Positions 1-64,000 of a stretch of 64,000 nucleotides of DNA are shown here, piece after piece (the stretch's first letter is position 1; every line of letters begins with the position of its first letter). The DNA lies in assembly GCF_002934265.1 (NCBI RefSeq), contig NZ_PTIX01000001.1, positions 496,001 to 560,000 of the forward strand. The letters run 5' to 3'. The translations under genes were made by a program, and so were the position numbers. The notes beneath the pieces are model-generated. The model saw nothing but the letters and a program-made list of their open reading frames with translations. It was not told the DNA's origin and ran no database searches. This stretch comes from Actinokineospora auranticolor. GTDB taxonomy: Bacteria > Actinomycetota > Actinomycetes > Mycobacteriales > Pseudonocardiaceae.

Positions 1-844
1 TGTGCCCGCGCCTGCGCTTGGCCGAGCCGGAGACCAGTACCGGCTCGTCCGGTGCCGTGGCGGCGAGGTGCGCGATGACCCCCAGCATCAGGGGCTCCCG
101 CGCCAGGTCCCACCACTTGGTGTCCCGCGCGGACACCTCGGCGGCGGTGTCGCCCGCGCGTGTGCCGACGATGCGGAAGTAGTCACGCGCCGCGTCGAGT
201 TCGGGTCGCACCACGCGCACCGCGTAGGTGAACGCGCCCGGGACCGCCAGGCCGGTGAAGTCGTCGGTCCGGCAGCTCAGCACGACCGGAACCGGTCCCG
301 CGTCGAGGAACCGGTCCAGCTCGTGGAGGAACCCGGCCCGCTCGTCGCCCGCCTCGTCGAGGCCGTCGACGAGCAGCACCACCGCGCGCTCGGCCACCCA
401 CTGGGCGGCCTTGCGGGGCGGGACGCCGGGGTAGGCGTCGACGATCGCCTCGACCAGCCACCGCTCGAACGAACCGCCCCGCCACGCCCCCGGCGTGACC
501 AGCACCGGCACCACCGGGTCGTCCCGCTCGGCCTGTTCCCGGCACAGGTGGACGCACAGCCGGGTCATGAGCGTGCTCTTGCCGCCGCCGCCGTTGCCCA
601 GCAGCAGCAACGCGCGCCCGGTCGTCTCGTAGACCTCCACGATGTCGGTGTGGTCGCGGGCGGGTGGGGGCCGCTTGCCCGGCGCGGCCAACTCCGGTGC
701 GCAGCGCAGGGTCAGCAGCAGGGGAGGGACGGTGGCGAAGGTCTGCGCCAGCGCGCTCTCGGTGGCCGCGAGCACGCGGGACACGGCCTGCCGCCGCGCC
801 GTCCGCTTCCGCTCCGGGGACTCCGCGCTGATCCACTTGTGCAC
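1..844 (-). CDS. NACHT-type P-loop NTPase, partial (runs off left edge)
   Basis: The minus-strand frame reading leftwards from a GTG at 844 encodes a STAND-class NTPase. A Walker A motif GNGGGGKST lies at residues 83-91, after a leader containing HTDIVEVYETTGRALLLL. A NACHT-like Walker B, VVLLVDGLDEAGDE, lies near residue 160. About 280 residues are visible and the C-terminal sensor region is outside the window. A stop codon at 884-886 in the same frame limits the N-terminus, and no Shine-Dalgarno site is clear at 844, so the true start is uncertain. NACHT proteins act as nucleotide-gated switches and many bacterial ones are defence or signalling proteins. The role here is not visible because the C-terminal domain is missing. 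Confidence 0.75.
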   Translation of the reverse strand, partial: MHKWISAESPERKRTARRQAVSRVLAATESALAQTFATVPPLLLTLRCAPELAAPGKRPPPARDHTDIVEVYETTGRALLLLGNGGGGKSTLMTRLCVHLCREQAERDDPVVPVLVTPGAWRGGSFERWLVEAIVDAYPGVPPRKAAQWVAERAVVLLVDGLDEAGDERAGFLHELDRFLDAGPVPVVLSCRTDDFTGLAVPGAFTYAVRVVRPELDAARDYFRIVGTRAGDTAAEVSARDTKWWDLAREPLMLGVIAHLAATAPDEPVLVSGSAKRRRGH

Positions 845-883
845 GCCGGGGTGATCGCCGGGCCGGGCGGCGGCGCTACGGGC

Positions 884-1282
884 CTACCGCGGTCGGCCCG
901 GGGTCCTCGGGGTGCCGGTCCCCGTCTTGCACTGGGCCTTGGAACCGACGACGACCGCCCCGCCGGAGCGGGAACGTTGGAAGCGGACCCACGCGTCACC
1001 CGGGGCCGGGGCGGCCGAGCGCGGGCGCAGGACGTTCACCGAAGCACCCCCGCATTCGGCCTTGGCGAAAACGGCAGCGTAGCGGTTGGTCGCGTTGTCG
1101 AGTTGGCGGATAGTGAAACCGAGCCGGTAGCAGACATCGTCATCGGGGTCGACGATGCCCATTCCGCCGTCGTTGTCGTAAAAGGTGAAAGTTCCTCTCG
1201 CGGCGCTCGCGGGTGGGGTGATCATGACCGCGGACAAGGTGGTGGCGATGGCCACCGCCAGGAGTCGGGTCGTGGTGCGCAT
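884..1282 (-). CDS. Small secreted protein of unknown function
   Basis: This 132-residue protein begins MRTTTRLLAVAIATT and has a typical Sec signal peptide, with a basic start, an Ala/Leu/Val core and a likely cleavage site after TPPASA. The start at 1282 is preceded by a GGAAGG ribosome-binding site; upstream in-frame ATGs lack one. The mature part of about 105 residues contains paired cysteines (DVCYRLGF and AECGG) that could form a disulfide, an acidic segment (FYDNDGG) and a basic C-terminus. I do not recognise the family. The gene lies 39 bases upstream of the NACHT gene on the same strand, so the two may be co-transcribed. Confidence 0.7.
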   Translation of the reverse strand: MRTTTRLLAVAIATTLSAVMITPPASAARGTFTFYDNDGGMGIVDPDDDVCYRLGFTIRQLDNATNRYAAVFAKAECGGASVNVLRPRSAAPAPGDAWVRFQRSRSGGAVVVGSKAQCKTGTGTPRTPGRPR

Positions 1283-1513
1283 GGAGTCCGCCTTCCGCAT
1301 AGCTCTCCGGTTTTTGATTCTGCTCGCCCCCGGCCTATCGCGCCGGGGGTGATCATCCGTCGACGCCATGGTGCTGCCGATGGGGCGGCGCGGCACGCCC
1401 GAAGGGGCAACGAGCCGTAGTACCACTCATTCGTGTGGACCTGGCGCGGGCAATGGGCTGTTAATCTCCAGTCGTTTCTGTCCGCTGTGGAATACTCCGA
1501 TTGCGAGAAGACA

Positions 1514-2260
1514 GTGAGATCTCTCTTGCGCAATTCCCTGGCGATTTTCACCACGCTGGTCGCGGTGGGCGCCGCGACCGCCGCCCCCGCCGCGGCCCAG
1601 CCCGTGGGCGCGCGGGGGCTGCTCGACAGCTGCGCCGCTCTGCGCGCGGTGCTGCCCGGCGCGCCCGACGGCAACTACATCCTCGCCGGGAACCGGTACC
1701 TGCTCGGCGTCTACTGCCACGACATGGCGGGCACCCCGCGCGAATACCTGAACCTGTCCAACACCGGGGCCTCGGCCAACTTCTCCCAGTACACCGCGGG
1801 CGGCGCCGCGCCCGGCACCAACGTGCGCTCGTCGTTCACCAAGCTGCGGGTCAACCCGAAGACCCTCGAGGTGGACATCAACGACCTGACCTTCGCCGCC
1901 TCCAGCGGCTCGCTCACCCACGGCAGCGAGACCGTGCGGAGCCTGCCCTACGGCGTCGGCATGGCCTGTGCCGGGAACGGCACCAGCGGCATCGGCAACG
2001 TCGACCTGCGCGGTACCGCGTTCGCGCTGAACAGCGGGTTCCAGCCCGGCGGCTTCCAGCCGTTCGGCACCGCGACGGTCAGCCCGGACGGCCAGGTGGC
2101 GGCCCTGTCCGGCGGCGGCTACTGCGGCTGGATCGCCGGACCCGGCGCGTACAACCCGTTCAACCCGACGGGTGCCAACTACAGCCTCAAGCTCAAGTGC
2201 ACCTGGGACGGCGTCTTCCGGCCCCAGCCGTGTCTCGACCTGGGTCTCGGCCTGAGCTGA
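1514..2260 (+). CDS. Secreted GON-domain protein
   Basis: The 248-residue product has a signal peptide (residues 1-28, ending PAAA) followed by one GON domain filling the mature protein. The GON pattern is clear: [16 protein letters not shown] at 67-82, [14 protein letters not shown] at 91-104, a DINDLTFA block, and GYCGWIAGP near the C-terminus. GON domains were named from metazoan ADAMTS metalloproteases and also occur in secreted actinobacterial proteins, where their ligands are unknown. No protease domain accompanies it here. The GTG at 1514 is chosen because the signal peptide begins there; its ribosome-binding site (GAGAAG) is close and imperfect. A strong hairpin follows the gene. Confidence 0.8.
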
Positions 2261-2274
2261 GCCCGGTCGACCCG

Positions 2275-2310
2275 AACCGGTGGTCCCGGGGCGCGCCGGG
2301 GCCACCGGTT
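2275..2310 (+). terminator. Hairpin terminator after the GON-domain gene
   Basis: Fifteen-base inverted arms starting AACCGGTGG and ending CCACCGGTT pair with one G-T wobble around the loop GGCGCG, followed by a short T run. It begins 14 bases after the GON stop codon. Confidence 0.75.
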
Positions 2311-2364
2311 TACCCCCGCCGACGATGCGGGTACCTCATCGACGCGACGTGGAGGGGGACCCGG

Positions 2365-3522
2365 ATGGTCGGCACCGACGCCCGGACCATGGGCGTGGAA
2401 GAGGAGTTCCTGCTGGTCGAGCCCGCGACGGGGGCTACCGTGCCCGCCGTCGCGCGGGTGCTCGCGGAGGCCGCCGGGCGGTCGCTGCCCTCGGGCGCCA
2501 TCGTGCAGCGTGAGCTGCGCGCGTCCCAGGTGGAGACCGCGACCGGGGTGTGCGCCACGGCGGGGGAGCTGCGGTCCCAGCTCGCCGCCCTGCGGCAGGC
2601 GCTGGCCGAGGTGGCGCGGCGGGCGGGGGTGGTGGCCGTGCCGATGGGCACGCCGCCACTCACACGGGACACGACGACTGACCCGATCGGGGGACCCCGC
2701 TTTGCGCGCATCGACGGCGCGTACGCGGGGGTGACCCGCGACTACGAGGCCTGCGGGCTGCACGTCCACGTCGGCGTGCCGGACAAGGACACCGCGGTCG
2801 CGGTCGTCAACCACGTCAACCGGTGGTTGCCGACCCTGCTGGCGCTGTCGGTGAACTCCCCGCTGCACGGCGGCCGCGACACCGGGTACGGCAGCTGGCG
2901 GGTGGTGCAGCAGTCCCGGTTCCCCGGCTCCGGCCTGGCGCCGTACGCCGCCGACCACCAGGCCTGGCAGGCCGAGGTCGCGCGCCTGGTGGACTACGGC
3001 GTACTGGCCGACGAGGACCAGTCGTTCTGGTACGCGCGCCCCGCGCCCCGCCTGCCGACCGTGGAGTTCCGCATCGCCGACACCGCCGCCACCGTCGACG
3101 ACGCGCTCCTGCAGGCCCTGCTGAGCCGCGCCCTGGTCCGCACCGCCCTCGCCGACCTCGAACGCGGCCGCGAGGCCGCCGCGATCCCACCGTCCGACGC
3201 CCAGGCCGCCGTGTGGGCGGCCAGCCGGTACGGTCCCCGAGGCCAAGCCGTCGACCTGGGCAACCGCGTCCCCGCGTCGGCCGTGGTCCTCCTGCACGGC
3301 CTCCTCCTCCACACCCGCGACGCGCTGGCCGACACCGGCGACACCGACGAGGTCCGGGCGCTGCTGAGCGGCCAGCCCCGGACCGGTGCCCAGCTCCAGC
3401 GCGACCTGGCCAAGGTCGTCGGCGTGGCGGGCGTCCCACGGCGGATGGCGTTGTCGGTGGGCAGAGGACTGGAACCCTCGATCGCCGGGTATGCGGGTGG
3501 GGTGACTCAGGAGGGCCCATGA
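2365..3522 (+). CDS. Carboxylate-amine ligase, glutamate-cysteine ligase type 2 family (YbdK-like)
   Basis: This 385-residue ATP-dependent ligase belongs to the GCS2 superfamily, which joins the gamma-carboxylate of glutamate (or a similar acid) to an amine. The N-terminal MGVEEEFLLVEP block (residues 9-20) and the internal HVHVGVPD motif mark the family's active site. ATG 2365 follows a GGAGGGGGA ribosome-binding site. The stop overlaps the start of the next gene (ATGA), so the two are translationally coupled. Mycothiol is the usual low-molecular-weight thiol in these bacteria, so the substrate is probably not simply Glu plus Cys. It forms a block with the diiron enzyme, CDGSH and methyltransferase genes. 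Confidence 0.85.
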   Translation: MVGTDARTMGVEEEFLLVEPATGATVPAVARVLAEAAGRSLPSGAIVQRELRASQVETATGVCATAGELRSQLAALRQALAEVARRAGVVAVPMGTPPLTRDTTTDPIGGPRFARIDGAYAGVTRDYEACGLHVHVGVPDKDTAVAVVNHVNRWLPTLLALSVNSPLHGGRDTGYGSWRVVQQSRFPGSGLAPYAADHQAWQAEVARLVDYGVLADEDQSFWYARPAPRLPTVEFRIADTAATVDDALLQALLSRALVRTALADLERGREAAAIPPSDAQAAVWAASRYGPRGQAVDLGNRVPASAVVLLHGLLLHTRDALADTGDTDEVRALLSGQPRTGAQLQRDLAKVVGVAGVPRRMALSVGRGLEPSIAGYAGGVTQEGP

Positions 3523-4499
3523 CCACCACGCTCGACCGCCCCACCCTGCCCGCCCCGCGCGGCGAGATCTCCGACGCCGTGTCCACCGCGCTGCGCGGCG
3601 GGCGCCTGGGAACGCCGTCCCCGGCGGCGGACCCGCTGGGTGACGACGCCCAGCTGGCGCTGCACGTCTGCTACGAACTGCACTACCGGGGCTTCGCGGG
3701 TGTCGACCCCGCCTGGGAGTGGGACCCGTCCCTGCTGCGGCTACGCGCCGAACTGGAGCGCGGATTCCTGGACGCCCTGCGGGCGCGGGTGGCCGGTGGC
3801 TCCGATGTGGACGGTGAATTGTCGGGCCTGCTGGTGGAAGAGGTACCCGGGGACGGCGTCAGCCACTACCTGCGCGACGAGGCGCGGTGGTGGCAGATGC
3901 GGGAGTACTTCGCGCACCGGTCGATCTACCACCTCAAGGAGGCCGACCCGCACGCGTGGGTCATCCCGCGCCTGTCCGGCCGCCCCAAGGCGGCGCTGGT
4001 GGCCGTGGAGTTCGACGAGTTCGGTGGTGGACGCGAGGACCGCGTGCACGCCCGCCTGTTCGCCGACCTGCTCACCGCCGCCGGGATGTCGGCGGCGTAC
4101 CTGGGCTACCTGGAGCACGTGCCCGCCCACGCCCTCGCCACGGTCAACATGATGTCGCTGTTCGGGCTGCACCGGCGGTGGCGGGGCGCGCTGGTCGGCC
4201 ACTTCACCGCGGCCGAGATCACCACCGGCCCGAGCGCGGCCCGGATGGACCAGGCGCTGACCCGGCTGGGCGCGTCCGCACCGTGCAACCGGTTCTACAC
4301 CGAGCACATCGAGGCGGACGCCGTGCACGAGCAGGTGATGCGCAAGGACGTGGTCGGCGGTCTGCTCGAACAGGAACCCGACCTCGCCGCGGACGTCGTC
4401 TTCGGCATCCAGGCGACGGAACTGCTCGAACAGGACCTCGCCGACCACCTGCTCACCCACTGGCGCGCGGGCGAGTCGACTTTGCGCGAGCCGTTGTGA
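3519..4499 (+). CDS. Iron-containing redox enzyme, heme-oxygenase-like diiron family
   Basis: The 326-residue protein has the all-helical heme-oxygenase-like diiron oxidase/oxygenase pattern. His and acidic ligand candidates lie in the AHRSIYHLKEADPHAW, EFDEFGGG and YTEHIEADAVHEQ segments. Family members use a non-heme diiron centre to oxidise or fragment small molecules; the substrate here is unknown. Its ATG overlaps the ligase stop, with GGAGGG immediately upstream. The ligase upstream and the convergent CDGSH gene 10 bases downstream suggest an iron-dependent modification acting on a ligase product. That pathway is an inference from gene order. Confidence 0.8.
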   Translation: MTTTLDRPTLPAPRGEISDAVSTALRGGRLGTPSPAADPLGDDAQLALHVCYELHYRGFAGVDPAWEWDPSLLRLRAELERGFLDALRARVAGGSDVDGELSGLLVEEVPGDGVSHYLRDEARWWQMREYFAHRSIYHLKEADPHAWVIPRLSGRPKAALVAVEFDEFGGGREDRVHARLFADLLTAAGMSAAYLGYLEHVPAHALATVNMMSLFGLHRRWRGALVGHFTAAEITTGPSAARMDQALTRLGASAPCNRFYTEHIEADAVHEQVMRKDVVGGLLEQEPDLAADVVFGIQATELLEQDLADHLLTHWRAGESTLREPL

Positions 4500-4509
4500 C
4501 GCCCGGATC

Positions 4510-4710
4510 TCAGTCCGCGCGCACCTTGCGGCGGTGGCTGGTGTCACACAGCGGGTAGCGCTTGCTGCGCCGGCACGCGCAGATCGCCACCATGAACCGG
4601 TCGTCGCGCACGGTGCTGCCGTCGGGCAGCACCAGGTCGACCGGACCCTCCACGAGGATGGGACCGGCGGGTTCGATGACGACCCGGCGCGTCTCAGGCC
4701 CGGGAGGCAC
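4510..4710 (-). CDS. CDGSH-type iron-sulfur protein
   Basis: This 66-residue protein carries one CDGSH-like [2Fe-2S] motif, CACRRSKRYPLCDTSH, in which the usual Gly after Cys-Asp is Thr. The three Cys and one His ligands are all present. CDGSH proteins transfer electrons or clusters. The GTG start at 4710 overlaps the end of the methyltransferase gene, indicating co-transcription; no strong ribosome-binding site is seen, so translation is probably coupled. It lies convergent to the diiron enzyme and may serve as its redox partner. Confidence 0.8.
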   Translation of the reverse strand: MPPGPETRRVVIEPAGPILVEGPVDLVLPDGSTVRDDRFMVAICACRRSKRYPLCDTSHRRKVRAD

Positions 4711-5383
4711 GGACCACCACCAAGTCCTCGTGGCGCGTGCCGGGCTCGATGAGGCCCGCGTGCTCAAGAGACCGCGCGCGGGCCCGCATCACCGGGCCGA
4801 ACGGCACCCGCTGCCGCGCCACCACGTCGCCGCGCAGACCACCGGAGCGCAGCCGGTCCAGTGTCGCGTCCACTCCCGACACGGCGGAGTGGACGAGCAG
4901 CATGGTGCCCGTCTCGGTGAGCAGTCCCGGCGCGGCGTCGCACAGGGGGTCGAGGAGGGAGCGGCCGTCGAACCCCGCGTCCCAGCGCGGGTCGCGGTCG
5001 ACGCGCGCGGGCACGTACGGGGGATTGGCGAGGACGAGGTCGAACCGCCGGTTCGCCATGTCGAGGAAGGACATCCGGTGCACCTGGACCGGAAGGCGGT
5101 GCCACCAGGCGTTCGCCTTGGCCGACCACACGGCCGACCGGGAGATGTCCACCGCCGTGACCGCCCCCGCGCCCACGGTCGCCGCGGCCAGGGCGAGCGC
5201 GCCGGTACCGGTGCAGAGGTCCAGCACCCGCGTGCCGAACGGCGCCGGGTAGTCGGCGGCGACCGACGCGAGCAGCCTGGTGTCCTCCTGCGGTCGGTAG
5301 ACCCCTGGCAGCCGGAACAGCACTCGGGGTACCCGGTGCCCCCCGCTCGCAACCACACCAACGGGTTCCCTAGTGGTGGTCAT
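4694..5383 (-). CDS. HemK2/Mtq2-type class I methyltransferase
   Basis: The 229-residue protein has an SAM-binding motif I (DLCTGTGALALAAA) and the NPPY motif (ANPPYVPARV) of methyltransferases that modify a planar nitrogen, such as the Gln of release factors or an adenine. It lacks the N-terminal domain of PrmC, so it resembles the shorter HemK2/Mtq2 group. The ATG at 5383 follows GGGAGG. Its 3' end overlaps the CDGSH start. Protein or small-molecule N-methylation are both possible targets. Confidence 0.8.
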   Translation of the reverse strand: MTTTREPVGVVASGGHRVPRVLFRLPGVYRPQEDTRLLASVAADYPAPFGTRVLDLCTGTGALALAAATVGAGAVTAVDISRSAVWSAKANAWWHRLPVQVHRMSFLDMANRRFDLVLANPPYVPARVDRDPRWDAGFDGRSLLDPLCDAAPGLLTETGTMLLVHSAVSGVDATLDRLRSGGLRGDVVARQRVPFGPVMRARARSLEHAGLIEPGTRHEDLVVVRASRA

Positions 5384-5517
5384 GGCCCGCCCTCCCAATC
5401 CAAGTCGGACCGTGGATACCCACTCCGCCGACCCGAAACCACAGCGGACGCACAGCCACCACTTCGAAAACACCCAGGTGCGCTGCCGATGCTCAGAGCG
5501 ACCACCAGGGAGGAACC

Positions 5518-5922
5518 ATGAACGACGACACCCGGCCCACCCCGGCCGACGAGCCCACCGCGCAGCCCACCCCGGCTGCGCCGCAAGCACCCCAGCCCGC
5601 CACCGCGCACGAGGCGCGGCCCGCCGGTCCCCGCGACTGGGCACCGCCCGCGCGGACCCGGAAGCGGCTGTCGTTGCGCGACCTCGCCGTCGCGGGTGTG
5701 GCCGCGGCGCTGCTGCTGGTCGGCGGTATCGGCGGGTTCGCCATCGGCCACGGGACCTCCGGGCCCGGCCGCCCCGAGATGACCTCGTCGGACGGCCGCG
5801 GCGGCGGTGACAACGACCGCGGCGGTTCCCGGGGTGACGACCGGTTCACCATCCCCGAGCAGGGCGGGCGTCGCGGCACCGCGCCCGAGCAGGGTTCCCG
5901 GTCCGGGGACAGCGGGAGGTGA
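5518..5922 (+). CDS. Single-pass membrane protein with low-complexity flanks
   Basis: The 134-residue protein has a Pro/Ala/Thr-rich cytoplasmic segment (1-50), one transmembrane helix near residues 56-77 (VAGVAAALLLVGGIGGF), and a Gly/Arg/Asp/Ser-rich outer tail. AGGGAGGAACC before the ATG is a strong ribosome-binding site. Its composition is typical of small actinobacterial envelope proteins. I do not recognise a family and the function is unknown. Confidence 0.65.
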   Translation: MNDDTRPTPADEPTAQPTPAAPQAPQPATAHEARPAGPRDWAPPARTRKRLSLRDLAVAGVAAALLLVGGIGGFAIGHGTSGPGRPEMTSSDGRGGGDNDRGGSRGDDRFTIPEQGGRRGTAPEQGSRSGDSGR

Positions 5923-5929
5923 GTGGGCG

Positions 5930-5963
5930 CGTGGTCCCGGCCGTCGTGGCGACCGGGACCACG
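5930..5963. terminator. Bidirectional hairpin between convergent genes
   Basis: Eleven-base arms, CGTGGTCCCGG and CCGGGACCACG, pair around a 12-base loop between the convergent membrane-protein and M20-peptidase genes. Confidence 0.7.
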
Positions 5964-5970
5964 CCCGGGT

Positions 5971-7047
5971 TCAGGCCAGGCCCGCCAGGTACGCGGTCAG
6001 CGCCCGCCGGTACGGCTCGACGGTGGTGAGGTCCGCGTACTCCTCCGGGCCGTGCTGGCCGTCGCCGCCGACGCCGAAGATCACCGCGTCCACGCCGCGC
6101 TGGTGGTAGAAGCGGGAGTCGGCGGCGCCGTGCTTGCGCAGCGGGTCGCCCGAGTACCCCTGGGCGCGGGCCGCGGCGCGGAGCGCGCGCACGTCCGCGC
6201 TCGCCGGGTCGGCGCGGTGCGGCGGCTCCACGCCGTCGACCTCCACCGGCACCCCGGCCAGCCCGCTCAGGTGCGCCGCCACCTCCTCGGCCGTGCGATC
6301 CGCGAAGTCGGTGTCCTCGGCCGGGTACCGGACGTCCAGCCAGACCGTGGCCTCGGCGGGGACCTGGTTCACCGCGGACGAGCCGCTGTCGATCCGCGCG
6401 ACGTTCACCGTCGTGCGCCAAGCCTCCTCGGTGGCCACCGGGTAGGCGGCCAGCATCCGGTCCACCGCGCGCACGGCCTTGAGCACCGCGTTCTCGCCCA
6501 GCCACTGGTACGCGCTGTGCGCGCCGCGGCCCCTGACCCGCAGCCGAGCCGTCAGCAGCCCCTTGGACTCGGTCACCAGCCGCAGGGCGCTGTGCTCGCC
6601 GATGACGACGAAATCGGTGGCGACCCCCTGCTCCAGTTGGTGCCGCGTCCCGTCCCGACCGCCCACTTCCTCGTCCGTCACCAACTGGAGGCCAACCGCC
6701 GCCGACCCCGCGAACTCCCGGAACACCTGGGCCATCACCAGCGCGGACAGCTTCATGTCCTGCGCACCGCGGGCGTACAACCGGTCCCCGACCAGTCGCG
6801 GCCGGAACTGGTCGTCGTTGCCCGGCACCACGTCGAGGTGCCCGTTGAGCACCACCCGGAACCGCGGCCGCCGAACACCCCGGTACACCAGCGCGCTCGG
6901 CTTCCCGTTCGACTCGAACCGCTCCACGGTGCACCCGGGGCCCGCCTCGGCCAGCGTGAAGTCCAGTGCCCGGGCCAGGTCGACGGGCCGATCGGCCGTC
7001 GACCGGATCGCCAACAACTCCTCCGCCACCGCCAGGAACCCCGCCAC
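5971..7047 (-). CDS. M20-family metallopeptidase (ArgE/DapE/carboxypeptidase-like)
   Basis: The 358-residue zinc hydrolase shows metal-ligand blocks in family order: NGHLDVVPG, YARGAQDMK, TDEEVGG and a C-terminal histidine region (KHGAADSRF). A dimerisation domain with RGRGAHSAY lies between them. The family removes acyl groups or C-terminal residues from amino acids and small peptides; the substrate cannot be told from sequence. The GTG start at 7047 is supported by GGAAGGGAG seven bases upstream. It is divergent from the gene at 7278, with about 230 bases between them. Confidence 0.85.
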   Translation of the reverse strand: MAGFLAVAEELLAIRSTADRPVDLARALDFTLAEAGPGCTVERFESNGKPSALVYRGVRRPRFRVVLNGHLDVVPGNDDQFRPRLVGDRLYARGAQDMKLSALVMAQVFREFAGSAAVGLQLVTDEEVGGRDGTRHQLEQGVATDFVVIGEHSALRLVTESKGLLTARLRVRGRGAHSAYQWLGENAVLKAVRAVDRMLAAYPVATEEAWRTTVNVARIDSGSSAVNQVPAEATVWLDVRYPAEDTDFADRTAEEVAAHLSGLAGVPVEVDGVEPPHRADPASADVRALRAAARAQGYSGDPLRKHGAADSRFYHQRGVDAVIFGVGGDGQHGPEEYADLTTVEPYRRALTAYLAGLA

Positions 7048-7277
7048 CGGCCACTCCCTTCCCGCGCGCCCTCGACCGACATCGTGTCAGGCCCTCGCAC
7101 ACCAGAGGCTTCCGGCCCGGGGATTTCCTTGTCCCGGTGGGGCATTCATCGCGGACCGCATGGTCCAATCGCGTGACTTCGGTGCGCGGCAACGGATCCC
7201 GGTGTAATGCCGGTGGTCCAGACCGCGATTCCCCCGGTGGACCGAGCTCGCCGGACACGCGTGGATCGGATGGTCGG

Positions 7278-7754
7278 ATGACGGACATGGCCCACCCGGA
7301 GGACACCGACACCGGGGCGGCGGTGACCGTCGCGCTGGCCGGGGTGGCCAGGGCCGCGATCGCCGCGGCGGCACCCGGTGAACTCGACTACTTCGACCTG
7401 GTGGCCGTCTCGTGGCACGACGGCGGGCGGCGCGGCGTGGCGGGCGCCGCCGCCGGGACGGTCGGGTCCGGTGCCGGTCCCGTGGTCTTCAGCGACGTCG
7501 TCTTCCCGCTGCTCACCGGCGCCGTCGCCCAGGTCGTCGGCGCGGCCGCGTTCGCCGGGCTGCGCAAGCGCCGGTGGTGGCGCCGCCGCCGGGAACCGGC
7601 CGCGGTGGCGATCCGGCTCGACCAGGTGGCCGCCGTGCGCGCGGCCTGCGTCGCGCACGGGATGACGCTCGGGCTCTCGGAGTCGGAGGCCACCCTGCTG
7701 GCCGACGCGATCAACGGTGCCCTGCGCGCCGCCGCGGGCGGGCAACCGGAATGA
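7278..7754 (+). CDS. Uncharacterised protein coupled to the M48 protease gene
   Basis: The 158-residue protein has no family I recognise. A Gly/Ala/Val-rich hydrophobic stretch (about 60-98) is followed by a very basic KRRWWRRRR segment and a helical C-terminus, suggesting membrane association. Its stop overlaps the start of the next gene (ATGA at 7751), so it is translationally coupled to the large membrane protease and may be its accessory subunit. The start could be ATG 7278 or ATG 7287. Confidence 0.6.
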   Translation: MTDMAHPEDTDTGAAVTVALAGVARAAIAAAAPGELDYFDLVAVSWHDGGRRGVAGAAAGTVGSGAGPVVFSDVVFPLLTGAVAQVVGAAAFAGLRKRRWWRRRREPAAVAIRLDQVAAVRAACVAHGMTLGLSESEATLLADAINGALRAAAGGQPE

Positions 7755-10612
7755 GTGCCGGGCGGGAGCCCACCGCGTCCCCGCGCCCCGCCGCCGCCCC
7801 GGACCGGGTGTGGTGGGTGTACGCCATGATCGTCCTGGCGGCCGCCGCGACGGGTCTCGGGGCCGCGGGCGCGTTCGCCACCACGCTCGGCTTCGGCGGA
7901 CCCACCCGCGCCGTGGTCGACTGCTTCGCCGCGCGGGGCTTCTCGGTCGCCGACGAGGCGGGCTTCCCCGGGGCGGTCGGCGAGGCCGTCGCCGGGGCCT
8001 GCGGCAACGACATCGAGCCCGCCCGGCTGCGGATGCTCCTCGCCGGTGTCTTCGTCCTGCCGGTCGTCGCGCTGCTGCTCATGACCGCGAGCGGCCTGCT
8101 CGTCCGGTGGCAGCTGCGCCCGTCCCGGGTCGCCGTGCCCGCCGCGGTGCGGGAGGGGCTGACCGCGCGGTTCGCCGAGCTGTGCGACAGCCAGGGCCTG
8201 ACCGGCCGCCACCGCCCGCTGCTCGTGGTCGCGCCACCCACCACCGGGGTCCGGGACGCGTTCACCACCGCCCTGCCCGGTACCCGGCACCGGGTGGTGG
8301 TCCCGCTCGGGCTCGCCCACGCCGACCGCGCCGCGTTCGACACCGTGGTCCTGCACGAGATCGGGCACGTCCGGGCCCGGGACGTGCGGTGGGCCTCGGC
8401 GGCCTGGTGGGTCGGCTGGCTCGTGGTGCCCGCGCTGCTCGTCGGCCTGCTGCCCGTGCTCGGGCTCCCCGCCACGGCGCTGGAGCTGTTCGGCCTGTCC
8501 CTGCTCACCGCCGTGGTCGGCGCCGTCGCGCTGCTGGTGCTGCGCGCGGCCCTGCTGCGCAGGCGCGAGCTGGCCGCCGACCGCTACGCCGTCGAGGCCA
8601 CCGCCGACCCGACCCGGCTGGCCGCCCTGCTGCGGTCGCGGCGGGCGCCCACCGGTCTCCGGCGGCTGTTCGGCCACCACCCGGCACCGGCGCGCCGCCT
8701 CGGGCCGGACCCGGTGCGGCGGTGGGGCGGGTTCGTGCTCGCCGCCGCGGTCGGCGTGGTGTCGATGGCGACCACCCAGTCCCTGTACGTGCTGGCCGTG
8801 AGCGTGAACGCGGCGGACCGGACGAGCTGGCAGTCCGACCTCGGGGTGGTCGTGGGCGCCTTCGTCTGGGCCTCGGTGACCGTGCCCGCGTGGACGCGGC
8901 GGGTCGCCGCGGGCGCCCCCGGCTGGCCCGGTACCTGCGCGGGGGCGGTGGTCGGGCTCGTCGCCGGGTACTTCCTGCCGATCCCCGGCCTGCCGTACGT
9001 CGTGCCCGACCTGTACGGGTCGTACGTGGTCCCGTTGGTCGTCGCGCTCGTCGTCGGCGCGCTCGCGGTGTCCGTGTTGACCGCGGCACTCGCGACCCGG
9101 CTGGCTGTCCCCGCGCCGAGTGGGCCGCGGGATGTCCTCAGTAGACTCGGGGCGGTACTGGCCGTAGCCGTGACCCTTGCCCTGATGTGGAACGCGACCA
9201 CCTCGGGGGTGCTGGGGCTGCACATCACGGGCGACCTGCTCGGCGTGCGCACCGGGAACATCCGGAGCCACCTCACGACCGCTGGGTTCACCCGGCTGTT
9301 CGACTACGGACCGGCCTTGCTGGTACTGGGTTTGGTGCTCGTGCTCGTCCGGGGGCGCAGGCCGTGGATCGGGTGGACGACCGCGCTCATCACCGGCGTC
9401 ACGGCCGTGCTGGGTGCCGCGATCGCGACCCTGTCCTGGGAGTTGCGCGTCCAGGAAGGGCTTTCGACCGCGCGGATGAACTTCCTGCTGTACCAGCGGT
9501 GGTGGATCTGCGGTATCGCCGGGCTGGTCGCCGTCATCGGGGTCGCCCTCGCCCGGCGGCGGGTGCTGCGCGAGTTGCCCGTCGCTGTCCTGTGTGGACT
9601 TGTCAGTGCGGCGGTCGCGGGTGGCGCGCAGCACCTGCTCGTGCTCAACCTCAGCGGTTACGGCAAGCACGCCTATGTCCTGGACCACGTGATGCGTGGC
9701 CCGCTGTGGCCGACACTGGTCGCCGCCGTGGTGGCGCTCCCGCTGCTCCTGCCCGTCGCGGCCGCCCTGGCGCGGTGGGTTTCCCGGCGTGGACCGGTGT
9801 TCCTCGCGGTCGGCGTCGCCGCGCTGGTGGTCGTGCTCACCGGGCTCCTCCTCGACGGCAGGCTCTCCCGGGTCACCATCAGCGAGGGGGACGGCGAGGT
9901 GAGCATGGCGGAGTTGTTCCTCGCCAAGCAGTCGTCGAGCGCCGCGCCGTACACCGTCGCCAACAGCACGGCGCCGCCGACCTCCACACCGGCCGAGGCG
10001 CCGCACGGCCGCGTCCTGGACCAGGCCGGGATCGTCGCTGTGCTGGACCGGGTGCCCGCGATGTTGCCCGGCGGGGCGAAACCCGCCGACAAACCGGACT
10101 CCGGGCACACCACGGTCACCCCCGCGTCGTGCGACGCCGAGCTGGTGAAGTACGACGCGGTCAAGGACACCTTGCCGCACACCGGGGATCTCGCGCGCGC
10201 GTATGAAGTCCCCGCCGCGTCGACGCTCACCGGCATCACCGTGCTCGTCGAACTGACCTCCTACGCCGCCGAGCCGCGGCCGCTGACCGCACTCGACGCC
10301 CAGCTCGCCGCCTGCTCCCGCTTCACCATGCCCAGGAAGTCGCCGAGGGGCGGCACGCTCGACGTCCGGATGGCGCCCCAGCGGCCCACGGGCATCCGCT
10401 ACCCCGCCAACGGGTATTCCCTGGCGGTGCCCAGCAGCCAGGGGAAGACGCGTTTCACCGTCATCCAGCAGCAGCGCGTCGCGGTCGTCGGCCACAACGA
10501 GGTCGTGGTCGCCGTCAACTACGCCTACGTGAACCCGCCGCCGCAGGCCACGCTCGACCTGATCGACCGCGTGCTGACCGGCACCGTGAACGGGGTGATC
10601 GAGGCCATCTGA
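7751..10612 (+). CDS. Large membrane M48-type metalloprotease with extracytoplasmic C-terminal domain
   Basis: The 953-residue protein has a zincin active site HEIGH (His202, Glu203, His206) and a downstream ELAAD (Glu273, Asp277) supplying the third zinc ligand, as in M48/HtpX-type proteases. Many transmembrane helices flank and follow the catalytic region up to about residue 715. The last 230 residues are predicted outside the cell. They have two cysteines (PASCDAEL, LAACSRF) and a pattern resembling the sensor-like domain at the end of mycobacterial PknH. This is much longer than a standard HtpX (about 290 residues). The start overlaps the preceding stop. A membrane protease with a sensing domain is an inference from architecture. 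Confidence 0.7.
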   Translation: MSAGREPTASPRPAAAPDRVWWVYAMIVLAAAATGLGAAGAFATTLGFGGPTRAVVDCFAARGFSVADEAGFPGAVGEAVAGACGNDIEPARLRMLLAGVFVLPVVALLLMTASGLLVRWQLRPSRVAVPAAVREGLTARFAELCDSQGLTGRHRPLLVVAPPTTGVRDAFTTALPGTRHRVVVPLGLAHADRAAFDTVVLHEIGHVRARDVRWASAAWWVGWLVVPALLVGLLPVLGLPATALELFGLSLLTAVVGAVALLVLRAALLRRRELAADRYAVEATADPTRLAALLRSRRAPTGLRRLFGHHPAPARRLGPDPVRRWGGFVLAAAVGVVSMATTQSLYVLAVSVNAADRTSWQSDLGVVVGAFVWASVTVPAWTRRVAAGAPGWPGTCAGAVVGLVAGYFLPIPGLPYVVPDLYGSYVVPLVVALVVGALAVSVLTAALATRLAVPAPSGPRDVLSRLGAVLAVAVTLALMWNATTSGVLGLHITGDLLGVRTGNIRSHLTTAGFTRLFDYGPALLVLGLVLVLVRGRRPWIGWTTALITGVTAVLGAAIATLSWELRVQEGLSTARMNFLLYQRWWICGIAGLVAVIGVALARRRVLRELPVAVLCGLVSAAVAGGAQHLLVLNLSGYGKHAYVLDHVMRGPLWPTLVAAVVALPLLLPVAAALARWVSRRGPVFLAVGVAALVVVLTGLLLDGRLSRVTISEGDGEVSMAELFLAKQSSSAAPYTVANSTAPPTSTPAEAPHGRVLDQAGIVAVLDRVPAMLPGGAKPADKPDSGHTTVTPASCDAELVKYDAVKDTLPHTGDLARAYEVPAASTLTGITVLVELTSYAAEPRPLTALDAQLAACSRFTMPRKSPRGGTLDVRMAPQRPTGIRYPANGYSLAVPSSQGKTRFTVIQQQRVAVVGHNEVVVAVNYAYVNPPPQATLDLIDRVLTGTVNGVIEAI

Positions 10613-10670
10613 TCGGCCGGTCCACAGTGGTGTTCCCGTGCTACCTTGGGTTCCGGCCGCCTCGGCGGCC

Positions 10671-10710
10671 CCGGACGAGCGCGTCGTACCCGGTTACGCC
10701 AAGACGACGC
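10671..10710 (+). ncRNA. Guanidine-III (ykkC-III) riboswitch
   Basis: The 40-base element matches the guanidine-III consensus: CCGGACGAG, then CGTACCCGGT, then CAAGACG. Stem P1 can form between GCGTCGT (10681-10687) and ACGACGC (10704-10710). The pseudoknot pairs CCGG at 10671-10674 with CCGG at 10689-10692. It lies 25 bases before the GGAGG ribosome-binding site of the SMR exporter, consistent with translational control by free guanidinium. Confidence 0.9.
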
Positions 10711-10744
10711 AGTGATGTGGTCGACCATTGCTGCGGAGGTTGTC

Positions 10745-11059
10745 ATGGCTTGGGTTGTGCTCGTGGTCTCGGGTCTGTTCGAGACGGTGTGGGCGGTGGC
10801 ACTCGGTGCCTCGCGGGGGTTTTCCCGGTTGGTGCCGTCGGTGGTGTTCGCCGTCGCGCTGGTGGTGAGCATGTCGGGACTCGCGTACGCGCTGCGCGCG
10901 GTGCCGGTGGGCACCGGGTACGCGGTGTGGGTCGGCATCGGCGCGGTCGGCACCGCCGTCTACGGCATGGTCGCGCTGGCCGAACCGGTCGCGGTGGGCC
11001 GGGTGCTCTGCCTGGTGCTGATCGTCGCGGGCGTCGTCGGGCTGAAGGTGTTGCACTGA
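10745..11059 (+). CDS. gdx: Guanidinium exporter, SMR family Gdx/SugE type
   Basis: This 104-residue four-helix protein is a small multidrug resistance family member of the Gdx (formerly SugE) subtype. It carries the essential membrane glutamate in GLFETVWAVAL (Glu13) and the Gdx-like GTGYAVWVGIGAVGTA segment. Gdx exchanges guanidinium for protons across the membrane as an antiparallel dimer. A GGAGG site precedes ATG 10745. The guanidine-III riboswitch directly upstream supports the substrate assignment independently of the protein sequence. Confidence 0.92.
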   Translation: MAWVVLVVSGLFETVWAVALGASRGFSRLVPSVVFAVALVVSMSGLAYALRAVPVGTGYAVWVGIGAVGTAVYGMVALAEPVAVGRVLCLVLIVAGVVGLKVLH

Positions 11060-11195
11060 GCGGGAATCGCCCGCTCGATCGTGAAGGTTCTTCGCGCCGC
11101 GGTGGACAATTGCTCGACAGCGGCACTTCCGCGCTTTCGCCCGCTGGACCGGCGTAGTGGCGTGTGCCAAGGTTGGGGTCGGCGGTGGGAGGCGG

Positions 11196-11921
11196 ATGCT
11201 GGTGTCCTGGCGGTCAGCTCAGCCGCCGTGGGCGGGGGCACGGGGGCGGTCGTGGGCGGTGCGCGACCGCGCGGTCCGGGTGTCGTACGCGGCGTTCCTG
11301 CGGATCCCCGACGACGGTTGCTATGTGTTGGTCCACAACCGTTCCCGCCCCGGGGCCTACGGTCCGCCGGGCGGGGTGTTCAAGTTCTTCGAACCCGGCG
11401 CTCGGGTGCTGGACCAGCTGGGCTTCCGCCCGGAACGCCCGGCGGCGCGCGGCGCGGGCACCCGGTCGGACGTGCGGGGCCTGCTGCCGCGCCGGTCGCT
11501 GCGGGGGTTCCGGGCGTGGTTCGACAGCGGGACCTACCGCGAGGACGCTGTCGAGTGCCTGAACCGGGAGCTCGGCGAGGCGCTGGCCGAGTCGGGGTTC
11601 GCGCACGTGGCGTCCGACCTCGGCGGGTCCGCGTTCCGGCCGGTGCGCACGGTCGTCGAGGGGCCGTACGCGGTGCCCGGGGTGTCGTGGTGGCAGGTCC
11701 GCCGCTTCGAGATCCACGAGCTGGTCGCGACGACGGCCGCGGCGGCCCGGCTGCGGCACCGGGTGTTGGAACTGGCCGCCGACCCGGCGGTGCCTTCGGT
11801 GATCGGAGCCACCACCGAGGACATCATCCACGGCCGCTGCGGACCGGCCCTGGTCGCGCCGCCCACCGCGTACCTGATCGGCGACCGCAGGCTGCACCCG
11901 GACCTACCCCCGCTGCGGTGA
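11196..11921 (+). CDS. SMODS-associated NUDIX-domain protein (Sa_NUDIX-like)
   Basis: The roughly 241-residue protein contains RVSYAAFLRI, YGPPGGVFKFFE and a later glutamate-rich helix ECLNRELGEAL, which fit the NUDIX variant found next to CD-NTase (SMODS) genes. Those proteins are proposed to bind or hydrolyse nucleotide signals. No CD-NTase or effector gene is visible within several kilobases, so this copy is an orphan. ATG 11196 is chosen for the GGGAGG just upstream; an in-frame GTG at 11157 is the alternative. Family assignment is from motif recall and is moderate. Confidence 0.6.
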   Translation: MLVSWRSAQPPWAGARGRSWAVRDRAVRVSYAAFLRIPDDGCYVLVHNRSRPGAYGPPGGVFKFFEPGARVLDQLGFRPERPAARGAGTRSDVRGLLPRRSLRGFRAWFDSGTYREDAVECLNRELGEALAESGFAHVASDLGGSAFRPVRTVVEGPYAVPGVSWWQVRRFEIHELVATTAAAARLRHRVLELAADPAVPSVIGATTEDIIHGRCGPALVAPPTAYLIGDRRLHPDLPPLR

Positions 11922-11952
11922 TCGACCCGCGCCGGGGTGTTAGCTTGCCGCC

Positions 11953-12591
11953 ATGGCGGATCAAGCACAGGGCGCGGTGCTGGTGGAGCGGGTGATCGAG
12001 GCGGTCCGGGTGAACCCCACCCGCTCGATGCTGAGCTACGCGCGCGAACCGTGGGTCGAGGGCACCCCCACCCCGATGTCGGCGGAGGCGCTGGCGGCGG
12101 CCCGGTTCCCGTCCGGGCGCCCGCTGTCCCCGAGCCTGAAGGCGTGGCTCGCCTACGACACCAGCCTGCTGGCCCGCCACGGCTGGTTCGCCGCCGACGG
12201 CACCTTCGCCCCGCGCCCCATCGACCGGTTGGTCGGTGCCGAGTTCGGCGACCCGTGGGCACCCGAGTTCGCGCCGCTGAACGACGCGCTGCCCGAGGTG
12301 TTCCTGCTCCCCGGTGGCTCCGACTCGCGCCGCGTGCTGGCCGTCGGCGAACCCGACGACCTCGGCGAGTACCCGATCCTCGCGCTGGACTTCGACGACC
12401 TGCCGTACCTGGGGCTCATGTACCCGGGTTTCGACGTCTACCTGGCGCACACCGCGGGCCTGCTCGACATCAACTTCGAGACCTACACCGACCTGACCGA
12501 GGACGACGCCTACCACTCCCGGTTCAAGCAGCACGCCGCGCACTACCTCAACGGCGAGCGCGAGACCCAGTTCCCGTTCCCCTGGTCCTGA
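11953..12591 (+). CDS. Uncharacterised soluble protein
   Basis: The 212-residue acidic protein has no signal peptide or membrane helix. Distinct segments are SPSLKAWLAYDTSLL, YPILALDFDDLPYLGLMYPGFDVYLAH and a Phe/Pro-rich C-terminus (TQFPFPW). The overall pattern is loosely like SMI1/KNR4-type immunity proteins, but I cannot assign it. It begins 31 bases after the NUDIX gene, so the two may form an operon. Confidence 0.6.
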   Translation: MADQAQGAVLVERVIEAVRVNPTRSMLSYAREPWVEGTPTPMSAEALAAARFPSGRPLSPSLKAWLAYDTSLLARHGWFAADGTFAPRPIDRLVGAEFGDPWAPEFAPLNDALPEVFLLPGGSDSRRVLAVGEPDDLGEYPILALDFDDLPYLGLMYPGFDVYLAHTAGLLDINFETYTDLTEDDAYHSRFKQHAAHYLNGERETQFPFPWS

Positions 12592-12604
12592 TGCTCCTGA
12601 GCGG

Positions 12605-13042
12605 CTATCCGCCCAGGTCGAGCAGCAGGTCGTCGAGCGCCCGCACCGCGCTGTCGGCCGCGTTCACCGACCCGCCGCACGAACTCGCCGACCGCAGCAC
12701 CCGGTCGACGGCCACCGCGTGGGTCAGGGTCGGGCCGTCCGCCGCCGCGCACACCCCGGTCCCGCCTTCGGGTAGCCGCGACGCCGCGACCGCCGACCTC
12801 AGGTCCAGCAGGCGCGGTTCCGGCAACGTGCCCGTCCACATCTCCGAGGTGGTGCGGATGCGCCGCCACCGGCCGCCCGCGTCGACCGCCAGCAACTCCC
12901 CGCACGGCTCGCCCTGGCACAGTCCGCCGTTGACGCGCACCGAGGCCAGGAAGCCCGTCGCGGGAGGTGGGCTTTTCGGGGTGGGAGCGGCGGTGGCGCA
13001 CCCGGCGACCGCCAGCAGCAGAAACGCAACACCCATTCGCAT
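12605..13042 (-). CDS. Small lipoprotein
   Basis: The 145-residue product starts MRMGVAFLLLAVAGC, a lipoprotein signal with lipobox LAVAGC and the acylated cysteine at residue 15. The mature part has four further cysteines (LCQGEPC, GVCAAAD, SSCGG), suggesting two disulfides, and I do not recognise the fold. GGAGG lies nine bases before ATG 13042. It lies just downstream of another envelope gene on the same strand. Confidence 0.7.
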   Translation of the reverse strand: MRMGVAFLLLAVAGCATAAPTPKSPPPATGFLASVRVNGGLCQGEPCGELLAVDAGGRWRRIRTTSEMWTGTLPEPRLLDLRSAVAASRLPEGGTGVCAAADGPTLTHAVAVDRVLRSASSCGGSVNAADSAVRALDDLLLDLGG

Positions 13043-13127
13043 TCCCCCCACCTCCAGCCGGAGGTCGGACAGGCGGTGGGCGGCGTTGTGCGGATCCCGG
13101 GACGTGCCCGAAACCCGCGTCGCGGTG

Positions 13128-13724
13128 TCAGCAGGTCGAGGAACTGGCCAACTGCTCGGGCTCGCCCGTGGACTGGTCGACGTCAACCACCACCGGCGGC
13201 TCGTTGTGCCACACGGCCACCCGCACGCGGTGTGGCCCGACCCAGTCGACGGCGAGGCTGCCGCCGAGGTCTTCGAAGACGCAGCCGAGGTCCCACTCGC
13301 GCGCCACCAAGCCGTGGCCGTGGCGCACGCGGAGGGAGTAGTTGTGGTCGAACAGCCCGCCCGCCATGCCGGGCTGGACGATCACCTCGTGGTCGCCGGT
13401 GGGCGAGGGATACCGCGCGACCACGTCGTCGTCGCCCGCGCCGGCGCCGAAAATGAAGGCCACGCCCGCCCACAGCACGGCGAACACCACCAGCACCGCG
13501 GTCGTGAACAGCCGCCAGGCCCCGCTCCGGATGGCGAGGAAACAGGTGAACGCGATCAGCAGGATGAACAGCGTGCCGAGCAGACCGGGGAGGCGCAGGT
13601 ACCGGAACACCAGGAGGTGGCCGGGTTCGACCACGCTCACCACGAGCAACACCGACACCGGCACGGCACCCGAGGCGGGCCACCCCCACCACCGGCGCCG
13701 GTCGACTCGGGTCGACTCGTCCAT
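13128..13724 (-). CDS. Membrane protein with extracytoplasmic C-terminal domain
   Basis: The 198-residue protein has about three hydrophobic helices between residues 14 and 92. A roughly 100-residue C-terminal domain (ARYPSPTGDHEVIVQ to SSSTC) follows, resembling the outer domain of small actinobacterial envelope proteins. No Shine-Dalgarno sequence is visible before ATG 13724, so it may be leaderless. It probably shares a transcript with the lipoprotein gene 85 bases downstream. Function unknown. Confidence 0.65.
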   Translation of the reverse strand: MDESTRVDRRRWWGWPASGAVPVSVLLVVSVVEPGHLLVFRYLRLPGLLGTLFILLIAFTCFLAIRSGAWRLFTTAVLVVFAVLWAGVAFIFGAGAGDDDVVARYPSPTGDHEVIVQPGMAGGLFDHNYSLRVRHGHGLVAREWDLGCVFEDLGGSLAVDWVGPHRVRVAVWHNEPPVVVDVDQSTGEPEQLASSSTC

Positions 13725-13925
13725 GATCAGCCGAAGACTACGCCCGGTCCGTCCACTCGGGGAGCGCTTCGCCGCCCTGGATCCGCGGTGATCTCAGGCA
13801 CCTCCCGGCGGAGTGGCCCCGCGGTGCCCGTCGGGAAAGTTCCGGGGAGGATGTCGAGACGGCGTCGGCGGCTCCGACATGGGGGTAGCGCGCCAGAGGG
13901 GCGCGGCCACGAGGAGGACTCTCGG

Positions 13926-14528
13926 ATGAGCAAGGTGACCTGTGACATCGCGGCGTCGGTGGACGGCTACGTGGCCGGTCCGAACCAGAGCCTGGACGCG
14001 CCGCTCGGGGAGGGGGTCGAGCAGTCCCTGCACAGCTGGATGTTCGACGCGGCGGAGGACAACGCCGAGGAGATCGCCGCGATCACCGAGGCGGGTGCCT
14101 ACATCATGGGGCGGAACATGTTCGGCCCGAGTCGCGACGCGTGGGACCTGGACTGGCAGGGCTGGTGGGGTGCCGAGCCGCCGTACCACGCGCCGGTGTT
14201 CGTCCTCACCCACTACGAGCGGGAGCCGTTGAAGATGGAGGGCGGCACCACGTTCCACTTCGTCACCGACGGTATCGAGGCGGCGATGGAGCGTGCCCGC
14301 GCCGCGGCGGGGGAGCGGACCGTGGCCGTCGCGGGCGGCGCGTCGACGGTCAACCAGTACCTCGCCGCGGGCCTGATCGACGAGCTGCGCCTGCACGTCG
14401 CGCCGGTGCTGCTGGGGCAGGGCGAGCGGCTGTTCGAGGGCACCGGCCGGGTGGGCCTGACGCCGGTCTCGGTGCGGCACACGCCGCTGGTCACGCACCT
14501 GACGTACGCCGTCGAGCGGGCCGCCTAG
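13926..14528 (+). CDS. Dihydrofolate reductase family protein (RibD C-terminal-like)
   Basis: The 200-residue NADPH-binding protein has the RibD_C/DHFR fold: an N-terminal strand with DIAASVDGYVAGP, the GAYIMGRNMFG loop, the nucleotide-binding VAVAGGASTVNQYL segment and the ELRLHVAPVLLG strand. Stand-alone members are common in actinobacteria and mostly uncharacterised reductases. A GAGGAGG site lies eight bases upstream of ATG 13926. It is monocistronic, closed by a hairpin at 14532. Confidence 0.85.
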   Translation: MSKVTCDIAASVDGYVAGPNQSLDAPLGEGVEQSLHSWMFDAAEDNAEEIAAITEAGAYIMGRNMFGPSRDAWDLDWQGWWGAEPPYHAPVFVLTHYEREPLKMEGGTTFHFVTDGIEAAMERARAAAGERTVAVAGGASTVNQYLAAGLIDELRLHVAPVLLGQGERLFEGTGRVGLTPVSVRHTPLVTHLTYAVERAA

Positions 14529-14531
14529 GCT

Positions 14532-14563
14532 GGCCGCGGAAGTTCTCGGAAAAACTTCCGGCC
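14532..14563 (+). terminator. Hairpin after the RibD-like gene
   Basis: GGAAGTT and AACTTCC pair around CTCGGAAA, extended outwards by GGCC/GGCC across a two-base bulge. It starts three bases after the stop codon. Confidence 0.65.
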
Positions 14564-14566
14564 GTG

Positions 14567-14594
14567 TGTCGATCCGCGACGGTCCCCGTTCGAC
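14567..14594 (+). promoter_or_regulatory. ECF42-type promoter upstream of the DGPF gene
   Basis: TGTCGA at 14567-14572 and CGAC at 14591-14594 are separated by 18 bases. These match the published ECF42 promoter signature (TGTCGA at -35, CGA/TC at -10). It precedes the DGPF/ECF42 pair, indicating autoregulation. Confidence 0.7.
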
Positions 14595-14650
14595 CTGGGG
14601 GTGTACGCGGGCCGAGCGCCGGTCCGCCAGTCGCAGAGGGAGTCACCACC

Positions 14651-15076
14651 ATGAAGTACATGCTGATCATGCGGGCCACCGACGAGGCGTTCGCGGGCAT
14701 GGTGAACATCGACTTCGGCCAGCTGCTGGAGACCATCGGCAAGTTCAACGACGAGCTGATCCGGGCGGGCGTGCTGGTCGCCGCCGAGGGCCTGGCCGAC
14801 GCCGCCGAGGGTGTGGTGGTCGACTACTCGTCGGAGCCGCCGGTGGTCACCGACGGCCCGTACGGGGAGACCAAGGAGCTGTTCAACGGCTTCTACATCC
14901 TCAACGTGGCCTCCAAGGAGGAGGCCGTCGAGTGGGCCAGGCGGATGCCGGTCCTCGGCGCGGGCGCGGGCTTCAAGACCGAGATCCGCCGGGTCACCAC
15001 GATCGACGAGTTCCCGCAGGACAACGAGTGGATCCAGAAGGAGCGCGCCTGGCGCGAGTCCACCGGCCAGCTCTGA
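14651..15076 (+). CDS. DGPF (YCII-related) domain protein, ECF42 partner
   Basis: The 141-residue protein has the YCII-like ferredoxin fold with the signature DGPYGETKE (a DGPF-type motif) followed by NGFYILNVASKEEAVEWA. DGPF proteins are the conserved neighbours of ECF42 sigma factors and are normally part of the sigma factor's own regulon; their biochemical activity is unknown. It lies 60 bases upstream of the sigma gene behind an ECF42-like promoter, and AGGGAG precedes the ATG. Confidence 0.88.
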   Translation: MKYMLIMRATDEAFAGMVNIDFGQLLETIGKFNDELIRAGVLVAAEGLADAAEGVVVDYSSEPPVVTDGPYGETKELFNGFYILNVASKEEAVEWARRMPVLGAGAGFKTEIRRVTTIDEFPQDNEWIQKERAWRESTGQL

Positions 15077-15090
15077 TCCCCCGCCCGCCG

Positions 15091-15114
15091 GACCGGGCCC
15101 GCGGGGGCCCGGTC
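15091..15114 (+). terminator. Intercistronic stem-loop, partial terminator
   Basis: GACCGGGCCC and GGGCCCGGTC form a ten-base stem with loop GCGG between the DGPF and sigma factor genes. It may lower read-through so that the sigma factor is made at a lower level than the DGPF protein. Confidence 0.5.
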
Positions 15115-15136
15115 GGCGCGGGTTAGGGTGGGGGCG

Positions 15137-16378
15137 ATGGGTGAGCACAGCGGTCGCGCGGCGGTGGCCGCCGTGTGGCGGATCGAGTCGGCGCGGATCG
15201 TGGGCGCCCTGGCCCGGTACACCGGCGACTTCGCGCTGGCCGAGGACCTGGCGCAGGAGGCGTTGGCCGAGGCGCTGGTGACGTGGCCGCGCGAGGGCGT
15301 GCCGCGGGAGCCCGCCGGGTGGCTGCTGACCGTCGGCAGGCGCCGGGCGATCGACGTGTTCCGCCGTCGGTCCGCGTTGGACGACCGGTACGCCACCATG
15401 GCCCGCGACCTGGGCGAGGCCGTCGAGGAGTCGTGGGACCCCGAACGCATCGACGACGACGTGCTCGCGCTGATGTTCGTCTCGTGCCACCCGCTGCTGT
15501 CCCCCGAGGCCCGGGTCGCGCTGACGCTGCGTGTCGTCGGCGGTCTGACCAGTGACGAGATCGCGCGGGCGTTCCTCGTACCGACCGCGACCGTGCAGGC
15601 CCGCATCACCCGGGCGAAGAAGACCCTCGGCGCGGCGAACGTCGCCTTCGAGGTGCCCCCGTCCGAAGAGCGCGCGGGACGGCTGGGCTCGGTGCTCAGC
15701 GTCCTCTACGTGATCTTCACCGAGGGCTCGTCGCCGACCTCCGGCGAGTCCGCGATCCGCCTCGACCTGGCGGGCGAGGCGCAGCGGCTGGCCCGGGTGC
15801 TGGCCCGGCTGGTGCCGGACGAACCCGAGGTGCACGGCCTGCTGGCGCTGCTGGAGCTGACCGCCGCGAGGTTCCCCGCCCGGACGGACCCCGACGGCGA
15901 GCCCGTCCTGCTCGAAGATCAAGACCGCCGCCGCTGGGACCGGTCCGCCATCACCCGCGGTCGCGCGGCCCTGGCCCGCGCCGAGTCGATCGGCCGGGGG
16001 TTCGGCTACTACGGGTTGCAGGCCGCCATCGCCGAGTGCCACGCCGTGGCCCCCTCGGTCGCGGAGACGAAGTGGACGCGCGTCGTGGCGCTGTACGAGG
16101 CGCTGGGCACGCTGGCGCCGTCGCCGATCGTGGACCTCAACCGCGCTGTGGCGGTCTCCATGGCGCGGGGCCCGGCCGCCGCGCTCCCACTGGTGGACGC
16201 GCTGGCCGCCTCCGACGCGCTGGCCCGGTCGCACCTGCTCGCCGGGGTGCGCGCCGAACTGCTGATCCGGCTGGACCGGCGCGCGGAGGCCCGGGCGGCC
16301 TTGGCGGCGGCCATCGACCTGTGCGGCAACGACCGGGAACGCACGGTGCTCAACCGCAAGCTCGCCGACCTGGGCTGA
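15137..16378 (+). CDS. ECF42-group RNA polymerase sigma factor with C-terminal TPR-like extension
   Basis: The 413-residue protein has region 2 in the first 80 residues (ALAEDLAQEALAEAL, then the RRRAIDVFRRRS DNA-melting segment). Region 4 lies around residues 120-170 (GGLTSDEIARAF then VQARITRAKK). A roughly 220-residue helical TPR-like extension follows, typical of the ECF42 group and about twice the length of a standard ECF factor. No anti-sigma gene is adjacent, as expected for this group, whose activity is thought to be controlled through the C-terminal extension. An in-frame GTG at 15128 is an alternative start. Confidence 0.88.
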   Translation: MGEHSGRAAVAAVWRIESARIVGALARYTGDFALAEDLAQEALAEALVTWPREGVPREPAGWLLTVGRRRAIDVFRRRSALDDRYATMARDLGEAVEESWDPERIDDDVLALMFVSCHPLLSPEARVALTLRVVGGLTSDEIARAFLVPTATVQARITRAKKTLGAANVAFEVPPSEERAGRLGSVLSVLYVIFTEGSSPTSGESAIRLDLAGEAQRLARVLARLVPDEPEVHGLLALLELTAARFPARTDPDGEPVLLEDQDRRRWDRSAITRGRAALARAESIGRGFGYYGLQAAIAECHAVAPSVAETKWTRVVALYEALGTLAPSPIVDLNRAVAVSMARGPAAALPLVDALAASDALARSHLLAGVRAELLIRLDRRAEARAALAAAIDLCGNDRERTVLNRKLADLG

Positions 16379-16403
16379 ACGGCCCGGCTCGGCCGGGCCG
16401 TTC
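16377..16403. terminator. Bidirectional terminator between sigma factor and rtcB
   Basis: GAACGGCCCGGC pairs perfectly with GCCGGGCCGTTC around TCG; the first arm overlaps the sigma factor stop codon, and rtcB converges from the other side. Confidence 0.8.
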
Positions 16404-16405
16404 AC

Positions 16406-17584
16406 TCACCCCTTGACGCAGACGACCTGCTTGAGCTTCGTGACGATCTCCACGAGGTCGTCCTGGTTGCGGATCACGTCGTCGATGTCCTTGTACGCGC
16501 CCGGGATCTCGTCGACCACACCCGAGTCCTTGCGGCACTCGACGCCGGCCGTCTGGGCCTTGAGGTCCTCGGTGGTGAAGGTCTTCTTGGCCTTGGTGCG
16601 CGACATCCGCCGACCCGCGCCGTGCGACGCCGACTCGAACGACTCCGGGTTGCCGAGGCCGCGGACGATGTAGGAACCGGTGCCCATCGACCCCGGGATG
16701 ATGCCCAGCTCACCCCGGCCCGCGCGGATGGCGCCCTTGCGGGTGACCAGGACCTCCTCCCCGAAGTGCACCTCCTCCGACACGTAGTTGTGGTGCGCCG
16801 AGATCGGGTCCTCGAAGGTGACGATCGGGAACTGGCGGCGCAGCACGTCGCACACCAGGCGGAGCATGACCCCGCGGTTGCGGCGGGCGTAGTCCTGCGC
16901 CCAGTACAGGTCGTGGCGGTACGCGGCCATCTCGGGGGTGCCCGCGAGGAACACGGCCAGGTCGCGGTCGAGCAGCTCGGTGTTGTGCGCCAGCTTGCGC
17001 GCGACCCCGATGTGGTGCTGGGCCAGCACGTTGCCGATCCCGCGCGACCCCGAGTGCAGCATCACCCAGACCTGCCCGGTCGTGTCCAGGCAGATCTCGA
17101 TGAAGTGGTTGCCGCCACCCAGCGTCCCCATCTGCTGCACCGCGCGCTTGCTGTTGGCCTTCACCACCGGGGTCAGGTCGTCGAAGGCGTTCCAGAAAAC
17201 CTTCCAGTCCCGCGCGTCCCGGCGCGAGAACGCCGCGTCCTTGTGCGCGCCGAAGCCCACCGGCACCGCCGCCTCGATCGCCTTGCGCAGCGGCGCCAGC
17301 GTCGCGGGCAGGTCGGCCGCGGTGAGCGACGTGCGGACCGCGGTCATACCGCACCCGATGTCGACCCCGACCGCCGCGGGCGAAACCGCATCCCGCATGG
17401 CGATGACCGAACCGACCGTGGCGCCCTTCCCGAAGTGGACGTCGGGCATGACGGCCACGTGCTTGTAGGCCCAGGGCAGGGCCGCGATGTTGTAGAGCTG
17501 CTGCATGGCAGCCCACTCGACATCCTCGGGCTTGGCCCAGAGCTGGATGTCGACGTTCTTCCCCTTGAGGGTCGTAGCTGCCAT
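16406..17584 (-). CDS. rtcB: RNA-splicing ligase RtcB
   Basis: The 392-residue protein is a GTP- and Mn-dependent RNA ligase that joins 2',3'-cyclic phosphate (or 3'-phosphate) ends to 5'-OH ends. Family motifs are present in order: MPDVHFGKGATVGSV, DIGCGM with the metal-binding cysteine (Cys78), GTLGGGNHFIEI, HSGSRGIG, and SHGAGR with the histidine that receives GMP. The length is normal for bacterial RtcB. No archease or RtcR/RtcA gene is adjacent. A second, unrelated RNA ligase gene lies at 44.0 kb. Confidence 0.95.
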   Translation of the reverse strand: MAATTLKGKNVDIQLWAKPEDVEWAAMQQLYNIAALPWAYKHVAVMPDVHFGKGATVGSVIAMRDAVSPAAVGVDIGCGMTAVRTSLTAADLPATLAPLRKAIEAAVPVGFGAHKDAAFSRRDARDWKVFWNAFDDLTPVVKANSKRAVQQMGTLGGGNHFIEICLDTTGQVWVMLHSGSRGIGNVLAQHHIGVARKLAHNTELLDRDLAVFLAGTPEMAAYRHDLYWAQDYARRNRGVMLRLVCDVLRRQFPIVTFEDPISAHHNYVSEEVHFGEEVLVTRKGAIRAGRGELGIIPGSMGTGSYIVRGLGNPESFESASHGAGRRMSRTKAKKTFTTEDLKAQTAGVECRKDSGVVDEIPGAYKDIDDVIRNQDDLVEIVTKLKQVVCVKG

Positions 17585-17802
17585 GGGGAGAAGGGTAAGC
17601 GCGAAAACCCCATCGCACGAACGCTTTTACCGGGGGGCGTGCCGATCGGTCCGAGTCGGGTGGCCACGTGCTCCCCGGCCGCGGCGGGTCGCTGCTGCCG
17701 CCAAGGCGGACTTGGGCCCGTGTCCGGGAGCAACGCCCCGCCCGCTACCTTGTTGGCACGCCACCAGGACCAGCCGCCTCCTGCTGTTGCCACGAACGGC
17801 GA

Positions 17803-17856
17803 ACCGGCCCGGGGAAGTCCACTCGCGATAGTCGAAGTGGAGTTCCCCGGGCCGGT
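17803..17856. terminator. Long hairpin terminator in the 298-base gap downstream of the aminotransferase
   Basis: Arms of 21 bases (starting ACCGGCCCGGGGAAG, ending CCCCGGGCCGGT) pair with a single mismatch around a 12-base loop. The rest of the 17585-17882 gap shows no gene; it holds the rtcB leader and this terminator. Confidence 0.8.
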
Positions 17857-17882
17857 CGCGTGGGCCGGGCGGAACGGGGCGG

Positions 17883-19259
17883 TCAGAACAGGGAGGTCGC
17901 CTCGGTCAGGGTGTGGCGCAGGATCCGCTCGATCTCGTCGAACTCGGCCTGGCCGCTGATCAGCGGCGGCGCCACCTGCACCACCGGGTCGCCCCGGTCG
18001 TCCGGGCGGCAGTACAGGCCGTTGTCGAACAGGGCCTTCGGCAGGAACCCGCGGATCAGGCGCTCGCGTTCCTCGGTGGTGAAGGACTCCTTGGTGTCCT
18101 TGTCCTTCACCAGCTCCACGGCCCAGAAGTAGCCGTCCCCGCGCACGTCGCCGACGATCGGGAGGTCGAGCAGTGTGCGCATGGTGTCGCCGAAGGCACC
18201 CTCGTTGTCCAGCACCCGCCGGTTGAGGCCCTCGGTCTCGAAGATGTCGAGGTTCGCCAAGGCCGCCGCGGCGGCGACGGGGTGGCCGCCGAACGTGTAG
18301 CCGTGGGGGAACATGACCTTGTCCCGCAGGAACGGCTCCGCGACGCGGTCGGTGGTCAGCATGGCGCCGATGGGGGCGTAGCCGGAGCTCATGCCCTTGG
18401 CGCAGGTGATGATGTCGGGCACGTACCCGAACTTCTCGCACGCGAACGTGGTGCCGTGCCTGCCGAACGCGCAGATCACCTCGTCGGAGACGAGCAGGAC
18501 GTCGTACTTGTCGCAGATCTCGCGCACCCGCTGGAAGTAGCCGGGCGGCGGGGTGAAGCAGCCACCCGAGTTCTGGACTGGCTCGAGTACCACCGCGGCC
18601 ACGGTTTCCGGGCCCTCGAACAGGATGGCCTCTTCGATCCGGTTCGCCGCCCACAGCCCGAAGGCCACCGGGTCGTCGCCGTGCTCGGGGGCCCGGTAGA
18701 TGTTGGTGTTGGGCACCCGGAAACCACCCGGGGTCAGCGGTTCGAACTGCTGCTTCATCGCGGGCAGACCCGTGATCGCGAGCGCGCCCTGCGGGGTGCC
18801 GTGGTAGGCGATCGCGCGGCTGATCACCTTGTGCTTGAGGGGGCGGCCGGTCAGCTTGAAGTACTGCTTGGCGACCTTCCACGCGCTCTCCACGGCCTCG
18901 CCGCCGCCGGTGGTGAAGAAGACCCGGTTGATGTCCCCCGGCGCCGCGGCCGCCAGCCGCTCCGCCAGCTGGACCACCGGCGGCGTCGCGTAGCCCCACA
19001 CCGGGAAGTAGGCCAGGTCGGCGGCCTGCCGGGCCATCGCCTCGGCCACCTCGCGCCGACCGTGGCCCGCCTGGACGACGAACAGCCCGGACAGCCCGTC
19101 CAGCACCTTCCGGCCCCGGTCGTCCCAGATGTAGGTGCCCTCGCCCCGGGTGATGACCGGGGTGCTGCGGCCGCCCAGCCGGGTGAAGTGCGGCCACAGG
19201 TTGCCCCAACCCGCCTCGGGCAGGCCGCTCGCGGCGGTGTCGTGCTCGGTGAGCGTCAT
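17883..19259 (-). CDS. Class III omega-aminotransferase, probable beta-alanine:pyruvate transaminase
   Basis: The 458-residue PLP enzyme has a fold-type I active site with the Schiff-base lysine in DIITCAKGMSSGY (Lys288), the cofactor aspartate in LLVSDEVICAFGR, and TTGGGEAVESAWK for phosphate binding. Length and motifs match omega-amino acid:pyruvate aminotransferases. It sits 12 bases behind a malonate/methylmalonate-semialdehyde dehydrogenase gene on the same strand. In beta-alanine degradation the aminotransferase makes malonate semialdehyde, the dehydrogenase's substrate. Taurine, GABA or putrescine-type amines remain alternatives. Confidence 0.85.
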   Translation of the reverse strand: MTLTEHDTAASGLPEAGWGNLWPHFTRLGGRSTPVITRGEGTYIWDDRGRKVLDGLSGLFVVQAGHGRREVAEAMARQAADLAYFPVWGYATPPVVQLAERLAAAAPGDINRVFFTTGGGEAVESAWKVAKQYFKLTGRPLKHKVISRAIAYHGTPQGALAITGLPAMKQQFEPLTPGGFRVPNTNIYRAPEHGDDPVAFGLWAANRIEEAILFEGPETVAAVVLEPVQNSGGCFTPPPGYFQRVREICDKYDVLLVSDEVICAFGRHGTTFACEKFGYVPDIITCAKGMSSGYAPIGAMLTTDRVAEPFLRDKVMFPHGYTFGGHPVAAAAALANLDIFETEGLNRRVLDNEGAFGDTMRTLLDLPIVGDVRGDGYFWAVELVKDKDTKESFTTEERERLIRGFLPKALFDNGLYCRPDDRGDPVVQVAPPLISGQAEFDEIERILRHTLTEATSLF

Positions 19260-19271
19260 GTGCCGTCCTTC

Positions 19272-20768
19272 TCAATCGTTCCGGGGGAAACCGAGGTTGA
19301 GGCCGCGGTGGTTCTCGTCGGGCCAGCGGGAGGTGACGACCTTGCCGCGGGTGAAGAAGTGCACGCCCTCCGCGCCGTGCGCGTGCGTGTCGCCGAACAA
19401 GGAGTCCTTCCAGCCGCCGAAGGAGTAGTAGGCGACCGGGACCGGGATCGGCACGTTGACGCCGATCATGCCGACCTCGACCTCGTGCTGGAACTGCCGG
19501 GCCGCGCCGCCGTCGTTGGTGAAGATCGCCGTGCCGTTGCCGTACGGGTTGCCGTTGACCAGCGCCAGCGCCTCCGCGTAGGTCTCGACGCGGACCACCG
19601 ACAGCACCGGGCCGAAGATCTCGTCGGTGTACACGGTCATGTCCGGGGTGACCCGGTCGAGCAGGGTCGGGCCGAGGAAGAAGCCGGAGCCGTCGGCGTC
19701 GGGCACCACCTCGCGGCCGTCCACCACGACCTCCGCTCCGGCCTCGGCGCCCGCGGCGACGTAGCCCGCCACCCGGTCGCGGTGCTCGGCGGTGACCAGC
19801 GGACCCATGTCGCAGCCGCGCCTGCCGTCGCCGGTGCGCAGGCCGCGGGCCCGCTCGGCGATGGCCGGGACCAGCCGGTCGGCGACGTCGCCGACGGCGA
19901 CGACCACGCTGATCGCCATGCACCGCTCGCCCGCCGAGCCGAACCCGGCGTTGATCGCGGCGTCGGCGGTGATGTCGACGTCGGCGTCGGGCAGCACCAC
20001 CATGTGGTTCTTCGCCCCGCCCAGCGCCTGCACGCGCTTGCCCGCCGCGCTCGCCCGCTGGTGCACGTACTTGGCGACCGGGGTGGAGCCGACGAACGAC
20101 ACCGCCTTGATCGACGGGTGCTCGAGCAGCCCGTCCACGGCCTCCTTGTCGCCCTGCAGCACGGTGAACACGCCATCGGGCAGCCCCGCGCGCTGCCACA
20201 GCCGGGCCATGAACAGCGCCGCCGACGGGTCCTTCTCGCTGGGCTTGAGCACCACGGTGTTGCCCGCCGCGATCGCGACCGGGATGAACCACAGCGGCAC
20301 CATCGCGGGGAAGTTGAACGGGCTGATCACCGCGACCGGGCCCAGCGGCTGGCGGATCGAGTGCACGTCCACGTCGGTGGAGGCGTTCTCGGTGAAGCCG
20401 CCCTTGAGCAGGTGGCCGATGCCGCAGGCGAACTCCACGACCTCCAGCCCGCGCGCCACCTCGCCCGCCGCGTCGGAGAGGACCTTGCCGTGCTCGGCGG
20501 TGATGACCGCGGCCAGCTCGTCCTTCGCCTCGTCCAGCAGCTGCCGGAAGGCGAACAGGATCCGGGTGCGGCGCGAGAGCGCGGTGTCGCGCCAGCCGGG
20601 GAACGCGGCCGCTGCGGCGCCGATCGCCCGCTCGACCTCGTCCGCGCCCGCGAGCGCGACCCGCCGGGCGAGCTTCCCGGTGGCCGGGTCGAACACGTCC
20701 GCGGCGCGGCCGGACCGGCCCGGCACCTCCGCGCCGTCGATCCAGTGGCCCACGATCTCCGTGCTCAT
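19272..20768 (-). CDS. mmsA: CoA-acylating (methyl)malonate-semialdehyde dehydrogenase
   Basis: The 498-residue aldehyde dehydrogenase has catalytic Cys283 in [10 protein letters not shown], Asn152 in SPFNFPAM and the LGGAKNH motif characteristic of the MmsA/IolA family. These enzymes oxidatively decarboxylate malonate or methylmalonate semialdehyde to acetyl- or propionyl-CoA. As first gene of the operon with the aminotransferase, it would turn beta-alanine-derived malonate semialdehyde into acetyl-CoA. Valine catabolism is the alternative, but no other valine genes are near. It is divergent from a PucR regulator. Confidence 0.9.
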
Positions 20769-20850
20769 CCGCGTCCTTCCCGTAGCTCTGGCGAGTCCAG
20801 TACAGCCTCGGCGCCGCGCGGGCCCGTTGCCAGTGACACAGTGCTGGTGA

Positions 20851-20867
20851 TCGGGTCGTGGACCCGA
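20851..20867. promoter_or_regulatory. Palindrome in the mmsA/PucR divergent promoter
   Basis: TCGGGTC-GTG-GACCCGA is a perfect 7+7 inverted repeat in the 131-base region between the mmsA and pucR-like genes, a candidate operator for the PucR protein. Confidence 0.5.
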
Positions 20868-20899
20868 CGGTGTGTAAAGGCGCGTGTTAGGGTCCGGCG

Positions 20900-22507
20900 G
20901 TGTACCCGACCGTGGCGGACGTGCTGGCCACGCCCGCCGTGCAGGTGGGCGACCCGAGGGTGCGCGCGGGCGAGGAGCACCTGGACCGGCCGGTGCGCTG
21001 GGTGCACGTCAGCGAGATCGCGGACGTCGAGGGCACGCTGGAGGGCGGCGAGCTGCTGCTGTCCACCGGCATCGTGCCGAGGGCCCCCGGCGCCGACCTG
21101 ACCGCCTACGTCACCCGGCTGCGGGACGCGGGCGCGGCGGCGCTGGTCGTGGAGCTGGGCAGGCTGCTGCCCGCGCTGCCCGAGCCGATGGTCCGCACCG
21201 CCCGGCGACTCGGGTTCCCCCTGGTCGAGCTGCGCCGCGCGGTCCGCTTCGTGGAGATCACCGAGGCGGTGCACGCGCGGATCCTGCACGCCGGGCACGA
21301 GCGGCTGCGGTTCACCGAGAAGGTCAACGAGGTGTTCACGACGCTGACCGTGGAGGGCGCCCGGGTCGAGGAGATCCTGGCCCAGGCGAGCGCGCTCGGC
21401 GGCCACCCGGTGGTGCTGGAGGACCTGGCGCACCACGCGGTCGCGTTCAGCGGGACCACGCGGGCGGGGGAGTTGCTGCGCGACTGGGAGTCGCGGTCCC
21501 GGCTGGCCGTGGCGGGTGCGGAGACGGCGGTCGCGGGGCCCGAGCGCTGGCTGTGCGCGCCCGTCGGCCCCCGGCGGGGGCGGTGGGGTCGGCTGGTGGT
21601 GCCGTTCGCGGTGGCCGAGTCCGATGTGGACCGCGCGGTGGCCGTGCTGGAGCGGGCGGCGGACACGCTGGCCATCACGCGGATGTTGCAGGGGGAGGGG
21701 CGCGACGTCGCGCTCGACGCCCACGGCGGGCTGCTGCGCGACCTGCTCGCGGGCCAGGTGACCGACGAGGCCGCGACGAACGCACGGCTGCGGGCGCTGG
21801 GCCTGCGGTCGGGACGCGCCTACGCGGTGCTCGTGCTCGCCGTCGGCGCGCCGGGCTCCCCGTCCGCCGAGGTCGACCAGGCCGCGCTCGGCGCCGCCGC
21901 GGCGACCGCGCGCGCCCAGGGCCGCGCGGCGCTGACCGGCGTCACCGCCCCGGGCCGGGTCGCGGTCGTGTTCTCGTGCCCGGCCGAGACCGACGAACCC
22001 GCCGCGGTCCGGTCCTTCCTGGCCGCCATGACCCAGAACCCGTTGCTGCCCAAGGGAACCATCGCCGCTGCGGGCACCCCCGCCACCCGCCTCACCGGCC
22101 TGTCCGCGGCCCTGGAGGAGGCCACCCACGTCGCCGACGCCGTGGCCGCCGACCCGGCGCGAGTGGGGGAGCGGGACGTGTACCGCGGCCGCGACCTCGG
22201 CGCGCGCGGTCTGCTGTGGTCGCTGCGCGCCGACCCGCGCCTGCACCAGTTCGCCGAACTCCAGCTGCACCCCCTGCTCGCCCACCGCGGCGGGGCGGAC
22301 CTGCTCGACCTGCTCCGCGCGTACCTGTCCACCAACGGCAACATCGCCGACCTGGCCCGCAGGCTGCACGTCAGCCGCCCCGCCGTATACGCCCGCCTCA
22401 CCCGCCTGACCGACGTCCTCGGCCGCGACCTCACCGACCCGGAGACCCGCCTGTCGCTGTACCTCGCGGTACTGGCCCACGACCAGACCGCGCGCTCGCG
22501 GGGCTGA
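20900..22507 (+). CDS. PucR-family transcriptional regulator
   Basis: The 535-residue regulator has an N-terminal PucR ligand-sensing domain ([37 protein letters not shown]), a middle GGDEF-like region, and a C-terminal helix-turn-helix ([19 protein letters not shown] then [10 protein letters not shown]). PucR-family activators in actinobacteria control nitrogen and amine catabolism such as GABA, polyamines and purines. Divergent placement next to mmsA-aminotransferase suggests it controls that operon in response to the substrate amine or amino acid. GTG 20900 is the only start that preserves the full N-terminal domain. Confidence 0.88.
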
Positions 22508-22516
22508 CCGCACGAA

Positions 22517-22547
22517 AACGGGGGTCGAGCAGGACTCGACCCCCGTT
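22517..22547. terminator. Bidirectional terminator between PucR and APC permease genes
   Basis: AACGGGGGTCGAG and CTCGACCCCCGTT form a perfect 13-base stem with loop CAGGA between two convergent genes. Confidence 0.85.
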
Positions 22548-22564
22548 CCGCCCCGAGGCGAGGG

Positions 22565-23995
22565 CTAGTGGGCGGCTTCCGCCGCGGCGGGGTCGTCCGA
22601 GGGGCCCTGGAGTTCCCACTGGCCGCGGCGGCGCAGGACCAGCACGTAGTACAGGGCGGCCACCACGCCGACGCCGAGGGTGATCAGCAGGCTCGGGCGA
22701 CCGGTGGTCGGGTCCTGGGCGTTCTGGATGACCACGTACACCAGCGCGGCCAGGGCCAGCACCGGGGCGACCGGGAACAGCGGCATCTTGTACGCCGCGT
22801 GCGCGGTGCTGCCGTTGCGGCGACCGCTGAGGACCGCCAGGCACAGCATCGCGTAGACGACCACGATCGAGGTCGCGGTGACCACGAGCAGGAAGTTCTC
22901 CGGCGCGAAGCACAGCGCGGTGCTGATCGCGCCGGTGACCAGCGTGGCGATCCACGGCGTGCCGGTCTTCGGGTGGATCGACGACAGCGCCTTGTTGATC
23001 GCCTTGGGCCACACCGCGTCGCGGCCGGTGCTGAAGACCATCCGGGCGGTGATCAGGATGATGGCCAGCACCGCGTTCAGGATCGCCAGGGCGATGGCCA
23101 GGCTGATGACCGTGTTGACCGTGGAGCCCGCCGCCGAGGTGACGAAGTAGCTCATCATGTTGTCCGCGCCGAACAGGTCCGGCAGCGACGGCGCGCCGAG
23201 CAGCACGGCGGTCACCGGTACCAGCTCCGCGAGGACCGTGATGCCCAGCGCCCACAGGATGGCGCGGGCGATGCCGCGGTGCGCGTCGTTGGTCTCCTCG
23301 CCGAAGTAGACCGCCGAGCCGTAGCCGTTGTAGGAGAAGATCGCGACCGCCGCCGCGCCGACCACCAGGCCGAGCGCCGCCGGGCCGACCACCCCGTCGG
23401 GCCCCGCCGCCACCGGCGAGCCGAGCAGGTCGCCCATCGGGCGGGCCGGGTCGAAGAAGCCGAGCGCGCTGATCACGACCAGGGCGATCATCTCGATGGC
23501 CAGGAAGACGCCGGTGATCCAGGCGTTGAGCTTGATGTCGAAGATCGCCAGGACGGCCGCGCCCGCGGTGGTGACCGCCGCGACCAGCGGGCCGGGCAGG
23601 CCGGGGATCAGCACGCTCAGGTAGGTGCCGACGCCCAGCGCGATGACGGCGATGATGAGCACCTGCGTGACCATCAGCAAACCGAGCGTGACGAACCCGG
23701 GCAGCCTGCCCAGGGTGCGCGCGACGATCGCGTACTCACCGCCGCTGAGCGGGTACGACGAGGCCAGCTCCGCGTAGACGAACGCCATGAACACGCCGAC
23801 CACGGCCGCGATCACGAAGCTCCAGAACGCGCCGCTGCCCGCCTGGCCGATGACCCCCGGCGCGATGATGAAGACCGAGGACGCGGGGGAGATCGCCGAC
23901 AGGGTGATGAGCAGCGTGCCGAGCACCTTCAGGCCCCGGCGCAGCGCCGCTGTGGACGGTGGAGATGTGGACAGTGGGGTGGTCGGGTCCGACAT
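22565..23995 (-). CDS. APC-superfamily amino acid permease
   Basis: The 476-residue protein has about 12 membrane helices and the APC N-terminal signature (ITLSAISPASSVFIIAPGVIG, then YAELASSYPLSGGEY). It resembles amino acid/amine permeases of the APA type. Placed between the mmsA operon and the TetR/P1-peptidase genes, it probably imports the beta-alanine or beta-alanyl substrate; specificity is not readable from sequence. It is divergent from the TetR gene, with two related operator-like sites between them. Confidence 0.85.
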   Translation of the reverse strand: MSDPTTPLSTSPPSTAALRRGLKVLGTLLITLSAISPASSVFIIAPGVIGQAGSGAFWSFVIAAVVGVFMAFVYAELASSYPLSGGEYAIVARTLGRLPGFVTLGLLMVTQVLIIAVIALGVGTYLSVLIPGLPGPLVAAVTTAGAAVLAIFDIKLNAWITGVFLAIEMIALVVISALGFFDPARPMGDLLGSPVAAGPDGVVGPAALGLVVGAAAVAIFSYNGYGSAVYFGEETNDAHRGIARAILWALGITVLAELVPVTAVLLGAPSLPDLFGADNMMSYFVTSAAGSTVNTVISLAIALAILNAVLAIILITARMVFSTGRDAVWPKAINKALSSIHPKTGTPWIATLVTGAISTALCFAPENFLLVVTATSIVVVYAMLCLAVLSGRRNGSTAHAAYKMPLFPVAPVLALAALVYVVIQNAQDPTTGRPSLLITLGVGVVAALYYVLVLRRRGQWELQGPSDDPAAAEAAH

Positions 23996-24030
23996 TGCGG
24001 TCTCCTCGGGAAGGGACGTCGAGCGCAGCG

Positions 24031-24055
24031 GTTCTTTGACTGGTCATCAAAGAAC
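24031..24055. promoter_or_regulatory. Operator-like inverted repeat O1, APC permease/TetR region
   Basis: GTTCTTTGA and TCAAAGAAC are perfect 9-base arms around CTGGTCA, 36 bases upstream of the permease start. A related site lies at 24117. Likely bound by the divergent TetR protein. Confidence 0.65.
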
Positions 24056-24116
24056 TCGGTGTGGCGTTCGTCAATAACTTGGCTGAAAAAGACTGTGTTA
24101 CGGCTTGGTCGCTTGC

Positions 24117-24138
24117 GTTCTTTGATGATCAGCTGAAC
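24117..24138. promoter_or_regulatory. Operator-like site O2 just upstream of the TetR gene
   Basis: GTTCTTTGATGATCAG followed by CTGAAC shares GTTCTTTGATGA-CAG with the reverse complement of O1 and ends 10 bases before the TetR start, consistent with autoregulation. Confidence 0.6.
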
Positions 24139-24148
24139 AATCGGGGGT

Positions 24149-24754
24149 ATGCCCAGACCCAGCCGCGCCCATGAGCGCCGCGGCGAGCTGATCGCCGCCG
24201 CCCGCCAGGCCGTCCTCGACCGGGGCGTCCTCGACCTGCGGCTGCGCGACGTCGCCGACCAGGCGGCCATGTCCACCGGATCGGTGCTGTACTACTTCCC
24301 GACCCTCAGCGACCTGCTCTACGAGGTGCAGCGCGAAGCCGTCGAACGGTTCTGTGTGGACCGCGAGGAAGCGGCCCGCCAGGAGCCGGACCCGAGGCGG
24401 CGGTTGGTGCGCACGATCCGCGCCGGGTTGCCCAGTGGTCTGGACGACGAGCTGTGCGTGCTCATCTACGAACTCGGCGCGTACGCCCGCCGCGACCCCG
24501 CCTACGCCGCCGAGCACATCCGGCTGTGCGAGCGGCAGGTCGCGCTGTACTCGACGATCCTGGAGACCGGCGCGGCGCTCGGGGTGTTCGAGCTGACCCG
24601 CGACGCCACCACCATCGCGCGCAGCCTCGTCGCGCTGGAGGACGGGCTGGGGTTGCACCTGACCCAGGCCGTGCCCACCTTCACCACCGACCAGGCCGAG
24701 GCGATGCTCATCGCGTACGCGGCCGACGCCACCCACTGCGAACTGGAGTCCTGA
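24149..24754 (+). CDS. TetR-family transcriptional regulator
   Basis: The 201-residue protein has an N-terminal TetR helix-turn-helix (GVLDLRLRDVADQAAMSTGS then VLYYFPTLSDLL) and an all-helical ligand-binding C-terminal domain, resembling the BetI-like subgroup. Its stop overlaps the start of the P1-peptidase gene (TGATG), so the two are coupled, and it is divergent from the APC permease. Two related inverted repeats in the intergenic region are probable operators. The inducer may be the permease's substrate. Confidence 0.88.
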   Translation: MPRPSRAHERRGELIAAARQAVLDRGVLDLRLRDVADQAAMSTGSVLYYFPTLSDLLYEVQREAVERFCVDREEAARQEPDPRRRLVRTIRAGLPSGLDDELCVLIYELGAYARRDPAYAAEHIRLCERQVALYSTILETGAALGVFELTRDATTIARSLVALEDGLGLHLTQAVPTFTTDQAEAMLIAYAADATHCELES

Positions 24755-25827
24755 TGCGCGCCCGCGACCTCGGCCTGCCCCTGACCGGTGCCACCGGCCC
24801 GCACAACGCCATCACCGACGTCCCCGGTGTCGAGGTCGGCTACACCACGCTCATCGAGGGTGACTCGGTGCGCACGGGCGTCACCGCGATCCTGCCCCGC
24901 GCCCGCGCGGAGGTGCACGTGCCGTGCGCGGCGGGCCGCTACTCGCTCAACGGCAACGGCGAGATGACCGGCAGCGCCTTCCTCGACGAGACGGGCCTCC
25001 TGCGGCTGCCGGTGCTGATCACCAACACGCACGCCATCGGCCCCTGCCACCGCGGCGTGATCGACTGGACCGCGCGCGAGCAGCCCCGGGTCGCGGACCA
25101 GTGGCTGCTCCCCGTGGTCGCCGAGACCTGGGACGGGTACCTCAACGACATCAACGGCCCCCACATCCAGCCGTCGCACGCGGTCGCGGCCATCGACGCC
25201 GCGGCGGGCGGACCGGTCGCGGAGGGCTCGGTCGGCGGCGGCACGGGGATGAACTGCTACGCGTTCAAGGGCGGCAGCGGCACGTCGTCCCGGGTCGTGG
25301 CGTACGGCCAGGACAGCTACACGGTCGGCGCCTTCGTCCAGGCCAACTTCGGCTCCCGCACCGAGTTGACCGTCTGCGGTGTGCCACTGGGGGAGGCCTT
25401 GGCCGACGACAACCCCATGGAAGGTGGGGACTGGCTGATCCCGGCGGGGGCGGGGTCGGTGATCGCCGTCATCGCCACCGACGCGCCCATGCTGCCGGGC
25501 CAGTGCACGGCCCTGGCCCGCCGAGTCCCCCTCGGCCTGGCCCGCACGGGCACCACCGGCTCCCACTTCTCCGGCGACATCTTCTTGGCCTTCTCCACGG
25601 GGAACACGTTGACCCCGTCGGAGTTCCCGGTCGGCGAGCCCGGCTACGACACCCTGCGCACGGTCCCGTGGAACCGCATGGACGACTTCTACACGGCCGT
25701 AGTGCAGGCGGTGGAGGAAGCGGTGCTCAACGCCCTGGTGGCCGCCACCGACATGACCGGCCGCAACGGCCACCGCTCACCCGCGCTCCCCACCGACCGC
25801 CTGGTGGAACTGGTCGTCAAGCGCTGA
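24754..25827 (+). CDS. P1-family aminopeptidase (DmpA/BapA-like)
   Basis: The 357-residue N-terminal-nucleophile hydrolase contains the P1 blocks ITDVPGVEVGYTTLI, GEMTGSAFLDE, SVGGGTGMNCYAFKGG (159-174) and HFSGDIFLAFSTGN (271-284), where the autoproteolytic serine of the family lies (here probably Ser273). P1 enzymes self-cleave into two chains and remove N-terminal residues from small peptides; BapA/DmpA types accept beta-amino acids, including beta-alanyl dipeptides. That specificity would fit the nearby aminotransferase/MmsA operon. The start overlaps the TetR stop. The 3' end overlaps the convergent next gene by 11 bases. Confidence 0.85.
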   Translation: MRARDLGLPLTGATGPHNAITDVPGVEVGYTTLIEGDSVRTGVTAILPRARAEVHVPCAAGRYSLNGNGEMTGSAFLDETGLLRLPVLITNTHAIGPCHRGVIDWTAREQPRVADQWLLPVVAETWDGYLNDINGPHIQPSHAVAAIDAAAGGPVAEGSVGGGTGMNCYAFKGGSGTSSRVVAYGQDSYTVGAFVQANFGSRTELTVCGVPLGEALADDNPMEGGDWLIPAGAGSVIAVIATDAPMLPGQCTALARRVPLGLARTGTTGSHFSGDIFLAFSTGNTLTPSEFPVGEPGYDTLRTVPWNRMDDFYTAVVQAVEEAVLNALVAATDMTGRNGHRSPALPTDRLVELVVKR

Positions 25828-27253
25828 TGGAGTTGGGGACCAAGGCCAGGTAGGTGTGCTCGGTGGCCGCTTCGAGGACACCCGGCCCAGGCCGGGAGCG
25901 GAACCGCACCGGGTGAGCGAGCAGCGTCGCCCAACTCCTTTCGCTCCCGGTCTCGAAGGACGCGGCGACCCCGGCCAGAAAGGGTTCGAGTCGTTCCCGT
26001 TCTTGCCGCCAGTAGAACGGGTACAACTGCTCGTGTTCCTTGACGCGGTCGGTGGGGAGCACCGCGGGGTCGGGGGAGTCCCGGTAGTCGGCCACCATTC
26101 CGCGCGTCCACGGGTCGCCCTCCGGGGCGTCCAGCGAGTCCCAGTAGTCGTCCTCGATCATCTCGGCGATTTCCCGCTGTGCGGTGGCGAACGCCTCGCA
26201 CGCCGCGAAGAGCCCGCGTGACAGGCCGACGACCAAGTCGGTGCCGGGAACGGGGCCGGTGAGCATCCACCGCGACGGCCCGCCACCCCGGCTCCCGCCA
26301 CGGCCGAGATCCGCCCGTTCGCTCGCGGTCGACTCGTCGGCTTCCAGCAGCGTCAGCGAGCTGCCGCCGACACCGGATCCCACGGGCAGCGCTCGGAGGT
26401 CTCGCGGCGACAGGGCGCGCAAGGCCAGGTACACCAGCATGTTCTCGCGCACGAGCGCCAAGGTGTCCCCGGCCGGTGGCCGCGGGTCCTGGCCCGCTGA
26501 CCGCTGCGCGTCGATGGTCATGAACAGCTGGTCGGTGAGGCTCGTGCCGCACAACACCTTCATGTGCCGCGCGGAAACCAGATCGGGACGCGTCAGTTGT
26601 TTGGCGCCCTCGGCGAGCATGCTCCTGCCGAGCCGTTTCGAGCCCTTGGCCTCGACCAACCAGAGCTCCTCGGTGTCGTGGTGGCGGCCTACCAGGTCGG
26701 GCAGCCCGGGCCCGGTCGACCACCCGGAGCCGAGGTCCGGCGAGGTGAACGCCTCCGCGTGCAGCGTTCGGCCGAGACCCATCAGGCCACGGCAGGCCCA
26801 CTCGGCCATCGTCATACCGATGCGGTAACCGAACGCCGCCTTCGCCGATACCTCGGTGCCGTGGGTGTAGACCACGTTCGGTTGCACCGCGTAGCCCGTG
26901 GTCGTGGGGTGCCCCCGGCCCACCTCGGCGCGGGTGAGGTAGGCCATCAGCGGGGAGCGGCGGGCGATGAGTTCGGCCTGCGCCAGCGCGGGTACGGCGG
27001 CCATCCAGCCTGTCGGCTCGCGGCCGACCGAGATGGCCGCCTTGACCACTTCGCGCCAGGTGGTGGGCACCCGGTAGGCGCCCTTCTCGGGGATCTCTTG
27101 CTCAGGGGGCCACGCCTTGCGGGCCTGGGTGACCTGCCAGGTCGGCGGCCTGCCCGCCGGGTTCAGCGGATCGGACCACCGCACGAAGACGGGTACGTCG
27201 AAGGCGTCGTCGGGGTGGATCAGCGAGCCCTTGGCCCCCGGTGGTGGGTGCAT
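25817..27253 (-). CDS. Uncharacterised protein with a PD-(D/E)xK-like motif
   Basis: The 478-residue protein matches no family I recognise. A core segment GLPDLVG (Pro185-Asp186), a short loop, then LWLVEAKG (Glu201, Lys203) fits the PD-ExK nuclease signature, with hydrophobic strands around it and Glu151 or Glu167 as a possible extra acidic ligand. The region also has many tryptophans and a charged C-terminal half (YPFYWRQERERLEPFL). No signal peptide or membrane helix is present. A restriction-like or nuclease-fold role is only a motif inference. Its 3' end overlaps the convergent peptidase gene. Confidence 0.6.
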   Translation of the reverse strand: MHPPPGAKGSLIHPDDAFDVPVFVRWSDPLNPAGRPPTWQVTQARKAWPPEQEIPEKGAYRVPTTWREVVKAAISVGREPTGWMAAVPALAQAELIARRSPLMAYLTRAEVGRGHPTTTGYAVQPNVVYTHGTEVSAKAAFGYRIGMTMAEWACRGLMGLGRTLHAEAFTSPDLGSGWSTGPGLPDLVGRHHDTEELWLVEAKGSKRLGRSMLAEGAKQLTRPDLVSARHMKVLCGTSLTDQLFMTIDAQRSAGQDPRPPAGDTLALVRENMLVYLALRALSPRDLRALPVGSGVGGSSLTLLEADESTASERADLGRGGSRGGGPSRWMLTGPVPGTDLVVGLSRGLFAACEAFATAQREIAEMIEDDYWDSLDAPEGDPWTRGMVADYRDSPDPAVLPTDRVKEHEQLYPFYWRQERERLEPFLAGVAASFETGSERSWATLLAHPVRFRSRPGPGVLEAATEHTYLALVPNSISA

Positions 27254-27333
27254 GGGGCGATCGTGCTGGCGGCGGTAACACGGGCGAGAGCGGCATCGAC
27301 TCTTCGGGTGAACCGGGTGTGGAAGGGGCTGTT

Positions 27334-27876
27334 GTGCGGGTTCGTCGGGGTGGGCTTGTGGTAGGCGCGATGGCGTTGGTTCTGGTCACGGCCGCCTGTG
27401 CGACCGAGGTGCGGGGCATGCCGGTCCCGGTGCGGTCGGCGACCGTGGCGCCTTCCGAGTCGACGCGGCCGTCGCGGGTGCCTCAGACCACGCGGTCCAG
27501 TGCGCCGCCCACCACGGCCGAATCGGTGAGCGAACCGCCCACTACGACCCAGGCGCCGACCACCACCACCACCACCACGGCCGCCGCGGAAGGTCCGGCG
27601 GCGGTGGTCACGGCGTACTTCGACGCCATCAACGCCAAGGACTACCGGCGCGCCTGGGAACTCGGCGGCAAGAACACCGGCCGGTCCTACGACCAGTTCG
27701 CCGCCGGGTTCGCCCAGACCGACCTGGACGTGCTGACCGTCGTCGGCGTCGAGGGCAACGTCGTCACCGTCGACCTGGTCGCCGTGCAGACCGACGGCAC
27801 CAAGCGGTCCTTCCACGGCACCTACACCGTCAGCGGCGACACCATCACCGACTCGAAGATCAAGGCCACCGGCTGA
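27334..27876 (+). CDS. Lipoprotein with Thr/Pro-rich linker and NTF2-like C-terminal domain
   Basis: Starting at GTG 27334 (preceded by GGAAGGGG), the 180-residue product has a lipoprotein signal ending LVLVTAAC, with Cys22 as lipid anchor. A 60-residue Thr/Ser/Pro-rich linker follows, then a roughly 90-residue domain beginning VVTAYFDAINAKDYRRAWEL, which looks like a SnoaL/NTF2-like or DUF4878-type fold. Such domains are common on actinobacterial lipoproteins; ligands are unknown. The gene is divergent from the PD-ExK-motif gene, with 80 bases between the two starts. Confidence 0.7.
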   Translation: MRVRRGGLVVGAMALVLVTAACATEVRGMPVPVRSATVAPSESTRPSRVPQTTRSSAPPTTAESVSEPPTTTQAPTTTTTTTAAAEGPAAVVTAYFDAINAKDYRRAWELGGKNTGRSYDQFAAGFAQTDLDVLTVVGVEGNVVTVDLVAVQTDGTKRSFHGTYTVSGDTITDSKIKATG

Positions 27877-27881
27877 GGCGC

Positions 27882-28319
27882 CTAGCGCGTGAAGGCCCGG
27901 GTGAAGTCGGCGGTGACGACGGTCCCCGGCGCGTCCGGTGTGCCGCGCGTGATGGTGTGGTGGTGGCAGACCGCGCGCAGGATGGTGAGGCCGCGCCCGC
28001 CGATCGAGATGCCGTGGACCTGGTGCGGCGCAACGGGTTCCCGCCAGTGGCCGTCGTCGGCCACGGTGATGCGGATCGACCCCTCGGCGGGGCGGAGTCG
28101 GGCGGTGAGGTGGACCGCGCCGGGCGGGAGGTCGCGGTAGGCGTGTTCCACGCAGTTGGCCACGACCTCGTCGACCCCCAGGATGATCTCCTCGGTGTCG
28201 GCCGCGGGCACACCGCGCGCCGACAACCACGCTCTCAGCGCCATCCTGATCACCACGACGTCCGCCGCGCGGGCGCCGATCTCCAGCCGCAGTGGGCGTG
28301 TGTCCGGTTCGGCAGTCAC
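27882..28319 (-). CDS. RsbW-like ATP-binding protein (HATPase_c_2 anti-sigma-type kinase)
   Basis: The 145-residue protein has a GHKL ATP-binding fold: an N box VDEVVANCVEHAY, a G1 box VADDGHWR and a G2 box GGRGLTILRAVC. Stand-alone proteins of this class act as serine kinases and anti-sigma factors in partner-switching systems; actinomycetes carry dozens. GTG 28319 is placed at the domain boundary, with GGAGGG further upstream than usual. It is divergent from a Ser/Thr kinase gene, which is a functional hint only. No anti-anti-sigma or sigma gene is adjacent. Confidence 0.8.
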   Translation of the reverse strand: MTAEPDTRPLRLEIGARAADVVVIRMALRAWLSARGVPAADTEEIILGVDEVVANCVEHAYRDLPPGAVHLTARLRPAEGSIRITVADDGHWREPVAPHQVHGISIGGRGLTILRAVCHHHTITRGTPDAPGTVVTADFTRAFTR

Positions 28320-28460
28320 GTTTTCGACAGGCCCTCCAGTCGGGCCGCCCACTCTATCGCCGGCTGCCGGTCGGCGGTCGCGCGGCACTCGGCAGGTGTG
28401 CGAGCATCGTCGGATGATCATCATCCGGGCCGCGCGCTGACCGACGAGAAAGGACGTCCG

Positions 28461-29720
28461 ATGTCGTCATCCCCCGCTGTCCAGGACGTCCTCGCGAGCC
28501 GGTACCGGCTGGACGCGCTGGTCGGCGTCGGCGGGATGGCGAAGGTCTACCGCGCCAGGGACCTGCGGCTGGACCGGGCGGTCGCGGTCAAGGTGTTCCG
28601 ACCGGACATCGACGCCACCGACAGCCTGCGCTTCGCCGTCGAGACCCGCGTGCTGTCCGCGCTCGCGCACCCCGGCCTGATCCCGATCCAAGACACCGGC
28701 GTGCACGACGGCCACGGTTTCCTGGTGCTGCGCCTCGTCAACGGCCCCACCCTGCGCCGCGAGATCGCCGACGGCGCCCTCCCCGTCGACCGCGTCCGCC
28801 ACCTCGGCGCCCAACTCGCCGACGCGCTGGCCCACGTGCACGCCAACGGGGTGGTGCACCGGGATGTGAAACCGTCCAACATCCTCCTCGACGAAGGCGA
28901 CCGCGCCGTGCTCGCCGACTTCGGCCTCGCGCGCGTGCTGGGCACGACCCGCCTGACCCGCAGCGACCACATGGCCGGGACCGCCGCGTACCTGGCGCCC
29001 GAACAGGTCACCGGCACCGAGGTCGACTGCCCCGCCGACATCTACGCCCTCGGCCTGGTACTCCTCGAATGCCTCACGGCCCGCCGCGAGTACGAGGGCG
29101 GAGACGTGGAAACCGCCGTCGCGCGACTGCACCGCCCACCGCAGATCCCGCGAACCCTCCCACCCCCACTGGTCCGGCTGCTGCTGCTCATGACGTCGCT
29201 GGCGCCCCACCGCCGCCCCACGGCGGAGGCCTGCGCCGAGGCGCTCCGCTCGGACGCGTCCCCGGTCGTGCTGCCGCCCGCGCCGGTCGTCGTGGCCCCG
29301 ACCAAGCGGTCCCGCACGCCGCTGGTCGTACTCGCGACAGCCGCCACCACCCTCGCGGCGTCGGGCGCGCTGTACTGGGCCTTCAAAACCCCCACCCCGG
29401 CGGCGACCCCACCCGCCCTCACACCACCGACGACCTCCACCACGACTACGGCAACCACCCAGGCCACCCAGACCCCCGAACCAACTACGACGACCCGATT
29501 ACCGAAACCGGTCGCCCGACAACCAGCCTTGGCAACCCAAGCCCAGACGACCAAGCCCTCGGAGGTCGTCGAAACCACCAACCAACCCGTCCCCGAAGCA
29601 CCCCCCGCGGCGGCCGTCACCCCACCACTGGCGACGACAACCCCGGCCACCGCAACCACAACGTCGGACAAGTCCAAACCCGGCCACACCAAGACTCCGC
29701 CGCCCCAACGGCCCAAGTAG
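28461..29720 (+). CDS. Membrane Ser/Thr protein kinase, PknB-type catalytic domain
   Basis: The 419-residue Hanks-type kinase has a Gly-rich loop GVGGMAKVY, catalytic Lys44, HRDVKPSN with HRD at 133-135, DFG at 153-155 and GTAAYLAPEQ. The kinase domain is complete within the first 260 residues. One membrane helix follows at about 287-307, then a 110-residue extracellular Thr/Pro-rich tail with no PASTA repeats. Such tails may be glycosylated or wall-associated. AGAAAGGA precedes ATG 28461. Substrates are unknown; the divergent RsbW-like gene is the closest candidate partner. Confidence 0.9.
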   Translation: MSSSPAVQDVLASRYRLDALVGVGGMAKVYRARDLRLDRAVAVKVFRPDIDATDSLRFAVETRVLSALAHPGLIPIQDTGVHDGHGFLVLRLVNGPTLRREIADGALPVDRVRHLGAQLADALAHVHANGVVHRDVKPSNILLDEGDRAVLADFGLARVLGTTRLTRSDHMAGTAAYLAPEQVTGTEVDCPADIYALGLVLLECLTARREYEGGDVETAVARLHRPPQIPRTLPPPLVRLLLLMTSLAPHRRPTAEACAEALRSDASPVVLPPAPVVVAPTKRSRTPLVVLATAATTLAASGALYWAFKTPTPAATPPALTPPTTSTTTTATTQATQTPEPTTTTRLPKPVARQPALATQAQTTKPSEVVETTNQPVPEAPPAAAVTPPLATTTPATATTTSDKSKPGHTKTPPPQRPK

Positions 29721-29967
29721 CTCCCCGAACGGCCGAACCGCCACGGCGTCCACCCACCGACCAGCCCGGCGACAACCGCGCCGACTCGCCCCGCCGCCAA
29801 GCCGAGGTGGTGTGGTCCTGGAGGCCGCCGCCGCTCTGATCGCGCTGGTCGACGGCACCCCGCACCCACCTCGCCCGGCTCCGCGGCGCTGGTCGCCTGC
29901 CTGGGATCATCGGATGCCAGCGCTGAGGCATCCTCAGTGGATCGGACTGTCAGTGTCCCCCGATAGT

Positions 29968-29983
29968 GTGAACCGCAGTTCAC
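29968..29983. promoter_or_regulatory. Palindrome upstream of the WGR-propeller gene
   Basis: GTGAAC-CGCA-GTTCAC is a perfect inverted repeat 20 bases before ATG 30004, just after a possible -10 (GATAGT). It could be an operator or a short leader hairpin. The rest of the 29721-30003 gap shows no gene. Confidence 0.45.
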
Positions 29984-30003
29984 CCAAGGGAGGCAACGAG
30001 CAC

Positions 30004-31431
30004 ATGTCCGCCACGACGACGTACCTGGAGCTGTCCGAGAGCGGGGGCGGCGCGCACAAGTACTACGAGGTGCGGGTCGAGGACGCCGAGGTCACCATCA
30101 CCTACGGGCGGATCGGGGAGTCGGGGCAGGTCCGGACCGCGAGCTTCGCCGACCACACCAAGGCGCTCAAGGCGGCGGAGAAGAAGATCGGGGAGAAGGT
30201 CCGCAAGGGCTACGCGCCCGCGGTCAAGGGGGTGCGGCAGCGGCGGCCGGTCAGCAGGCGGCAGATCGTCAGCACGACCTCGAGCGCCCGCCAGGCGCCG
30301 GTGCTGTGGCGGTTCGCCTCCGGTGCGCCCGCGTTCGGCATCTTCATCGGTGAGGACCGCGCCTGGGTGGGCAACGAGAACGGTGACGTCTACACCCTCA
30401 CCCACGACGGCACCGTCACCGGCCGCTTCGGGCTTCCCGACTCGGTGAAGTGCATCGTCGCCGACGACTTCTGGATCTACGCGGGCTGCGACGACGGCAA
30501 GGTCTACGACCTCGGCGCCAAGGTGCCGCGGGTGGCCTACGAGATCGCCGAGGACGTCGACATCTACTGGCTCGACATCCACGACGGCGTGCTCGGCGTC
30601 TCCGACCGGCACGGCGGCGTCACGGTCGTCGACCACGAGGACGAGTTCCAGTGGTCCCGCCCCAGCCACGGGGACAGCGCCTGGATGGTCCGCAACAGCG
30701 CGGAAGGCGTCTACCACGGTCACTCCGGCGGCGTCACCCACTACTCCGGCCGCGGCGACCGCGTCTGGCACGCCGACACCACCGGCGCGGTGCTGTTCGG
30801 CTGGCAGGAGCGCACCGAGGTGTTCGCGGGCACCAGCCGCGGCTGGGTGCACCGGTTCGCCAAGTCCGACGGCCGCGAGGGCGGCGCCTACCGCTGCGAC
30901 GCCGCCGTGTTCTCCTGCGCCACCTCCCCGGACGGCGAGTTCGTGTTCGCGGGCGACAACCAGTCCTCCGTGTACTGCTTCGCCGCCAACGGCACCCGGC
31001 TGTGGAAGCTGGCCACCGGCTGCGGTTCGGCCTACTCGATGCAGTACCGGGACGAGCGCCTCTACCTGGTCACCACCGACGGCTCCCTCGCCTGCGTCGA
31101 CGCCAGCCCGGCCGCGGTGCGCGCCGCCGAGCAGGGCCAGCTCCCGACCCGCCAGGACATCAAGGCGGGCAGCATCAACCGCGTCGAGGCCACCGCCGAG
31201 GTCGAGGTGGTGACCCACGTCGAGACCGGCGAGGGCGTCATCGTCGAGTGCACCCAGGAGGCGGGCCGCGTCCGCGTGCACGTCGTCTCGGACGGCTACG
31301 ACCGCTCCTGGGGCGTCCAGTTCCCCAAGAACATCCGCGTCCCCGGCGCCCGCTACGTCGTGTCCGAGGTGCTGACCTCCGCCAGCGGCTCGTTCTACCG
31401 CGCCCGCGGCGAGATCAAGCGCATCCGCTAG
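30004..31431 (+). CDS. WGR-domain protein with beta-propeller
   Basis: The 475-residue protein begins with a WGR domain (about 1-80; YYEVRVEDAEVTITYGRIG, with Tyr in place of the first Trp of WGR, and the later ALKAAEKKIGEKVRKGY helix). From about residue 95 there are WD40/PQQ-like propeller repeats, each with a short Gly-Asp or Trp signature (RAWVGNENGDVYTL, IYAGCDDGKVYDL, VFAGTSRGWVHRF, VFAGDNQSSVYCF). A small beta-rich C-terminal domain follows. WGR domains bind nucleic acid ends in PARPs and occur with MolR-like proteins in bacteria. The combination suggests a scaffold or sensing role; there is no catalytic domain. Confidence 0.75.
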   Translation: MSATTTYLELSESGGGAHKYYEVRVEDAEVTITYGRIGESGQVRTASFADHTKALKAAEKKIGEKVRKGYAPAVKGVRQRRPVSRRQIVSTTSSARQAPVLWRFASGAPAFGIFIGEDRAWVGNENGDVYTLTHDGTVTGRFGLPDSVKCIVADDFWIYAGCDDGKVYDLGAKVPRVAYEIAEDVDIYWLDIHDGVLGVSDRHGGVTVVDHEDEFQWSRPSHGDSAWMVRNSAEGVYHGHSGGVTHYSGRGDRVWHADTTGAVLFGWQERTEVFAGTSRGWVHRFAKSDGREGGAYRCDAAVFSCATSPDGEFVFAGDNQSSVYCFAANGTRLWKLATGCGSAYSMQYRDERLYLVTTDGSLACVDASPAAVRAAEQGQLPTRQDIKAGSINRVEATAEVEVVTHVETGEGVIVECTQEAGRVRVHVVSDGYDRSWGVQFPKNIRVPGARYVVSEVLTSASGSFYRARGEIKRIR

Positions 31432-31437
31432 TCGCGC

Positions 31438-31468
31438 GGGGCGCGGCGGTCGGCGGCCGCCGCGCCCC
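31438..31468 (+). terminator. Hairpin terminator after the WGR gene
   Basis: GGGGCGCGGCGG and CCGCCGCGCCCC form a perfect 12-base stem with a 7-base loop, six bases after the stop. It directly abuts the -35 box of the next promoter. Confidence 0.8.
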
Positions 31469-31499
31469 TTGACCTTTCCCCTTGGGCAAGCCGCAGGCT
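31469..31499 (+). promoter_or_regulatory. MerR-type promoter with 19-base spacer
   Basis: TTGACC (31469-31474) and CAGGCT (31494-31499) are separated by 19 bases. The inverted repeat CTTTCCC-CTT-GGGCAAG lies within the spacer. This is the standard arrangement for MerR-type activation, so the downstream MerR-PP2C gene is probably autoregulated. Confidence 0.7.
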
Positions 31500-31530
31500 C
31501 GTGGTGTCCACACGAGGGAGGATGTCGAAC

Positions 31531-32568
31531 ATGGGCCTGCGGACCATCGGCGCGTTCGCCCGCGCCACGGGGCTGACCCACAAGGCGCTGCGGCTCTACC
31601 ACGAACTGGGGCTGCTGCCGCCCGCCGCGGTCGACCCCGAGACGGGGTACCGGTACTACCGCGAGGAGCAGGTCGCGCGGGCCCGGTTCATCGCGAGCCT
31701 GCGCGGACTCGGCATGCCGTTGGCCGAGATCGGGCCGGTGTCGCGGATGTCGCAGGCGGACGCGGCCGGGGCGGTCGACGCCTACCGGCGGCGCATCTCG
31801 TCCGACGCCGCGGCCCGCGACCGTCTGGCCTCCTCCCTCGTGGCACACCTATCCGAGGGGAGTTCCACCATGTCCTACCTCAGCCACGCCACCCGCTGCG
31901 ATCGCGGTGCGGTTCGCGAGTCCAATGAGGACGCCGTGTTCGCCGGGACGCGCCTGCTGGCCGTCGCCGACGGGGTTCGGGGACCCGGCGGTGCGGCGGC
32001 GAGCGCCGCCGCCGTCGACGCGCTCCGGCCGTTGGACCGGGACGGCGACGTCGATCCGCTCACCGCGTTGGCGAACGCGGCGGCCGCGGCCGAGCGGGCC
32101 GTCCGCGACCTGGCGACCGAGGACCACGTCCCGCTCACCACCCTGACCGCCGTCCTGGTCACCGACGACCACCTCGCCCTGCTCCACGTCGGCGATTCCC
32201 GCGCCTACCTCCTGCGCGACGGTGAACTCCACCAGCTCACCAAGGACCACACCCACGTGCAAACCCTGGTGGACAAGGGAGATCTGACCCCGGCGGAGGC
32301 CGCCACCCACCCCGAGCGCGCTCTCCTCACCCGGGCCATCGGCGCGGGACCGCGGGAAACCGACCTGGCACTGCGGACCCCGCAACCCGGCGACCGCTAC
32401 CTGCTGTGCACGGACGGCGTCTCGGCCGTGCTCGCCCGAGCGGAGATCCGCCAGGCCCTCGCCGAGAGCACCCCCGACCTGGCCGCCCAGCGCCTCGTCG
32501 ACTTGGCCCACGACCACGGTGCGCCGGACAACGCCACGTGTGTTGTCGCGGACCTCGCCGAGGTGTGA
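31531..32568 (+). CDS. MerR-PP2C fusion: DNA-binding regulator joined to a Ser/Thr protein phosphatase
   Basis: The 345-residue protein joins a MerR winged-helix region (1-105; TIGAFARATGLTHKALRLYH, then TGYRYYREEQVARARFI) to a complete PP2C phosphatase domain (about 113-345). The PP2C metal motifs are RESNED near 130, VADGV, HVGDSRAYLLRDG, LLCTDGVSAV and PDNATCVV. PP2C enzymes reverse Ser/Thr kinase phosphorylation, so phosphatase activity may be linked to promoter binding. ATG 31531 follows GGGAGG. An in-frame ATG at 31522 lies too close to that site. Its own upstream promoter has MerR geometry. Confidence 0.88.
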   Translation: MGLRTIGAFARATGLTHKALRLYHELGLLPPAAVDPETGYRYYREEQVARARFIASLRGLGMPLAEIGPVSRMSQADAAGAVDAYRRRISSDAAARDRLASSLVAHLSEGSSTMSYLSHATRCDRGAVRESNEDAVFAGTRLLAVADGVRGPGGAAASAAAVDALRPLDRDGDVDPLTALANAAAAAERAVRDLATEDHVPLTTLTAVLVTDDHLALLHVGDSRAYLLRDGELHQLTKDHTHVQTLVDKGDLTPAEAATHPERALLTRAIGAGPRETDLALRTPQPGDRYLLCTDGVSAVLARAEIRQALAESTPDLAAQRLVDLAHDHGAPDNATCVVADLAEV

Positions 32569-32595
32569 GCGCTTCGAGGCGCTGGGCGTGATCGC

Positions 32596-33313
32596 TCAGC
32601 GCAGGAACTTGACGTGGGCGGTGTGGTCGGTCCCATCATCCAGTCCTGAGTGGAAGGTCCGGCACGTGCCGACCACAGCGGGCTGGTCGCCCAGGTGTAG
32701 ACGTAGTGGCCGGTCAGCGGGTCGTAGACCAAGGCGCCGGTGATCCGATCGGGGTGAGGGTCGCGCAGTCGACCCGTTGCGAGGTGGGCGATCCGGCGGC
32801 GAGGACGCCCAGCCCGTGGTAGCCGACGATGCTGAACCGCGCGAGGACAGGTCGCCCCGGCACGCGGATGTTGAGCGCGGGCGGGTTGCGGACCGGGGCG
32901 AAGAACCCGGCGAACGGGTAGGTCGTGTTCGCCGTCCCGGTCCCGAACGCGATCGCGGTGGGCACGTCGAAGCCGCCGAACGTCTGGGTGATCGTGTTCG
33001 TCGCCGTGTCGACCACCGAGATCGTGCCGTTGGTGTAGGACGAGACGTAGGCGCGGGCGCCGTCCGGGCGCACGGCCACCGCGGCGGTGTGGACGAAGCC
33101 GGTAATGGTGAGGACCGCGTTGTTCGCGGTATCGATCACGGACAGTTCACCGATGCCGTGTGTGACGTACAACGTGTCACCGGACGGCGTCATCGCCATG
33201 CGGTAGGGCGTGTCCCCGACGGCAATGGTGGCGGTGATGGCGTTGTTCGTGATGTCGACGACGGACACGGTGTCGGCGTCGCTGTTGCTGACGGCTCCAA
33301 TCGCACTCAACAA
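32596..33313 (-). pseudogene. Broken YVTN beta-propeller/PxKF-domain protein gene
   Basis: The frame reading from about 33313 encodes YVTN-type propeller repeats (ISVVDTATNTITQTF, LSVIDTANNAVLTI). It then enters a PxKF-like domain (VLAAGSPTSQRVDC) and runs into a premature stop near 32714. The domain continues in a second frame (ALVYDPLTGHYVYTW) and then a third (CRTFHSGLDDGT to HVKFLR), ending at 32596. Inserting one G near 32670 restores W-S-G-T-C-R. No proper start or signal peptide is present upstream, so the N-terminus is also missing. It is either a decayed secreted protein gene or a real gene spoiled by sequencing indels. Confidence 0.7.
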
Positions 33314-33473
33314 TGGTTCACGCGACGATGTCCGGGTGGTTGATATCCCTGCCGGGTGTGGTACGACGAATTCCAGCCAACGGCGCGCTCCCGGTTGGAC
33401 GGTGGAATTCGGTCCGGTGGAAATAAGATTTCAAATGGTTCGGGGTGCTCCGGTTGCGAAATTCGGCCGGGAC

Positions 33474-33800
33474 TCACTTCGTGTTCGGCGCGGAGTCGGG
33501 GTGCCACACGAGCCACTTGCGCTCGACCTGCTCCGCCAGGTCGACGCCGTGGTGGCGGGCCAGCAGCAGCACGTGGCACAGCACGTCGGCCAACTCGGCG
33601 CCGAACCGGTCGACCAATTCCCCGGGGGTGTGGCCTTTCGCCCTGGCTTGGCCGGTCCGCATCAGGAATGCCTGCGTCAGCTCGCCGACCTCCTCCTGGA
33701 GTTTGAGCAGGAACCAGGTCTCGTCCCGGGTGATCCCGTTCGCGCGGGCGTACCCCTGGGAGATCACTTCGGCATCGTCGCTCAGTCGCGCCAAGTCCAT
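33474..33800 (-). CDS. MazG-like nucleotide pyrophosphohydrolase
   Basis: The 108-residue all-alpha protein has the MazG metal-binding pattern KLQEEVGELTQAF (the E-E-x-x-E motif) followed by ELADVLCHVLLLA. These enzymes hydrolyse NTPs or dNTPs to monophosphates. The size fits the short iMazG/MazG-like class. The C-terminal end is short. It lies 16 bases from the end of the HEAT-like gene upstream on the same strand, so it may be the last gene of the operon that begins with the histidine kinase. Confidence 0.8.
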   Translation of the reverse strand: MDLARLSDDAEVISQGYARANGITRDETWFLLKLQEEVGELTQAFLMRTGQARAKGHTPGELVDRFGAELADVLCHVLLLARHHGVDLAEQVERKWLVWHPDSAPNTK

Positions 33801-33816
33801 GGGCGCAGTCTAGGGA

Positions 33817-35103
33817 TTACCGGGGGTCGCCCGCTTGGAGCCGTCCGGCCAGCAGTTCGGTTGCCCAGCGGCGGACCTGGTCTTCCGGGTCGTCGCGCGC
33901 CAACTCCTCGACCGCGGCCTCCGCCGCGGCGGGCCACGCGGATCGGGGCCAGTGGGCGAGGGTTTCCATGGCCACGCCGCGGTCGTAGACCTCCGGGCCG
34001 CGCAGGCTCGCCAGCACCACGTCTCCGCCGATACCGGGAAAGGCACGCAGTCCACGCGCGCGAGCGGCGATCGGGCCGGGGAGTGCGATGAGGCCGCGAG
34101 CCCGGTCGGCGTCCGCCTGCTCCCACGCCCCGACCCACCAATCCGCGCCAGGCTCGGCCCAGATCCACCGCACGTGCTCCTCGAACGTATCGATCCCTTT
34201 GCCGCGCGCGACTCGCGCGGCGTCCCGGAACACCAGTGGATCCGACGACGACAAGCCTTCCGCGATGAGCCGGTCCCACCGGCGATCCGCCAGGATCCGC
34301 GCGCACGCCTTCTGGCCGTCGAGGCCGCGAATCGCTTCCACGCAAAGAAAATCAATCAAGGCCGGTGCGTACTCCTCGACCACCGCGAGGTACGAGTCGA
34401 TCGCCTCGGACGCCTGCCCGTAGTCGCGGATCCCGTCGGCGGGACCGACCTCGATCAACGCCAACAGGATCTCACCCGCCGCCGTCAGCAGGTCCCGGTC
34501 GACCGGCCCGCGCAACGCCGCCGCCAACCCACCCGTCTCCGCCGCGATCAACGCCAGATACCCGTGGGAGACCGTGTTCCGGAACCCGCCCCGCAGGATC
34601 CACTCCCGGATCTCCGGGTCTCTCGTCCCCCGAAGCCGCTCCACGCAATGAATCCGCCCCCACCCGCGCACCGCCAAGGCCATGCGCCACAGCTCACGCT
34701 CACCCGCCGCGCAATACAGGGTGAACTCGTCGTGCGCCGCGAAAACCCGCACCACGTCCGGGTCGCTCCCCGCGATCCCCAGCAGCACAAGCCCGACCTT
34801 GACCGCCCCGCGATCCGCCGCCGTCGTGGCCAGCCAACGCCCGACCGCCCCGACCTCCGCGTCCGCCAGCCGAGGTGCCAGACCCTCGAAGTACCGCACC
34901 ACATCGTCCGCGGCGACAACCTCATACAGCGCGGGCAATCTCGCGCTGCCAGCACATGTCGCGCGCACGGCCTCCGCCACCTCGTCCGCCCGCGCCTCGT
35001 CGACCGCCCGGTGGCCGTGGTGGACGAGCACCCCGTCCCACCCGCCATCCGGCAGTTCGAGCCCGTCCGGCCGCTGCCGGAGGTGGTCGTAGAGGGAACT
35101 CAT
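33817..35103 (-). CDS. Uncharacterised helical-repeat protein downstream of a two-component system
   Basis: The 428-residue protein has no named domain I can assign. Its sequence is strongly helical, with repeated Ala/Leu/Arg-rich 30-40-residue blocks (ARGLRAFPGIGGDVVLASL, AVEELARDDPEDQVRRWATELL) that look like HEAT repeats. The start at 35103 is four bases after the response-regulator stop, so it is co-transcribed with the kinase and regulator. There is no signal peptide. A cytoplasmic scaffold is possible. Confidence 0.6.
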   Translation of the reverse strand: MSSLYDHLRQRPDGLELPDGGWDGVLVHHGHRAVDEARADEVAEAVRATCAGSARLPALYEVVAADDVVRYFEGLAPRLADAEVGAVGRWLATTAADRGAVKVGLVLLGIAGSDPDVVRVFAAHDEFTLYCAAGERELWRMALAVRGWGRIHCVERLRGTRDPEIREWILRGGFRNTVSHGYLALIAAETGGLAAALRGPVDRDLLTAAGEILLALIEVGPADGIRDYGQASEAIDSYLAVVEEYAPALIDFLCVEAIRGLDGQKACARILADRRWDRLIAEGLSSSDPLVFRDAARVARGKGIDTFEEHVRWIWAEPGADWWVGAWEQADADRARGLIALPGPIAARARGLRAFPGIGGDVVLASLRGPEVYDRGVAMETLAHWPRSAWPAAAEAAVEELARDDPEDQVRRWATELLAGRLQAGDPR

Positions 35104-35107
35104 CAGC

Positions 35108-35755
35108 TCACCCCCGCAAGTAGGCCAGCACCGCCAGGACCCGGCGGTGGTCGTCGCCGTCCGGTGGGAGGTCCAGTTTGGCGAGGATGTTCGCGATGTG
35201 CTTGGCGACGGCGGCATCCGTGACGACCAGGTGCCGCGCTATGGCCGAGTTCGAGCGACCCTCCGCCATCAACCCCAGCACCTCGACCTCCCGGGGCGTC
35301 AGCCGCCGCAGGGGAGTGGACCGCTGGTGCACCAGCTGCCGCACCACGTCCGGGTCGATCACCGTGCCGCCGCCCGCGACCCGCGCGACCGCGTCCACGA
35401 ACTCCGCCACGTCACCGACGCGGTCCTTGAGCAGGTAGCCGACCCCGACGCCGCCGCGCGAGTCCAGCAGCTCCGCCGCGTACGTCCGCTCCACGTACTG
35501 GCTCAGCACCACCACCGGAACCGGATCCGGTCCGGACCGCAACGCCACCGCGGCGCGGATGCCCTCGTCGGTGAACGTCGGCGGCATGCGCACGTCCGTC
35601 ACCACCACGTCCACCGGTTCCGCCGCCACACCCGCCAACAGCTCCGCCGCGTCGCCCGCCGACACCACGACCCGGTGCCCGAACCGGGCCAGCACCTCGA
35701 CCAGACCCCCGCGCAACAGCGCGCCGTCCTCGGCGATGGCCACACGCAGACTCAC
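35108..35755 (-). CDS. LuxR/NarL-type response regulator
   Basis: The 215-residue protein has a receiver domain (acidic pocket AIAEDG; phosphorylated Asp in VVVTDVRMPP) and a C-terminal LuxR helix-turn-helix (LTPREVEVLGLMAEGRSN then VTDAAVAKHIANI). The GTG start overlaps the histidine kinase stop by GTGA, so the pair is translationally coupled. The kinase and regulator are divergent from a MacB-type ABC exporter, whose expression they probably control. Confidence 0.92.
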   Translation of the reverse strand: MSLRVAIAEDGALLRGGLVEVLARFGHRVVVSAGDAAELLAGVAAEPVDVVVTDVRMPPTFTDEGIRAAVALRSGPDPVPVVVLSQYVERTYAAELLDSRGGVGVGYLLKDRVGDVAEFVDAVARVAGGGTVIDPDVVRQLVHQRSTPLRRLTPREVEVLGLMAEGRSNSAIARHLVVTDAAVAKHIANILAKLDLPPDGDDHRRVLAVLAYLRG

Positions 35756-36888
35756 GGACAAGGCATCTCCACCCGCAGCACGGTCGGCCCGCCGGGCGGG
35801 CTGGACAGGGCCAGTCTGCCATCGACGACGGCCACCCGGTCGGCCAACCCGGTCAGCCCGCCACCCGCCGGATCCGCCGCCCCGACCCCGTTGTCCCCGA
35901 CCCGCAAGGTGAGCACCCCTCCACGTAGTTCGCCAGTTATCCAGCACCGCGTCGCGCGGCTGTGCTTGGCGACGTTCGCCAACGCCTCCGACACCACGAA
36001 GTACGCGGCCACCTCGACCGCCTCCGGCAGCCGCGGCAGATCCAGTTCGACGTCCACCGGCACCGGCGAGCGGTCTGCCGCCTCCGCCACCGCAGCGGCC
36101 AACCCCCGGTCGCTGAGCACCTTCGGGTGCACGCCGCGGATCAGCTCCCGCAACTCCACCAACGCCTCTTTCGCTTGCCGGTGCGCTTCCTCGACCCGGT
36201 GCGCCGCGACCGAACCCGGTTCCAGGTCCAACCGGGCCAGACCCAGGCTGACCGTCAACGCGACGAGCCGCTGCTGAGCGCCGTCGTGCAGGTCCCGCTC
36301 GATCCGCCGACGCTCCACTTCGAACACGTCGACCAGCCGCGCCCGCGACCGCTTGACCTCACGCAGCTCGGCGTCCAACGACCCGCCCATCGCCGCGCGC
36401 ATGCCCGCCCACGCGGTGACCGCGTAGGCCAGCAGCGGTATCGCCACCACACCGGCGAACGGACCGGCGAACCTCATCCACAGACTCGCCCCGGGGTTGA
36501 GCGGCGCGGTCAGCAGCACGGACGGCACCAGTGCCGCCAACACCGCCACCGCGACATCGAGCCACGACAGGACCAGCGCCGACACAAGGGCGAACACCAT
36601 TTCCCGCGCGGTGACGGGACCCGTCCGCGGCTCTCGGTCGACCAGACGCCGCCGCACGCGATCGAAACGCGGCAGCCCCACCCCGGCGGCGACCAACGCG
36701 ACCACCCCGATCGAAGCGACCGCCACGGGCCCGAGCGAGTCGTAGCCGAGCACCAGCAGGCAGCCGACCGCGGGCAGCAACCCCAGGACCAGGCTCGACG
36801 CCAGGTAGATCAGCGACCGCGAGGGCCACGCCGATCGGAGGAACCGCCCGGGCGGCAGGGTGAGGGCTTGCAGCGACGTCCGGATCAC
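35752..36888 (-). CDS. Membrane sensor histidine kinase, HisKA_3 type
   Basis: The 378-residue kinase has four or five membrane helices in the first 165 residues with little extracellular sequence. A dimerisation/phosphoacceptor helix ERDLHDGAQQRLVAL follows, then a C-terminal ATPase domain (NVAKHSRATRC, VGDNGVGAADPAGGGLTGL). HisKA_3 kinases pair with NarL-type regulators. The short outer loops are typical of kinases sensing membrane stress or antimicrobial peptides with a partner ABC exporter, which is encoded divergently 110 bases away. Confidence 0.9.
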   Translation of the reverse strand: MIRTSLQALTLPPGRFLRSAWPSRSLIYLASSLVLGLLPAVGCLLVLGYDSLGPVAVASIGVVALVAAGVGLPRFDRVRRRLVDREPRTGPVTAREMVFALVSALVLSWLDVAVAVLAALVPSVLLTAPLNPGASLWMRFAGPFAGVVAIPLLAYAVTAWAGMRAAMGGSLDAELREVKRSRARLVDVFEVERRRIERDLHDGAQQRLVALTVSLGLARLDLEPGSVAAHRVEEAHRQAKEALVELRELIRGVHPKVLSDRGLAAAVAEAADRSPVPVDVELDLPRLPEAVEVAAYFVVSEALANVAKHSRATRCWITGELRGGVLTLRVGDNGVGAADPAGGGLTGLADRVAVVDGRLALSSPPGGPTVLRVEMPCP

Positions 36889-36998
36889 CCGGCCAACCTA
36901 GCCGGCGCGGTGAGCAGTCGGCACTAGTGCGGGCACTACCTTCGAGTGTCGCGCTGGCGCCCGTGTTCCGGGTGTCGGTGAACGGTTGAGTTCGTGCC

Positions 36999-37748
36999 AT
37001 GACGGAACACACGAACACCGCGGCGGTCGAACTCCGCGCGGTCCGCAAGACCTATGGTTCCGGCGCGCGGGCAGTGGCGGCACTCGACGGCGTGTCCCTG
37101 GACTTCGCCACCGGCACCTTCACCGCGGTCATGGGACCGTCCGGCTCCGGCAAGTCGACCCTGCTGCACTGCGCGGCGGGCCTGGACCGACCCGACGACG
37201 GCACGGTCCGCATCGGCGGCGTCGACCTCGGACCCCTCGACGAGACCGCGCTGGCACTGCTGCGCCGGGAGCGGATCGGGTTCGTGTTCCAGGCGTTCAA
37301 CCTGGTGTCCGCGCTGACCGCCGAGCAGAACGTCGGGCTGCCCCGGCAGCTGGCAGGCAAGCGGGCGGACAGCGACGAGATCCGGGCGGCGCTGACCGCC
37401 GTCGGCCTGGCCAACCGGGGAACGCACCGGCCCAGCCAGCTCTCCGGCGGCGAACAGCAGCGGGTGGCGATCGCCCGGGCCCTGATCACCCGTCCCGCCG
37501 CGGTGTTCGCCGACGAACCCACGGGCGCGTTGGACTCCAAGACTTCTCGGGGTGTTTTGGAGCTGTTGCGCGGAATCGTGGACCGCGACGGGCAGACGGT
37601 GATCATGGTGACGCACGACCCGGTCGCCGCCGCCCACGCCGACCGGGTCGTGCTGCTCGCCGACGGCAGGCTCGTGGACCGCATCGACAACCCCCAGGGC
37701 GCGCAGGCCATCGCGGCCCGCATGGCCGTGCTGGAGGCGTCGTGCTGA
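36999..37748 (+). CDS. MacB/LolD-type ABC transporter ATP-binding protein
   Basis: The 249-residue ATPase has Walker A GPSGSGKST, the signature LSGGEQQR and Walker B ADEPTGALD, with the LolD/MacB-type LRRERIGFVFQ stretch. Its stop overlaps the start of an FtsX-type permease, forming a type VII export or mechanotransmission system. In actinobacteria these export peptides or resist envelope-active compounds. Divergent kinase and regulator genes support stress-induced expression. Confidence 0.92.
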   Translation: MTEHTNTAAVELRAVRKTYGSGARAVAALDGVSLDFATGTFTAVMGPSGSGKSTLLHCAAGLDRPDDGTVRIGGVDLGPLDETALALLRRERIGFVFQAFNLVSALTAEQNVGLPRQLAGKRADSDEIRAALTAVGLANRGTHRPSQLSGGEQQRVAIARALITRPAAVFADEPTGALDSKTSRGVLELLRGIVDRDGQTVIMVTHDPVAAAHADRVVLLADGRLVDRIDNPQGAQAIAARMAVLEASC

Positions 37749-40183
37749 GCGTCCGGACCCTGCGGCACCGCTGGGTGAGCCTGGTGGGCACGTTCGTGGC
37801 GTTGGGCCTGGGCGTGGCGATCCTGGCGATGAGCGGGCTGGTGATGTCGTCGGCGCGGGCGAAGGTGCCTGAGCGGTACTCGGGCGCGGCGGTGCTCGTG
37901 GCGAGCCCGGAGGTCAGCCAGGAGGACAACGCGTTCACGCCGAGTAGGCCTTGGTCGACCGAGGTTGGTGGGGACTTGGTCGACCGGGTGTCGTCGGTGC
38001 CGGGCGTGGCGCGGGCGGTCGAGGACCGGTCGTTCTACGCGCAGGCGGTGATTGACGGCAGGCCCGTGGGCGGTGCTTCTGCGGAAGCGTTGGGGCACAA
38101 CTGGAACAGCTCGACGTTGGCGTCCTATCGGGTCGAGGGGGCGGCGCCCGCGCGGGATGATGAGGTTGTGTTGGACCGGTCCCTGGGACTGGCGCCCGGG
38201 TCGAGGGTCTCGTTGCTGACTTCCGCCGGTCCCAGCGGTTTCACGGTCAGCGGGACGGTCGACGCGGACGCGTACTTCGTGACGGAGGCCGTCGCCGAGC
38301 GGCTGTCGGGCGGGCTGCGGGTGATCGGGCTCGACCTGTCGCCTGGTGCGGACGAGAAGGCCGTGGTGGCCGCGGTGCGCGCCGTGGTGGGGGACCGGGG
38401 ACGGGTGCTTTCGGGGGAGGCGCGGGCTGAGCTGGAGGTGCGCGGCGAGGCGAAGGTGCGGTGGATCGGGGATCAGGTGCTGACCGCGATGGGCGGGCTG
38501 GGGGCGTTCGTCTGCGTGTTCATGGTGGCGTCCACGTTCGCTTTCGCCGTCTCTCAGCGCCGCCGGGAGTTCGGGCTCCTGCGGCTGGTCGGGGCGACCC
38601 CCCGGCAGGTGCGGGTGCTGGTGTTCGGGGAGGCGTTGGTCGTCGGCGTTCTCGCCGGACTCGCGGGGGTGGCACTGGGTGCTGCTTCGGCGCCCGTTGT
38701 CGGCGGGCTGCTGGTCGACGCGGGGTTGGAGCCCGCCGGGTTCGCGATCTCGTACGGGTTCTTCCCGCTCGCCGGGGCCTCCGGGATCGGCGTGGTGGTC
38801 GCGATGCTGGGGGTGTGGGCGGCGTCGCGGCGGGCGGGCCGGGTCCGGCCGATCGAGGCGCTGCGCACGGCGGAGGTTGATCCCAAGCCGATGACGCGGG
38901 CGCGGTGGATCGGTGGTGGGGTCGCGATGGCTGTCGGGGTCGGGCTGTTCCTGCTGACCGCGACCGGGGTGGCCGAGGATCTGCTGAACGCGCCGCTGTA
39001 CGCGGCCATGGCGTTGATCGTCGGGCTGACGCTGCTGGGCCCGGTCGTCCTGCCGCCCTTGGTGCGGCTGGTCCCGGCCACCCTGGTGCGGGAGAGCGCG
39101 CTGACCGCTATCCGCCGGACCACGTCGACGGTGTCGCCGGTGCTGATCACGGTGGTGTTCGCGGTGCTGGTCTCGGGGATGTTCAGCCTCACGGTGACCG
39201 GTGTGTCGCTGGAGAAGTCCATGGCCATCGGACCATCCACAGTGGTGTCCGCTCGCGACACACCTGGCCTGTCCGACGAGGTAGTGTCCACAGTGGGCGG
39301 TGCCTCGCTGCTGCCGACGACCCTGTACACCGGGTCGAACGACCACCTCGATGCCGTCGGCGTCTCCCCGGAGGCTTTCGCCAAGGCGCACCAGGGTTTG
39401 AGCGTCGTCGAGGGCTCTTTGAACGACCTGACCGGGACCGACACCATGGCCGTCAACTCGCCCACGGCCTCCCGCATGGCATGGCACCCCGGCAGCACCG
39501 CCGACATCACCTTCGCCGACGGCAGCACGACCAAGCTCCGAGTGGTCGCCGTGTTCTCCAAGACCTCGGCGGCGGCCAGCGCCCTAGTGACCAGGGAGAC
39601 GGTCCGCACACACGACCCGTCCGCGCTGACGTCGGCCATCTACGTCGACCACCCCGTCGTGGGCGCCGACTGGCCCGCGTTGGGCGCCCAGGTGATGACC
39701 CGGGCCGAGTACGCGGAGTTCACCGAGGCCGAGGACAACCGCCTGGTGGGGATCTTCGTGACCCTCCTGCTCGCCATGTCCCTCGGCTACTCCGCGCTGG
39801 CTATCGTCAACACCCTGGTCATGGCCACCGCCGACCGCGCCTCGGACTTCCGGGTCCTGCGCCTCGCGGGTGCCACTCGCCGCCAGGTCTTGGGGTCCGT
39901 TGCCGCCGAATCGGCCTTGGCGGTCGCGATCGGCAGCCTCCTGGGGGTAGTCGTCGCCTTCGCGACCCTGGCCACCCTGACCTCCGGGGTCGCCCACAAC
40001 CTCCCGGACGCGGACGTGTCCTTCTCACCGCCGTGGGGAGTCCTCGCCGGAACCGTTGCCTTGTGCTTGGCCCTCGCCGTGGGCGCGGGCTTGTTCTCGG
40101 CCAACTCGGCGCTGAAGGCCGACCGCGCCGTCCACCGGATGCGTAGTTTCGGGCGCGCGTCGCGGGGAAGACCGCTGGGGTGA
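37742..40183 (+). CDS. FtsX-family ABC transporter permease (duplicated MacB-type)
   Basis: The 813-residue permease has two FtsX domains, the duplicated arrangement common in Gram-positive exporters. A first membrane helix near residue 15 is followed by a large outer domain. Helix groups with the FtsX pattern occur near 245-370 (RREFGLLRLVGATPRQVRVLV) and in the last 150 residues (RASDFRVLRLAGATRRQVLGS). The GTG start overlaps the ATPase stop by seven bases. Two TCCACAGTGG sequences occur within 60 bases of this coding region. Confidence 0.88.
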   Translation: MLSVRTLRHRWVSLVGTFVALGLGVAILAMSGLVMSSARAKVPERYSGAAVLVASPEVSQEDNAFTPSRPWSTEVGGDLVDRVSSVPGVARAVEDRSFYAQAVIDGRPVGGASAEALGHNWNSSTLASYRVEGAAPARDDEVVLDRSLGLAPGSRVSLLTSAGPSGFTVSGTVDADAYFVTEAVAERLSGGLRVIGLDLSPGADEKAVVAAVRAVVGDRGRVLSGEARAELEVRGEAKVRWIGDQVLTAMGGLGAFVCVFMVASTFAFAVSQRRREFGLLRLVGATPRQVRVLVFGEALVVGVLAGLAGVALGAASAPVVGGLLVDAGLEPAGFAISYGFFPLAGASGIGVVVAMLGVWAASRRAGRVRPIEALRTAEVDPKPMTRARWIGGGVAMAVGVGLFLLTATGVAEDLLNAPLYAAMALIVGLTLLGPVVLPPLVRLVPATLVRESALTAIRRTTSTVSPVLITVVFAVLVSGMFSLTVTGVSLEKSMAIGPSTVVSARDTPGLSDEVVSTVGGASLLPTTLYTGSNDHLDAVGVSPEAFAKAHQGLSVVEGSLNDLTGTDTMAVNSPTASRMAWHPGSTADITFADGSTTKLRVVAVFSKTSAAASALVTRETVRTHDPSALTSAIYVDHPVVGADWPALGAQVMTRAEYAEFTEAEDNRLVGIFVTLLLAMSLGYSALAIVNTLVMATADRASDFRVLRLAGATRRQVLGSVAAESALAVAIGSLLGVVVAFATLATLTSGVAHNLPDADVSFSPPWGVLAGTVALCLALAVGAGLFSANSALKADRAVHRMRSFGRASRGRPLG

Positions 40184-40557
40184 TCGGACGACTGCGCACC
40201 ATCGTGTTGGACACCAGGGACCCGCGGGGCTTGGCGGAGTTCTACGCTGCGTTGCTGGGCGGTGAGGTTGTCGTGGACGAAGGGGATTGGGTTGTGGCCA
40301 CCGACCCCGACGGGCGGCGGATCGCCTGCCAGCTGGCGCCGGAACACCGCGCCCCGGAGTTCCCGGACCCGACCGGGTCGCAGCAGGTGCACCTGGACAT
40401 CGAGGTCGACGACATCGACGAGGCCAGTCGGCGTGTTCTCGGGATCGGCGCCCAGCGGGTGACCGAACTCCACCCGGAAACCGACTTCCGCGTCTTCCGC
40501 GACCCCGCCGGACATCCCTTCTGCCTCGTCTACGGGGTCATCCCGGAGCCTTCGTAA
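40180..40557 (+). CDS. VOC-superfamily protein (glyoxalase/bleomycin-resistance fold)
   Basis: The 125-residue protein has the paired beta-alpha-beta-beta-beta VOC fold, with LRTIVLDTRDPRGLAEFYAALLGGE and the metal-side residues in QQVHLDIEVDD and FRVFRDPAGHPFCLV. Such small VOC proteins act as metal-dependent enzymes or drug-binding proteins. The GTG start overlaps the permease stop, so it is part of the exporter transcript. A role in binding the exported compound is possible but unproven. Confidence 0.8.
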   Translation: MIGRLRTIVLDTRDPRGLAEFYAALLGGEVVVDEGDWVVATDPDGRRIACQLAPEHRAPEFPDPTGSQQVHLDIEVDDIDEASRRVLGIGAQRVTELHPETDFRVFRDPAGHPFCLVYGVIPEPS

Positions 40558-40609
40558 CTTGTCTGGATGAGTGCGCAACAGATCGCGGGCTGGTGTAGAT
40601 GTCTTCGGC

Positions 40610-42370
40610 ATGAGCCGTCGTGTGAAGGTCGCCGGACTGATTGTCGTGGTGCTCGGTGCTGCGGCGGCGGTGGTGACCAACTACGCCACGGCGGAGGTGC
40701 CGGAGTTCTTCCGGGATCAGTGGCGAGTGTGGCTGGTGCTGGCGGTGTTGGTGCTGCTGGTGGTGGTCGTCACGCTTCTGCAGGGTCGCGGTGACGAACA
40801 GGAACCAGTGGTTCCGAAGTTGTCGGTGCTGGCGCCGGCGTCGTTGCGGCCCCCTGCGGGGAGTGTGGAGGTGTTGCGCGGTCGAGAGACCGAGCTGGCT
40901 CGGGTGATGGAGTTGGTGCGTTCGCCCGGAGGACGGTTTGCGGTGGTCTCGGGTGCGGGCGGGATGGGCAAGACGACCTTGGCGCGTATCGCCGCCGAGC
41001 AGGCGCAGCAACGGGGAGTTGCGGTGTTCTGGATCCGTCGGCGCGATGAGGAGTCGTTGGCCGCGCAGATGGTCGAGGTCGGGCTGACCTTGGGGCTTGC
41101 CGGTGGCGCTGTGGTGGCGGCGCAGCAGTCGGGCGCGAGCGTGGCGGATGTGGTGTGGCGCCATCTGGAGACCGTGGAGCGGTGGCTGCTGGTCTTGGAC
41201 AACGTCGATCAACCTGATGCGCTCGGCGCGGGCGACCCGGTGGCCTCCTACCGAGGGTGGGTGCGGCCGGGCGGGGGCGGCCTGTTGCTCGTGACCAGCC
41301 GTGACCGTGCGACCGAGACCTGGGGACGTAACGCTGAGCAGATCGAACTCAGGGCGTTGACGCCGCAGGAGGGCGGGCAGGCGCTGCTCGACCTCGCCCC
41401 CGGAGCGGGGACACCGGAGGACGCCGAAAAACTATCCGCGCGACTGGGCGGGTTCCCGTTGGCGCTGCATGCCGCTGGTACCGCGCTGGCGTCACCTACC
41501 GCCCGATCGCGCACTTTCACCGCCTACCAACAGGCCCTGCTGGACAAGTCCGCACAGGTATTGCCCGAGCACCCCGACATCACCGACCGCGACACCGCCC
41601 GCACCCTCATCGGGCACACCTGGGAGGTATCCCTGGACCAACTAGCCGACGAGGGCCACCCGCTGGCCCGACCACTGCTGCGCGCCTTGGCGCTACTCGC
41701 GGAGGCTCCCATCCCGCTGCCCCTGATCACCCCGGCCCTGATCCACGGCACCACCGACGACGCAGCCGGGCGCGCGGCCGTGGATGCCGCGTTGGCGCAA
41801 CTGCACCGTTATGGCCTCCTGGATGACCACGAAACCAGTGACACTGCCACCCTGCCCACAGTGGCGCTGCACCCCTTGGTCCGCGAAACGAACACCCTCC
41901 TTCTAGAGCGCCACCGCGAAATAGCCCAGTGGCGGGCCACCGCCGAAACTGCCGTGCTCGACCTCGCCGATGCCTGGGCCCCTAAAGGCCGCCCCTCATG
42001 GACCCTGCTGCATCTGCTGACCCCGCACCTGCTCGTACTCTGCACACTCGAAACCAAGGGCGACCTCGCGGCATTTACCGCCACACGCGACACCCTCGAC
42101 GCAGCCGCCCGACAACTCCGCGCCAGCGGGGACGCCGCCACAGAACTCGCGCTGCGGTACCACGTGTTCAACGCCGAGAAGACCGCCCTCGGCGCCGAGC
42201 ACCCCGATACCCTCAGCAGTCAGAGCAATCTTGCCATCGCGCTGGGCAGCGTGGGGCGTTATGGCGAGGCCGTGGAACTGCATCGCGGCACGCTAGATAT
42301 CCGCACCCGAGTTCTTGGTGCCGAGCATCCCGACACCGTCAGAAGCAAGAACAACCTCGTCGCAGTATAA
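40610..42370 (+). CDS. NB-ARC/STAND NTPase with truncated TPR repeats
   Basis: The 586-residue protein has two N-terminal membrane helices (7-23 and 40-57), then an NB-ARC module: Walker A GAGGMGKTT (115-123), Walker B WLLVLDNVDQ, a TSRD sensor and GGFPLALHAAG. Helical linkers lead into a TPR array of the kinesin-light-chain type (HPDTLSSQSNLAIALGSVGRYGEAVELH). The array stops after one full repeat and the beginning of a second (HPDTVRSKNNLVAV), where related proteins usually continue. Probably 3'-truncated. NB-ARC/TPR proteins are often regulatory or defence switches; here the ligand sensor is mostly missing. Confidence 0.75.
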   Translation: MSRRVKVAGLIVVVLGAAAAVVTNYATAEVPEFFRDQWRVWLVLAVLVLLVVVVTLLQGRGDEQEPVVPKLSVLAPASLRPPAGSVEVLRGRETELARVMELVRSPGGRFAVVSGAGGMGKTTLARIAAEQAQQRGVAVFWIRRRDEESLAAQMVEVGLTLGLAGGAVVAAQQSGASVADVVWRHLETVERWLLVLDNVDQPDALGAGDPVASYRGWVRPGGGGLLLVTSRDRATETWGRNAEQIELRALTPQEGGQALLDLAPGAGTPEDAEKLSARLGGFPLALHAAGTALASPTARSRTFTAYQQALLDKSAQVLPEHPDITDRDTARTLIGHTWEVSLDQLADEGHPLARPLLRALALLAEAPIPLPLITPALIHGTTDDAAGRAAVDAALAQLHRYGLLDDHETSDTATLPTVALHPLVRETNTLLLERHREIAQWRATAETAVLDLADAWAPKGRPSWTLLHLLTPHLLVLCTLETKGDLAAFTATRDTLDAAARQLRASGDAATELALRYHVFNAEKTALGAEHPDTLSSQSNLAIALGSVGRYGEAVELHRGTLDIRTRVLGAEHPDTVRSKNNLVAV

Positions 42371-42519
42371 GAAGTATTGGGTAAGCGAGGGGTGGAGGCA
42401 ATTTATTGCGCGCGCTTGTAAGCGTCTGACGAGGTAGCGCAGCTCCTTGTGCGGCCCGACTGTCCGCACCTCTGCCATCGCGGCGGGTACGGCGGTCTGC
42501 GGGCCTTGGGTGAACCGGG
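42371..42519. other. Non-coding segment after the truncated NB-ARC gene
   Basis: These 149 bases between the NB-ARC stop and the TetR 3' end have more A+T than the surroundings (AATTTATTGCG near 42397). The minus strand has an open stretch with MAEVRTVGPHKELRYLVRR that may be the remnant of a lost gene. I could not assign it. Confidence 0.35.
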
Positions 42520-43089
42520 TCAGGTTCGGGGGCCGACCCCGTGGAGAAGGGTGTTCAGGACGAGGGTGGCGAGGGTGTCCGGGTCTGGGATGTCGGTGGG
42601 GGTGTGGGCGGCTTCGCCGAGTAGGGCGTAGTAGACGCGGCGGGTCCAGGGGAGGTCGGTGTTCGGGGGGAGGTGGCCGTCCGCCTGGGCGCGGAGGAGG
42701 AGGGCGTCGCAGCGGGTCGCTATGCGGGCTTGGCCCTCCGCCAGCGGGGAGGTCGGGTCCATGGACCAGGCCATCGCGAAGGGCCAGGCGAGTTTGACGC
42801 GCAGGACGCCTGCCGTGATCCGGTGCAGGGCGACCAGGGGTGGTGCCGTTTCCGGGCGGGCCTCGTCGATCAGGGCGTCCAGTTGGCGGACGACGTCGGT
42901 CGCCATCGCGTCCAGGAGGGCTTGGCGGGTGGTGAACCGGCGGTGCACGGTCGCCCGCGCCACCCCCGCGGCCTCCGCGATCTGCTCCATCGACGCCGCC
43001 GGGTCGCGGGACAGCACGCGTTCCGCCGCCTCCAGGATCGCCCGGACGCTGCGTTCGGCGTCGGCGCGCAAAGGGCGCTGCGTGGTCAC
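42520..43089 (-). CDS. TetR-family transcriptional regulator
   Basis: The 189-residue protein has an N-terminal TetR helix-turn-helix (SMEQIAEAAGVARATVHRRF then TTRQALLDAM) and a helical ligand-binding domain. It begins at GTG 43089 and is divergent from a short-chain dehydrogenase gene. The 97-base region between them has a long inverted repeat, making the SDR its probable target. Confidence 0.88.
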   Translation of the reverse strand: MTTQRPLRADAERSVRAILEAAERVLSRDPAASMEQIAEAAGVARATVHRRFTTRQALLDAMATDVVRQLDALIDEARPETAPPLVALHRITAGVLRVKLAWPFAMAWSMDPTSPLAEGQARIATRCDALLLRAQADGHLPPNTDLPWTRRVYYALLGEAAHTPTDIPDPDTLATLVLNTLLHGVGPRT

Positions 43090-43110
43090 GACACCTATCC
43101 TCCCATCCGT

Positions 43111-43168
43111 GATCTGAGACAGTAGTGTTGCAGTTAGGACCGTAATCGTGTCTACTCTGTCTCAGATC
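43111..43168. promoter_or_regulatory. Inverted operator sites in the TetR/SDR divergent promoter
   Basis: GATCTGAGACAGTAG (43111-43125) faces CTACTCTGTCTCAGATC (43152-43168) as an inverted pair. Each contains a small palindrome (CTG-AGA-CAG, CTG-TCT-CAG). The pair flanks the promoter region, as expected for TetR sites blocking both directions. Confidence 0.65.
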
Positions 43169-43186
43169 GACCCTAAAGGAGAACAC

Positions 43187-43957
43187 ATGCGACCCGTAGC
43201 CCTCATCACCGGCGCCTCGGCTGGCCTGGGTGTCGAATTCGCCGACCAGCTCGCCCGGAGAGGTCACGACCTGGTCCTTGTCGCCCGCTCCGCGGACCGC
43301 CTGCGCCAGGTCGCCGACAAGGTCACCGCCGCGCACGGCGTCACCTGCACCGTCGTCCCCGCCGACCTGGCCGACCCCGCCACCCCGGCCCGGATCGCGG
43401 AGGACCTCGAAAGACGCGGCATCGCCGTGCACACCCTGGTCAACAACGCGGGGTTCGGCTCGGTCGGGCGGTTCGAGGACATCGCCGCCGGTGTCGACCA
43501 GAACCAGGTCATGGTCAACGTCGCCGCCCTCGTCGCGCTGACCCGCGCCCTGGTCCCCGGCATGCTCGCCCGCGAGGACGGCGCGGTGATCAACGTCGCC
43601 TCCACCGCCGCCTTCCAGCCGTCCCCCTACTTCGCCACCTACAGCGCGGGCAAGACGTTCGTGCTCAACTTCAGCCTCGCCCTGCGCCAGGAGTACCGGG
43701 GGCGCGGCGTCAAGGTGCTGTGCCTGTGCCCGGGCGCCACCAAGACCGAGTTCTTCGACGAGATCGGCACCAAGGCCGCCGTCGGTCGGATGATGCCCGC
43801 CGCCCCGGTCGTGTCCGCCGCGCTCAAGGCCCTCGACCGCGACCGCGCCTACATCACCCCTGGTCTGCGCAACGCCTTCAACGCCCACTTGCTCCCGCGG
43901 CGCCCCCGCGCGTTCGTCGCCGCCGTCGCCAAGATGGTCACGCGATCTGCGGCCTGA
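43187..43957 (+). CDS. Short-chain dehydrogenase/reductase (classical SDR)
   Basis: The 256-residue oxidoreductase has the NAD(P)-binding TGASAGLG motif, NNAG, the catalytic Ser-Tyr-Lys in INVASTAAF and YSAGK, and CPGATKTEF. ATG 43187 follows AAAGGAG. The YSAGKTFVLNFSLALRQE region resembles SDRs acting on acyl or steroid-like substrates, but specificity is not determined. Control by the divergent TetR is likely. Confidence 0.88.
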   Translation: MRPVALITGASAGLGVEFADQLARRGHDLVLVARSADRLRQVADKVTAAHGVTCTVVPADLADPATPARIAEDLERRGIAVHTLVNNAGFGSVGRFEDIAAGVDQNQVMVNVAALVALTRALVPGMLAREDGAVINVASTAAFQPSPYFATYSAGKTFVLNFSLALRQEYRGRGVKVLCLCPGATKTEFFDEIGTKAAVGRMMPAAPVVSAALKALDRDRAYITPGLRNAFNAHLLPRRPRAFVAAVAKMVTRSAA

Positions 43958-44021
43958 CCTGCTGATTATTTTCTGTTATGCCAATTGATACAACAGGAAG
44001 TCGGCGGCTAGCGTTCCGACC

Positions 44022-44825
44022 ATGACCGAGGGCAGGGGCCGCGGCAGGCCCCGCAAGGACGCGGACGCGCTCGCCAGGTGGACGCCACCGGAGGGCTGGT
44101 CGCGGCTGGTCGCCTGGGTGTCGCCGGAGGAGAAGAAGGCGCTCAAGCACGTCGCCGTCGAGGCGGGCGTCTCGGTCGCGGATCTGGTTCGGTCGCTGGC
44201 CGCCGGGCTCACCGCCGGGGTCGTCTCGGCCGAGGAGCTGGTGGGTCAGGTCGTGAAGGGCAGGCACGTCATGGAGAAGATCCCCACGCTGTTCGAGCGG
44301 GACGACCGGTTCAAGGTCGTCGACCGCCCGCGCGCCGAGTGCGCGTGGGTGTTCGACGGCGCCGGTGTCGGCACGGAGAAGCTGGACGGCACCAACACCC
44401 GCCTCACCACCCGCGCCGGGCACCTCGTGCGCGTCGAGAAGCGCCGCAACCCCGGCAAGGACCACAAGGCCCGGGGCATCGTCGACGGCTGGTACGTCGA
44501 CACCGACCCCTCCGCCGCAGACGACAAGTGGATCCTCGCCGCCGCCCACAACACCGACGTGTCGGCGTGGCCCGACGGCGAGCACTCCTGCGAGGCGCTC
44601 GGTCCCCGGATCCAGGGCAACCCCCTGGGCCTGGACGACCACTTCTGCCTGCCCTTCGACCTCCAGGCCCCGCGGTACCCGGAGGTCCCGCGCACCTTCG
44701 AGGGCCTCCGCGGCTACCTGTCCACCCTGGACAGCCGGTTCGCGCCGGGGCACCTCGCCGAGGGCATCGTCTTCCACCACCCCGACGGCCGCCGCGCCAA
44801 GATCAAGCGCAAGGATTTCGCCTGA
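44022..44825 (+). CDS. RNA ligase-family protein with N-terminal ribbon-helix-helix-like segment
   Basis: The 267-residue protein contains the nucleotidyltransferase motifs of ATP-dependent RNA ligases: motif I TEKLDGTN with the adenylated Lys120, a GPRIQGNPLG block at 194-203, motif IV AEGIVFHHPDG and motif V AKIKRKDF (Lys260/Lys262). It lacks the extended C-terminal domain of T4 Rnl1, so it is a compact ligase. The first 70 residues are different: a GRGRPRKDADALARW AT-hook-like start and a WVSPEEKKALKHVAVEAGVSV helix pair resembling a ribbon-helix-helix or Arc-type DNA-binding segment. A DNA- or RNA-guided repair enzyme is inferred. The upstream region is A+T-rich. Confidence 0.75.
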   Translation: MTEGRGRGRPRKDADALARWTPPEGWSRLVAWVSPEEKKALKHVAVEAGVSVADLVRSLAAGLTAGVVSAEELVGQVVKGRHVMEKIPTLFERDDRFKVVDRPRAECAWVFDGAGVGTEKLDGTNTRLTTRAGHLVRVEKRRNPGKDHKARGIVDGWYVDTDPSAADDKWILAAAHNTDVSAWPDGEHSCEALGPRIQGNPLGLDDHFCLPFDLQAPRYPEVPRTFEGLRGYLSTLDSRFAPGHLAEGIVFHHPDGRRAKIKRKDFA

Positions 44826-44856
44826 CCGGCACGGCGCGCCACCCGAGGGAGTCCGG

Positions 44857-45423
44857 ATGTCGCAGTACGTCGTGGTCGCGGCCACGATGACCATCGCCCA
44901 GCCCCGGCTGCGGTCCTACCTGCGCGCGCCGGTCGCCCCGGCTTCCACCTGGTCCGAACAGGACTGGGCGGGCGTCTGCGACCCGTGGCCCCGGTACCGG
45001 GCGGAACTGCCGTCCGCCATCGCCGAGTGCGACCGCTGGATCAAGGGCGACTACGCGGACCTGCTGCGTGACTTCGACGAGCTCACGCTGCGCCACGACG
45101 ACGCCACCGACTCCCTCCTCCTCGAATTCGACACCCGAGCCGACTTCCAGCTCCCCACCCTGATCTGGGCCTGCTGCGTCCTGCGCGGCGTCACCCCGTT
45201 CATGGCCGACGACGACTCCGGCTGCGCCACCATCACCACCGACTGGGACGACGACGCGGAATTGCGCCTGCGCCTGTCCCCGAACCGTTCCGCGTTCCTC
45301 GACCCCGATCGGGACCGCGCCGCCATCGCCAAGGCGAAAGACGCCGATTTCGACGTCCGCCTCGCCATTTCCGACGCCGACCCGGACGAATCCGGCGCCG
45401 ACGTCCTCGACCGCCTGACCTGA
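44857..45423 (+). CDS. Uncharacterised acidic protein
   Basis: The 188-residue protein is rich in Asp/Arg, with no membrane helix or recognisable motif. Segments such as LRDFDELTLRHDDATDSLL and PTLIWACCVLRGVTPFMAD suggest a compact globular domain. GAGGGAG precedes ATG 44857. It lies 31 bases after the RNA ligase gene and is probably co-transcribed with it, so it may be a partner of the ligase. Confidence 0.6.
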   Translation: MSQYVVVAATMTIAQPRLRSYLRAPVAPASTWSEQDWAGVCDPWPRYRAELPSAIAECDRWIKGDYADLLRDFDELTLRHDDATDSLLLEFDTRADFQLPTLIWACCVLRGVTPFMADDDSGCATITTDWDDDAELRLRLSPNRSAFLDPDRDRAAIAKAKDADFDVRLAISDADPDESGADVLDRLT

Positions 45424-45474
45424 CCTCCACCGCGCGCCGCAGGCTAGGGTCGGAAGGGACGAGGGGAGACGTCC

Positions 45475-46323
45475 GTGGACGGGATCAGGCGGCGGATCGC
45501 GGCGCAGGTGTTCGAGCGGGTGGCGGGTCCGGAAGGACCCGAGAACCGCAGGCGGATCCACGAGACACCGGGGGAGCGGTGGTTCGCCGAGGACAGTCCC
45601 ATCCGCGTCGTGCACGGCGACGCGTCGATGTTCGTCGGTGGGCTCCGGGCCCTGCTGCTCCAGTCCCTGCACCCCGTGGCGATGGCCGCCGTCGCCGCCC
45701 ACTCCGGCTACCGGGGCGACCCGTGGGGCCGCCTCCAGCGCACCAGCACCTTCCTCGCGACCACCACCTACGCCACCGCCGAGGACGCCCAGGCCATCGT
45801 GGACAAGGTCCGCCGCATCCACACCAAGGTGCGGGGCACCACCGACGAGGGCGTCCCCTACGTCGCCGCCGACCCGCACCTGCTGACCTGGGTGCACATC
45901 GCCGAGATCGACAGCTTCCTCCGGGCCCACCGCCAGTTCGGTGCCCACCAGCTCGACGAGGACGGCTACGACGGCTACGTCGCCGACACGGCCAAGATCG
46001 CCACCGCCCTCGGCGTCCCCGACCCGCCCACCACGCAGAAAGAACTCGCCGACCGCCTCGCCGAGTACCGCCCCCTGCTGCGCTCAACGCCCGCAGCCCG
46101 CGACACGGCCAAATTTCTCCTGCTCACCCCACCCGTCCCGATCCCGATGCGCGTCCCCTACGCGTTCCTGGGCGCGACCGCAGTCGCGATGCTGCCCACC
46201 TGGGCCCGCAAGGAACTGGGCATCCCACACGTCCCCGGCCTCAGCAGCCGCGTCGGCATCTTCGCGGGCCACGGCATCGTCCGCACCATCCGCTGGTTCA
46301 TGACCGCCCCCGCCAACGGCTGA
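45475..46323 (+). CDS. DUF2236/MpaB-like oxygenase-family protein
   Basis: The 282-residue protein matches the ER-bound oxygenase MpaB/latex-clearing family (DUF2236): RVVHGDASMFVGGLRALLLQ, SLHPVAMAAVAAHSG, GDPWGRLQRT and a later HIAEIDSFL. Characterised relatives bind heme and cleave isoprenoid chains, but most bacterial copies are unstudied. It begins at GTG 45475 and ends at a strong hairpin. The RNA-ligase unit lies upstream on the same strand. Confidence 0.85.
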   Translation: MDGIRRRIAAQVFERVAGPEGPENRRRIHETPGERWFAEDSPIRVVHGDASMFVGGLRALLLQSLHPVAMAAVAAHSGYRGDPWGRLQRTSTFLATTTYATAEDAQAIVDKVRRIHTKVRGTTDEGVPYVAADPHLLTWVHIAEIDSFLRAHRQFGAHQLDEDGYDGYVADTAKIATALGVPDPPTTQKELADRLAEYRPLLRSTPAARDTAKFLLLTPPVPIPMRVPYAFLGATAVAMLPTWARKELGIPHVPGLSSRVGIFAGHGIVRTIRWFMTAPANG

Positions 46324-46345
46324 GGGCCGGTCCGAAGACCGGCCC
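46324..46345. terminator. Bidirectional hairpin between convergent genes
   Basis: GGGCCGGTC and GACCGGCCC pair around a CGAA tetraloop immediately after the MpaB-like stop codon, convergent to the MFS operon. Confidence 0.8.
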
Positions 46346-46421
46346 CCAGCCCACTTGGTATCGGGATGCGCCAACGTCGCGTTGCGACATTGTGGTGTCG
46401 CCATCGACGCACCCCGAGTCT

Positions 46422-47663
46422 TCAGAGCGCCCCCGGTGGCACCGTTTCCACCTCGTCGGCCACCACCCGTTCGGTGACCCCGGGGGACGCTGGCCGCCTG
46501 CGCAGCTTGGGCAGCACCGCCCACCAGACCAGGGCCGCCGCGCACGTGTAGGCAGTCGCCATGGTCATGCTCATGGTCAGCGCGGTGGTGCCGCCCAGCG
46601 ACACCAGCGGCGCGACCAGCGGGCCGACCGCGAACCCGGTCGTGCCCAGCAGCGCCGCCGCCGTGCCCGCCCGGTCCTTGTGGTCGGCCAGGGCCAGCGC
46701 CGTGCCGTTCGACTGCGCGCCGCCGCTGAGGAGCATCAGCAGCGCCAGCGCGACGAGCAGGGCGACCAGCCCCGCGTCGAACAGCACCGAGGCCAGCATG
46801 GCCACCGCGGCCAGCGCGGTGATGGCCGTGCCGATCGAGTACATCCGGGCCGGTCCGGCGCGGCGCACCACGACCCGGTTGATCTGCGCGCCCACCACCG
46901 ACATGACCGCGTTGGCGGCGAAGCACACGCTGAACAGCTGCGGGCTCAACGAGAAGCCGTCCTGCAGCACGAAGCTGATCGAGGCCAGGTAGGTGAAGAA
47001 CCCGATCCCGCCGAACGACCCGACCAGCAGGAAGCACAGGAACAGCTTGTCCTTGAGCAGCACCCCGAACTCGCGGACGCCGTCACCCTTGGTCCGCCGC
47101 CCGTCCGGCGGCAGGCTCTCCGGCAACGCCGCCCAGGCGAGCACGAACAGCGCGACCCCGATCCCGGCCAGCACGGCGAAGATGCCCCGCCAGCCCATGA
47201 CCGGCGCCAGCTGGCCGCCGACCACCGGCGCCACGATCGGCGCGATCGCCCCGACCGTGGTCAGCATGGCCAGCAGCCGCACGAGTTCCACGCCGTCGGT
47301 CAGGTCGCGCGCGACCGCCAGCGCGATCACGATGCCCGCCGACCCGCTCAGCCCCTGGAAGAACCGGGCGGCGAGCAGCAGCTCGATCGACGGCGTGATC
47401 GCGCAGACCAGCGACAGCACCGCGAACAGGCCGACCCCCACGAGCAGTGGGGGCCGCCTGCCGTAGCGGTCGCTGAGCGGGCCCACGAGCAGCTGCCCGA
47501 GGGCCAGCCCCAGCATGCAGGCCGACATCGTCGCCTGCGCCAGGCTCGAACTGGTGTGCAGATCGCCCGCTAGTTCCGGTAGCGCGGGCATGTACAGGTC
47601 CATCGAGATGGGCCCGAACATCTCCAGCAGGCCGAGCACGACGGCGACGCGGCCCAGCTTCAC
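46422..47663 (-). CDS. MFS transporter, Bcr/CflA drug-resistance subfamily
   Basis: The 413-residue protein has 12 membrane helices and the Bcr/CflA-type motif GPLSDRYGRRPPLLVG between helices 2 and 3. It is the last gene of a five-gene operon (alcohol dehydrogenase, aldo/keto reductase, two esterases, MFS), joined to the esterase upstream by a GTGA overlap. It could export a toxic product or the unmodified substrate of the pathway. Bcr/CflA members usually export drugs; uptake is less likely. Confidence 0.88.
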   Translation of the reverse strand: MKLGRVAVVLGLLEMFGPISMDLYMPALPELAGDLHTSSSLAQATMSACMLGLALGQLLVGPLSDRYGRRPPLLVGVGLFAVLSLVCAITPSIELLLAARFFQGLSGSAGIVIALAVARDLTDGVELVRLLAMLTTVGAIAPIVAPVVGGQLAPVMGWRGIFAVLAGIGVALFVLAWAALPESLPPDGRRTKGDGVREFGVLLKDKLFLCFLLVGSFGGIGFFTYLASISFVLQDGFSLSPQLFSVCFAANAVMSVVGAQINRVVVRRAGPARMYSIGTAITALAAVAMLASVLFDAGLVALLVALALLMLLSGGAQSNGTALALADHKDRAGTAAALLGTTGFAVGPLVAPLVSLGGTTALTMSMTMATAYTCAAALVWWAVLPKLRRRPASPGVTERVVADEVETVPPGAL

Positions 47664-48676
47664 GGTGTGCCGGTACCTTCCGCCGGGCGCTCCGGGCCGA
47701 AGATCCGGCGCAGCCAGGACAGCCGCGTCGCCTCCGCGGTGCGCGACACCTCGGCGTCGGGCGAGAAGCCCGAGAAGCCGTGGTAGCCACCCGCCCAGAT
47801 GTGCAGCTCGGCCTGGCCGCCGGTCGCCCAGATGCGCAGCGCGTACTCGGTCGCCTCGTCGCGGAAGATCTCCGCGGCGCCGACGTCGATGAACGCGGGC
47901 GGCAGGTTCGACAGGTCCGCCATCCGCGCGGGCACCTGGTACGGCGACGCCTCGTCGGTGAACCGCTTCGAGCCGAGGATCGCGTCCCAGGCCGTGTCGT
48001 TGTTGTTGCGGTCCCAGGCACCCCGACCGTCGTACTGGCGGGTGGACGCCGACTCGTTGCGGTCGTCGAGCATCGGGCAGATCAGCCCCTGCCCGGCGAT
48101 CGCGGGGCCGCCGCGGTCGCGGGCCAGCAGCGCGACACCGGCCGAGAGGCCGCCGCCCGCGCTGGCCCCGGTCACCACGACCCGGTTCGGGTCGATGCCC
48201 AGCTCGTCGGCGTGCTCGGCCAGCCACACCAGACCGGCGTAGCAGTCCTCGACCGCCGCCGGGGCCGGGTGCTCCGGCGCCAGCCGGTACTCCACCGACA
48301 CGCCCACCGCGCCGAAGCGCAGCACGTCGGCGATCAGGCCGGCGATCCCGAAGAACCGGTTGCCCAGCACCATGCCGCCGCCGTGGATGCAGTAGATCGC
48401 GGGGGCCGGGGTTGCGGGCAGGTCGCGCGGCCGCACGATCGTCACGACGATGTCAGGCTCGCCCGCCGGACCGGGGACCGTGCGGTCCTCGATCTCGACC
48501 GGCTGGTCGCCGACCATCACCTCGACGGGCGGGATGATGGTGGCGAAGTGCTCCCGGTTGGCCAGGATCGTGTCCGCGCGCAGCGGGATCTGCTCGACCA
48601 GGTCGAGGAACGCCGCCAGGCCCGGCTCGAGCTCCGGGTCGTAGGGGACCGGGGGCAGTGGCTGGTAGTCGCTCAC
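47660..48676 (-). CDS. HSL-family alpha/beta hydrolase (esterase), copy 1
   Basis: The 338-residue hydrolase has the HGGG oxyanion motif at 98-101 (YCIHGGGMVLG), nucleophile Ser172 in TGASAGGGL, and late Asp and His positions (FIDVGAAE, GGYHGFSGF). This is the hormone-sensitive-lipase esterase family. It shares over half its motif regions with the next gene upstream, so the pair arose by duplication. GTGA overlaps link it on both sides. The substrate is an ester, probably of a small or medium-size molecule. Confidence 0.9.
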   Translation of the reverse strand: MSDYQPLPPVPYDPELEPGLAAFLDLVEQIPLRADTILANREHFATIIPPVEVMVGDQPVEIEDRTVPGPAGEPDIVVTIVRPRDLPATPAPAIYCIHGGGMVLGNRFFGIAGLIADVLRFGAVGVSVEYRLAPEHPAPAAVEDCYAGLVWLAEHADELGIDPNRVVVTGASAGGGLSAGVALLARDRGGPAIAGQGLICPMLDDRNESASTRQYDGRGAWDRNNNDTAWDAILGSKRFTDEASPYQVPARMADLSNLPPAFIDVGAAEIFRDEATEYALRIWATGGQAELHIWAGGYHGFSGFSPDAEVSRTAEATRLSWLRRIFGPERPAEGTGTP

Positions 48677-49650
48677 TCGCCCTCCAGACCCAGCACGCGG
48701 CGGAACCAGGAGTTGCGGGTCTCCAGCGCGATCTTGCTGACCGGCCACTCCGGTACGTACATGTCGAAGCCGTGGAACGCGCCGCTCCACACGTGCAGCT
48801 CGGCCTGGCCGCCGGTCTCCCAGATGCGCAGCGCGTACTGGGTGTCCTCGTCGCGGAACGGCTCGGCGCTGCCGACCTCGATGAACGCGGGCGGCAGGTT
48901 CGACAGGTCGGTCGCCCGGGTCGGCGCCGCGTACGGCGACACCGCGTCGGTGCCGACCTTGTCGCCCAGCAGCGAGAACCAACCCGCCAGGTTCGCCTCG
49001 CGGGTCCAGGTGCCGATGCCCTTGTACTGGTGGCTGGCGACCGTGGTGTTGGTGTCGTCGATCATCGGGCACAGCAGCAGCTGACCCGCCAGCGCCGGAC
49101 CGCCGCGGTCGCGGGCCAGCAGCGCGACACCGGCGGACAGGCCGCCGCCCGCGCTGCCGCCCATGACCACGATGCGGTTCGGGTCGACGTTCAGCTCGGC
49201 CGCGTTCTTCGACATCCACACCAGACCGGCGTAGCAGTCCTCGACCGGGGCCGGGTCCGGGTGCTCCGGCGCCAGCCGGTACTCCACGTTGACCGCGACG
49301 ACGTTGAGCTCGAGCACCAGGGCCAGCAACCTGCCGACGTCCATGTTGCGGTGGCCGACCATCATGCCGCCGCCGTGGATGTTGTACAGGCCGGGCACGG
49401 TCCCGGTGAGGCCGCGCGGGGAGATGATGGTGATCTCCAGGTCCGGCGCGCCGTCCGGACCGGGGATGGTCCGCTCGACGACGTCGACCGGCGCGTCCCC
49501 GACCTGCACGGCGGCGGGCGGGAACATCGCGGCCATGCCCGCGCGCATGGCGGGGATGGTCTCCGGGGTGAACGGCGGCGCGTCGGGCTGCGTGACCTGC
49601 GCCAGCGCGGGCTCGATGTCCGGGTCGAACGGCACGGGTGTGGTGCTCAC
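48673..49650 (-). CDS. HSL-family alpha/beta hydrolase (esterase), copy 2
   Basis: The 325-residue esterase has an HGGG motif (YNIHGGGMMVG), nucleophile Ser in MGGSAGGGL, and EVGSAE and AFHGFDMY for the acid and His. GTG 49650 is preferred because GAGGAG lies six bases upstream; a GTG at 49686 overlapping the aldo/keto reductase stop is the alternative. Tandem copies of diverged esterases in one operon suggest substrates with two different ester bonds. Confidence 0.88.
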   Translation of the reverse strand: MSTTPVPFDPDIEPALAQVTQPDAPPFTPETIPAMRAGMAAMFPPAAVQVGDAPVDVVERTIPGPDGAPDLEITIISPRGLTGTVPGLYNIHGGGMMVGHRNMDVGRLLALVLELNVVAVNVEYRLAPEHPDPAPVEDCYAGLVWMSKNAAELNVDPNRIVVMGGSAGGGLSAGVALLARDRGGPALAGQLLLCPMIDDTNTTVASHQYKGIGTWTREANLAGWFSLLGDKVGTDAVSPYAAPTRATDLSNLPPAFIEVGSAEPFRDEDTQYALRIWETGGQAELHVWSGAFHGFDMYVPEWPVSKIALETRNSWFRRVLGLEGE

Positions 49651-49682
49651 GGCAGGCTCCTCGCTCGCGGGTAGGGGGGTGC

Positions 49683-50636
49683 TCACGGACCCTCGGGGTT
49701 GACCAGGTCGCGGTCCACCCAGAACGGCTCGACCAGCGCGCGCAGCTCGGCGGCACCGACCTGGGCGACCAGGTCGACGGCGGCCAGGTTGTCCTGCAGC
49801 TGCGACATCTTGGTCGCGCCGAACAGCGTGGTGATGTTCGCCGGGTGGGTCAGGGTGAACGCCACGGCCAGCCGCGCCGGGCTGGTGCCCAGGCCCTCGG
49901 CGACGGCGGCGAACTCGCCCGCGCGCTCCTTGATGGCCGCCTGCACGCCACCCGGGTCGCGGCCGACCTCGCGGCCGGACGAGCTGCCCACCAGCAGACC
50001 ACCCTCGAGCACGTCCGAGGACTGCATGGTGAAGCCGTCGGCGAACAGCGCGCCGAAGGGCTCGCCGTCCGGGATGGACCGGCGGGCCACGCTGTACTTG
50101 AGCTGCGCGATCGACGGGCCATCGACGCCGGTCTCGGCGGCGATCTCCTGGAGCTTGCGGATGTTGCTCGCCGACCAGTTGTTCACGCCCCACGCGCGGA
50201 TCAGGCCCGCGGCCTTGAGGTTGGCCAGGTCCGCGACCAGCTCCTCCAGCACGATGTCGTCGCGCCGGATGTCACCGAGGATGACCAGGTCGGCGATGCC
50301 GAAGCCGCCGCGCAGCAGCGCGTTCTCCAGCTGCGGGCGGAACCCGTCCGCGCCGAAGCCCTCCAGCCACAGCTTGGCCGAGACCAGGTACTCCTCGCGG
50401 GCCACGCCCGCGGCGCGGATGGCCGCGCCCCAGATGACGTCGGTGAACACGGCGGGCATGCCGGGGAAGCCGTACACGCCGACGTCGAACAGGTTGATGC
50501 CCGCGTCCACCGCCGCGCGGAGCAGCGCCACGGTGTCGGCGAAGTCCATGCGGTCATAGGTGTGCCACGAGCCGATGGAGAGCTGCGAGATCTCCAGATC
50601 GGTGGTGCCGAGCTGCTTGCGGGAAACGGGGGTCAT
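49683..50636 (-). CDS. Aldo/keto reductase family protein
   Basis: The 317-residue TIM-barrel protein starts LGTTDLEISQLSIGSWHTY and has the NADPH-binding and active-site segments FDVGVYGFPG and VSAKLWLEG, plus IRAWGVNNWSASNI. The usual catalytic histidine (in a Q/L-x-H segment) is replaced: the corresponding stretch is LVILGDIRRDD. It may therefore be a modified or degenerate catalyst. AGGAGG precedes ATG 50636. It is 55 bases behind the alcohol dehydrogenase in the same operon. Confidence 0.85.
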   Translation of the reverse strand: MTPVSRKQLGTTDLEISQLSIGSWHTYDRMDFADTVALLRAAVDAGINLFDVGVYGFPGMPAVFTDVIWGAAIRAAGVAREEYLVSAKLWLEGFGADGFRPQLENALLRGGFGIADLVILGDIRRDDIVLEELVADLANLKAAGLIRAWGVNNWSASNIRKLQEIAAETGVDGPSIAQLKYSVARRSIPDGEPFGALFADGFTMQSSDVLEGGLLVGSSSGREVGRDPGGVQAAIKERAGEFAAVAEGLGTSPARLAVAFTLTHPANITTLFGATKMSQLQDNLAAVDLVAQVGAAELRALVEPFWVDRDLVNPEGP

Positions 50637-50691
50637 GCTGAGGGCCTCCTGCTGCTTTGGGGGAGACGGATCTGGGGGTGGTGGTTTGGGA

Positions 50692-51798
50692 CTACGGCAG
50701 ACGCGGGTCGATGACGGCCTTGACCTCGTCGAGCCGGTGCATGGCCTCGATCCGCTCGGAAGCGGCGGAGAGGCCGACGGGCTCGCCGAAGAGGCGGTCC
50801 CACGGGAAGCGCCCACCGAACGCGCCGAAGAACTCGATCGCGCGGTGGTAGTCGGAGATGTCGCCGTTGAGCGAACCGGAGATGGTCAGCTCCTTGCCCA
50901 TCACCATGCCCAGCGGCAGCGGCGCGCCGACCGGGCCGGTGCTGCCGACGATGACGACCTGGCCGCGCTGCGCGGCCATGGCGACGGCCTCGGGGCCCAC
51001 CGACGGGGCGCCCGCGAAGTCCATGACCAGGTCCGCGCCGCGGCCGCCGGTCAGCTCCTGGACCTTCTCGATGATGCCCTCGGAGCCCGCCGCGATGTCC
51101 ACGGTGGCGTCGGCGCCGAAGTCGCCCGCGAGGGTGAGCCGGGACTCGGGCGCGCCGACGGTGATGACCTGGGCGGCACCGGAGATGTGCGCGACGGCGG
51201 TGGCGAAGATGCCCAGTGCGCCGGAACCCTGCACCACGACCCGCTTGCCGGTCAGCCCGCCGACGTAGGTGAAGGCGCGCAGCACGGTCTTGGCCGCGCA
51301 GCCCGCCATCGCGGCCCAGGTGCTCGGCACGGTCTCGGGCAGCAGCAGCTTCGCCGCGCGCGGCACGACGTAGGCGTACTCGCACAACCCGGCGGTGGCG
51401 TAGGGCGGAACATCCGACCTCTGGAGGAATCCGTAGCCGCGGCGCGAACAAGCGACAGGTTCGCGCAGGACCACGCAGCCGAAGCACTCACCGCAGGTCG
51501 ACTCGGACCACCCGATGCGGGCGCCCACCTCGACGTCGCGGCCCAGCGCGTCCTTGGTGCCCGCGCCGACGGCGACGACCTCGCCGACCATCTCGTGGCC
51601 CAGCACCATCGGCAGCATGCCGGGGAAGCTCATCTTCCCGGACCAGATCTCGACGTCGGTGCCGCACAGCGTGGCGCAGGAGACGTGCACCAGGGCGGCG
51701 CCGGGCTCGATCTCGGTGGGCAGCGGGAGTTCGGTGAGGGTGAGCGGCGCGCTGTGCTCGGTCAGCACCGCCGCGCGGGTGGAGGTCGGGACAGTCAT
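50692..51798 (-). CDS. Zinc-dependent alcohol dehydrogenase
   Basis: The 368-residue MDR protein has catalytic-zinc ligands Cys45 and His68/Glu69 (GHEMVGEV), structural-zinc cysteines 102, 105, 108 and 117, and the Rossmann motif GSGALGIFATA. It is the first gene of the five-gene operon, behind GGAAAGG. It interconverts an alcohol and aldehyde or ketone, presumably from esterase products. A TCTACG operator-like site covers its promoter. Confidence 0.9.
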   Translation of the reverse strand: MTVPTSTRAAVLTEHSAPLTLTELPLPTEIEPGAALVHVSCATLCGTDVEIWSGKMSFPGMLPMVLGHEMVGEVVAVGAGTKDALGRDVEVGARIGWSESTCGECFGCVVLREPVACSRRGYGFLQRSDVPPYATAGLCEYAYVVPRAAKLLLPETVPSTWAAMAGCAAKTVLRAFTYVGGLTGKRVVVQGSGALGIFATAVAHISGAAQVITVGAPESRLTLAGDFGADATVDIAAGSEGIIEKVQELTGGRGADLVMDFAGAPSVGPEAVAMAAQRGQVVIVGSTGPVGAPLPLGMVMGKELTISGSLNGDISDYHRAIEFFGAFGGRFPWDRLFGEPVGLSAASERIEAMHRLDEVKAVIDPRLP

Positions 51799-51855
51799 CG
51801 GCAAAGCCTTTCCGTGGCGCCGGGCCCGCAGTGGATGTGCTGCCCGTCTCGTTAG

Positions 51856-51869
51856 TCTACGGATGTCGA
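51856..51869. promoter_or_regulatory. TCTACG operator-like site, alcohol dehydrogenase operon promoter
   Basis: TCTACGGATGTCGA overlaps the minus-strand -10 (TAGACT) and lies 58 bases before the start codon. It matches the palindrome TCTACGATCGTAGA at 10 of 14 positions. Confidence 0.6.
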
Positions 51870-52125
51870 TTAAAAAGTCGAGAACCCGGGTATCCCGTGC
51901 CACCGCAACCGATCCGGCCGGGTGGACGGCCCACCGCTCGTCCACTGTGGTCGATCGGGCCGGGTCGCGCGCGGTGCGCGGCTCCGGCGGGTGGCGCAGG
52001 ACGTCGGACGTCGGCTGCCCGACGTCCGGTGTCCGGTTCTTCGAGCGGGCGCGGTGCGCGCGCCGGTTTCGGGCCACTGGTGTCGGCTTAGCGGCGGATC
52101 ACCCGATTTCACCCGGTAAACGAGT

Positions 52126-52155
52126 GGAGCGGGGCCGGTTTCCCGGCCCCGCTCC
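52126..52155 (-). terminator. Hairpin terminator after the SDR
   Basis: GGAGCGGGGCCGG and CCGGCCCCGCTCC form a perfect 13-base stem with a TTTC loop. Confidence 0.85.
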
Positions 52156-52159
52156 GACA

Positions 52160-52882
52160 TCAGACGAGCAGCTGTCCACCGTCGACCGGCAGGCTGGTGC
52201 CGGTGATGTGCGCGGCGTCGTCACCCGCGAGGAACACCACGGCGGCCGCGACCTGCTCCACGGGAGCCAGTTGTCGCAGCGGGATCCGGCTCAGCCAGGC
52301 CTCGCGCGCGGGCGAGCCCTCGGGCAGGCCCATGGCCAGCATCGGGGTCAGCACCGGGCCGGGGGCCACGGCGTTGACCCGGATCCCGTTCTCCGCCAGC
52401 TCGATGGCGGCCCAGCGGGTCAGCGCGTCGACGGCGGCCTTGCTGCTCTCGTAGCCGCCCATGCCCGGCGTGGGCTGGCGACCGCCGATGGAGGACAGGT
52501 TCACCACGACGCCGCGCACCCCCCCGTCGATCATCCGGCGGGCGACCTGCTGCGTCATCAGGAATGTGCCCTGCACGTTCACCTGGAGGATGCGCAGCAT
52601 GTCGGCGGCGGGCAGGTCGAGCAAGCGGCCGTGGATCGCGAGCAGCCCGGCGTTGTTGACCAGGACATCGATCCGGCCGACCTCGTCGAGTGCGCGGGAA
52701 ATCGACTCGTCGTCGGTGATGTCCAAGGTCACGCCGCGCACACCGAGTTCGGTCGCGGCGTCTTCTACGCCGTGTACGTCGGCGATCACGACCTGGTCAC
52801 CGGTGGCGTGGAACGCGGCGGCGATCGCGCGGCCGATGCCGCCCGCCCCTCCGGTAACGAGCACGGTGCGGGCAGAGGTCAT
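52160..52882 (-). CDS. Short-chain dehydrogenase/reductase in the catabolic block
   Basis: The 240-residue classical SDR has TGGAGGIGRAIA for cofactor binding, NNAG, the Ser in LSSIGGRQ, YESSK as catalytic Tyr-Lys, and APGPVLTPM. It is monocistronic, closed by a hairpin. It carries the shared TCTACG site in its promoter. It probably oxidises a hydroxyl group on a pathway intermediate. Confidence 0.88.
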   Translation of the reverse strand: MTSARTVLVTGGAGGIGRAIAAAFHATGDQVVIADVHGVEDAATELGVRGVTLDITDDESISRALDEVGRIDVLVNNAGLLAIHGRLLDLPAADMLRILQVNVQGTFLMTQQVARRMIDGGVRGVVVNLSSIGGRQPTPGMGGYESSKAAVDALTRWAAIELAENGIRVNAVAPGPVLTPMLAMGLPEGSPAREAWLSRIPLRQLAPVEQVAAAVVFLAGDDAAHITGTSLPVDGGQLLV

Positions 52883-52916
52883 CGTTGGTTCCTCTCGGCC
52901 GAGGCGTTCGGGTCAG

Positions 52917-52930
52917 TATACAAGCGTAGA
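52917..52930. promoter_or_regulatory. TCTACG operator-like site, SDR promoter
   Basis: On the minus strand TCTACGCTTGTATA runs into the probable -10 (TATACT). It matches the palindrome TCTACGATCGTAGA at 11 of 14 positions. Confidence 0.6.
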
Positions 52931-53123
52931 AAATAAACCGCCTGATCCACAAGGGGATCCGGTCGGGTCCAGGGTTGCGGTTCGGTTTCGCCCCAGGGTG
53001 CGCCCCGGTCGCGACCCGCGCAGGCGGAGGTCGGGTGACCGGGTGTCGGGGCTTCCACGGAAGCACGGGTGGGTGTCATCCGACTGGGTGGATCTTGTCG
53101 GTGGCAGGTATCCGACGATCTTG

Positions 53124-53196
53124 GCTGTAACGTTTTGCGTGCCGCGATGCCGATTCGTGACTTTACTGTTGTCATTCGTGACTTCGTCGCTGTAAC
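53124..53196. repeat. Nested direct repeats in the 585-base SDR/ABC divergent region
   Basis: ATTCGTGACTT occurs at 53153 and 53174, spaced 21 bases (two helical turns). GCTGTAAC flanks them at 53124 and 53189. They lie 130-200 bases upstream of the ABC promoter. No gene is visible in 52883-53467. Confidence 0.5.
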
Positions 53197-53321
53197 ACTC
53201 GACCTGACCACGGCGAACAGCGGCATAAGACCTGGAAAACCCGTTTCATATACGATTTTCTCCCCACCCCCCGCGGACTGAGGGCCAGTAACCTCCGAGA
53301 AAACTCCTGGTCGTCAAACCG

Positions 53322-53349
53322 TTGATTTTTTTGCCGACGAACGTAGACT
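53322..53349 (+). promoter_or_regulatory. Promoter and TCTACG site of the ABC importer operon
   Basis: TTGATT (53322-53327) and TAGACT (53344-53349) are 16 bases apart. CCGACGAACGTAGA (53334-53347), the reverse complement of TCTACGTTCGTCGG, covers the spacer and -10 and matches the palindrome at 11 of 14 positions. Confidence 0.65.
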
Positions 53350-53467
53350 ATCCCGCACCACGGTGAGCCAGGTCTCACTTATCGATCTACATGCTCGAGG
53401 CGAGGACCAGCCCGCGCTAGCGGCGCGTGTCCCCCACCGGCAGTCCATCACCCGAGAGAGGGACTTG

Positions 53468-55018
53468 ATGACGAGGACTCGGACAGCGGCGGCTCTGGTC
53501 GCGACCGCGGTCGCGGCAGCCACCGCACTGGCCGGATGTACCGGCGCGACCCCCACCACCTCCGGTGGCGGCACCGGCGGCGGCGGTACCGGCGCCCAGA
53601 TCAACGACCTTAAGGCGGGCGTCTTCCTCGACGTCACGTCGTGGGACCCGGCCCTGGCCGACATCGGCTTCGACGGTCCGTACCTGTCGGCGGTCTACGA
53701 CCCGCTGGTGTCGCTGGACAACGCGGCCAAGCCGATCCCGGCGCTGGCCAGCAAGTGGGAGTACTCGGCGGACAAGCTCACGCTGACGATGGACCTGCGC
53801 ACCGGCGTGAAGTTCGACGACGGCCAGGCGTTCGACGCCAAGGCGGCGGTCGCGAACATCAAGCACCTCAAGGCGGGCGCGCGCTCCGGCCAGGCGTACC
53901 TCAACGTCGCCGACGTCACCGCCAAGGACGACGACACCATCGAGCTCAAGCTCTCCAAGCGCGACGACTCGCTGCTGTACTTCATGGGCCTCGGCCGCTC
54001 GTGGATGGCCTCGCCCGCCGCGATCGAGTCGGACGCGCTGGCCCAGGGCCCGGTCGGCTCCGGCCCGTACACGTTCGACAAGGGCGCCTCCGCGCCGCAG
54101 TCGCAGTACGTGTTCAAGAAGAAGGAAAACCACTGGGACAGCGCGACGTTCCCGTTCCCCAACGTCACGCTGTTCCCGATCACCGACCAGACCGCGAGCT
54201 TCAACGCGATGCAGGGCGGCCAGCTGAACATGCAGTTCGCCAACGCGGCGAACAACGCCAAGGCCAAGGAGGCGAACTGGAACATCGCGTCCAAGCCGTC
54301 GTCGTGGGTCGGCGTGCAGTTCGCGGACCGCACCGGCACCCAGGTCAAGGCCCTCGGTGAGCAGAAGGTCCGCCAGGCCATCGCCTACGCGTTCGACTCC
54401 GCGGGCATCCTCTCCGCCGTCGGCAACAACTCCGGCACCGCCACCAACCAGCTGTGGCCGGTTGACGGCAAGGTCTACGACAAGTCGATGGACGACAAGT
54501 ACAAGACCGACATGGCCAAGGCCAAGGCGCTGCTGGCCGAGGCGGGCTACGCCCAGGGCTTCAGCGTGAAGATGCCGATGTCGCCGATCTTCCAGGCGTG
54601 GCAGCCCGCCGCGAACCAGACCTTCGGTGAGCTGGGCATCAAGGTCGAGTGGGTCGACATGGCCATGCCCGACTACCAGAAGAACGCCCCGACCTACCCG
54701 ATGTTCCTCGCCGTGATCGCCATGAGCGGCAACGACATGGCCACCCTGTCCGACCAGGTCACCACCTCCCAGTGGTACAACCCGAACCCGTCGGTGGACA
54801 AGTTCCCCGAGGTCAAGGCCCTGGTCGACCAGGTGGAGAAGGCCGACGAGGCGCAGCAGACCGACCTGCTCAAGCAGCTCAACACCAAGCTCGTCGACCT
54901 CGCGTGGTGGGACGTCTGGTACCAGGCGGACAACACCTACTACAGCGTTCAGGGCATCAAGGTGCAGCCGGTCACCGGCATGATGTTCCCGACCCTGCGG
55001 TTCATCCAGCGCGGCTGA
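53468..55018 (+). CDS. Opp/Dpp-type ABC transporter substrate-binding lipoprotein
   Basis: The 516-residue SBP_bac_5 protein has a lipoprotein signal ending TALAGC (Cys24), a Gly/Thr-rich linker, and the family's fold (FLDVTSWDPALADIGFDGPYL, DPLVSLDN). It captures oligopeptides or other elongated solutes for import. GAGAGGGA precedes ATG 53468. A stem-loop after the gene probably stabilises its message relative to the permease genes. Its promoter carries the shared operator. Confidence 0.92.
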   Translation: MTRTRTAAALVATAVAAATALAGCTGATPTTSGGGTGGGGTGAQINDLKAGVFLDVTSWDPALADIGFDGPYLSAVYDPLVSLDNAAKPIPALASKWEYSADKLTLTMDLRTGVKFDDGQAFDAKAAVANIKHLKAGARSGQAYLNVADVTAKDDDTIELKLSKRDDSLLYFMGLGRSWMASPAAIESDALAQGPVGSGPYTFDKGASAPQSQYVFKKKENHWDSATFPFPNVTLFPITDQTASFNAMQGGQLNMQFANAANNAKAKEANWNIASKPSSWVGVQFADRTGTQVKALGEQKVRQAIAYAFDSAGILSAVGNNSGTATNQLWPVDGKVYDKSMDDKYKTDMAKAKALLAEAGYAQGFSVKMPMSPIFQAWQPAANQTFGELGIKVEWVDMAMPDYQKNAPTYPMFLAVIAMSGNDMATLSDQVTTSQWYNPNPSVDKFPEVKALVDQVEKADEAQQTDLLKQLNTKLVDLAWWDVWYQADNTYYSVQGIKVQPVTGMMFPTLRFIQRG

Positions 55019-55032
55019 CCCCACCAGTTGCT

Positions 55033-55071
55033 CCGGCGGCCCGCCCACCCCAGGGTGGGCGGGCCCGCCGG
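55033..55071 (+). terminator. Intercistronic stem-loop after the binding-protein gene
   Basis: An 18-base stem (starting CCGGCGGCCC) with one bulged C and loop CA separates the binding-protein and permease genes. Such elements usually raise the level of the binding protein over the membrane parts. Confidence 0.65.
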
Positions 55072-55087
55072 TGAGGAGCCGAGACTT

Positions 55088-56029
55088 ATGTTTTCCTTCA
55101 TCGCCAAACGCCTGGTGTCGGGGATCGTCCTGCTGTTCGTCGTCGCGACCGGCACCTTCTTCCTCGCCCACGCGGCCATCGGGGACCCGACCCCCGGTCT
55201 GCTCGGCAACAGCGCCACCGCCGTCCAGCAGGACGCGCTGCGCCACAAGATCGGCGTGGACCGCCCGCTGCTCACCCAGTTCTGGGACTGGTTGTCCCAC
55301 GCCGTCACCGGTGACTTCGGCACCTCGTGGCGCACCTTCACCCCCGTCAACGCCGACCTGGCGCAGCGCCTGCCGGTGACCCTGTCCATCGTCGTGTTCG
55401 CGACGCTGCTCTCCGCGGTCTTCGGCGTCATCATCGGCGTCGCCTGCGGCCTGCGGCCCGGCAGCGTGCTCGACCGGATCCTGAAGTTCGCCTCGGTGGT
55501 GCTCTTCGCGCTGCCCGGCTACTGGGTCGCGATCGTGCTGGTCAACGTCTTCGCCCTGGGCCTCGGCTGGTTCAACGCGGTCGGCTACGTCGACCCGGTG
55601 GTCTCGGTGGGCGGCTGGATCCAGTCGATCACCCTGCCGTCCATCGCGCTGGCGCTCGGCGCGATCGTCATGGTGGCCGAACAGCTGCGCAACGGCTTCC
55701 TGGAGATCAACAACCAGGACTACGTGCGCACCCTCCGCGCGCGGGGCCTGTCCAAGGGCCGGGTCACCCGGCACGTGCTGCGCAACGCCTCCCCGGCCGC
55801 GCTCACCGTGCTGGCCATGATGTTCGTCGGCCTGCTCGGCGGCGCGATCGTCGTGGAACTGGTGTTCTACCTACCCGGCATCGGCCAGCTGACGCAGCAG
55901 TCGTCGCAGAACGGCAACATCCCCGTGCTGCTCGGCCTGACGGTGGTCACCGTCGTGTTCGTCGTCGTCATCAACTTCCTGCTCGACCTCGTGCTCGGGT
56001 GGGTCAACCCGAAGGTGCGCGACCGATGA
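55088..56029 (+). CDS. Opp/Dpp-type ABC transporter permease 1 (DppB-like)
   Basis: The 313-residue protein has six membrane helices and the DppB pattern: FIAKRLVSGIVLLFVV at the start, DPTPGLLGNSATA, and the EAA loop (YVRTLRARGLSKGRVTRHVL). Its stop overlaps the next start (ATGA). Confidence 0.9.
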   Translation: MFSFIAKRLVSGIVLLFVVATGTFFLAHAAIGDPTPGLLGNSATAVQQDALRHKIGVDRPLLTQFWDWLSHAVTGDFGTSWRTFTPVNADLAQRLPVTLSIVVFATLLSAVFGVIIGVACGLRPGSVLDRILKFASVVLFALPGYWVAIVLVNVFALGLGWFNAVGYVDPVVSVGGWIQSITLPSIALALGAIVMVAEQLRNGFLEINNQDYVRTLRARGLSKGRVTRHVLRNASPAALTVLAMMFVGLLGGAIVVELVFYLPGIGQLTQQSSQNGNIPVLLGLTVVTVVFVVVINFLLDLVLGWVNPKVRDR

Positions 56030-57857
56030 CCGCTGCCCCGTTCCCGACCAACCTGGCACCCGTCAAACGGGTCTCCCTGCTGCGGCGCTTCATGCGCAAG
56101 CCCGCGGGCGTCATCGCGCTCGTGGTCATGGTCCTGATCGTGCTGTCCGCGGTGCTCGCGCCGTGGCTGGCACCGTTCGACCCCAACCTGGTCAACTTCA
56201 AGATCACCAACGCGGGTCCGGGCAACGGCCACCTGCTCGGCGGTGACTCGGCGGGTCGCGACATCCTCAGCCGCCTGCTCTACGGCGGTCAGCTCACCCT
56301 CTTCGGCGCGCTGATCACCTGTGTCTCCGCGGTGCTGATCGGTGTCCCGGCCGGTGTGTGCTCGGGGTACTTCGGCGGCGTGACCGACCGGATCTGCACC
56401 TGGATCAGCGACGGGCTGCAGTCGATCCCCGGCCTCATCATGCTGATGGTGGTCGCGGCGGGCACCGGGCAGTCGTTCCCGGTCCTGATGGTGGTGCTGG
56501 GCCTGTTCATGGCCCCCGGCTACTTCCGGATCACCCGCGGTCGCGCGATGGCGGTCCGCAAGGAGCCCTACATCGACGCGGCCCGCGTCTCCGGCGTGAC
56601 GAACCCGCGGATCCTGCGCACGCACATGGCGCGCGCGGTGTACCCGCCGATCGTCGTGCAGTCGGCGCTGACCGCCGGTATCGCCATCGGCATGCAGGCC
56701 GGTCTGCAGTTCCTCGGCATCGGCTCCGCGCAGACGCCGTCGTGGGGCCAGATGATGGCCAACGGCATGCAGGTCATCCAGAACTACCCGCTGATCCTGC
56801 TGTGGCCGTCGATCGCGCTGGGCCTCACCATCGCGGCGCTGGCGTTCATCGGCACCACGCTGGCCGACCTGATCAGCGTGCGCGTCGAGCGGCCCACCCG
56901 GCGGATGCGGCTCAAGGCCCGGCAGCTGCTGGTGACCCCGCCCGCCACCGCCGACCTGCCCAACCGGGTCGCCAGCGGCGAGCACGCCCACCGGGTCGAG
57001 GACTGCGCGCTGCGGATCGACAACCTGCGCGTCGGGTACCCGGCCCCGGACGGGGTCAAGGAGGTCGTGCGGGGCGTGTCCCTGGACGCCGCCCCCGGTG
57101 AGGTGCTCGGCATCGTCGGCGAGTCCGGCTCCGGCAAGACGCAGACCATGTTCTCGGTGCTGGACCTGCTGCCCGCGGGCGGCACGGCCGTCGCCGACGG
57201 CATCTACGTCGGCGGCAAGGAGGTGGGCAAGCTGTCCACCACCGCGCGCGCGGCCCTGCTCGGCCGCTCGATCGGCTACGTGCCGCAGGAGCCGATGACG
57301 AACCTGGACCCCAGCTACACCATCGAGCACCAGCTCGTGGAGCCGCTGCGGCACGTCCAGGGCATGGCCAAGGAGGACGCGCGCAAGCGGGCCAGGGAGG
57401 TGCTGGTCCGGGTCGGCATCAAGGACCCGGAGCGGGTGCTCAAGTCCTACCCGCACCAGATCTCCGGCGGCATGGCGCAGCGCGTGCTCATCGCGGGCGC
57501 GGTGTCCGGGCGGCCCTCGCTGCTGGTGGCCGACGAGCCCACCACGGCGCTGGACGTCACCGTGCAGGCCGAGGTGCTCGAACTGCTGCGCGAGCTGCAG
57601 CAGGAGTACGGCATGGCGCTGGTCATCGTCACGCACAACTTCGGCGTGGTGGCCGACATCTGCGACCGCGTCGTGGTGATGAAGGACGGCCGGATCGTGG
57701 AGAGCGGGCCGGTCGAGCGGATCTTCCGCCAGCCGGAGAACCCGTACACCGCCGAGCTCATCGCCGCGTCCCTGGACGACGCCGAGGGCAGGCACGAACT
57801 GGACCGGGCGTGGGCCGGTGCCCCCGCCGCGCACGTCGGCGGAGAGGAGGACGCGCG

Positions 57858-57861
<4 letters not shown>
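56026..57861 (+). CDS. Fused Opp/Dpp permease 2 (DppC-like) and ATP-binding protein (DppD-like)
   Basis: The 611-residue protein joins a DppC-type permease (residues 1-295; DSAGRDILSRLLYGG, EAA loop around AARVSGVTNPRILRTH) to a DppD-type ATPase (about 325-600; Walker A GESGSGKT, signature ISGGMAQR, Walker B VADEPTTALD). The two are normally separate genes. The linker region ends with HRVEDCALRIDNL. The start overlaps the upstream permease and the stop overlaps the downstream ATPase gene. Confidence 0.9.
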
Positions 57862-58697
<836 letters not shown>

Positions 58698-58742
58698 GCA
58701 GGGTCCTGAGACGGCCTGCACAGGCCATTGGAGTGAGCTGCC

Positions 58743-59333
58743 ATGCCGAAGGTCATCGACCATGATCAGCGGCGTCGGGAGATCGTCGAGGTGTCCAAGA
58801 AGCTGATCGCCGAGGGCGGGTTCGAGGCGGCGACGATGCGCAGCATCGTCACCGCCGCGGGCTTCGCCAACGGCGCGCTCAAGCACTACTTCGCGGGCAA
58901 GGACGGGATCATCTCGGCGACGTTCCAGAGCGTGCTGGAGGACACCGCGACGCGGATGTCCGAACTGGACCCCGACCTGGGTCCGGTGGAGGCGCTGCAC
59001 GGGTTCGTCGCGGCCGCGATGCCGCTGGTGCCGGAGCAGATCACCTCGGCGCGGATCCTGCTGGTGCTGTGGGGCCACTCCGTCGCCAACCCCGACCTGG
59101 CCCGGCAGTACCGGGAGCTGCTGGTGACCTGGCGCGCCGAGCTGTGCAGGCGCATCGCCGCGGCGACGAGCGAGGACACCGACCCGGAATCGGCCGCGGT
59201 CGGGGTGCTCGCCGACGAGATCATCTCGGTGACCATCGGGGCCAACGTGGCCAGTCTGATGCACCCGGTGGGCGCTCTCGTCGAGCGCTACACCGAGTAC
59301 GTCGACAATCTGATGAAGCGAATCGCCGGATAG
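58743..59333 (+). CDS. TetR-family regulator, probable controller of the catabolic block
   Basis: The 196-residue regulator has a TetR helix-turn-helix (FEAATMRSIVTAAGFANGAL then KHYFAGKDGI) and a helical ligand domain with a BetI-like C-terminus. It follows the ABC operon by 45 bases and is 47 bases before the hydrolase. The TCTACG palindrome precedes the hydrolase and related sites precede three other operons in the block, which makes this protein their likely regulator. Confidence 0.85.
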   Translation: MPKVIDHDQRRREIVEVSKKLIAEGGFEAATMRSIVTAAGFANGALKHYFAGKDGIISATFQSVLEDTATRMSELDPDLGPVEALHGFVAAAMPLVPEQITSARILLVLWGHSVANPDLARQYRELLVTWRAELCRRIAAATSEDTDPESAAVGVLADEIISVTIGANVASLMHPVGALVERYTEYVDNLMKRIAG

Positions 59334-59366
59334 GGTGGAAACACTGGACCCATAACGGGTTTTGCG

Positions 59367-59380
59367 TCTACGATCGTAGA
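59367..59380. promoter_or_regulatory. Perfect palindrome TCTACGATCGTAGA, operator of the hydrolase gene
   Basis: A perfect 14-base palindrome immediately before ATG 59381. The gene lacks a ribosome-binding site and may be leaderless, so the operator would overlap the -10 and start. Confidence 0.7.
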
Positions 59381-60112
59381 ATGACCAGTGTTTCCGCCCT
59401 GCCGACCACCCGGACCCAGCCGACCGCCGAGGTGTCCGGCCCGCCCGTGGTGCTGATCCACGGCTTCGCCGCCAGCGGCGAGCGCGACTGGCCCGCCGAG
59501 CGCTGGGCCGAGCCGCTGGCCGCCGCCGGTCGCGAGACCGTCGTGGTGCACCTGCCCGGCCACGCGGGCGGCCCGGCCGTCGAGTCGGTCGACGAGGTGA
59601 CCACCGCCCACCTGCTCCAGCGCATCGCCGCCGCCGTCGGTGACGCCGAGGTGGACGTCGTGGGCTACTCGCTGGGCGGGCGCCTGGCCTGGGACCTCGT
59701 CGCCAGTGGCGCGGTGCGGGCCCGCAAGCTCGTGCTGGGCGGCGTGAGCCCGATGGAGCCGTTCGCGGTCGTCGACCTCGCCGCCGCGCGTGCCGCGGTC
59801 GCGGGCGGACCGCAGCCGTCGGACATGCTCACCGGCATCATCACCAGCATGGTCGCCGCGCCCGGGCAGGACGGCGAGTCGCTGCTCAAGCTGGTCGAGG
59901 GCCTGGCCAGGGAGCCGTTCGACCCGAACGCCACCGCCCCCGCCGTGCCGACGCTGTTCCTCGCGGGCGAGGAGGACCCGATGTCGCAGGGCGTCGAGCA
60001 CCTGGTCGGTCGGGTCGAGGGCGCCGAGGTCAAGAAGGTGTCGGGCGACCACATCGGCGCCCTCACCGGTGACGAACTGCGTGCCGAGGTTTTCGCTTTC
60101 CTCGGGATCTGA
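59381..60112 (+). CDS. Alpha/beta hydrolase
   Basis: The 243-residue hydrolase has the oxyanion segment VVLIHGFAASG, nucleophile Ser in VVGYSLGGRLAWD, acid residue in LFLAGEEDP and catalytic His in SGDHIGAL. The fold fits carboxylesterase/thioesterase-like hydrolases. The start is directly after a palindrome with no Shine-Dalgarno site, suggesting a leaderless transcript. It is monocistronic and ends at a strong hairpin. It is a third ester/amide hydrolase under the shared operator. Confidence 0.88.
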   Translation: MTSVSALPTTRTQPTAEVSGPPVVLIHGFAASGERDWPAERWAEPLAAAGRETVVVHLPGHAGGPAVESVDEVTTAHLLQRIAAAVGDAEVDVVGYSLGGRLAWDLVASGAVRARKLVLGGVSPMEPFAVVDLAAARAAVAGGPQPSDMLTGIITSMVAAPGQDGESLLKLVEGLAREPFDPNATAPAVPTLFLAGEEDPMSQGVEHLVGRVEGAEVKKVSGDHIGALTGDELRAEVFAFLGI

Positions 60113-60126
60113 TGAGGTGAAATACC

Positions 60127-60165
60127 CACTGACCCCCGCCGGGATTGTCCCGGCGGGGGTCAGTG
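60127..60165. terminator. Bidirectional terminator between hydrolase and protease genes
   Basis: An 18-base perfect stem (CACTGACCCCCGCCGGGA) with loop TTG between two convergent genes. Confidence 0.9.
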
Positions 60166-60187
60166 GTCTTTGTTGCCGGTTACCGGA

Positions 60188-60991
60188 TTACCTCGGTAGC
60201 GCGCATCCCGGCAGGGTCAGGTTGAACTGGTTCCCAGTGGTGATGCACTTCGGGATGTCGTAGGTCTCCTGGGCGTACCCGATGCCCGACCGCACGGTGA
60301 CCTGTCCGGTCTGCGAGACCTCGCAGGGGTTGTTCTGCGTGCAGCGCTGGCCGCTCTCGTTGATCGTGTTGTTCACGCCAACGACCCGGCCGGAGCCGTC
60401 GATGACCGGGGAGCCGGAGGTCCCGCCGATCACGTTGCAGGAGCGGGTGTAGCGGATCGAGTCCTTCCACGTCCAACTGCCCTCGCGCAGCGTGTAGGCG
60501 AACCCGTCGACGGAGCAGGAGTAGACCCGCTTCCAGTAGCCGGACACGACCTGGATGCTCGCGCCCTGCGTCGGGTGGGTGTCCAGCATCGGCAGCGCCC
60601 GGGTGCGGTACTGCGACTGGATCTGCGCGTAGGTGGCGCTGAGCTGGTAGAACGCCGCGTCGGTGTTCTTCATGGTGGCGTAGGCCAGCTTCGTGGCCCG
60701 CAGCGTGCCCAGCGACGACCCGGACGGGCCCAGCAGCGTGAACGTGCGGCTGGAGGCCTGGTTGACGATGACCTCGTTGGCCCCCATCAGCTTCACGCAG
60801 TGCCCGTTGGTCAGCACCAGCGCCGGGTCGCTGTCGGCGGCGGCCGGGGGCCGCACCACGGACCCGGAGCAGTTGTCGAGCGCCACGATCGCGGAGAAGT
60901 CGGCGTACGCCTGCTCCTGCGCCTGCGCGGGAACGGCCAGCGCCGCCCCCGCCAGCGCGGTGGCGACGACGGCCACCATTCTCTTGAGCAT
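60188..60991 (-). CDS. Secreted trypsin-like serine protease
   Basis: The 267-residue protein has a signal peptide (1-24, ending PAQA) and a chymotrypsin fold with His64 (TNGHCV), Asp111 (NTDAAF) and Ser194 (GTSGSPV). Several Cys pairs are present (NNPCEV, RSCNVIGG). It starts at ATG 60991 behind GGAAGGAA. It has no propeptide of the alpha-lytic type, so it resembles the short trypsin-like proteases of actinomycetes. Function is likely extracellular proteolysis. Confidence 0.88.
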   Translation of the reverse strand: MLKRMVAVVATALAGAALAVPAQAQEQAYADFSAIVALDNCSGSVVRPPAAADSDPALVLTNGHCVKLMGANEVIVNQASSRTFTLLGPSGSSLGTLRATKLAYATMKNTDAAFYQLSATYAQIQSQYRTRALPMLDTHPTQGASIQVVSGYWKRVYSCSVDGFAYTLREGSWTWKDSIRYTRSCNVIGGTSGSPVIDGSGRVVGVNNTINESGQRCTQNNPCEVSQTGQVTVRSGIGYAQETYDIPKCITTGNQFNLTLPGCALPR

Positions 60992-61136
60992 GGAAATTCC
61001 TTCCGGTAGCAGGGATACCACCGGAAGGATCGACGCCCCTCCATTCACTCACCACCTCCATTCGGGTGGGAATAATCAACCGAGAACGGGCGATTTCGAA
61101 CGGTTTATCGCCTATTGTTCTTTCTCGTGGATAGGA

Positions 61137-61168
61137 ACCGGGCCGGTCCCCGGGGGAACCGGCCCGGT
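61137..61168. terminator. Hairpin terminator after the small secreted-protein gene
   Basis: ACCGGGCCGGT and ACCGGCCCGGT pair around CCCCGGGGGA, 15 bases beyond the stop codon of the minus-strand gene at 61183. The rest of the 60992-61182 gap is the A+T-richer leader of the protease gene. Confidence 0.7.
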
Positions 61169-61182
61169 CGTTGTCCGCCGGG

Positions 61183-61485
61183 TCAGGGGCAGGCCACCTC
61201 GAAGGTGGCCTCGTGCGTGGCGGAGACGCTGCTGCCCCAGTTGCCGAGCACGTCCTTCATCTGGACGCCGTAGTACGAATGCAGCCGCCAGGAACCCGGC
61301 TGACTCTTCATCCGGCGGTTCTCGGCGCCGTTGTAGTCCACCCACTCGCCGCCGCAGTGCGGTTCGACGATGGTGCGGGGCGTCGCGGGGCTCTCGGCGC
61401 CCGCGGTGGTCGGGGTGAACAGCGCGGCGAGGGCGAAGACGCCGACGGTGAACAGGCGGCGCCAGGGTCGGCGCGAGGGGGTCAT
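61183..61485 (-). CDS. Small secreted protein
   Basis: The 100-residue protein has a basic signal peptide (RRPWRRLFTVGVFALAALFT to TAGA) and a mature part of about 70 residues with two cysteines (EPHCGGEW and the C-terminal VACP). ATG 61485 is the start that gives a sensible signal length. Family unknown. Confidence 0.65.
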   Translation of the reverse strand: MTPSRRPWRRLFTVGVFALAALFTPTTAGAESPATPRTIVEPHCGGEWVDYNGAENRRMKSQPGSWRLHSYYGVQMKDVLGNWGSSVSATHEATFEVACP

Positions 61486-61560
61486 GGTCGGATCGTGGCG
61501 AAACCGGTGATCCGATGATCTGTCCAAACCGTACAAATCACCGGGATGTGTGATGGGGGA

Positions 61561-62274
61561 CTAGAAGACGGTCAGGGCGAGCCAGTGGTCGAGCAGGGCG
61601 CGGTCGCCGGTGACCGTGACGCGGGGGTCGTCGACCGGGAGGCGGCGGTAGAGCAGCCACAGCAGGTCCGCGGTCGGGGCGGTGGCGGTGACGTCGGCTT
61701 CCCCGTCCGCGCGGTCGAAGGTGACGCCGTCGGGGGTTCGGGTGATGAGCCAGCCGGTGGTGGTGGTGGGTTTGAGGTGGAGGGTTTGGCCCGTGCCGCG
61801 CAGTTCGGCCAGGTTGGGGCGGACCGTGGTGACGGCGGGGTCGGACAGCAGGTCCAGGCACTCGGCGATGGCCTCGGCCGCCAGGTCCGCGGCGACCTCG
61901 GGGACCCCGCCCGCGGCGAGGACGGCGTCGGCGTGGTGGACCGTGGTGTCGGCGACCATGCGGCGCAGCCAGAACGCGGCCGGGCGGGGGCCGAAGAACG
62001 TCCACACGTCCCGCGGGTTCTCGGCGGCGATCAGGTCCTCCGCGCCGTCGGCCAGCCACCGCGCCCACTCGGCGGGTGGGCCGGGCTCGGCGGGCGGTTC
62101 CTGGGTGAACTGCCCGGTGCGCACGATCCCGGCCGCCCGGCGGTGGGCCTGGCCGACGTGCGCGACGAGGTCGCGCACCCGCCACTCGGGGCAGGTCGGG
62201 ACGGGGGCGTCGGGGTCGACGGCCGCCGCGGCGAGGGCGGCGGTCTGGTCGCGCAGGGCTGTGGCGAGGTCCAT
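61561..62274 (-). CDS. Maleylpyruvate isomerase-family mycothiol-dependent enzyme
   Basis: The 237-residue protein has the DinB-like mycothiol-binding N-terminal domain (TCPEWRVRDLVAHVGQAHR, and DTTVHHADAVLA with metal-binding His) and a C-terminal SCP2-like domain. The family uses mycothiol as cofactor in isomerisation or S-transfer. GGGAGGAG precedes ATG 62274. It is divergent from a MerR gene with an inverted repeat between, so the MerR probably controls it. Confidence 0.88.
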   Translation of the reverse strand: MDLATALRDQTAALAAAAVDPDAPVPTCPEWRVRDLVAHVGQAHRRAAGIVRTGQFTQEPPAEPGPPAEWARWLADGAEDLIAAENPRDVWTFFGPRPAAFWLRRMVADTTVHHADAVLAAGGVPEVAADLAAEAIAECLDLLSDPAVTTVRPNLAELRGTGQTLHLKPTTTTGWLITRTPDGVTFDRADGEADVTATAPTADLLWLLYRRLPVDDPRVTVTGDRALLDHWLALTVF

Positions 62275-62310
62275 GGTGGTGCTCCTCCCGGTTCGGTTTC
62301 CCCTACCGTA

Positions 62311-62335
62311 GGAACTCCACCGGGGTGGAGGTTCC
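62311..62335. promoter_or_regulatory. MerR-type inverted repeat in the mycothiol-enzyme/MerR divergent promoter
   Basis: GGAAC-TCCACC and GGTGGA-G-GTTCC face each other with a two-base centre, just before the MerR start at 62337. The earlier GTG (62325) falls inside the repeat. Confidence 0.6.
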
Positions 62336-62336
62336 A

Positions 62337-63275
62337 GTGACTGTGATCGGCGACACGTTGGGCATCGGTGACCTGGCGCGCCGCACGGGCGTGCCCGTCC
62401 GCACCATCCGCTTCTACTGCGACGAGGGCGTCTTGGCGCCGGTGCGCAGCGCGGGCGGCCACCGCCGCTTCGCCCCGGACGCCGTCGGCAGGCTGGACCT
62501 GGTCCGCCGCTTGCGGGCACTGGGCCTCGGCCTCCCGGTCATCACCGCGGTGCTGGCGGGGGAGCGGTCCCTGGCGGAGGCCATCGCCGCCGAACGGGCC
62601 GGGCTGGACGTGGAGTTGGCGGCGATGGCCTGGCGCCGGGCGTCGTTGCGCGCGGTCGAGCAGGCGAGCCCCACCGAGCGCGCCGCCCGGTTGGCACTGC
62701 TGGCCGCCGCCCACGACGGCCCCGCCGCGCACGACACCCTGGTCACCTTCTGGCGCGACCGCTTCACCAACCCCCTGCCGAGCGCCGCCATCGAGATGTT
62801 CCTCGACGCGAGCGCCCCACCCCCGCCGCCGGAGCCGACCCCGGATCAGGTCGTCGCCTACGCGGGCATGGTCGCGGTAGTCGGCGACCACGCCCTGTCG
62901 GCGGAACTGCGCTCCAGCGCCCACGCCAACCGCATGGTCATCACCGACGAGGCCGCGCTCCAGGACGGCGTCGGCCTGGCCTGCAAATCCGCCCTGCCCC
63001 GCGTCGTGGCGGGCGAGGCGCCGGGGCCGAGCCCGGAACTGGACCTGTTCATCGCCACCCACGCCGCCACCCGCCGCCGCCGCGACACGGAGTCCTTCCG
63101 CCGGGAACTGCTCGCCGATGTCGCGGTGGACCGCCACCCCCGGATGCGCCGCTACTGGGCGAACGTCCGAGTGGTCACCGAGGTCCCCGCCGCCCTCGGC
63201 GAGGCCCACACCTGGCTGCTGGACTCCCTGGCCCACACCCTGGAGGGCGACCCGCGCCAACGGGAAGCCAGGTAG
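62337..63275 (+). CDS. MerR-family transcriptional regulator with long effector domain
   Basis: The 312-residue protein has a MerR winged helix (IGDLARRTGVPVRTIRFYCD, then GGHRRFAPDAVGRL). A 230-residue C-terminal helical domain follows, much longer than that of metal-sensing MerRs and typical of ligand-sensing, drug-type regulators. GTG 62337 is preferred over GTG 62325 because GGAGG lies five bases upstream and 62325 is inside the operator-like repeat. It is divergent from the mycothiol-dependent enzyme. Confidence 0.88.
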   Translation: MTVIGDTLGIGDLARRTGVPVRTIRFYCDEGVLAPVRSAGGHRRFAPDAVGRLDLVRRLRALGLGLPVITAVLAGERSLAEAIAAERAGLDVELAAMAWRRASLRAVEQASPTERAARLALLAAAHDGPAAHDTLVTFWRDRFTNPLPSAAIEMFLDASAPPPPPEPTPDQVVAYAGMVAVVGDHALSAELRSSAHANRMVITDEAALQDGVGLACKSALPRVVAGEAPGPSPELDLFIATHAATRRRRDTESFRRELLADVAVDRHPRMRRYWANVRVVTEVPAALGEAHTWLLDSLAHTLEGDPRQREAR

Positions 63276-63303
63276 TCCCACCGCGACCGGGCTACCACTG
63301 TCC

Positions 63304-63771
63304 CTAGTGGACTCGTGTTTGTTCGGTCCGGTGGCGCATGATCTCGTTGGCCCGGCGGGCGAAGTCGAGCAGCAACGCCTGTTGTTCGACCGGGTACCCC
63401 GCCACCAGCGCCGCGTAGGCGGTCCCGAGTTCGTCGAAGACCGCCCGCAGGTGCGCGTACGCGCCGTCGGGGACGAGTTCGACGAGTACCTTCCGTCGGT
63501 CCGCGGTGTCCCGTTGGCGTCGGACGAAGCCCGCCTTCTCCATCCGGTCGACCACCGCCGTGATGGCCCCGCCCCGGGACAGGCCCATCCGGGTCGCGAG
63601 GTGGCCCGCCGGCATCGGTCCCTCGTTGTCCAACACCGCCAGGCAGTGCACGTCCGTGACGTGGATGCCCGCTCGGCTCGCGACAGCGGCGTGGAACAGC
63701 ACCGCGTGGTTGGCGGCCAGGCGGTGCTCGGCGCGTAACGCGTCGACCAGGTCGGTGGGTGATGTGAGCAT
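63304..63771 (-). CDS. MarR-family transcriptional regulator
   Basis: The 155-residue protein has a MarR winged helix (GIHVTDVHCLAVLDNEG, MGLSRGGAITAVVDRMEKAG) and the wing (RQRDTADRRKVLVELV). It is preceded at its promoter by an AGAG/CTCT inverted repeat. The MFS gene at the right edge is encoded upstream on the same strand, and may be its target. Confidence 0.88.
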   Translation of the reverse strand: MLTSPTDLVDALRAEHRLAANHAVLFHAAVASRAGIHVTDVHCLAVLDNEGPMPAGHLATRMGLSRGGAITAVVDRMEKAGFVRRQRDTADRRKVLVELVPDGAYAHLRAVFDELGTAYAALVAGYPVEQQALLLDFARRANEIMRHRTEQTRVH

Positions 63772-63778
63772 CCCAACC

Positions 63779-63795
63779 CTCTCTGAGATAGAGAG
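63779..63795. promoter_or_regulatory. Inverted repeat upstream of the MarR gene
   Basis: CTCTCT-GAGAT-AGAGAG starts 8 bases upstream of the MarR start codon, a candidate autoregulatory operator. Confidence 0.55.
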
Positions 63796-63859
63796 AGTAC
63801 AAGGTCGTTCTACTCCCTCGCGGTGACACCGCTCGGCAGCGTAACTCGCGGGTGGGTGC

Positions 63860-64000
63860 TCAGACGAGCACCGCCTGCCGCGCCGACCCGGCTCGGCGGC
63901 GGATGGTCGGGCGGAGCAGCAGCTGCCCGGTGGCGCCCGCCAGGCCCGTGCCGAGGCAGGTCAACCACAGGGTGGTGCTGCCGAAGTCGTGCAGCAGCCA
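63860..64000 (-). CDS. MFS transporter, C-terminal fragment (runs off right edge)
   Basis: A 46-codon open frame on the minus strand ends at a TGA at 63860-63862. It reads a final membrane helix (STTLWLTCLGTGLAGATGQLL) and a basic tail ([17 protein letters not shown]), the usual end of an MFS efflux protein. The rest is outside the window. It lies upstream of the MarR gene on the same strand. Confidence 0.6.
   Translation of the reverse strand, partial: WLLHDFGSTTLWLTCLGTGLAGATGQLLLRPTIRRRAGSARQAVLV

Follow-up and report, generated by a model that had tools for sequence, protein, structure and literature searches.

A single gene of Actinokineospora auranticolor, at positions 44,022 to 44,825 on the forward strand of the window (the whole 64,000-nucleotide stretch of DNA analysed here), joins an AT-hook, a ribbon-helix-helix (RHH) domain and an RNA ligase domain in one protein of 267 residues, and a conserved element resembling an operator lies across its own predicted promoter. 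We propose, with a probability of about 0.7, that the product is, like PutA, an enzyme that represses its own gene; it would act through the operator in its promoter, with a regulon of one gene and, as the likely logic, enzyme titration. The sequence-only reading had found a DNA-binding domain on an RNA-end-joining enzyme unusual; the conserved operator in the gene's own promoter, just outside the segment which that reading covered, is the likely explanation. The fusion, its conservation, the operator, the uniqueness of that operator and its loss together with the RHH domain are all computed results.

The ORF is a real gene. It was recovered as a self-match in its own assembly, its codon-position GC content (0.71/0.49/0.97) is coding-like, and its relatives, at 62–81% identity, align over almost its full length. 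The catalytic domain occupies residues 84–267 (44,271–44,822, forward strand), and PHROG 14301 (RNA ligase) matches residues 84–266 with an E value of 1.6e-20. The ligase motifs that had been read from the letters as intact (Lys120, EGIV and KIK) proved to be invariant in an alignment of 34 sequences: Lys120, the predicted adenylylated lysine of motif I (KxDG; codon at 44,379–44,381, forward strand), lies within TEKLDGTN, E247 within EGIVF and K260/K262 within AKIK, and D122 and E191 are likewise invariant. Using the AlphaFold model of the protein (mean pLDDT 78.9, pTM 0.60), Foldseek ranked Yasminevirus RLIG1/C12orf29 first (E 4.1e-7), and VIA-align also gave the Yasminevirus RLIG1 structure, 9c6l_B, as the best match (Z 11.0, rmsd 3.6, 167 residues), followed by a Naegleria RNA ligase at Z 9.5. 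Motifs I, III, IV and V (K120/D122, E191, E247 and K260) align with those of 9c6l, the motif I segment of this alignment scoring −2.5 bits. The family profile reaches Yasminevirus RLIG1 by sequence too (E 0.008); a single-sequence search against solved structures returned no match for the ligase protein. We call the catalytic domain RLIG1-like because the fold and profile matches point to RLIG1 and 13 of the 34 family members match the Pfam RLIG1 profile (PF17720) at E ≤ 0.1, the best at 2.5e-5, although the A. auranticolor protein itself gives no match at E ≤ 1. The likeness thus named extends to a minimal nucleotidyltransferase domain with the KxDG lysine and the motif III, IV and V residues, whereas an invariant Phe, F212, stands where Yasminevirus RLIG1 has its motif IIIa His (alignment read by hand), and the N-terminal AT-hook and RHH domain are missing from the phage and viral relatives that we found. 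We predict an RLIG1-type (DUF5565/C12orf29) RNA ligase that is ATP-dependent and joins 5'-phosphate and 3'-hydroxyl ends. Several bacterial, viral and phage RLIG1 homologues are reported to join tRNA halves bearing a 5'-phosphate and a 3'-hydroxyl in vitro (PMC11494293).

Residues 1–70 had been suspected of being an AT-hook/RHH-like segment, and weak Pfam matches (below the gathering cut-offs), structure matches to RHH proteins and conservation across phyla now speak for that view. The AT-hook, RGRGRPRK at residues 5–12 (44,034–44,057, forward strand), falls within a Pfam AT_hook match (PF02178, residues 4–15, E 0.0068) slightly under the gathering score, and its GRPRK is found in 41 of 43 loci whose ligase carries an RHH domain (RHH+ loci), missing from L042 and L054. 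The RHH domain proper spans residues 26–66 (44,097–44,219, forward strand). The Pfam NikA-like RHH profile matches residues 31–65 at E 5.5e-5 (23.7 bits, where the cut-off is 27) and is matched by 22 of the 34 family members at E ≤ 0.1. Helices at residues 35–48 and 52–65 are predicted in two models, and Arc repressor (1myl) superposes on residues 26–66 with an rmsd of 1.7 Å over 41 residues (Z 6.2; Z 4.4 for the isolated N-terminus); further structure matches of the N-terminus are RHH repressors and antitoxins, CopG, NikR and PutA among them. The first-ranked match of the isolated N-terminus is McdB (Z 4.7), which is not an RHH protein, and the Foldseek E value for the isolated N-terminus is only 0.32. 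The β-strand of the RHH domain is not formed in either monomer model; that strand needs a dimer. A connector helix follows in the AlphaFold model at residues 70–84 (44,229–44,273, forward strand).

Conservation is the stronger argument here. Between Actinomycetota and other phyla (18 actinobacterial against 8 other-phylum rows, L042 and L054 left out) identity is 0.64 in the RHH domain, 0.83 in the AT-hook and 0.68 in the ligase, so that the RHH domain, with its predicted helices, is held about as closely as the enzyme and does not behave as a disordered tail. R28 and W32 do not vary, and 25 of 26 rows have V30; by comparison with CopG, we take R28, V30 and W32 to be the DNA-facing residues of the strand. 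Residues 26–66 model as an RHH domain behind an AT-hook, and the N-terminus would bind DNA as a dimer or tetramer. Arc, CopG and NikA, the RHH repressors and antitoxins among which the best structure matches of residues 26–66 lie, are stand-alone regulators or antitoxins, whereas here the RHH domain forms one protein with a nucleic-acid ligase.

The fusion is not confined to this strain. A profile scan of contigs found RHH domain and ligase fused in 43 of 52 genome loci (L021–L061, L067 and L071), mostly in Actinomycetota; the remainder are 6 loci with a complete catalytic domain and no RHH domain (RHH−) and 3 fragments. Outside Actinomycetota the fused loci come from 8 metagenome bins of three other phyla, with taxon labels that rest on binning, and contamination of these bins by actinobacterial copies is unlikely because the copies are only 62–68% identical. 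Of the 298 genomes searched within the order, 20 have a match to the ligase, 10 of them with the full RHH-ligase and 3 by weak, partial matches; the gene is missing from the 5 other genomes of the same genus in this set. A phylum-wide search of 396 genomes found a full-length copy in the A. auranticolor genome only, plus one relative without the RHH domain and one weak match, and one plasmid record holds a full-length copy at 75%. Phage and viral relatives consist of the catalytic domain alone: among the matches listed, which cover 80 of 186 viral or phage-relative loci, no alignment starts before residue 53, and in 20 phage records none starts before residue 56. At one Actinomadura locus (L034:6479-6601) a second, partial ligase C-terminus (residues 227–267, 85%) follows the full gene at a distance of 1.7 kb.

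Upstream of the RHH-ligases lies the element that we regard as the operator. It surfaced as ATTTTCTGTTATGCCAATTGACACAACAGAAAAT, identical upstream DNA that was being read in differing frames in the translated flanks of relatives. In A. auranticolor the putative operator is ATTTTCTGTTATGCCAATTGATACAACAGGAAGT (43,968–44,001, forward strand), with 12 of 17 symmetric pairs, a symmetry equalled by 2 of 50 shuffles, and its core is TTATGCCAATTGATA (43,976–43,990, forward strand). The most symmetric copies are those of L056 (16 of 17 pairs), L035 (15) and L060 (13), each with 0 of 50 shuffles as good; across the RHH+ loci, the best symmetric stretch centred on the operator beats at least 47 of 50 shuffles in just 11 of 53. 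The right arm is poor in most copies. In an alignment on the core of 19 loci that have a recognisable one, selected at about one per genus, the mean fraction of the commonest base is 0.89 in the left arm and core, 0.47 in the right arm, and 0.40 and 0.42 in the flanks.

Inside the operator lies a predicted −35 box, TTGATA (43,985–43,990, forward strand), which reads TTGACA in most relatives; the predicted −10 box, TAGCGT (44,009–44,014, forward strand), follows at 18 bp and stands 7 bases before the start codon. This arrangement recurs: 36 of 45 loci with a core have TANNNT 16–18 bp from the −35 embedded in it, and in 34 of those 36 it ends 6–7 bases before the start codon. Because of this short distance, the promoter is probably leaderless, with the operator on its predicted −35. 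Two variants, read by eye, deserve mention. The Catenulispora loci L051 and L052 have a shortened dyad, TTTTCTRTTGACACAAYAGAAAA, upstream of the ligase, in which the same outer arms stand about 9 bases closer, near one helical turn. At L053 the usual element is replaced by another inverted repeat, CCATAATT ... AATTATGG, and the strand residues of its RHH domain read GRLSVW where SRLVAW is usual; the changed repeat and the changed strand may reflect co-evolved specificity.

The element is close to unique in the genomes that carry it. Searched for in 298 genomes of the order with up to one mismatch allowed, TTNTGCCAATTGRYACAA turned up in 8, once in each and in every case 30–55 bases upstream of an RHH-ligase. 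These 8 belong to the 10 genomes that encode an RHH-ligase, and none of the other 288 has the site; the reversed pattern, used as control, gave one match in all 298. Since the motif was derived from these same loci, its presence beside the ligase is by construction, and the added information is its near-absence elsewhere. The two RHH-ligase genomes lacking the site are G013 (L008), with one mismatch in the core, two in the longer pattern, and no AT-hook, and G054 (L010), with an altered N-terminus. A wider pattern, itself derived from the RHH+ loci of 12 chosen genomes and searched in these, recovered the ligase site in 12 of 12 and one extra site in one genome. In the A. auranticolor genome itself a perfect match, over 18 bases, occurs once. 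We rejected a wider regulon in this genome, as the two further sites with 3 mismatches, against 1 for the control pattern, are no more than chance would give. The operator occurs almost nowhere else in the genome, and therefore the regulon appears to be the ligase gene alone.

Where the RHH domain is absent, so is the operator. A core within 4 mismatches is present at 46 of 53 RHH+ loci and at 0 of 16 RHH− loci, a count that leaves out L018–L020 (partial matches), includes at least four organisms twice (L002/L043, L006/L030, L008/L042 and L010/L054, with identical upstream DNA), and has distant relatives (33–46%) and fragments among the 16. The seven RHH+ loci without a core are L010, L054, L038, L051, L052, L053 and L071, of which L010 and L054 seem to be one organism. 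On a catalytic-domain tree of 70 rows, all 5 independent pairs show RHH domain and operator shifting in the same direction (sign test, p 0.0625; five pairs can give no lower value, 0.05 being out of reach). A 76-row tree, whose bootstrap had not settled, gave 3.5 pairs changing in the same direction, 0 in opposite directions and 0.5 without difference over 4 supported pairs, with 6 changes of the RHH domain and 12 of the operator. Taking phages as outgroup, the best tree reads as one gain of the RHH domain and five losses; the supported branches force just 4 changes. One loss appears to be recorded in the DNA itself: upstream of the Kitasatospora ligase L064, which has lost its RHH domain, the DNA can still be aligned to the stretch that holds the operator in its RHH+ sister L046 (none of 200 shuffles did as well), but the core has decayed to 7 mismatches. 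The upstream regions of four other RHH+/RHH− pairs had no comparable similarity. At L062 (about 3985–4001) the left operator arm, AATTTCTGT, stands directly before a truncated ORF whose first matched residue is 63, as if a single deletion had taken core and RHH domain together. Taken over these loci, the ligase seems to be tied in evolution to its own operator and not to the gene downstream of it.

In the mechanism that we propose, the AT-hook and RHH domain would hold the ligase, as a dimer or tetramer, on the operator over its own −35 box, and the ligase so bound would repress its own transcription; DNA binding and repression, like the ligase activity, are what we infer from sequence and models. 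Operator and gene could then move between genomes as one autonomous unit, and once the RHH domain was lost the operator would be useless and would decay. The signal for induction is a matter of speculation. Because the repressor would be the ligase itself, its substrate is the natural candidate, and the likely logic is titration of the enzyme, as with PutA: free ligase would occupy the operator, and nicked or broken RNA, e.g., tRNA halves, would engage the catalytic domain, leading to derepression and more ligase. The ligase would then act as a sensor of RNA damage whose adenylylated or RNA-engaged form leaves the operator, with no kinase, sigma factor or second messenger, in a unit that spreads between phyla. 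This fuller sensing role we put forward tentatively, as less likely than not.

Plain homeostatic autorepression, in which the RHH domain keeps the ligase at a low level and RNA damage is not sensed, has in our estimate somewhat less than an even chance. All of the operator evidence fits it equally well, and no sensor domain is apparent besides the catalytic domain. The five losses of the RHH domain imply that the enzyme can dispense with it, and its retention across phyla suggests more than the setting of a level, which argues weakly against homeostasis as the whole account. It is improbable that the element is instead bound by a separate host regulator and that the RHH domain serves otherwise, for example as a tether between ligase and nucleic acid. 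In favour are the ability of AT-hooks and basic segments to bind RNA and the 7 of 53 RHH+ loci that have no core. However, a site present once per genome, and in none of the 288 genomes of the order that have no RHH-ligase, would leave that regulator with no other target, and the element is absent where the RHH domain is absent. We give very little credence to the element being an end or attachment site of a mobile unit that carries the ligase: the patchy distribution, the 5 same-genus genomes without the gene and the relatives across phyla would suit it, yet the 3' flank is not conserved, the spacing to the start codon is fixed with −35 and −10 embedded, and the RHH-less copies lack the element. 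Least credible is a two-gene module of the ligase and the acidic protein encoded downstream, as the sequence-only reading had it, for which the 31-base gap on the same strand speaks and against which stands the result that neither the 71 other loci nor the 297 other genomes hold a homologue of that protein.

The downstream ORF (44,857–45,423, forward strand, 188 residues) does begin 31 bases after the ligase stop, as had been described, and is coding-like (codon-position GC 0.68/0.50/0.93); what did not stand is the coupling. Its product has no match in Pfam, NCBIfam, PHROG or PADLOC. The search for co-occurrence found no second genome with both genes: homologues are lacking in the 297 other genomes of the order and at the 71 related loci, 52 of which have a full-length RHH-ligase gene. 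We accordingly rejected a conserved link between the two and regard the ORF as an orphan outside any conserved unit, with co-transcription possible in this one strain. The wider neighbourhood is no more constant. Over the 52 loci and the A. auranticolor locus, the 25 largest clusters listed contain, apart from the ligase and the shadow frames that overlap it, no ORF family present at more than 6 of 53 loci, and most of these families reflect synteny within Amycolatopsis. The neighbouring MPAB gene has counterparts in 2 of the 5 same-genus genomes (about 71%), with no ligase, SDR or downstream ORF within about 1.5 kb upstream of them; the SDR search in these genomes gave generic family matches only. 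PADLOC phage-defence models matched neither the ligase nor the downstream protein. tRNA genes are reported in over 20% of DUF5565 neighbourhoods in a ProFaNA analysis (PMC10364804). The RHH branch does not share this enrichment, since a predicted tRNA lies near 4 of 43 RHH+ loci only; in the window itself no tRNA gene was found.

An enzyme with an N-terminal RHH domain that acts as autogenous repressor has a precedent in PutA (trifunctional proline utilization A), which controls the put regulon (PMC5293562). The parallel is functional only, binding to its own promoter being a prediction for the ligase, where the putative operator overlaps the predicted −35 of that promoter as the comparison would have it; the catalytic domains are unrelated, and in place of the put regulon the target here is apparently the ligase gene alone. 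In Salmonella, the RNA repair genes RtcB and RtcA are tied to RNA damage, tRNA fragments being described as activators of RtcR (PMC7790460). The proposed system would likewise link the expression of RNA repair to RNA damage, but RtcR is a protein of its own, a sigma-54 activator that carries a CARF domain, whereas here a single polypeptide would be both regulator and ligase, and the regulator would be a repressor. The window does encode RtcB (16,406–17,584, reverse strand; PF01139, E 2.3e-129), confirming the earlier statement that a second, unrelated RNA ligase is present; RtcB is of another family and joins other RNA ends than an RLIG1-type ligase.

Among the papers that our searches of open-licence PubMed Central listed, none describes an RHH-RNA ligase fusion or its operator in title or abstract. 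We know of no comparable enzyme-repressor in RNA repair. If the proposal is right, an RNA repair enzyme gauges its own need, with repressor, sensor and ligase in one chain and a single DNA target, and offers a simple test system for the path from RNA damage to transcription outside the RtcR/CARF route. It would also place a relative of human RLIG1, a ligase whose role in physiology is still under study, where a promoter fusion can read the inducing signal.

A different setting for the same catalytic domain is seen in Kutzneria, where RHH domain and operator have both been lost. At L063 (4016-6252) and L065 (4001-6219) the RHH-less ligase is directly followed by a gene for an RNA ligase with a P-loop kinase; at L065, as read by eye, the ATG of this second gene overlaps the ligase stop. 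The L063 product matches PF09414 (E 3.9e-32) and AAA_33 (E 4.3e-21), and it weakly matches bacterial Pnkp in the kinase part of the latter. The pair looks like a compact operon for RNA end healing and sealing, and this gene arrangement sets the catalytic domain in such a context. The A. auranticolor genome has a protein that matches, at 35%, the kinase part alone.
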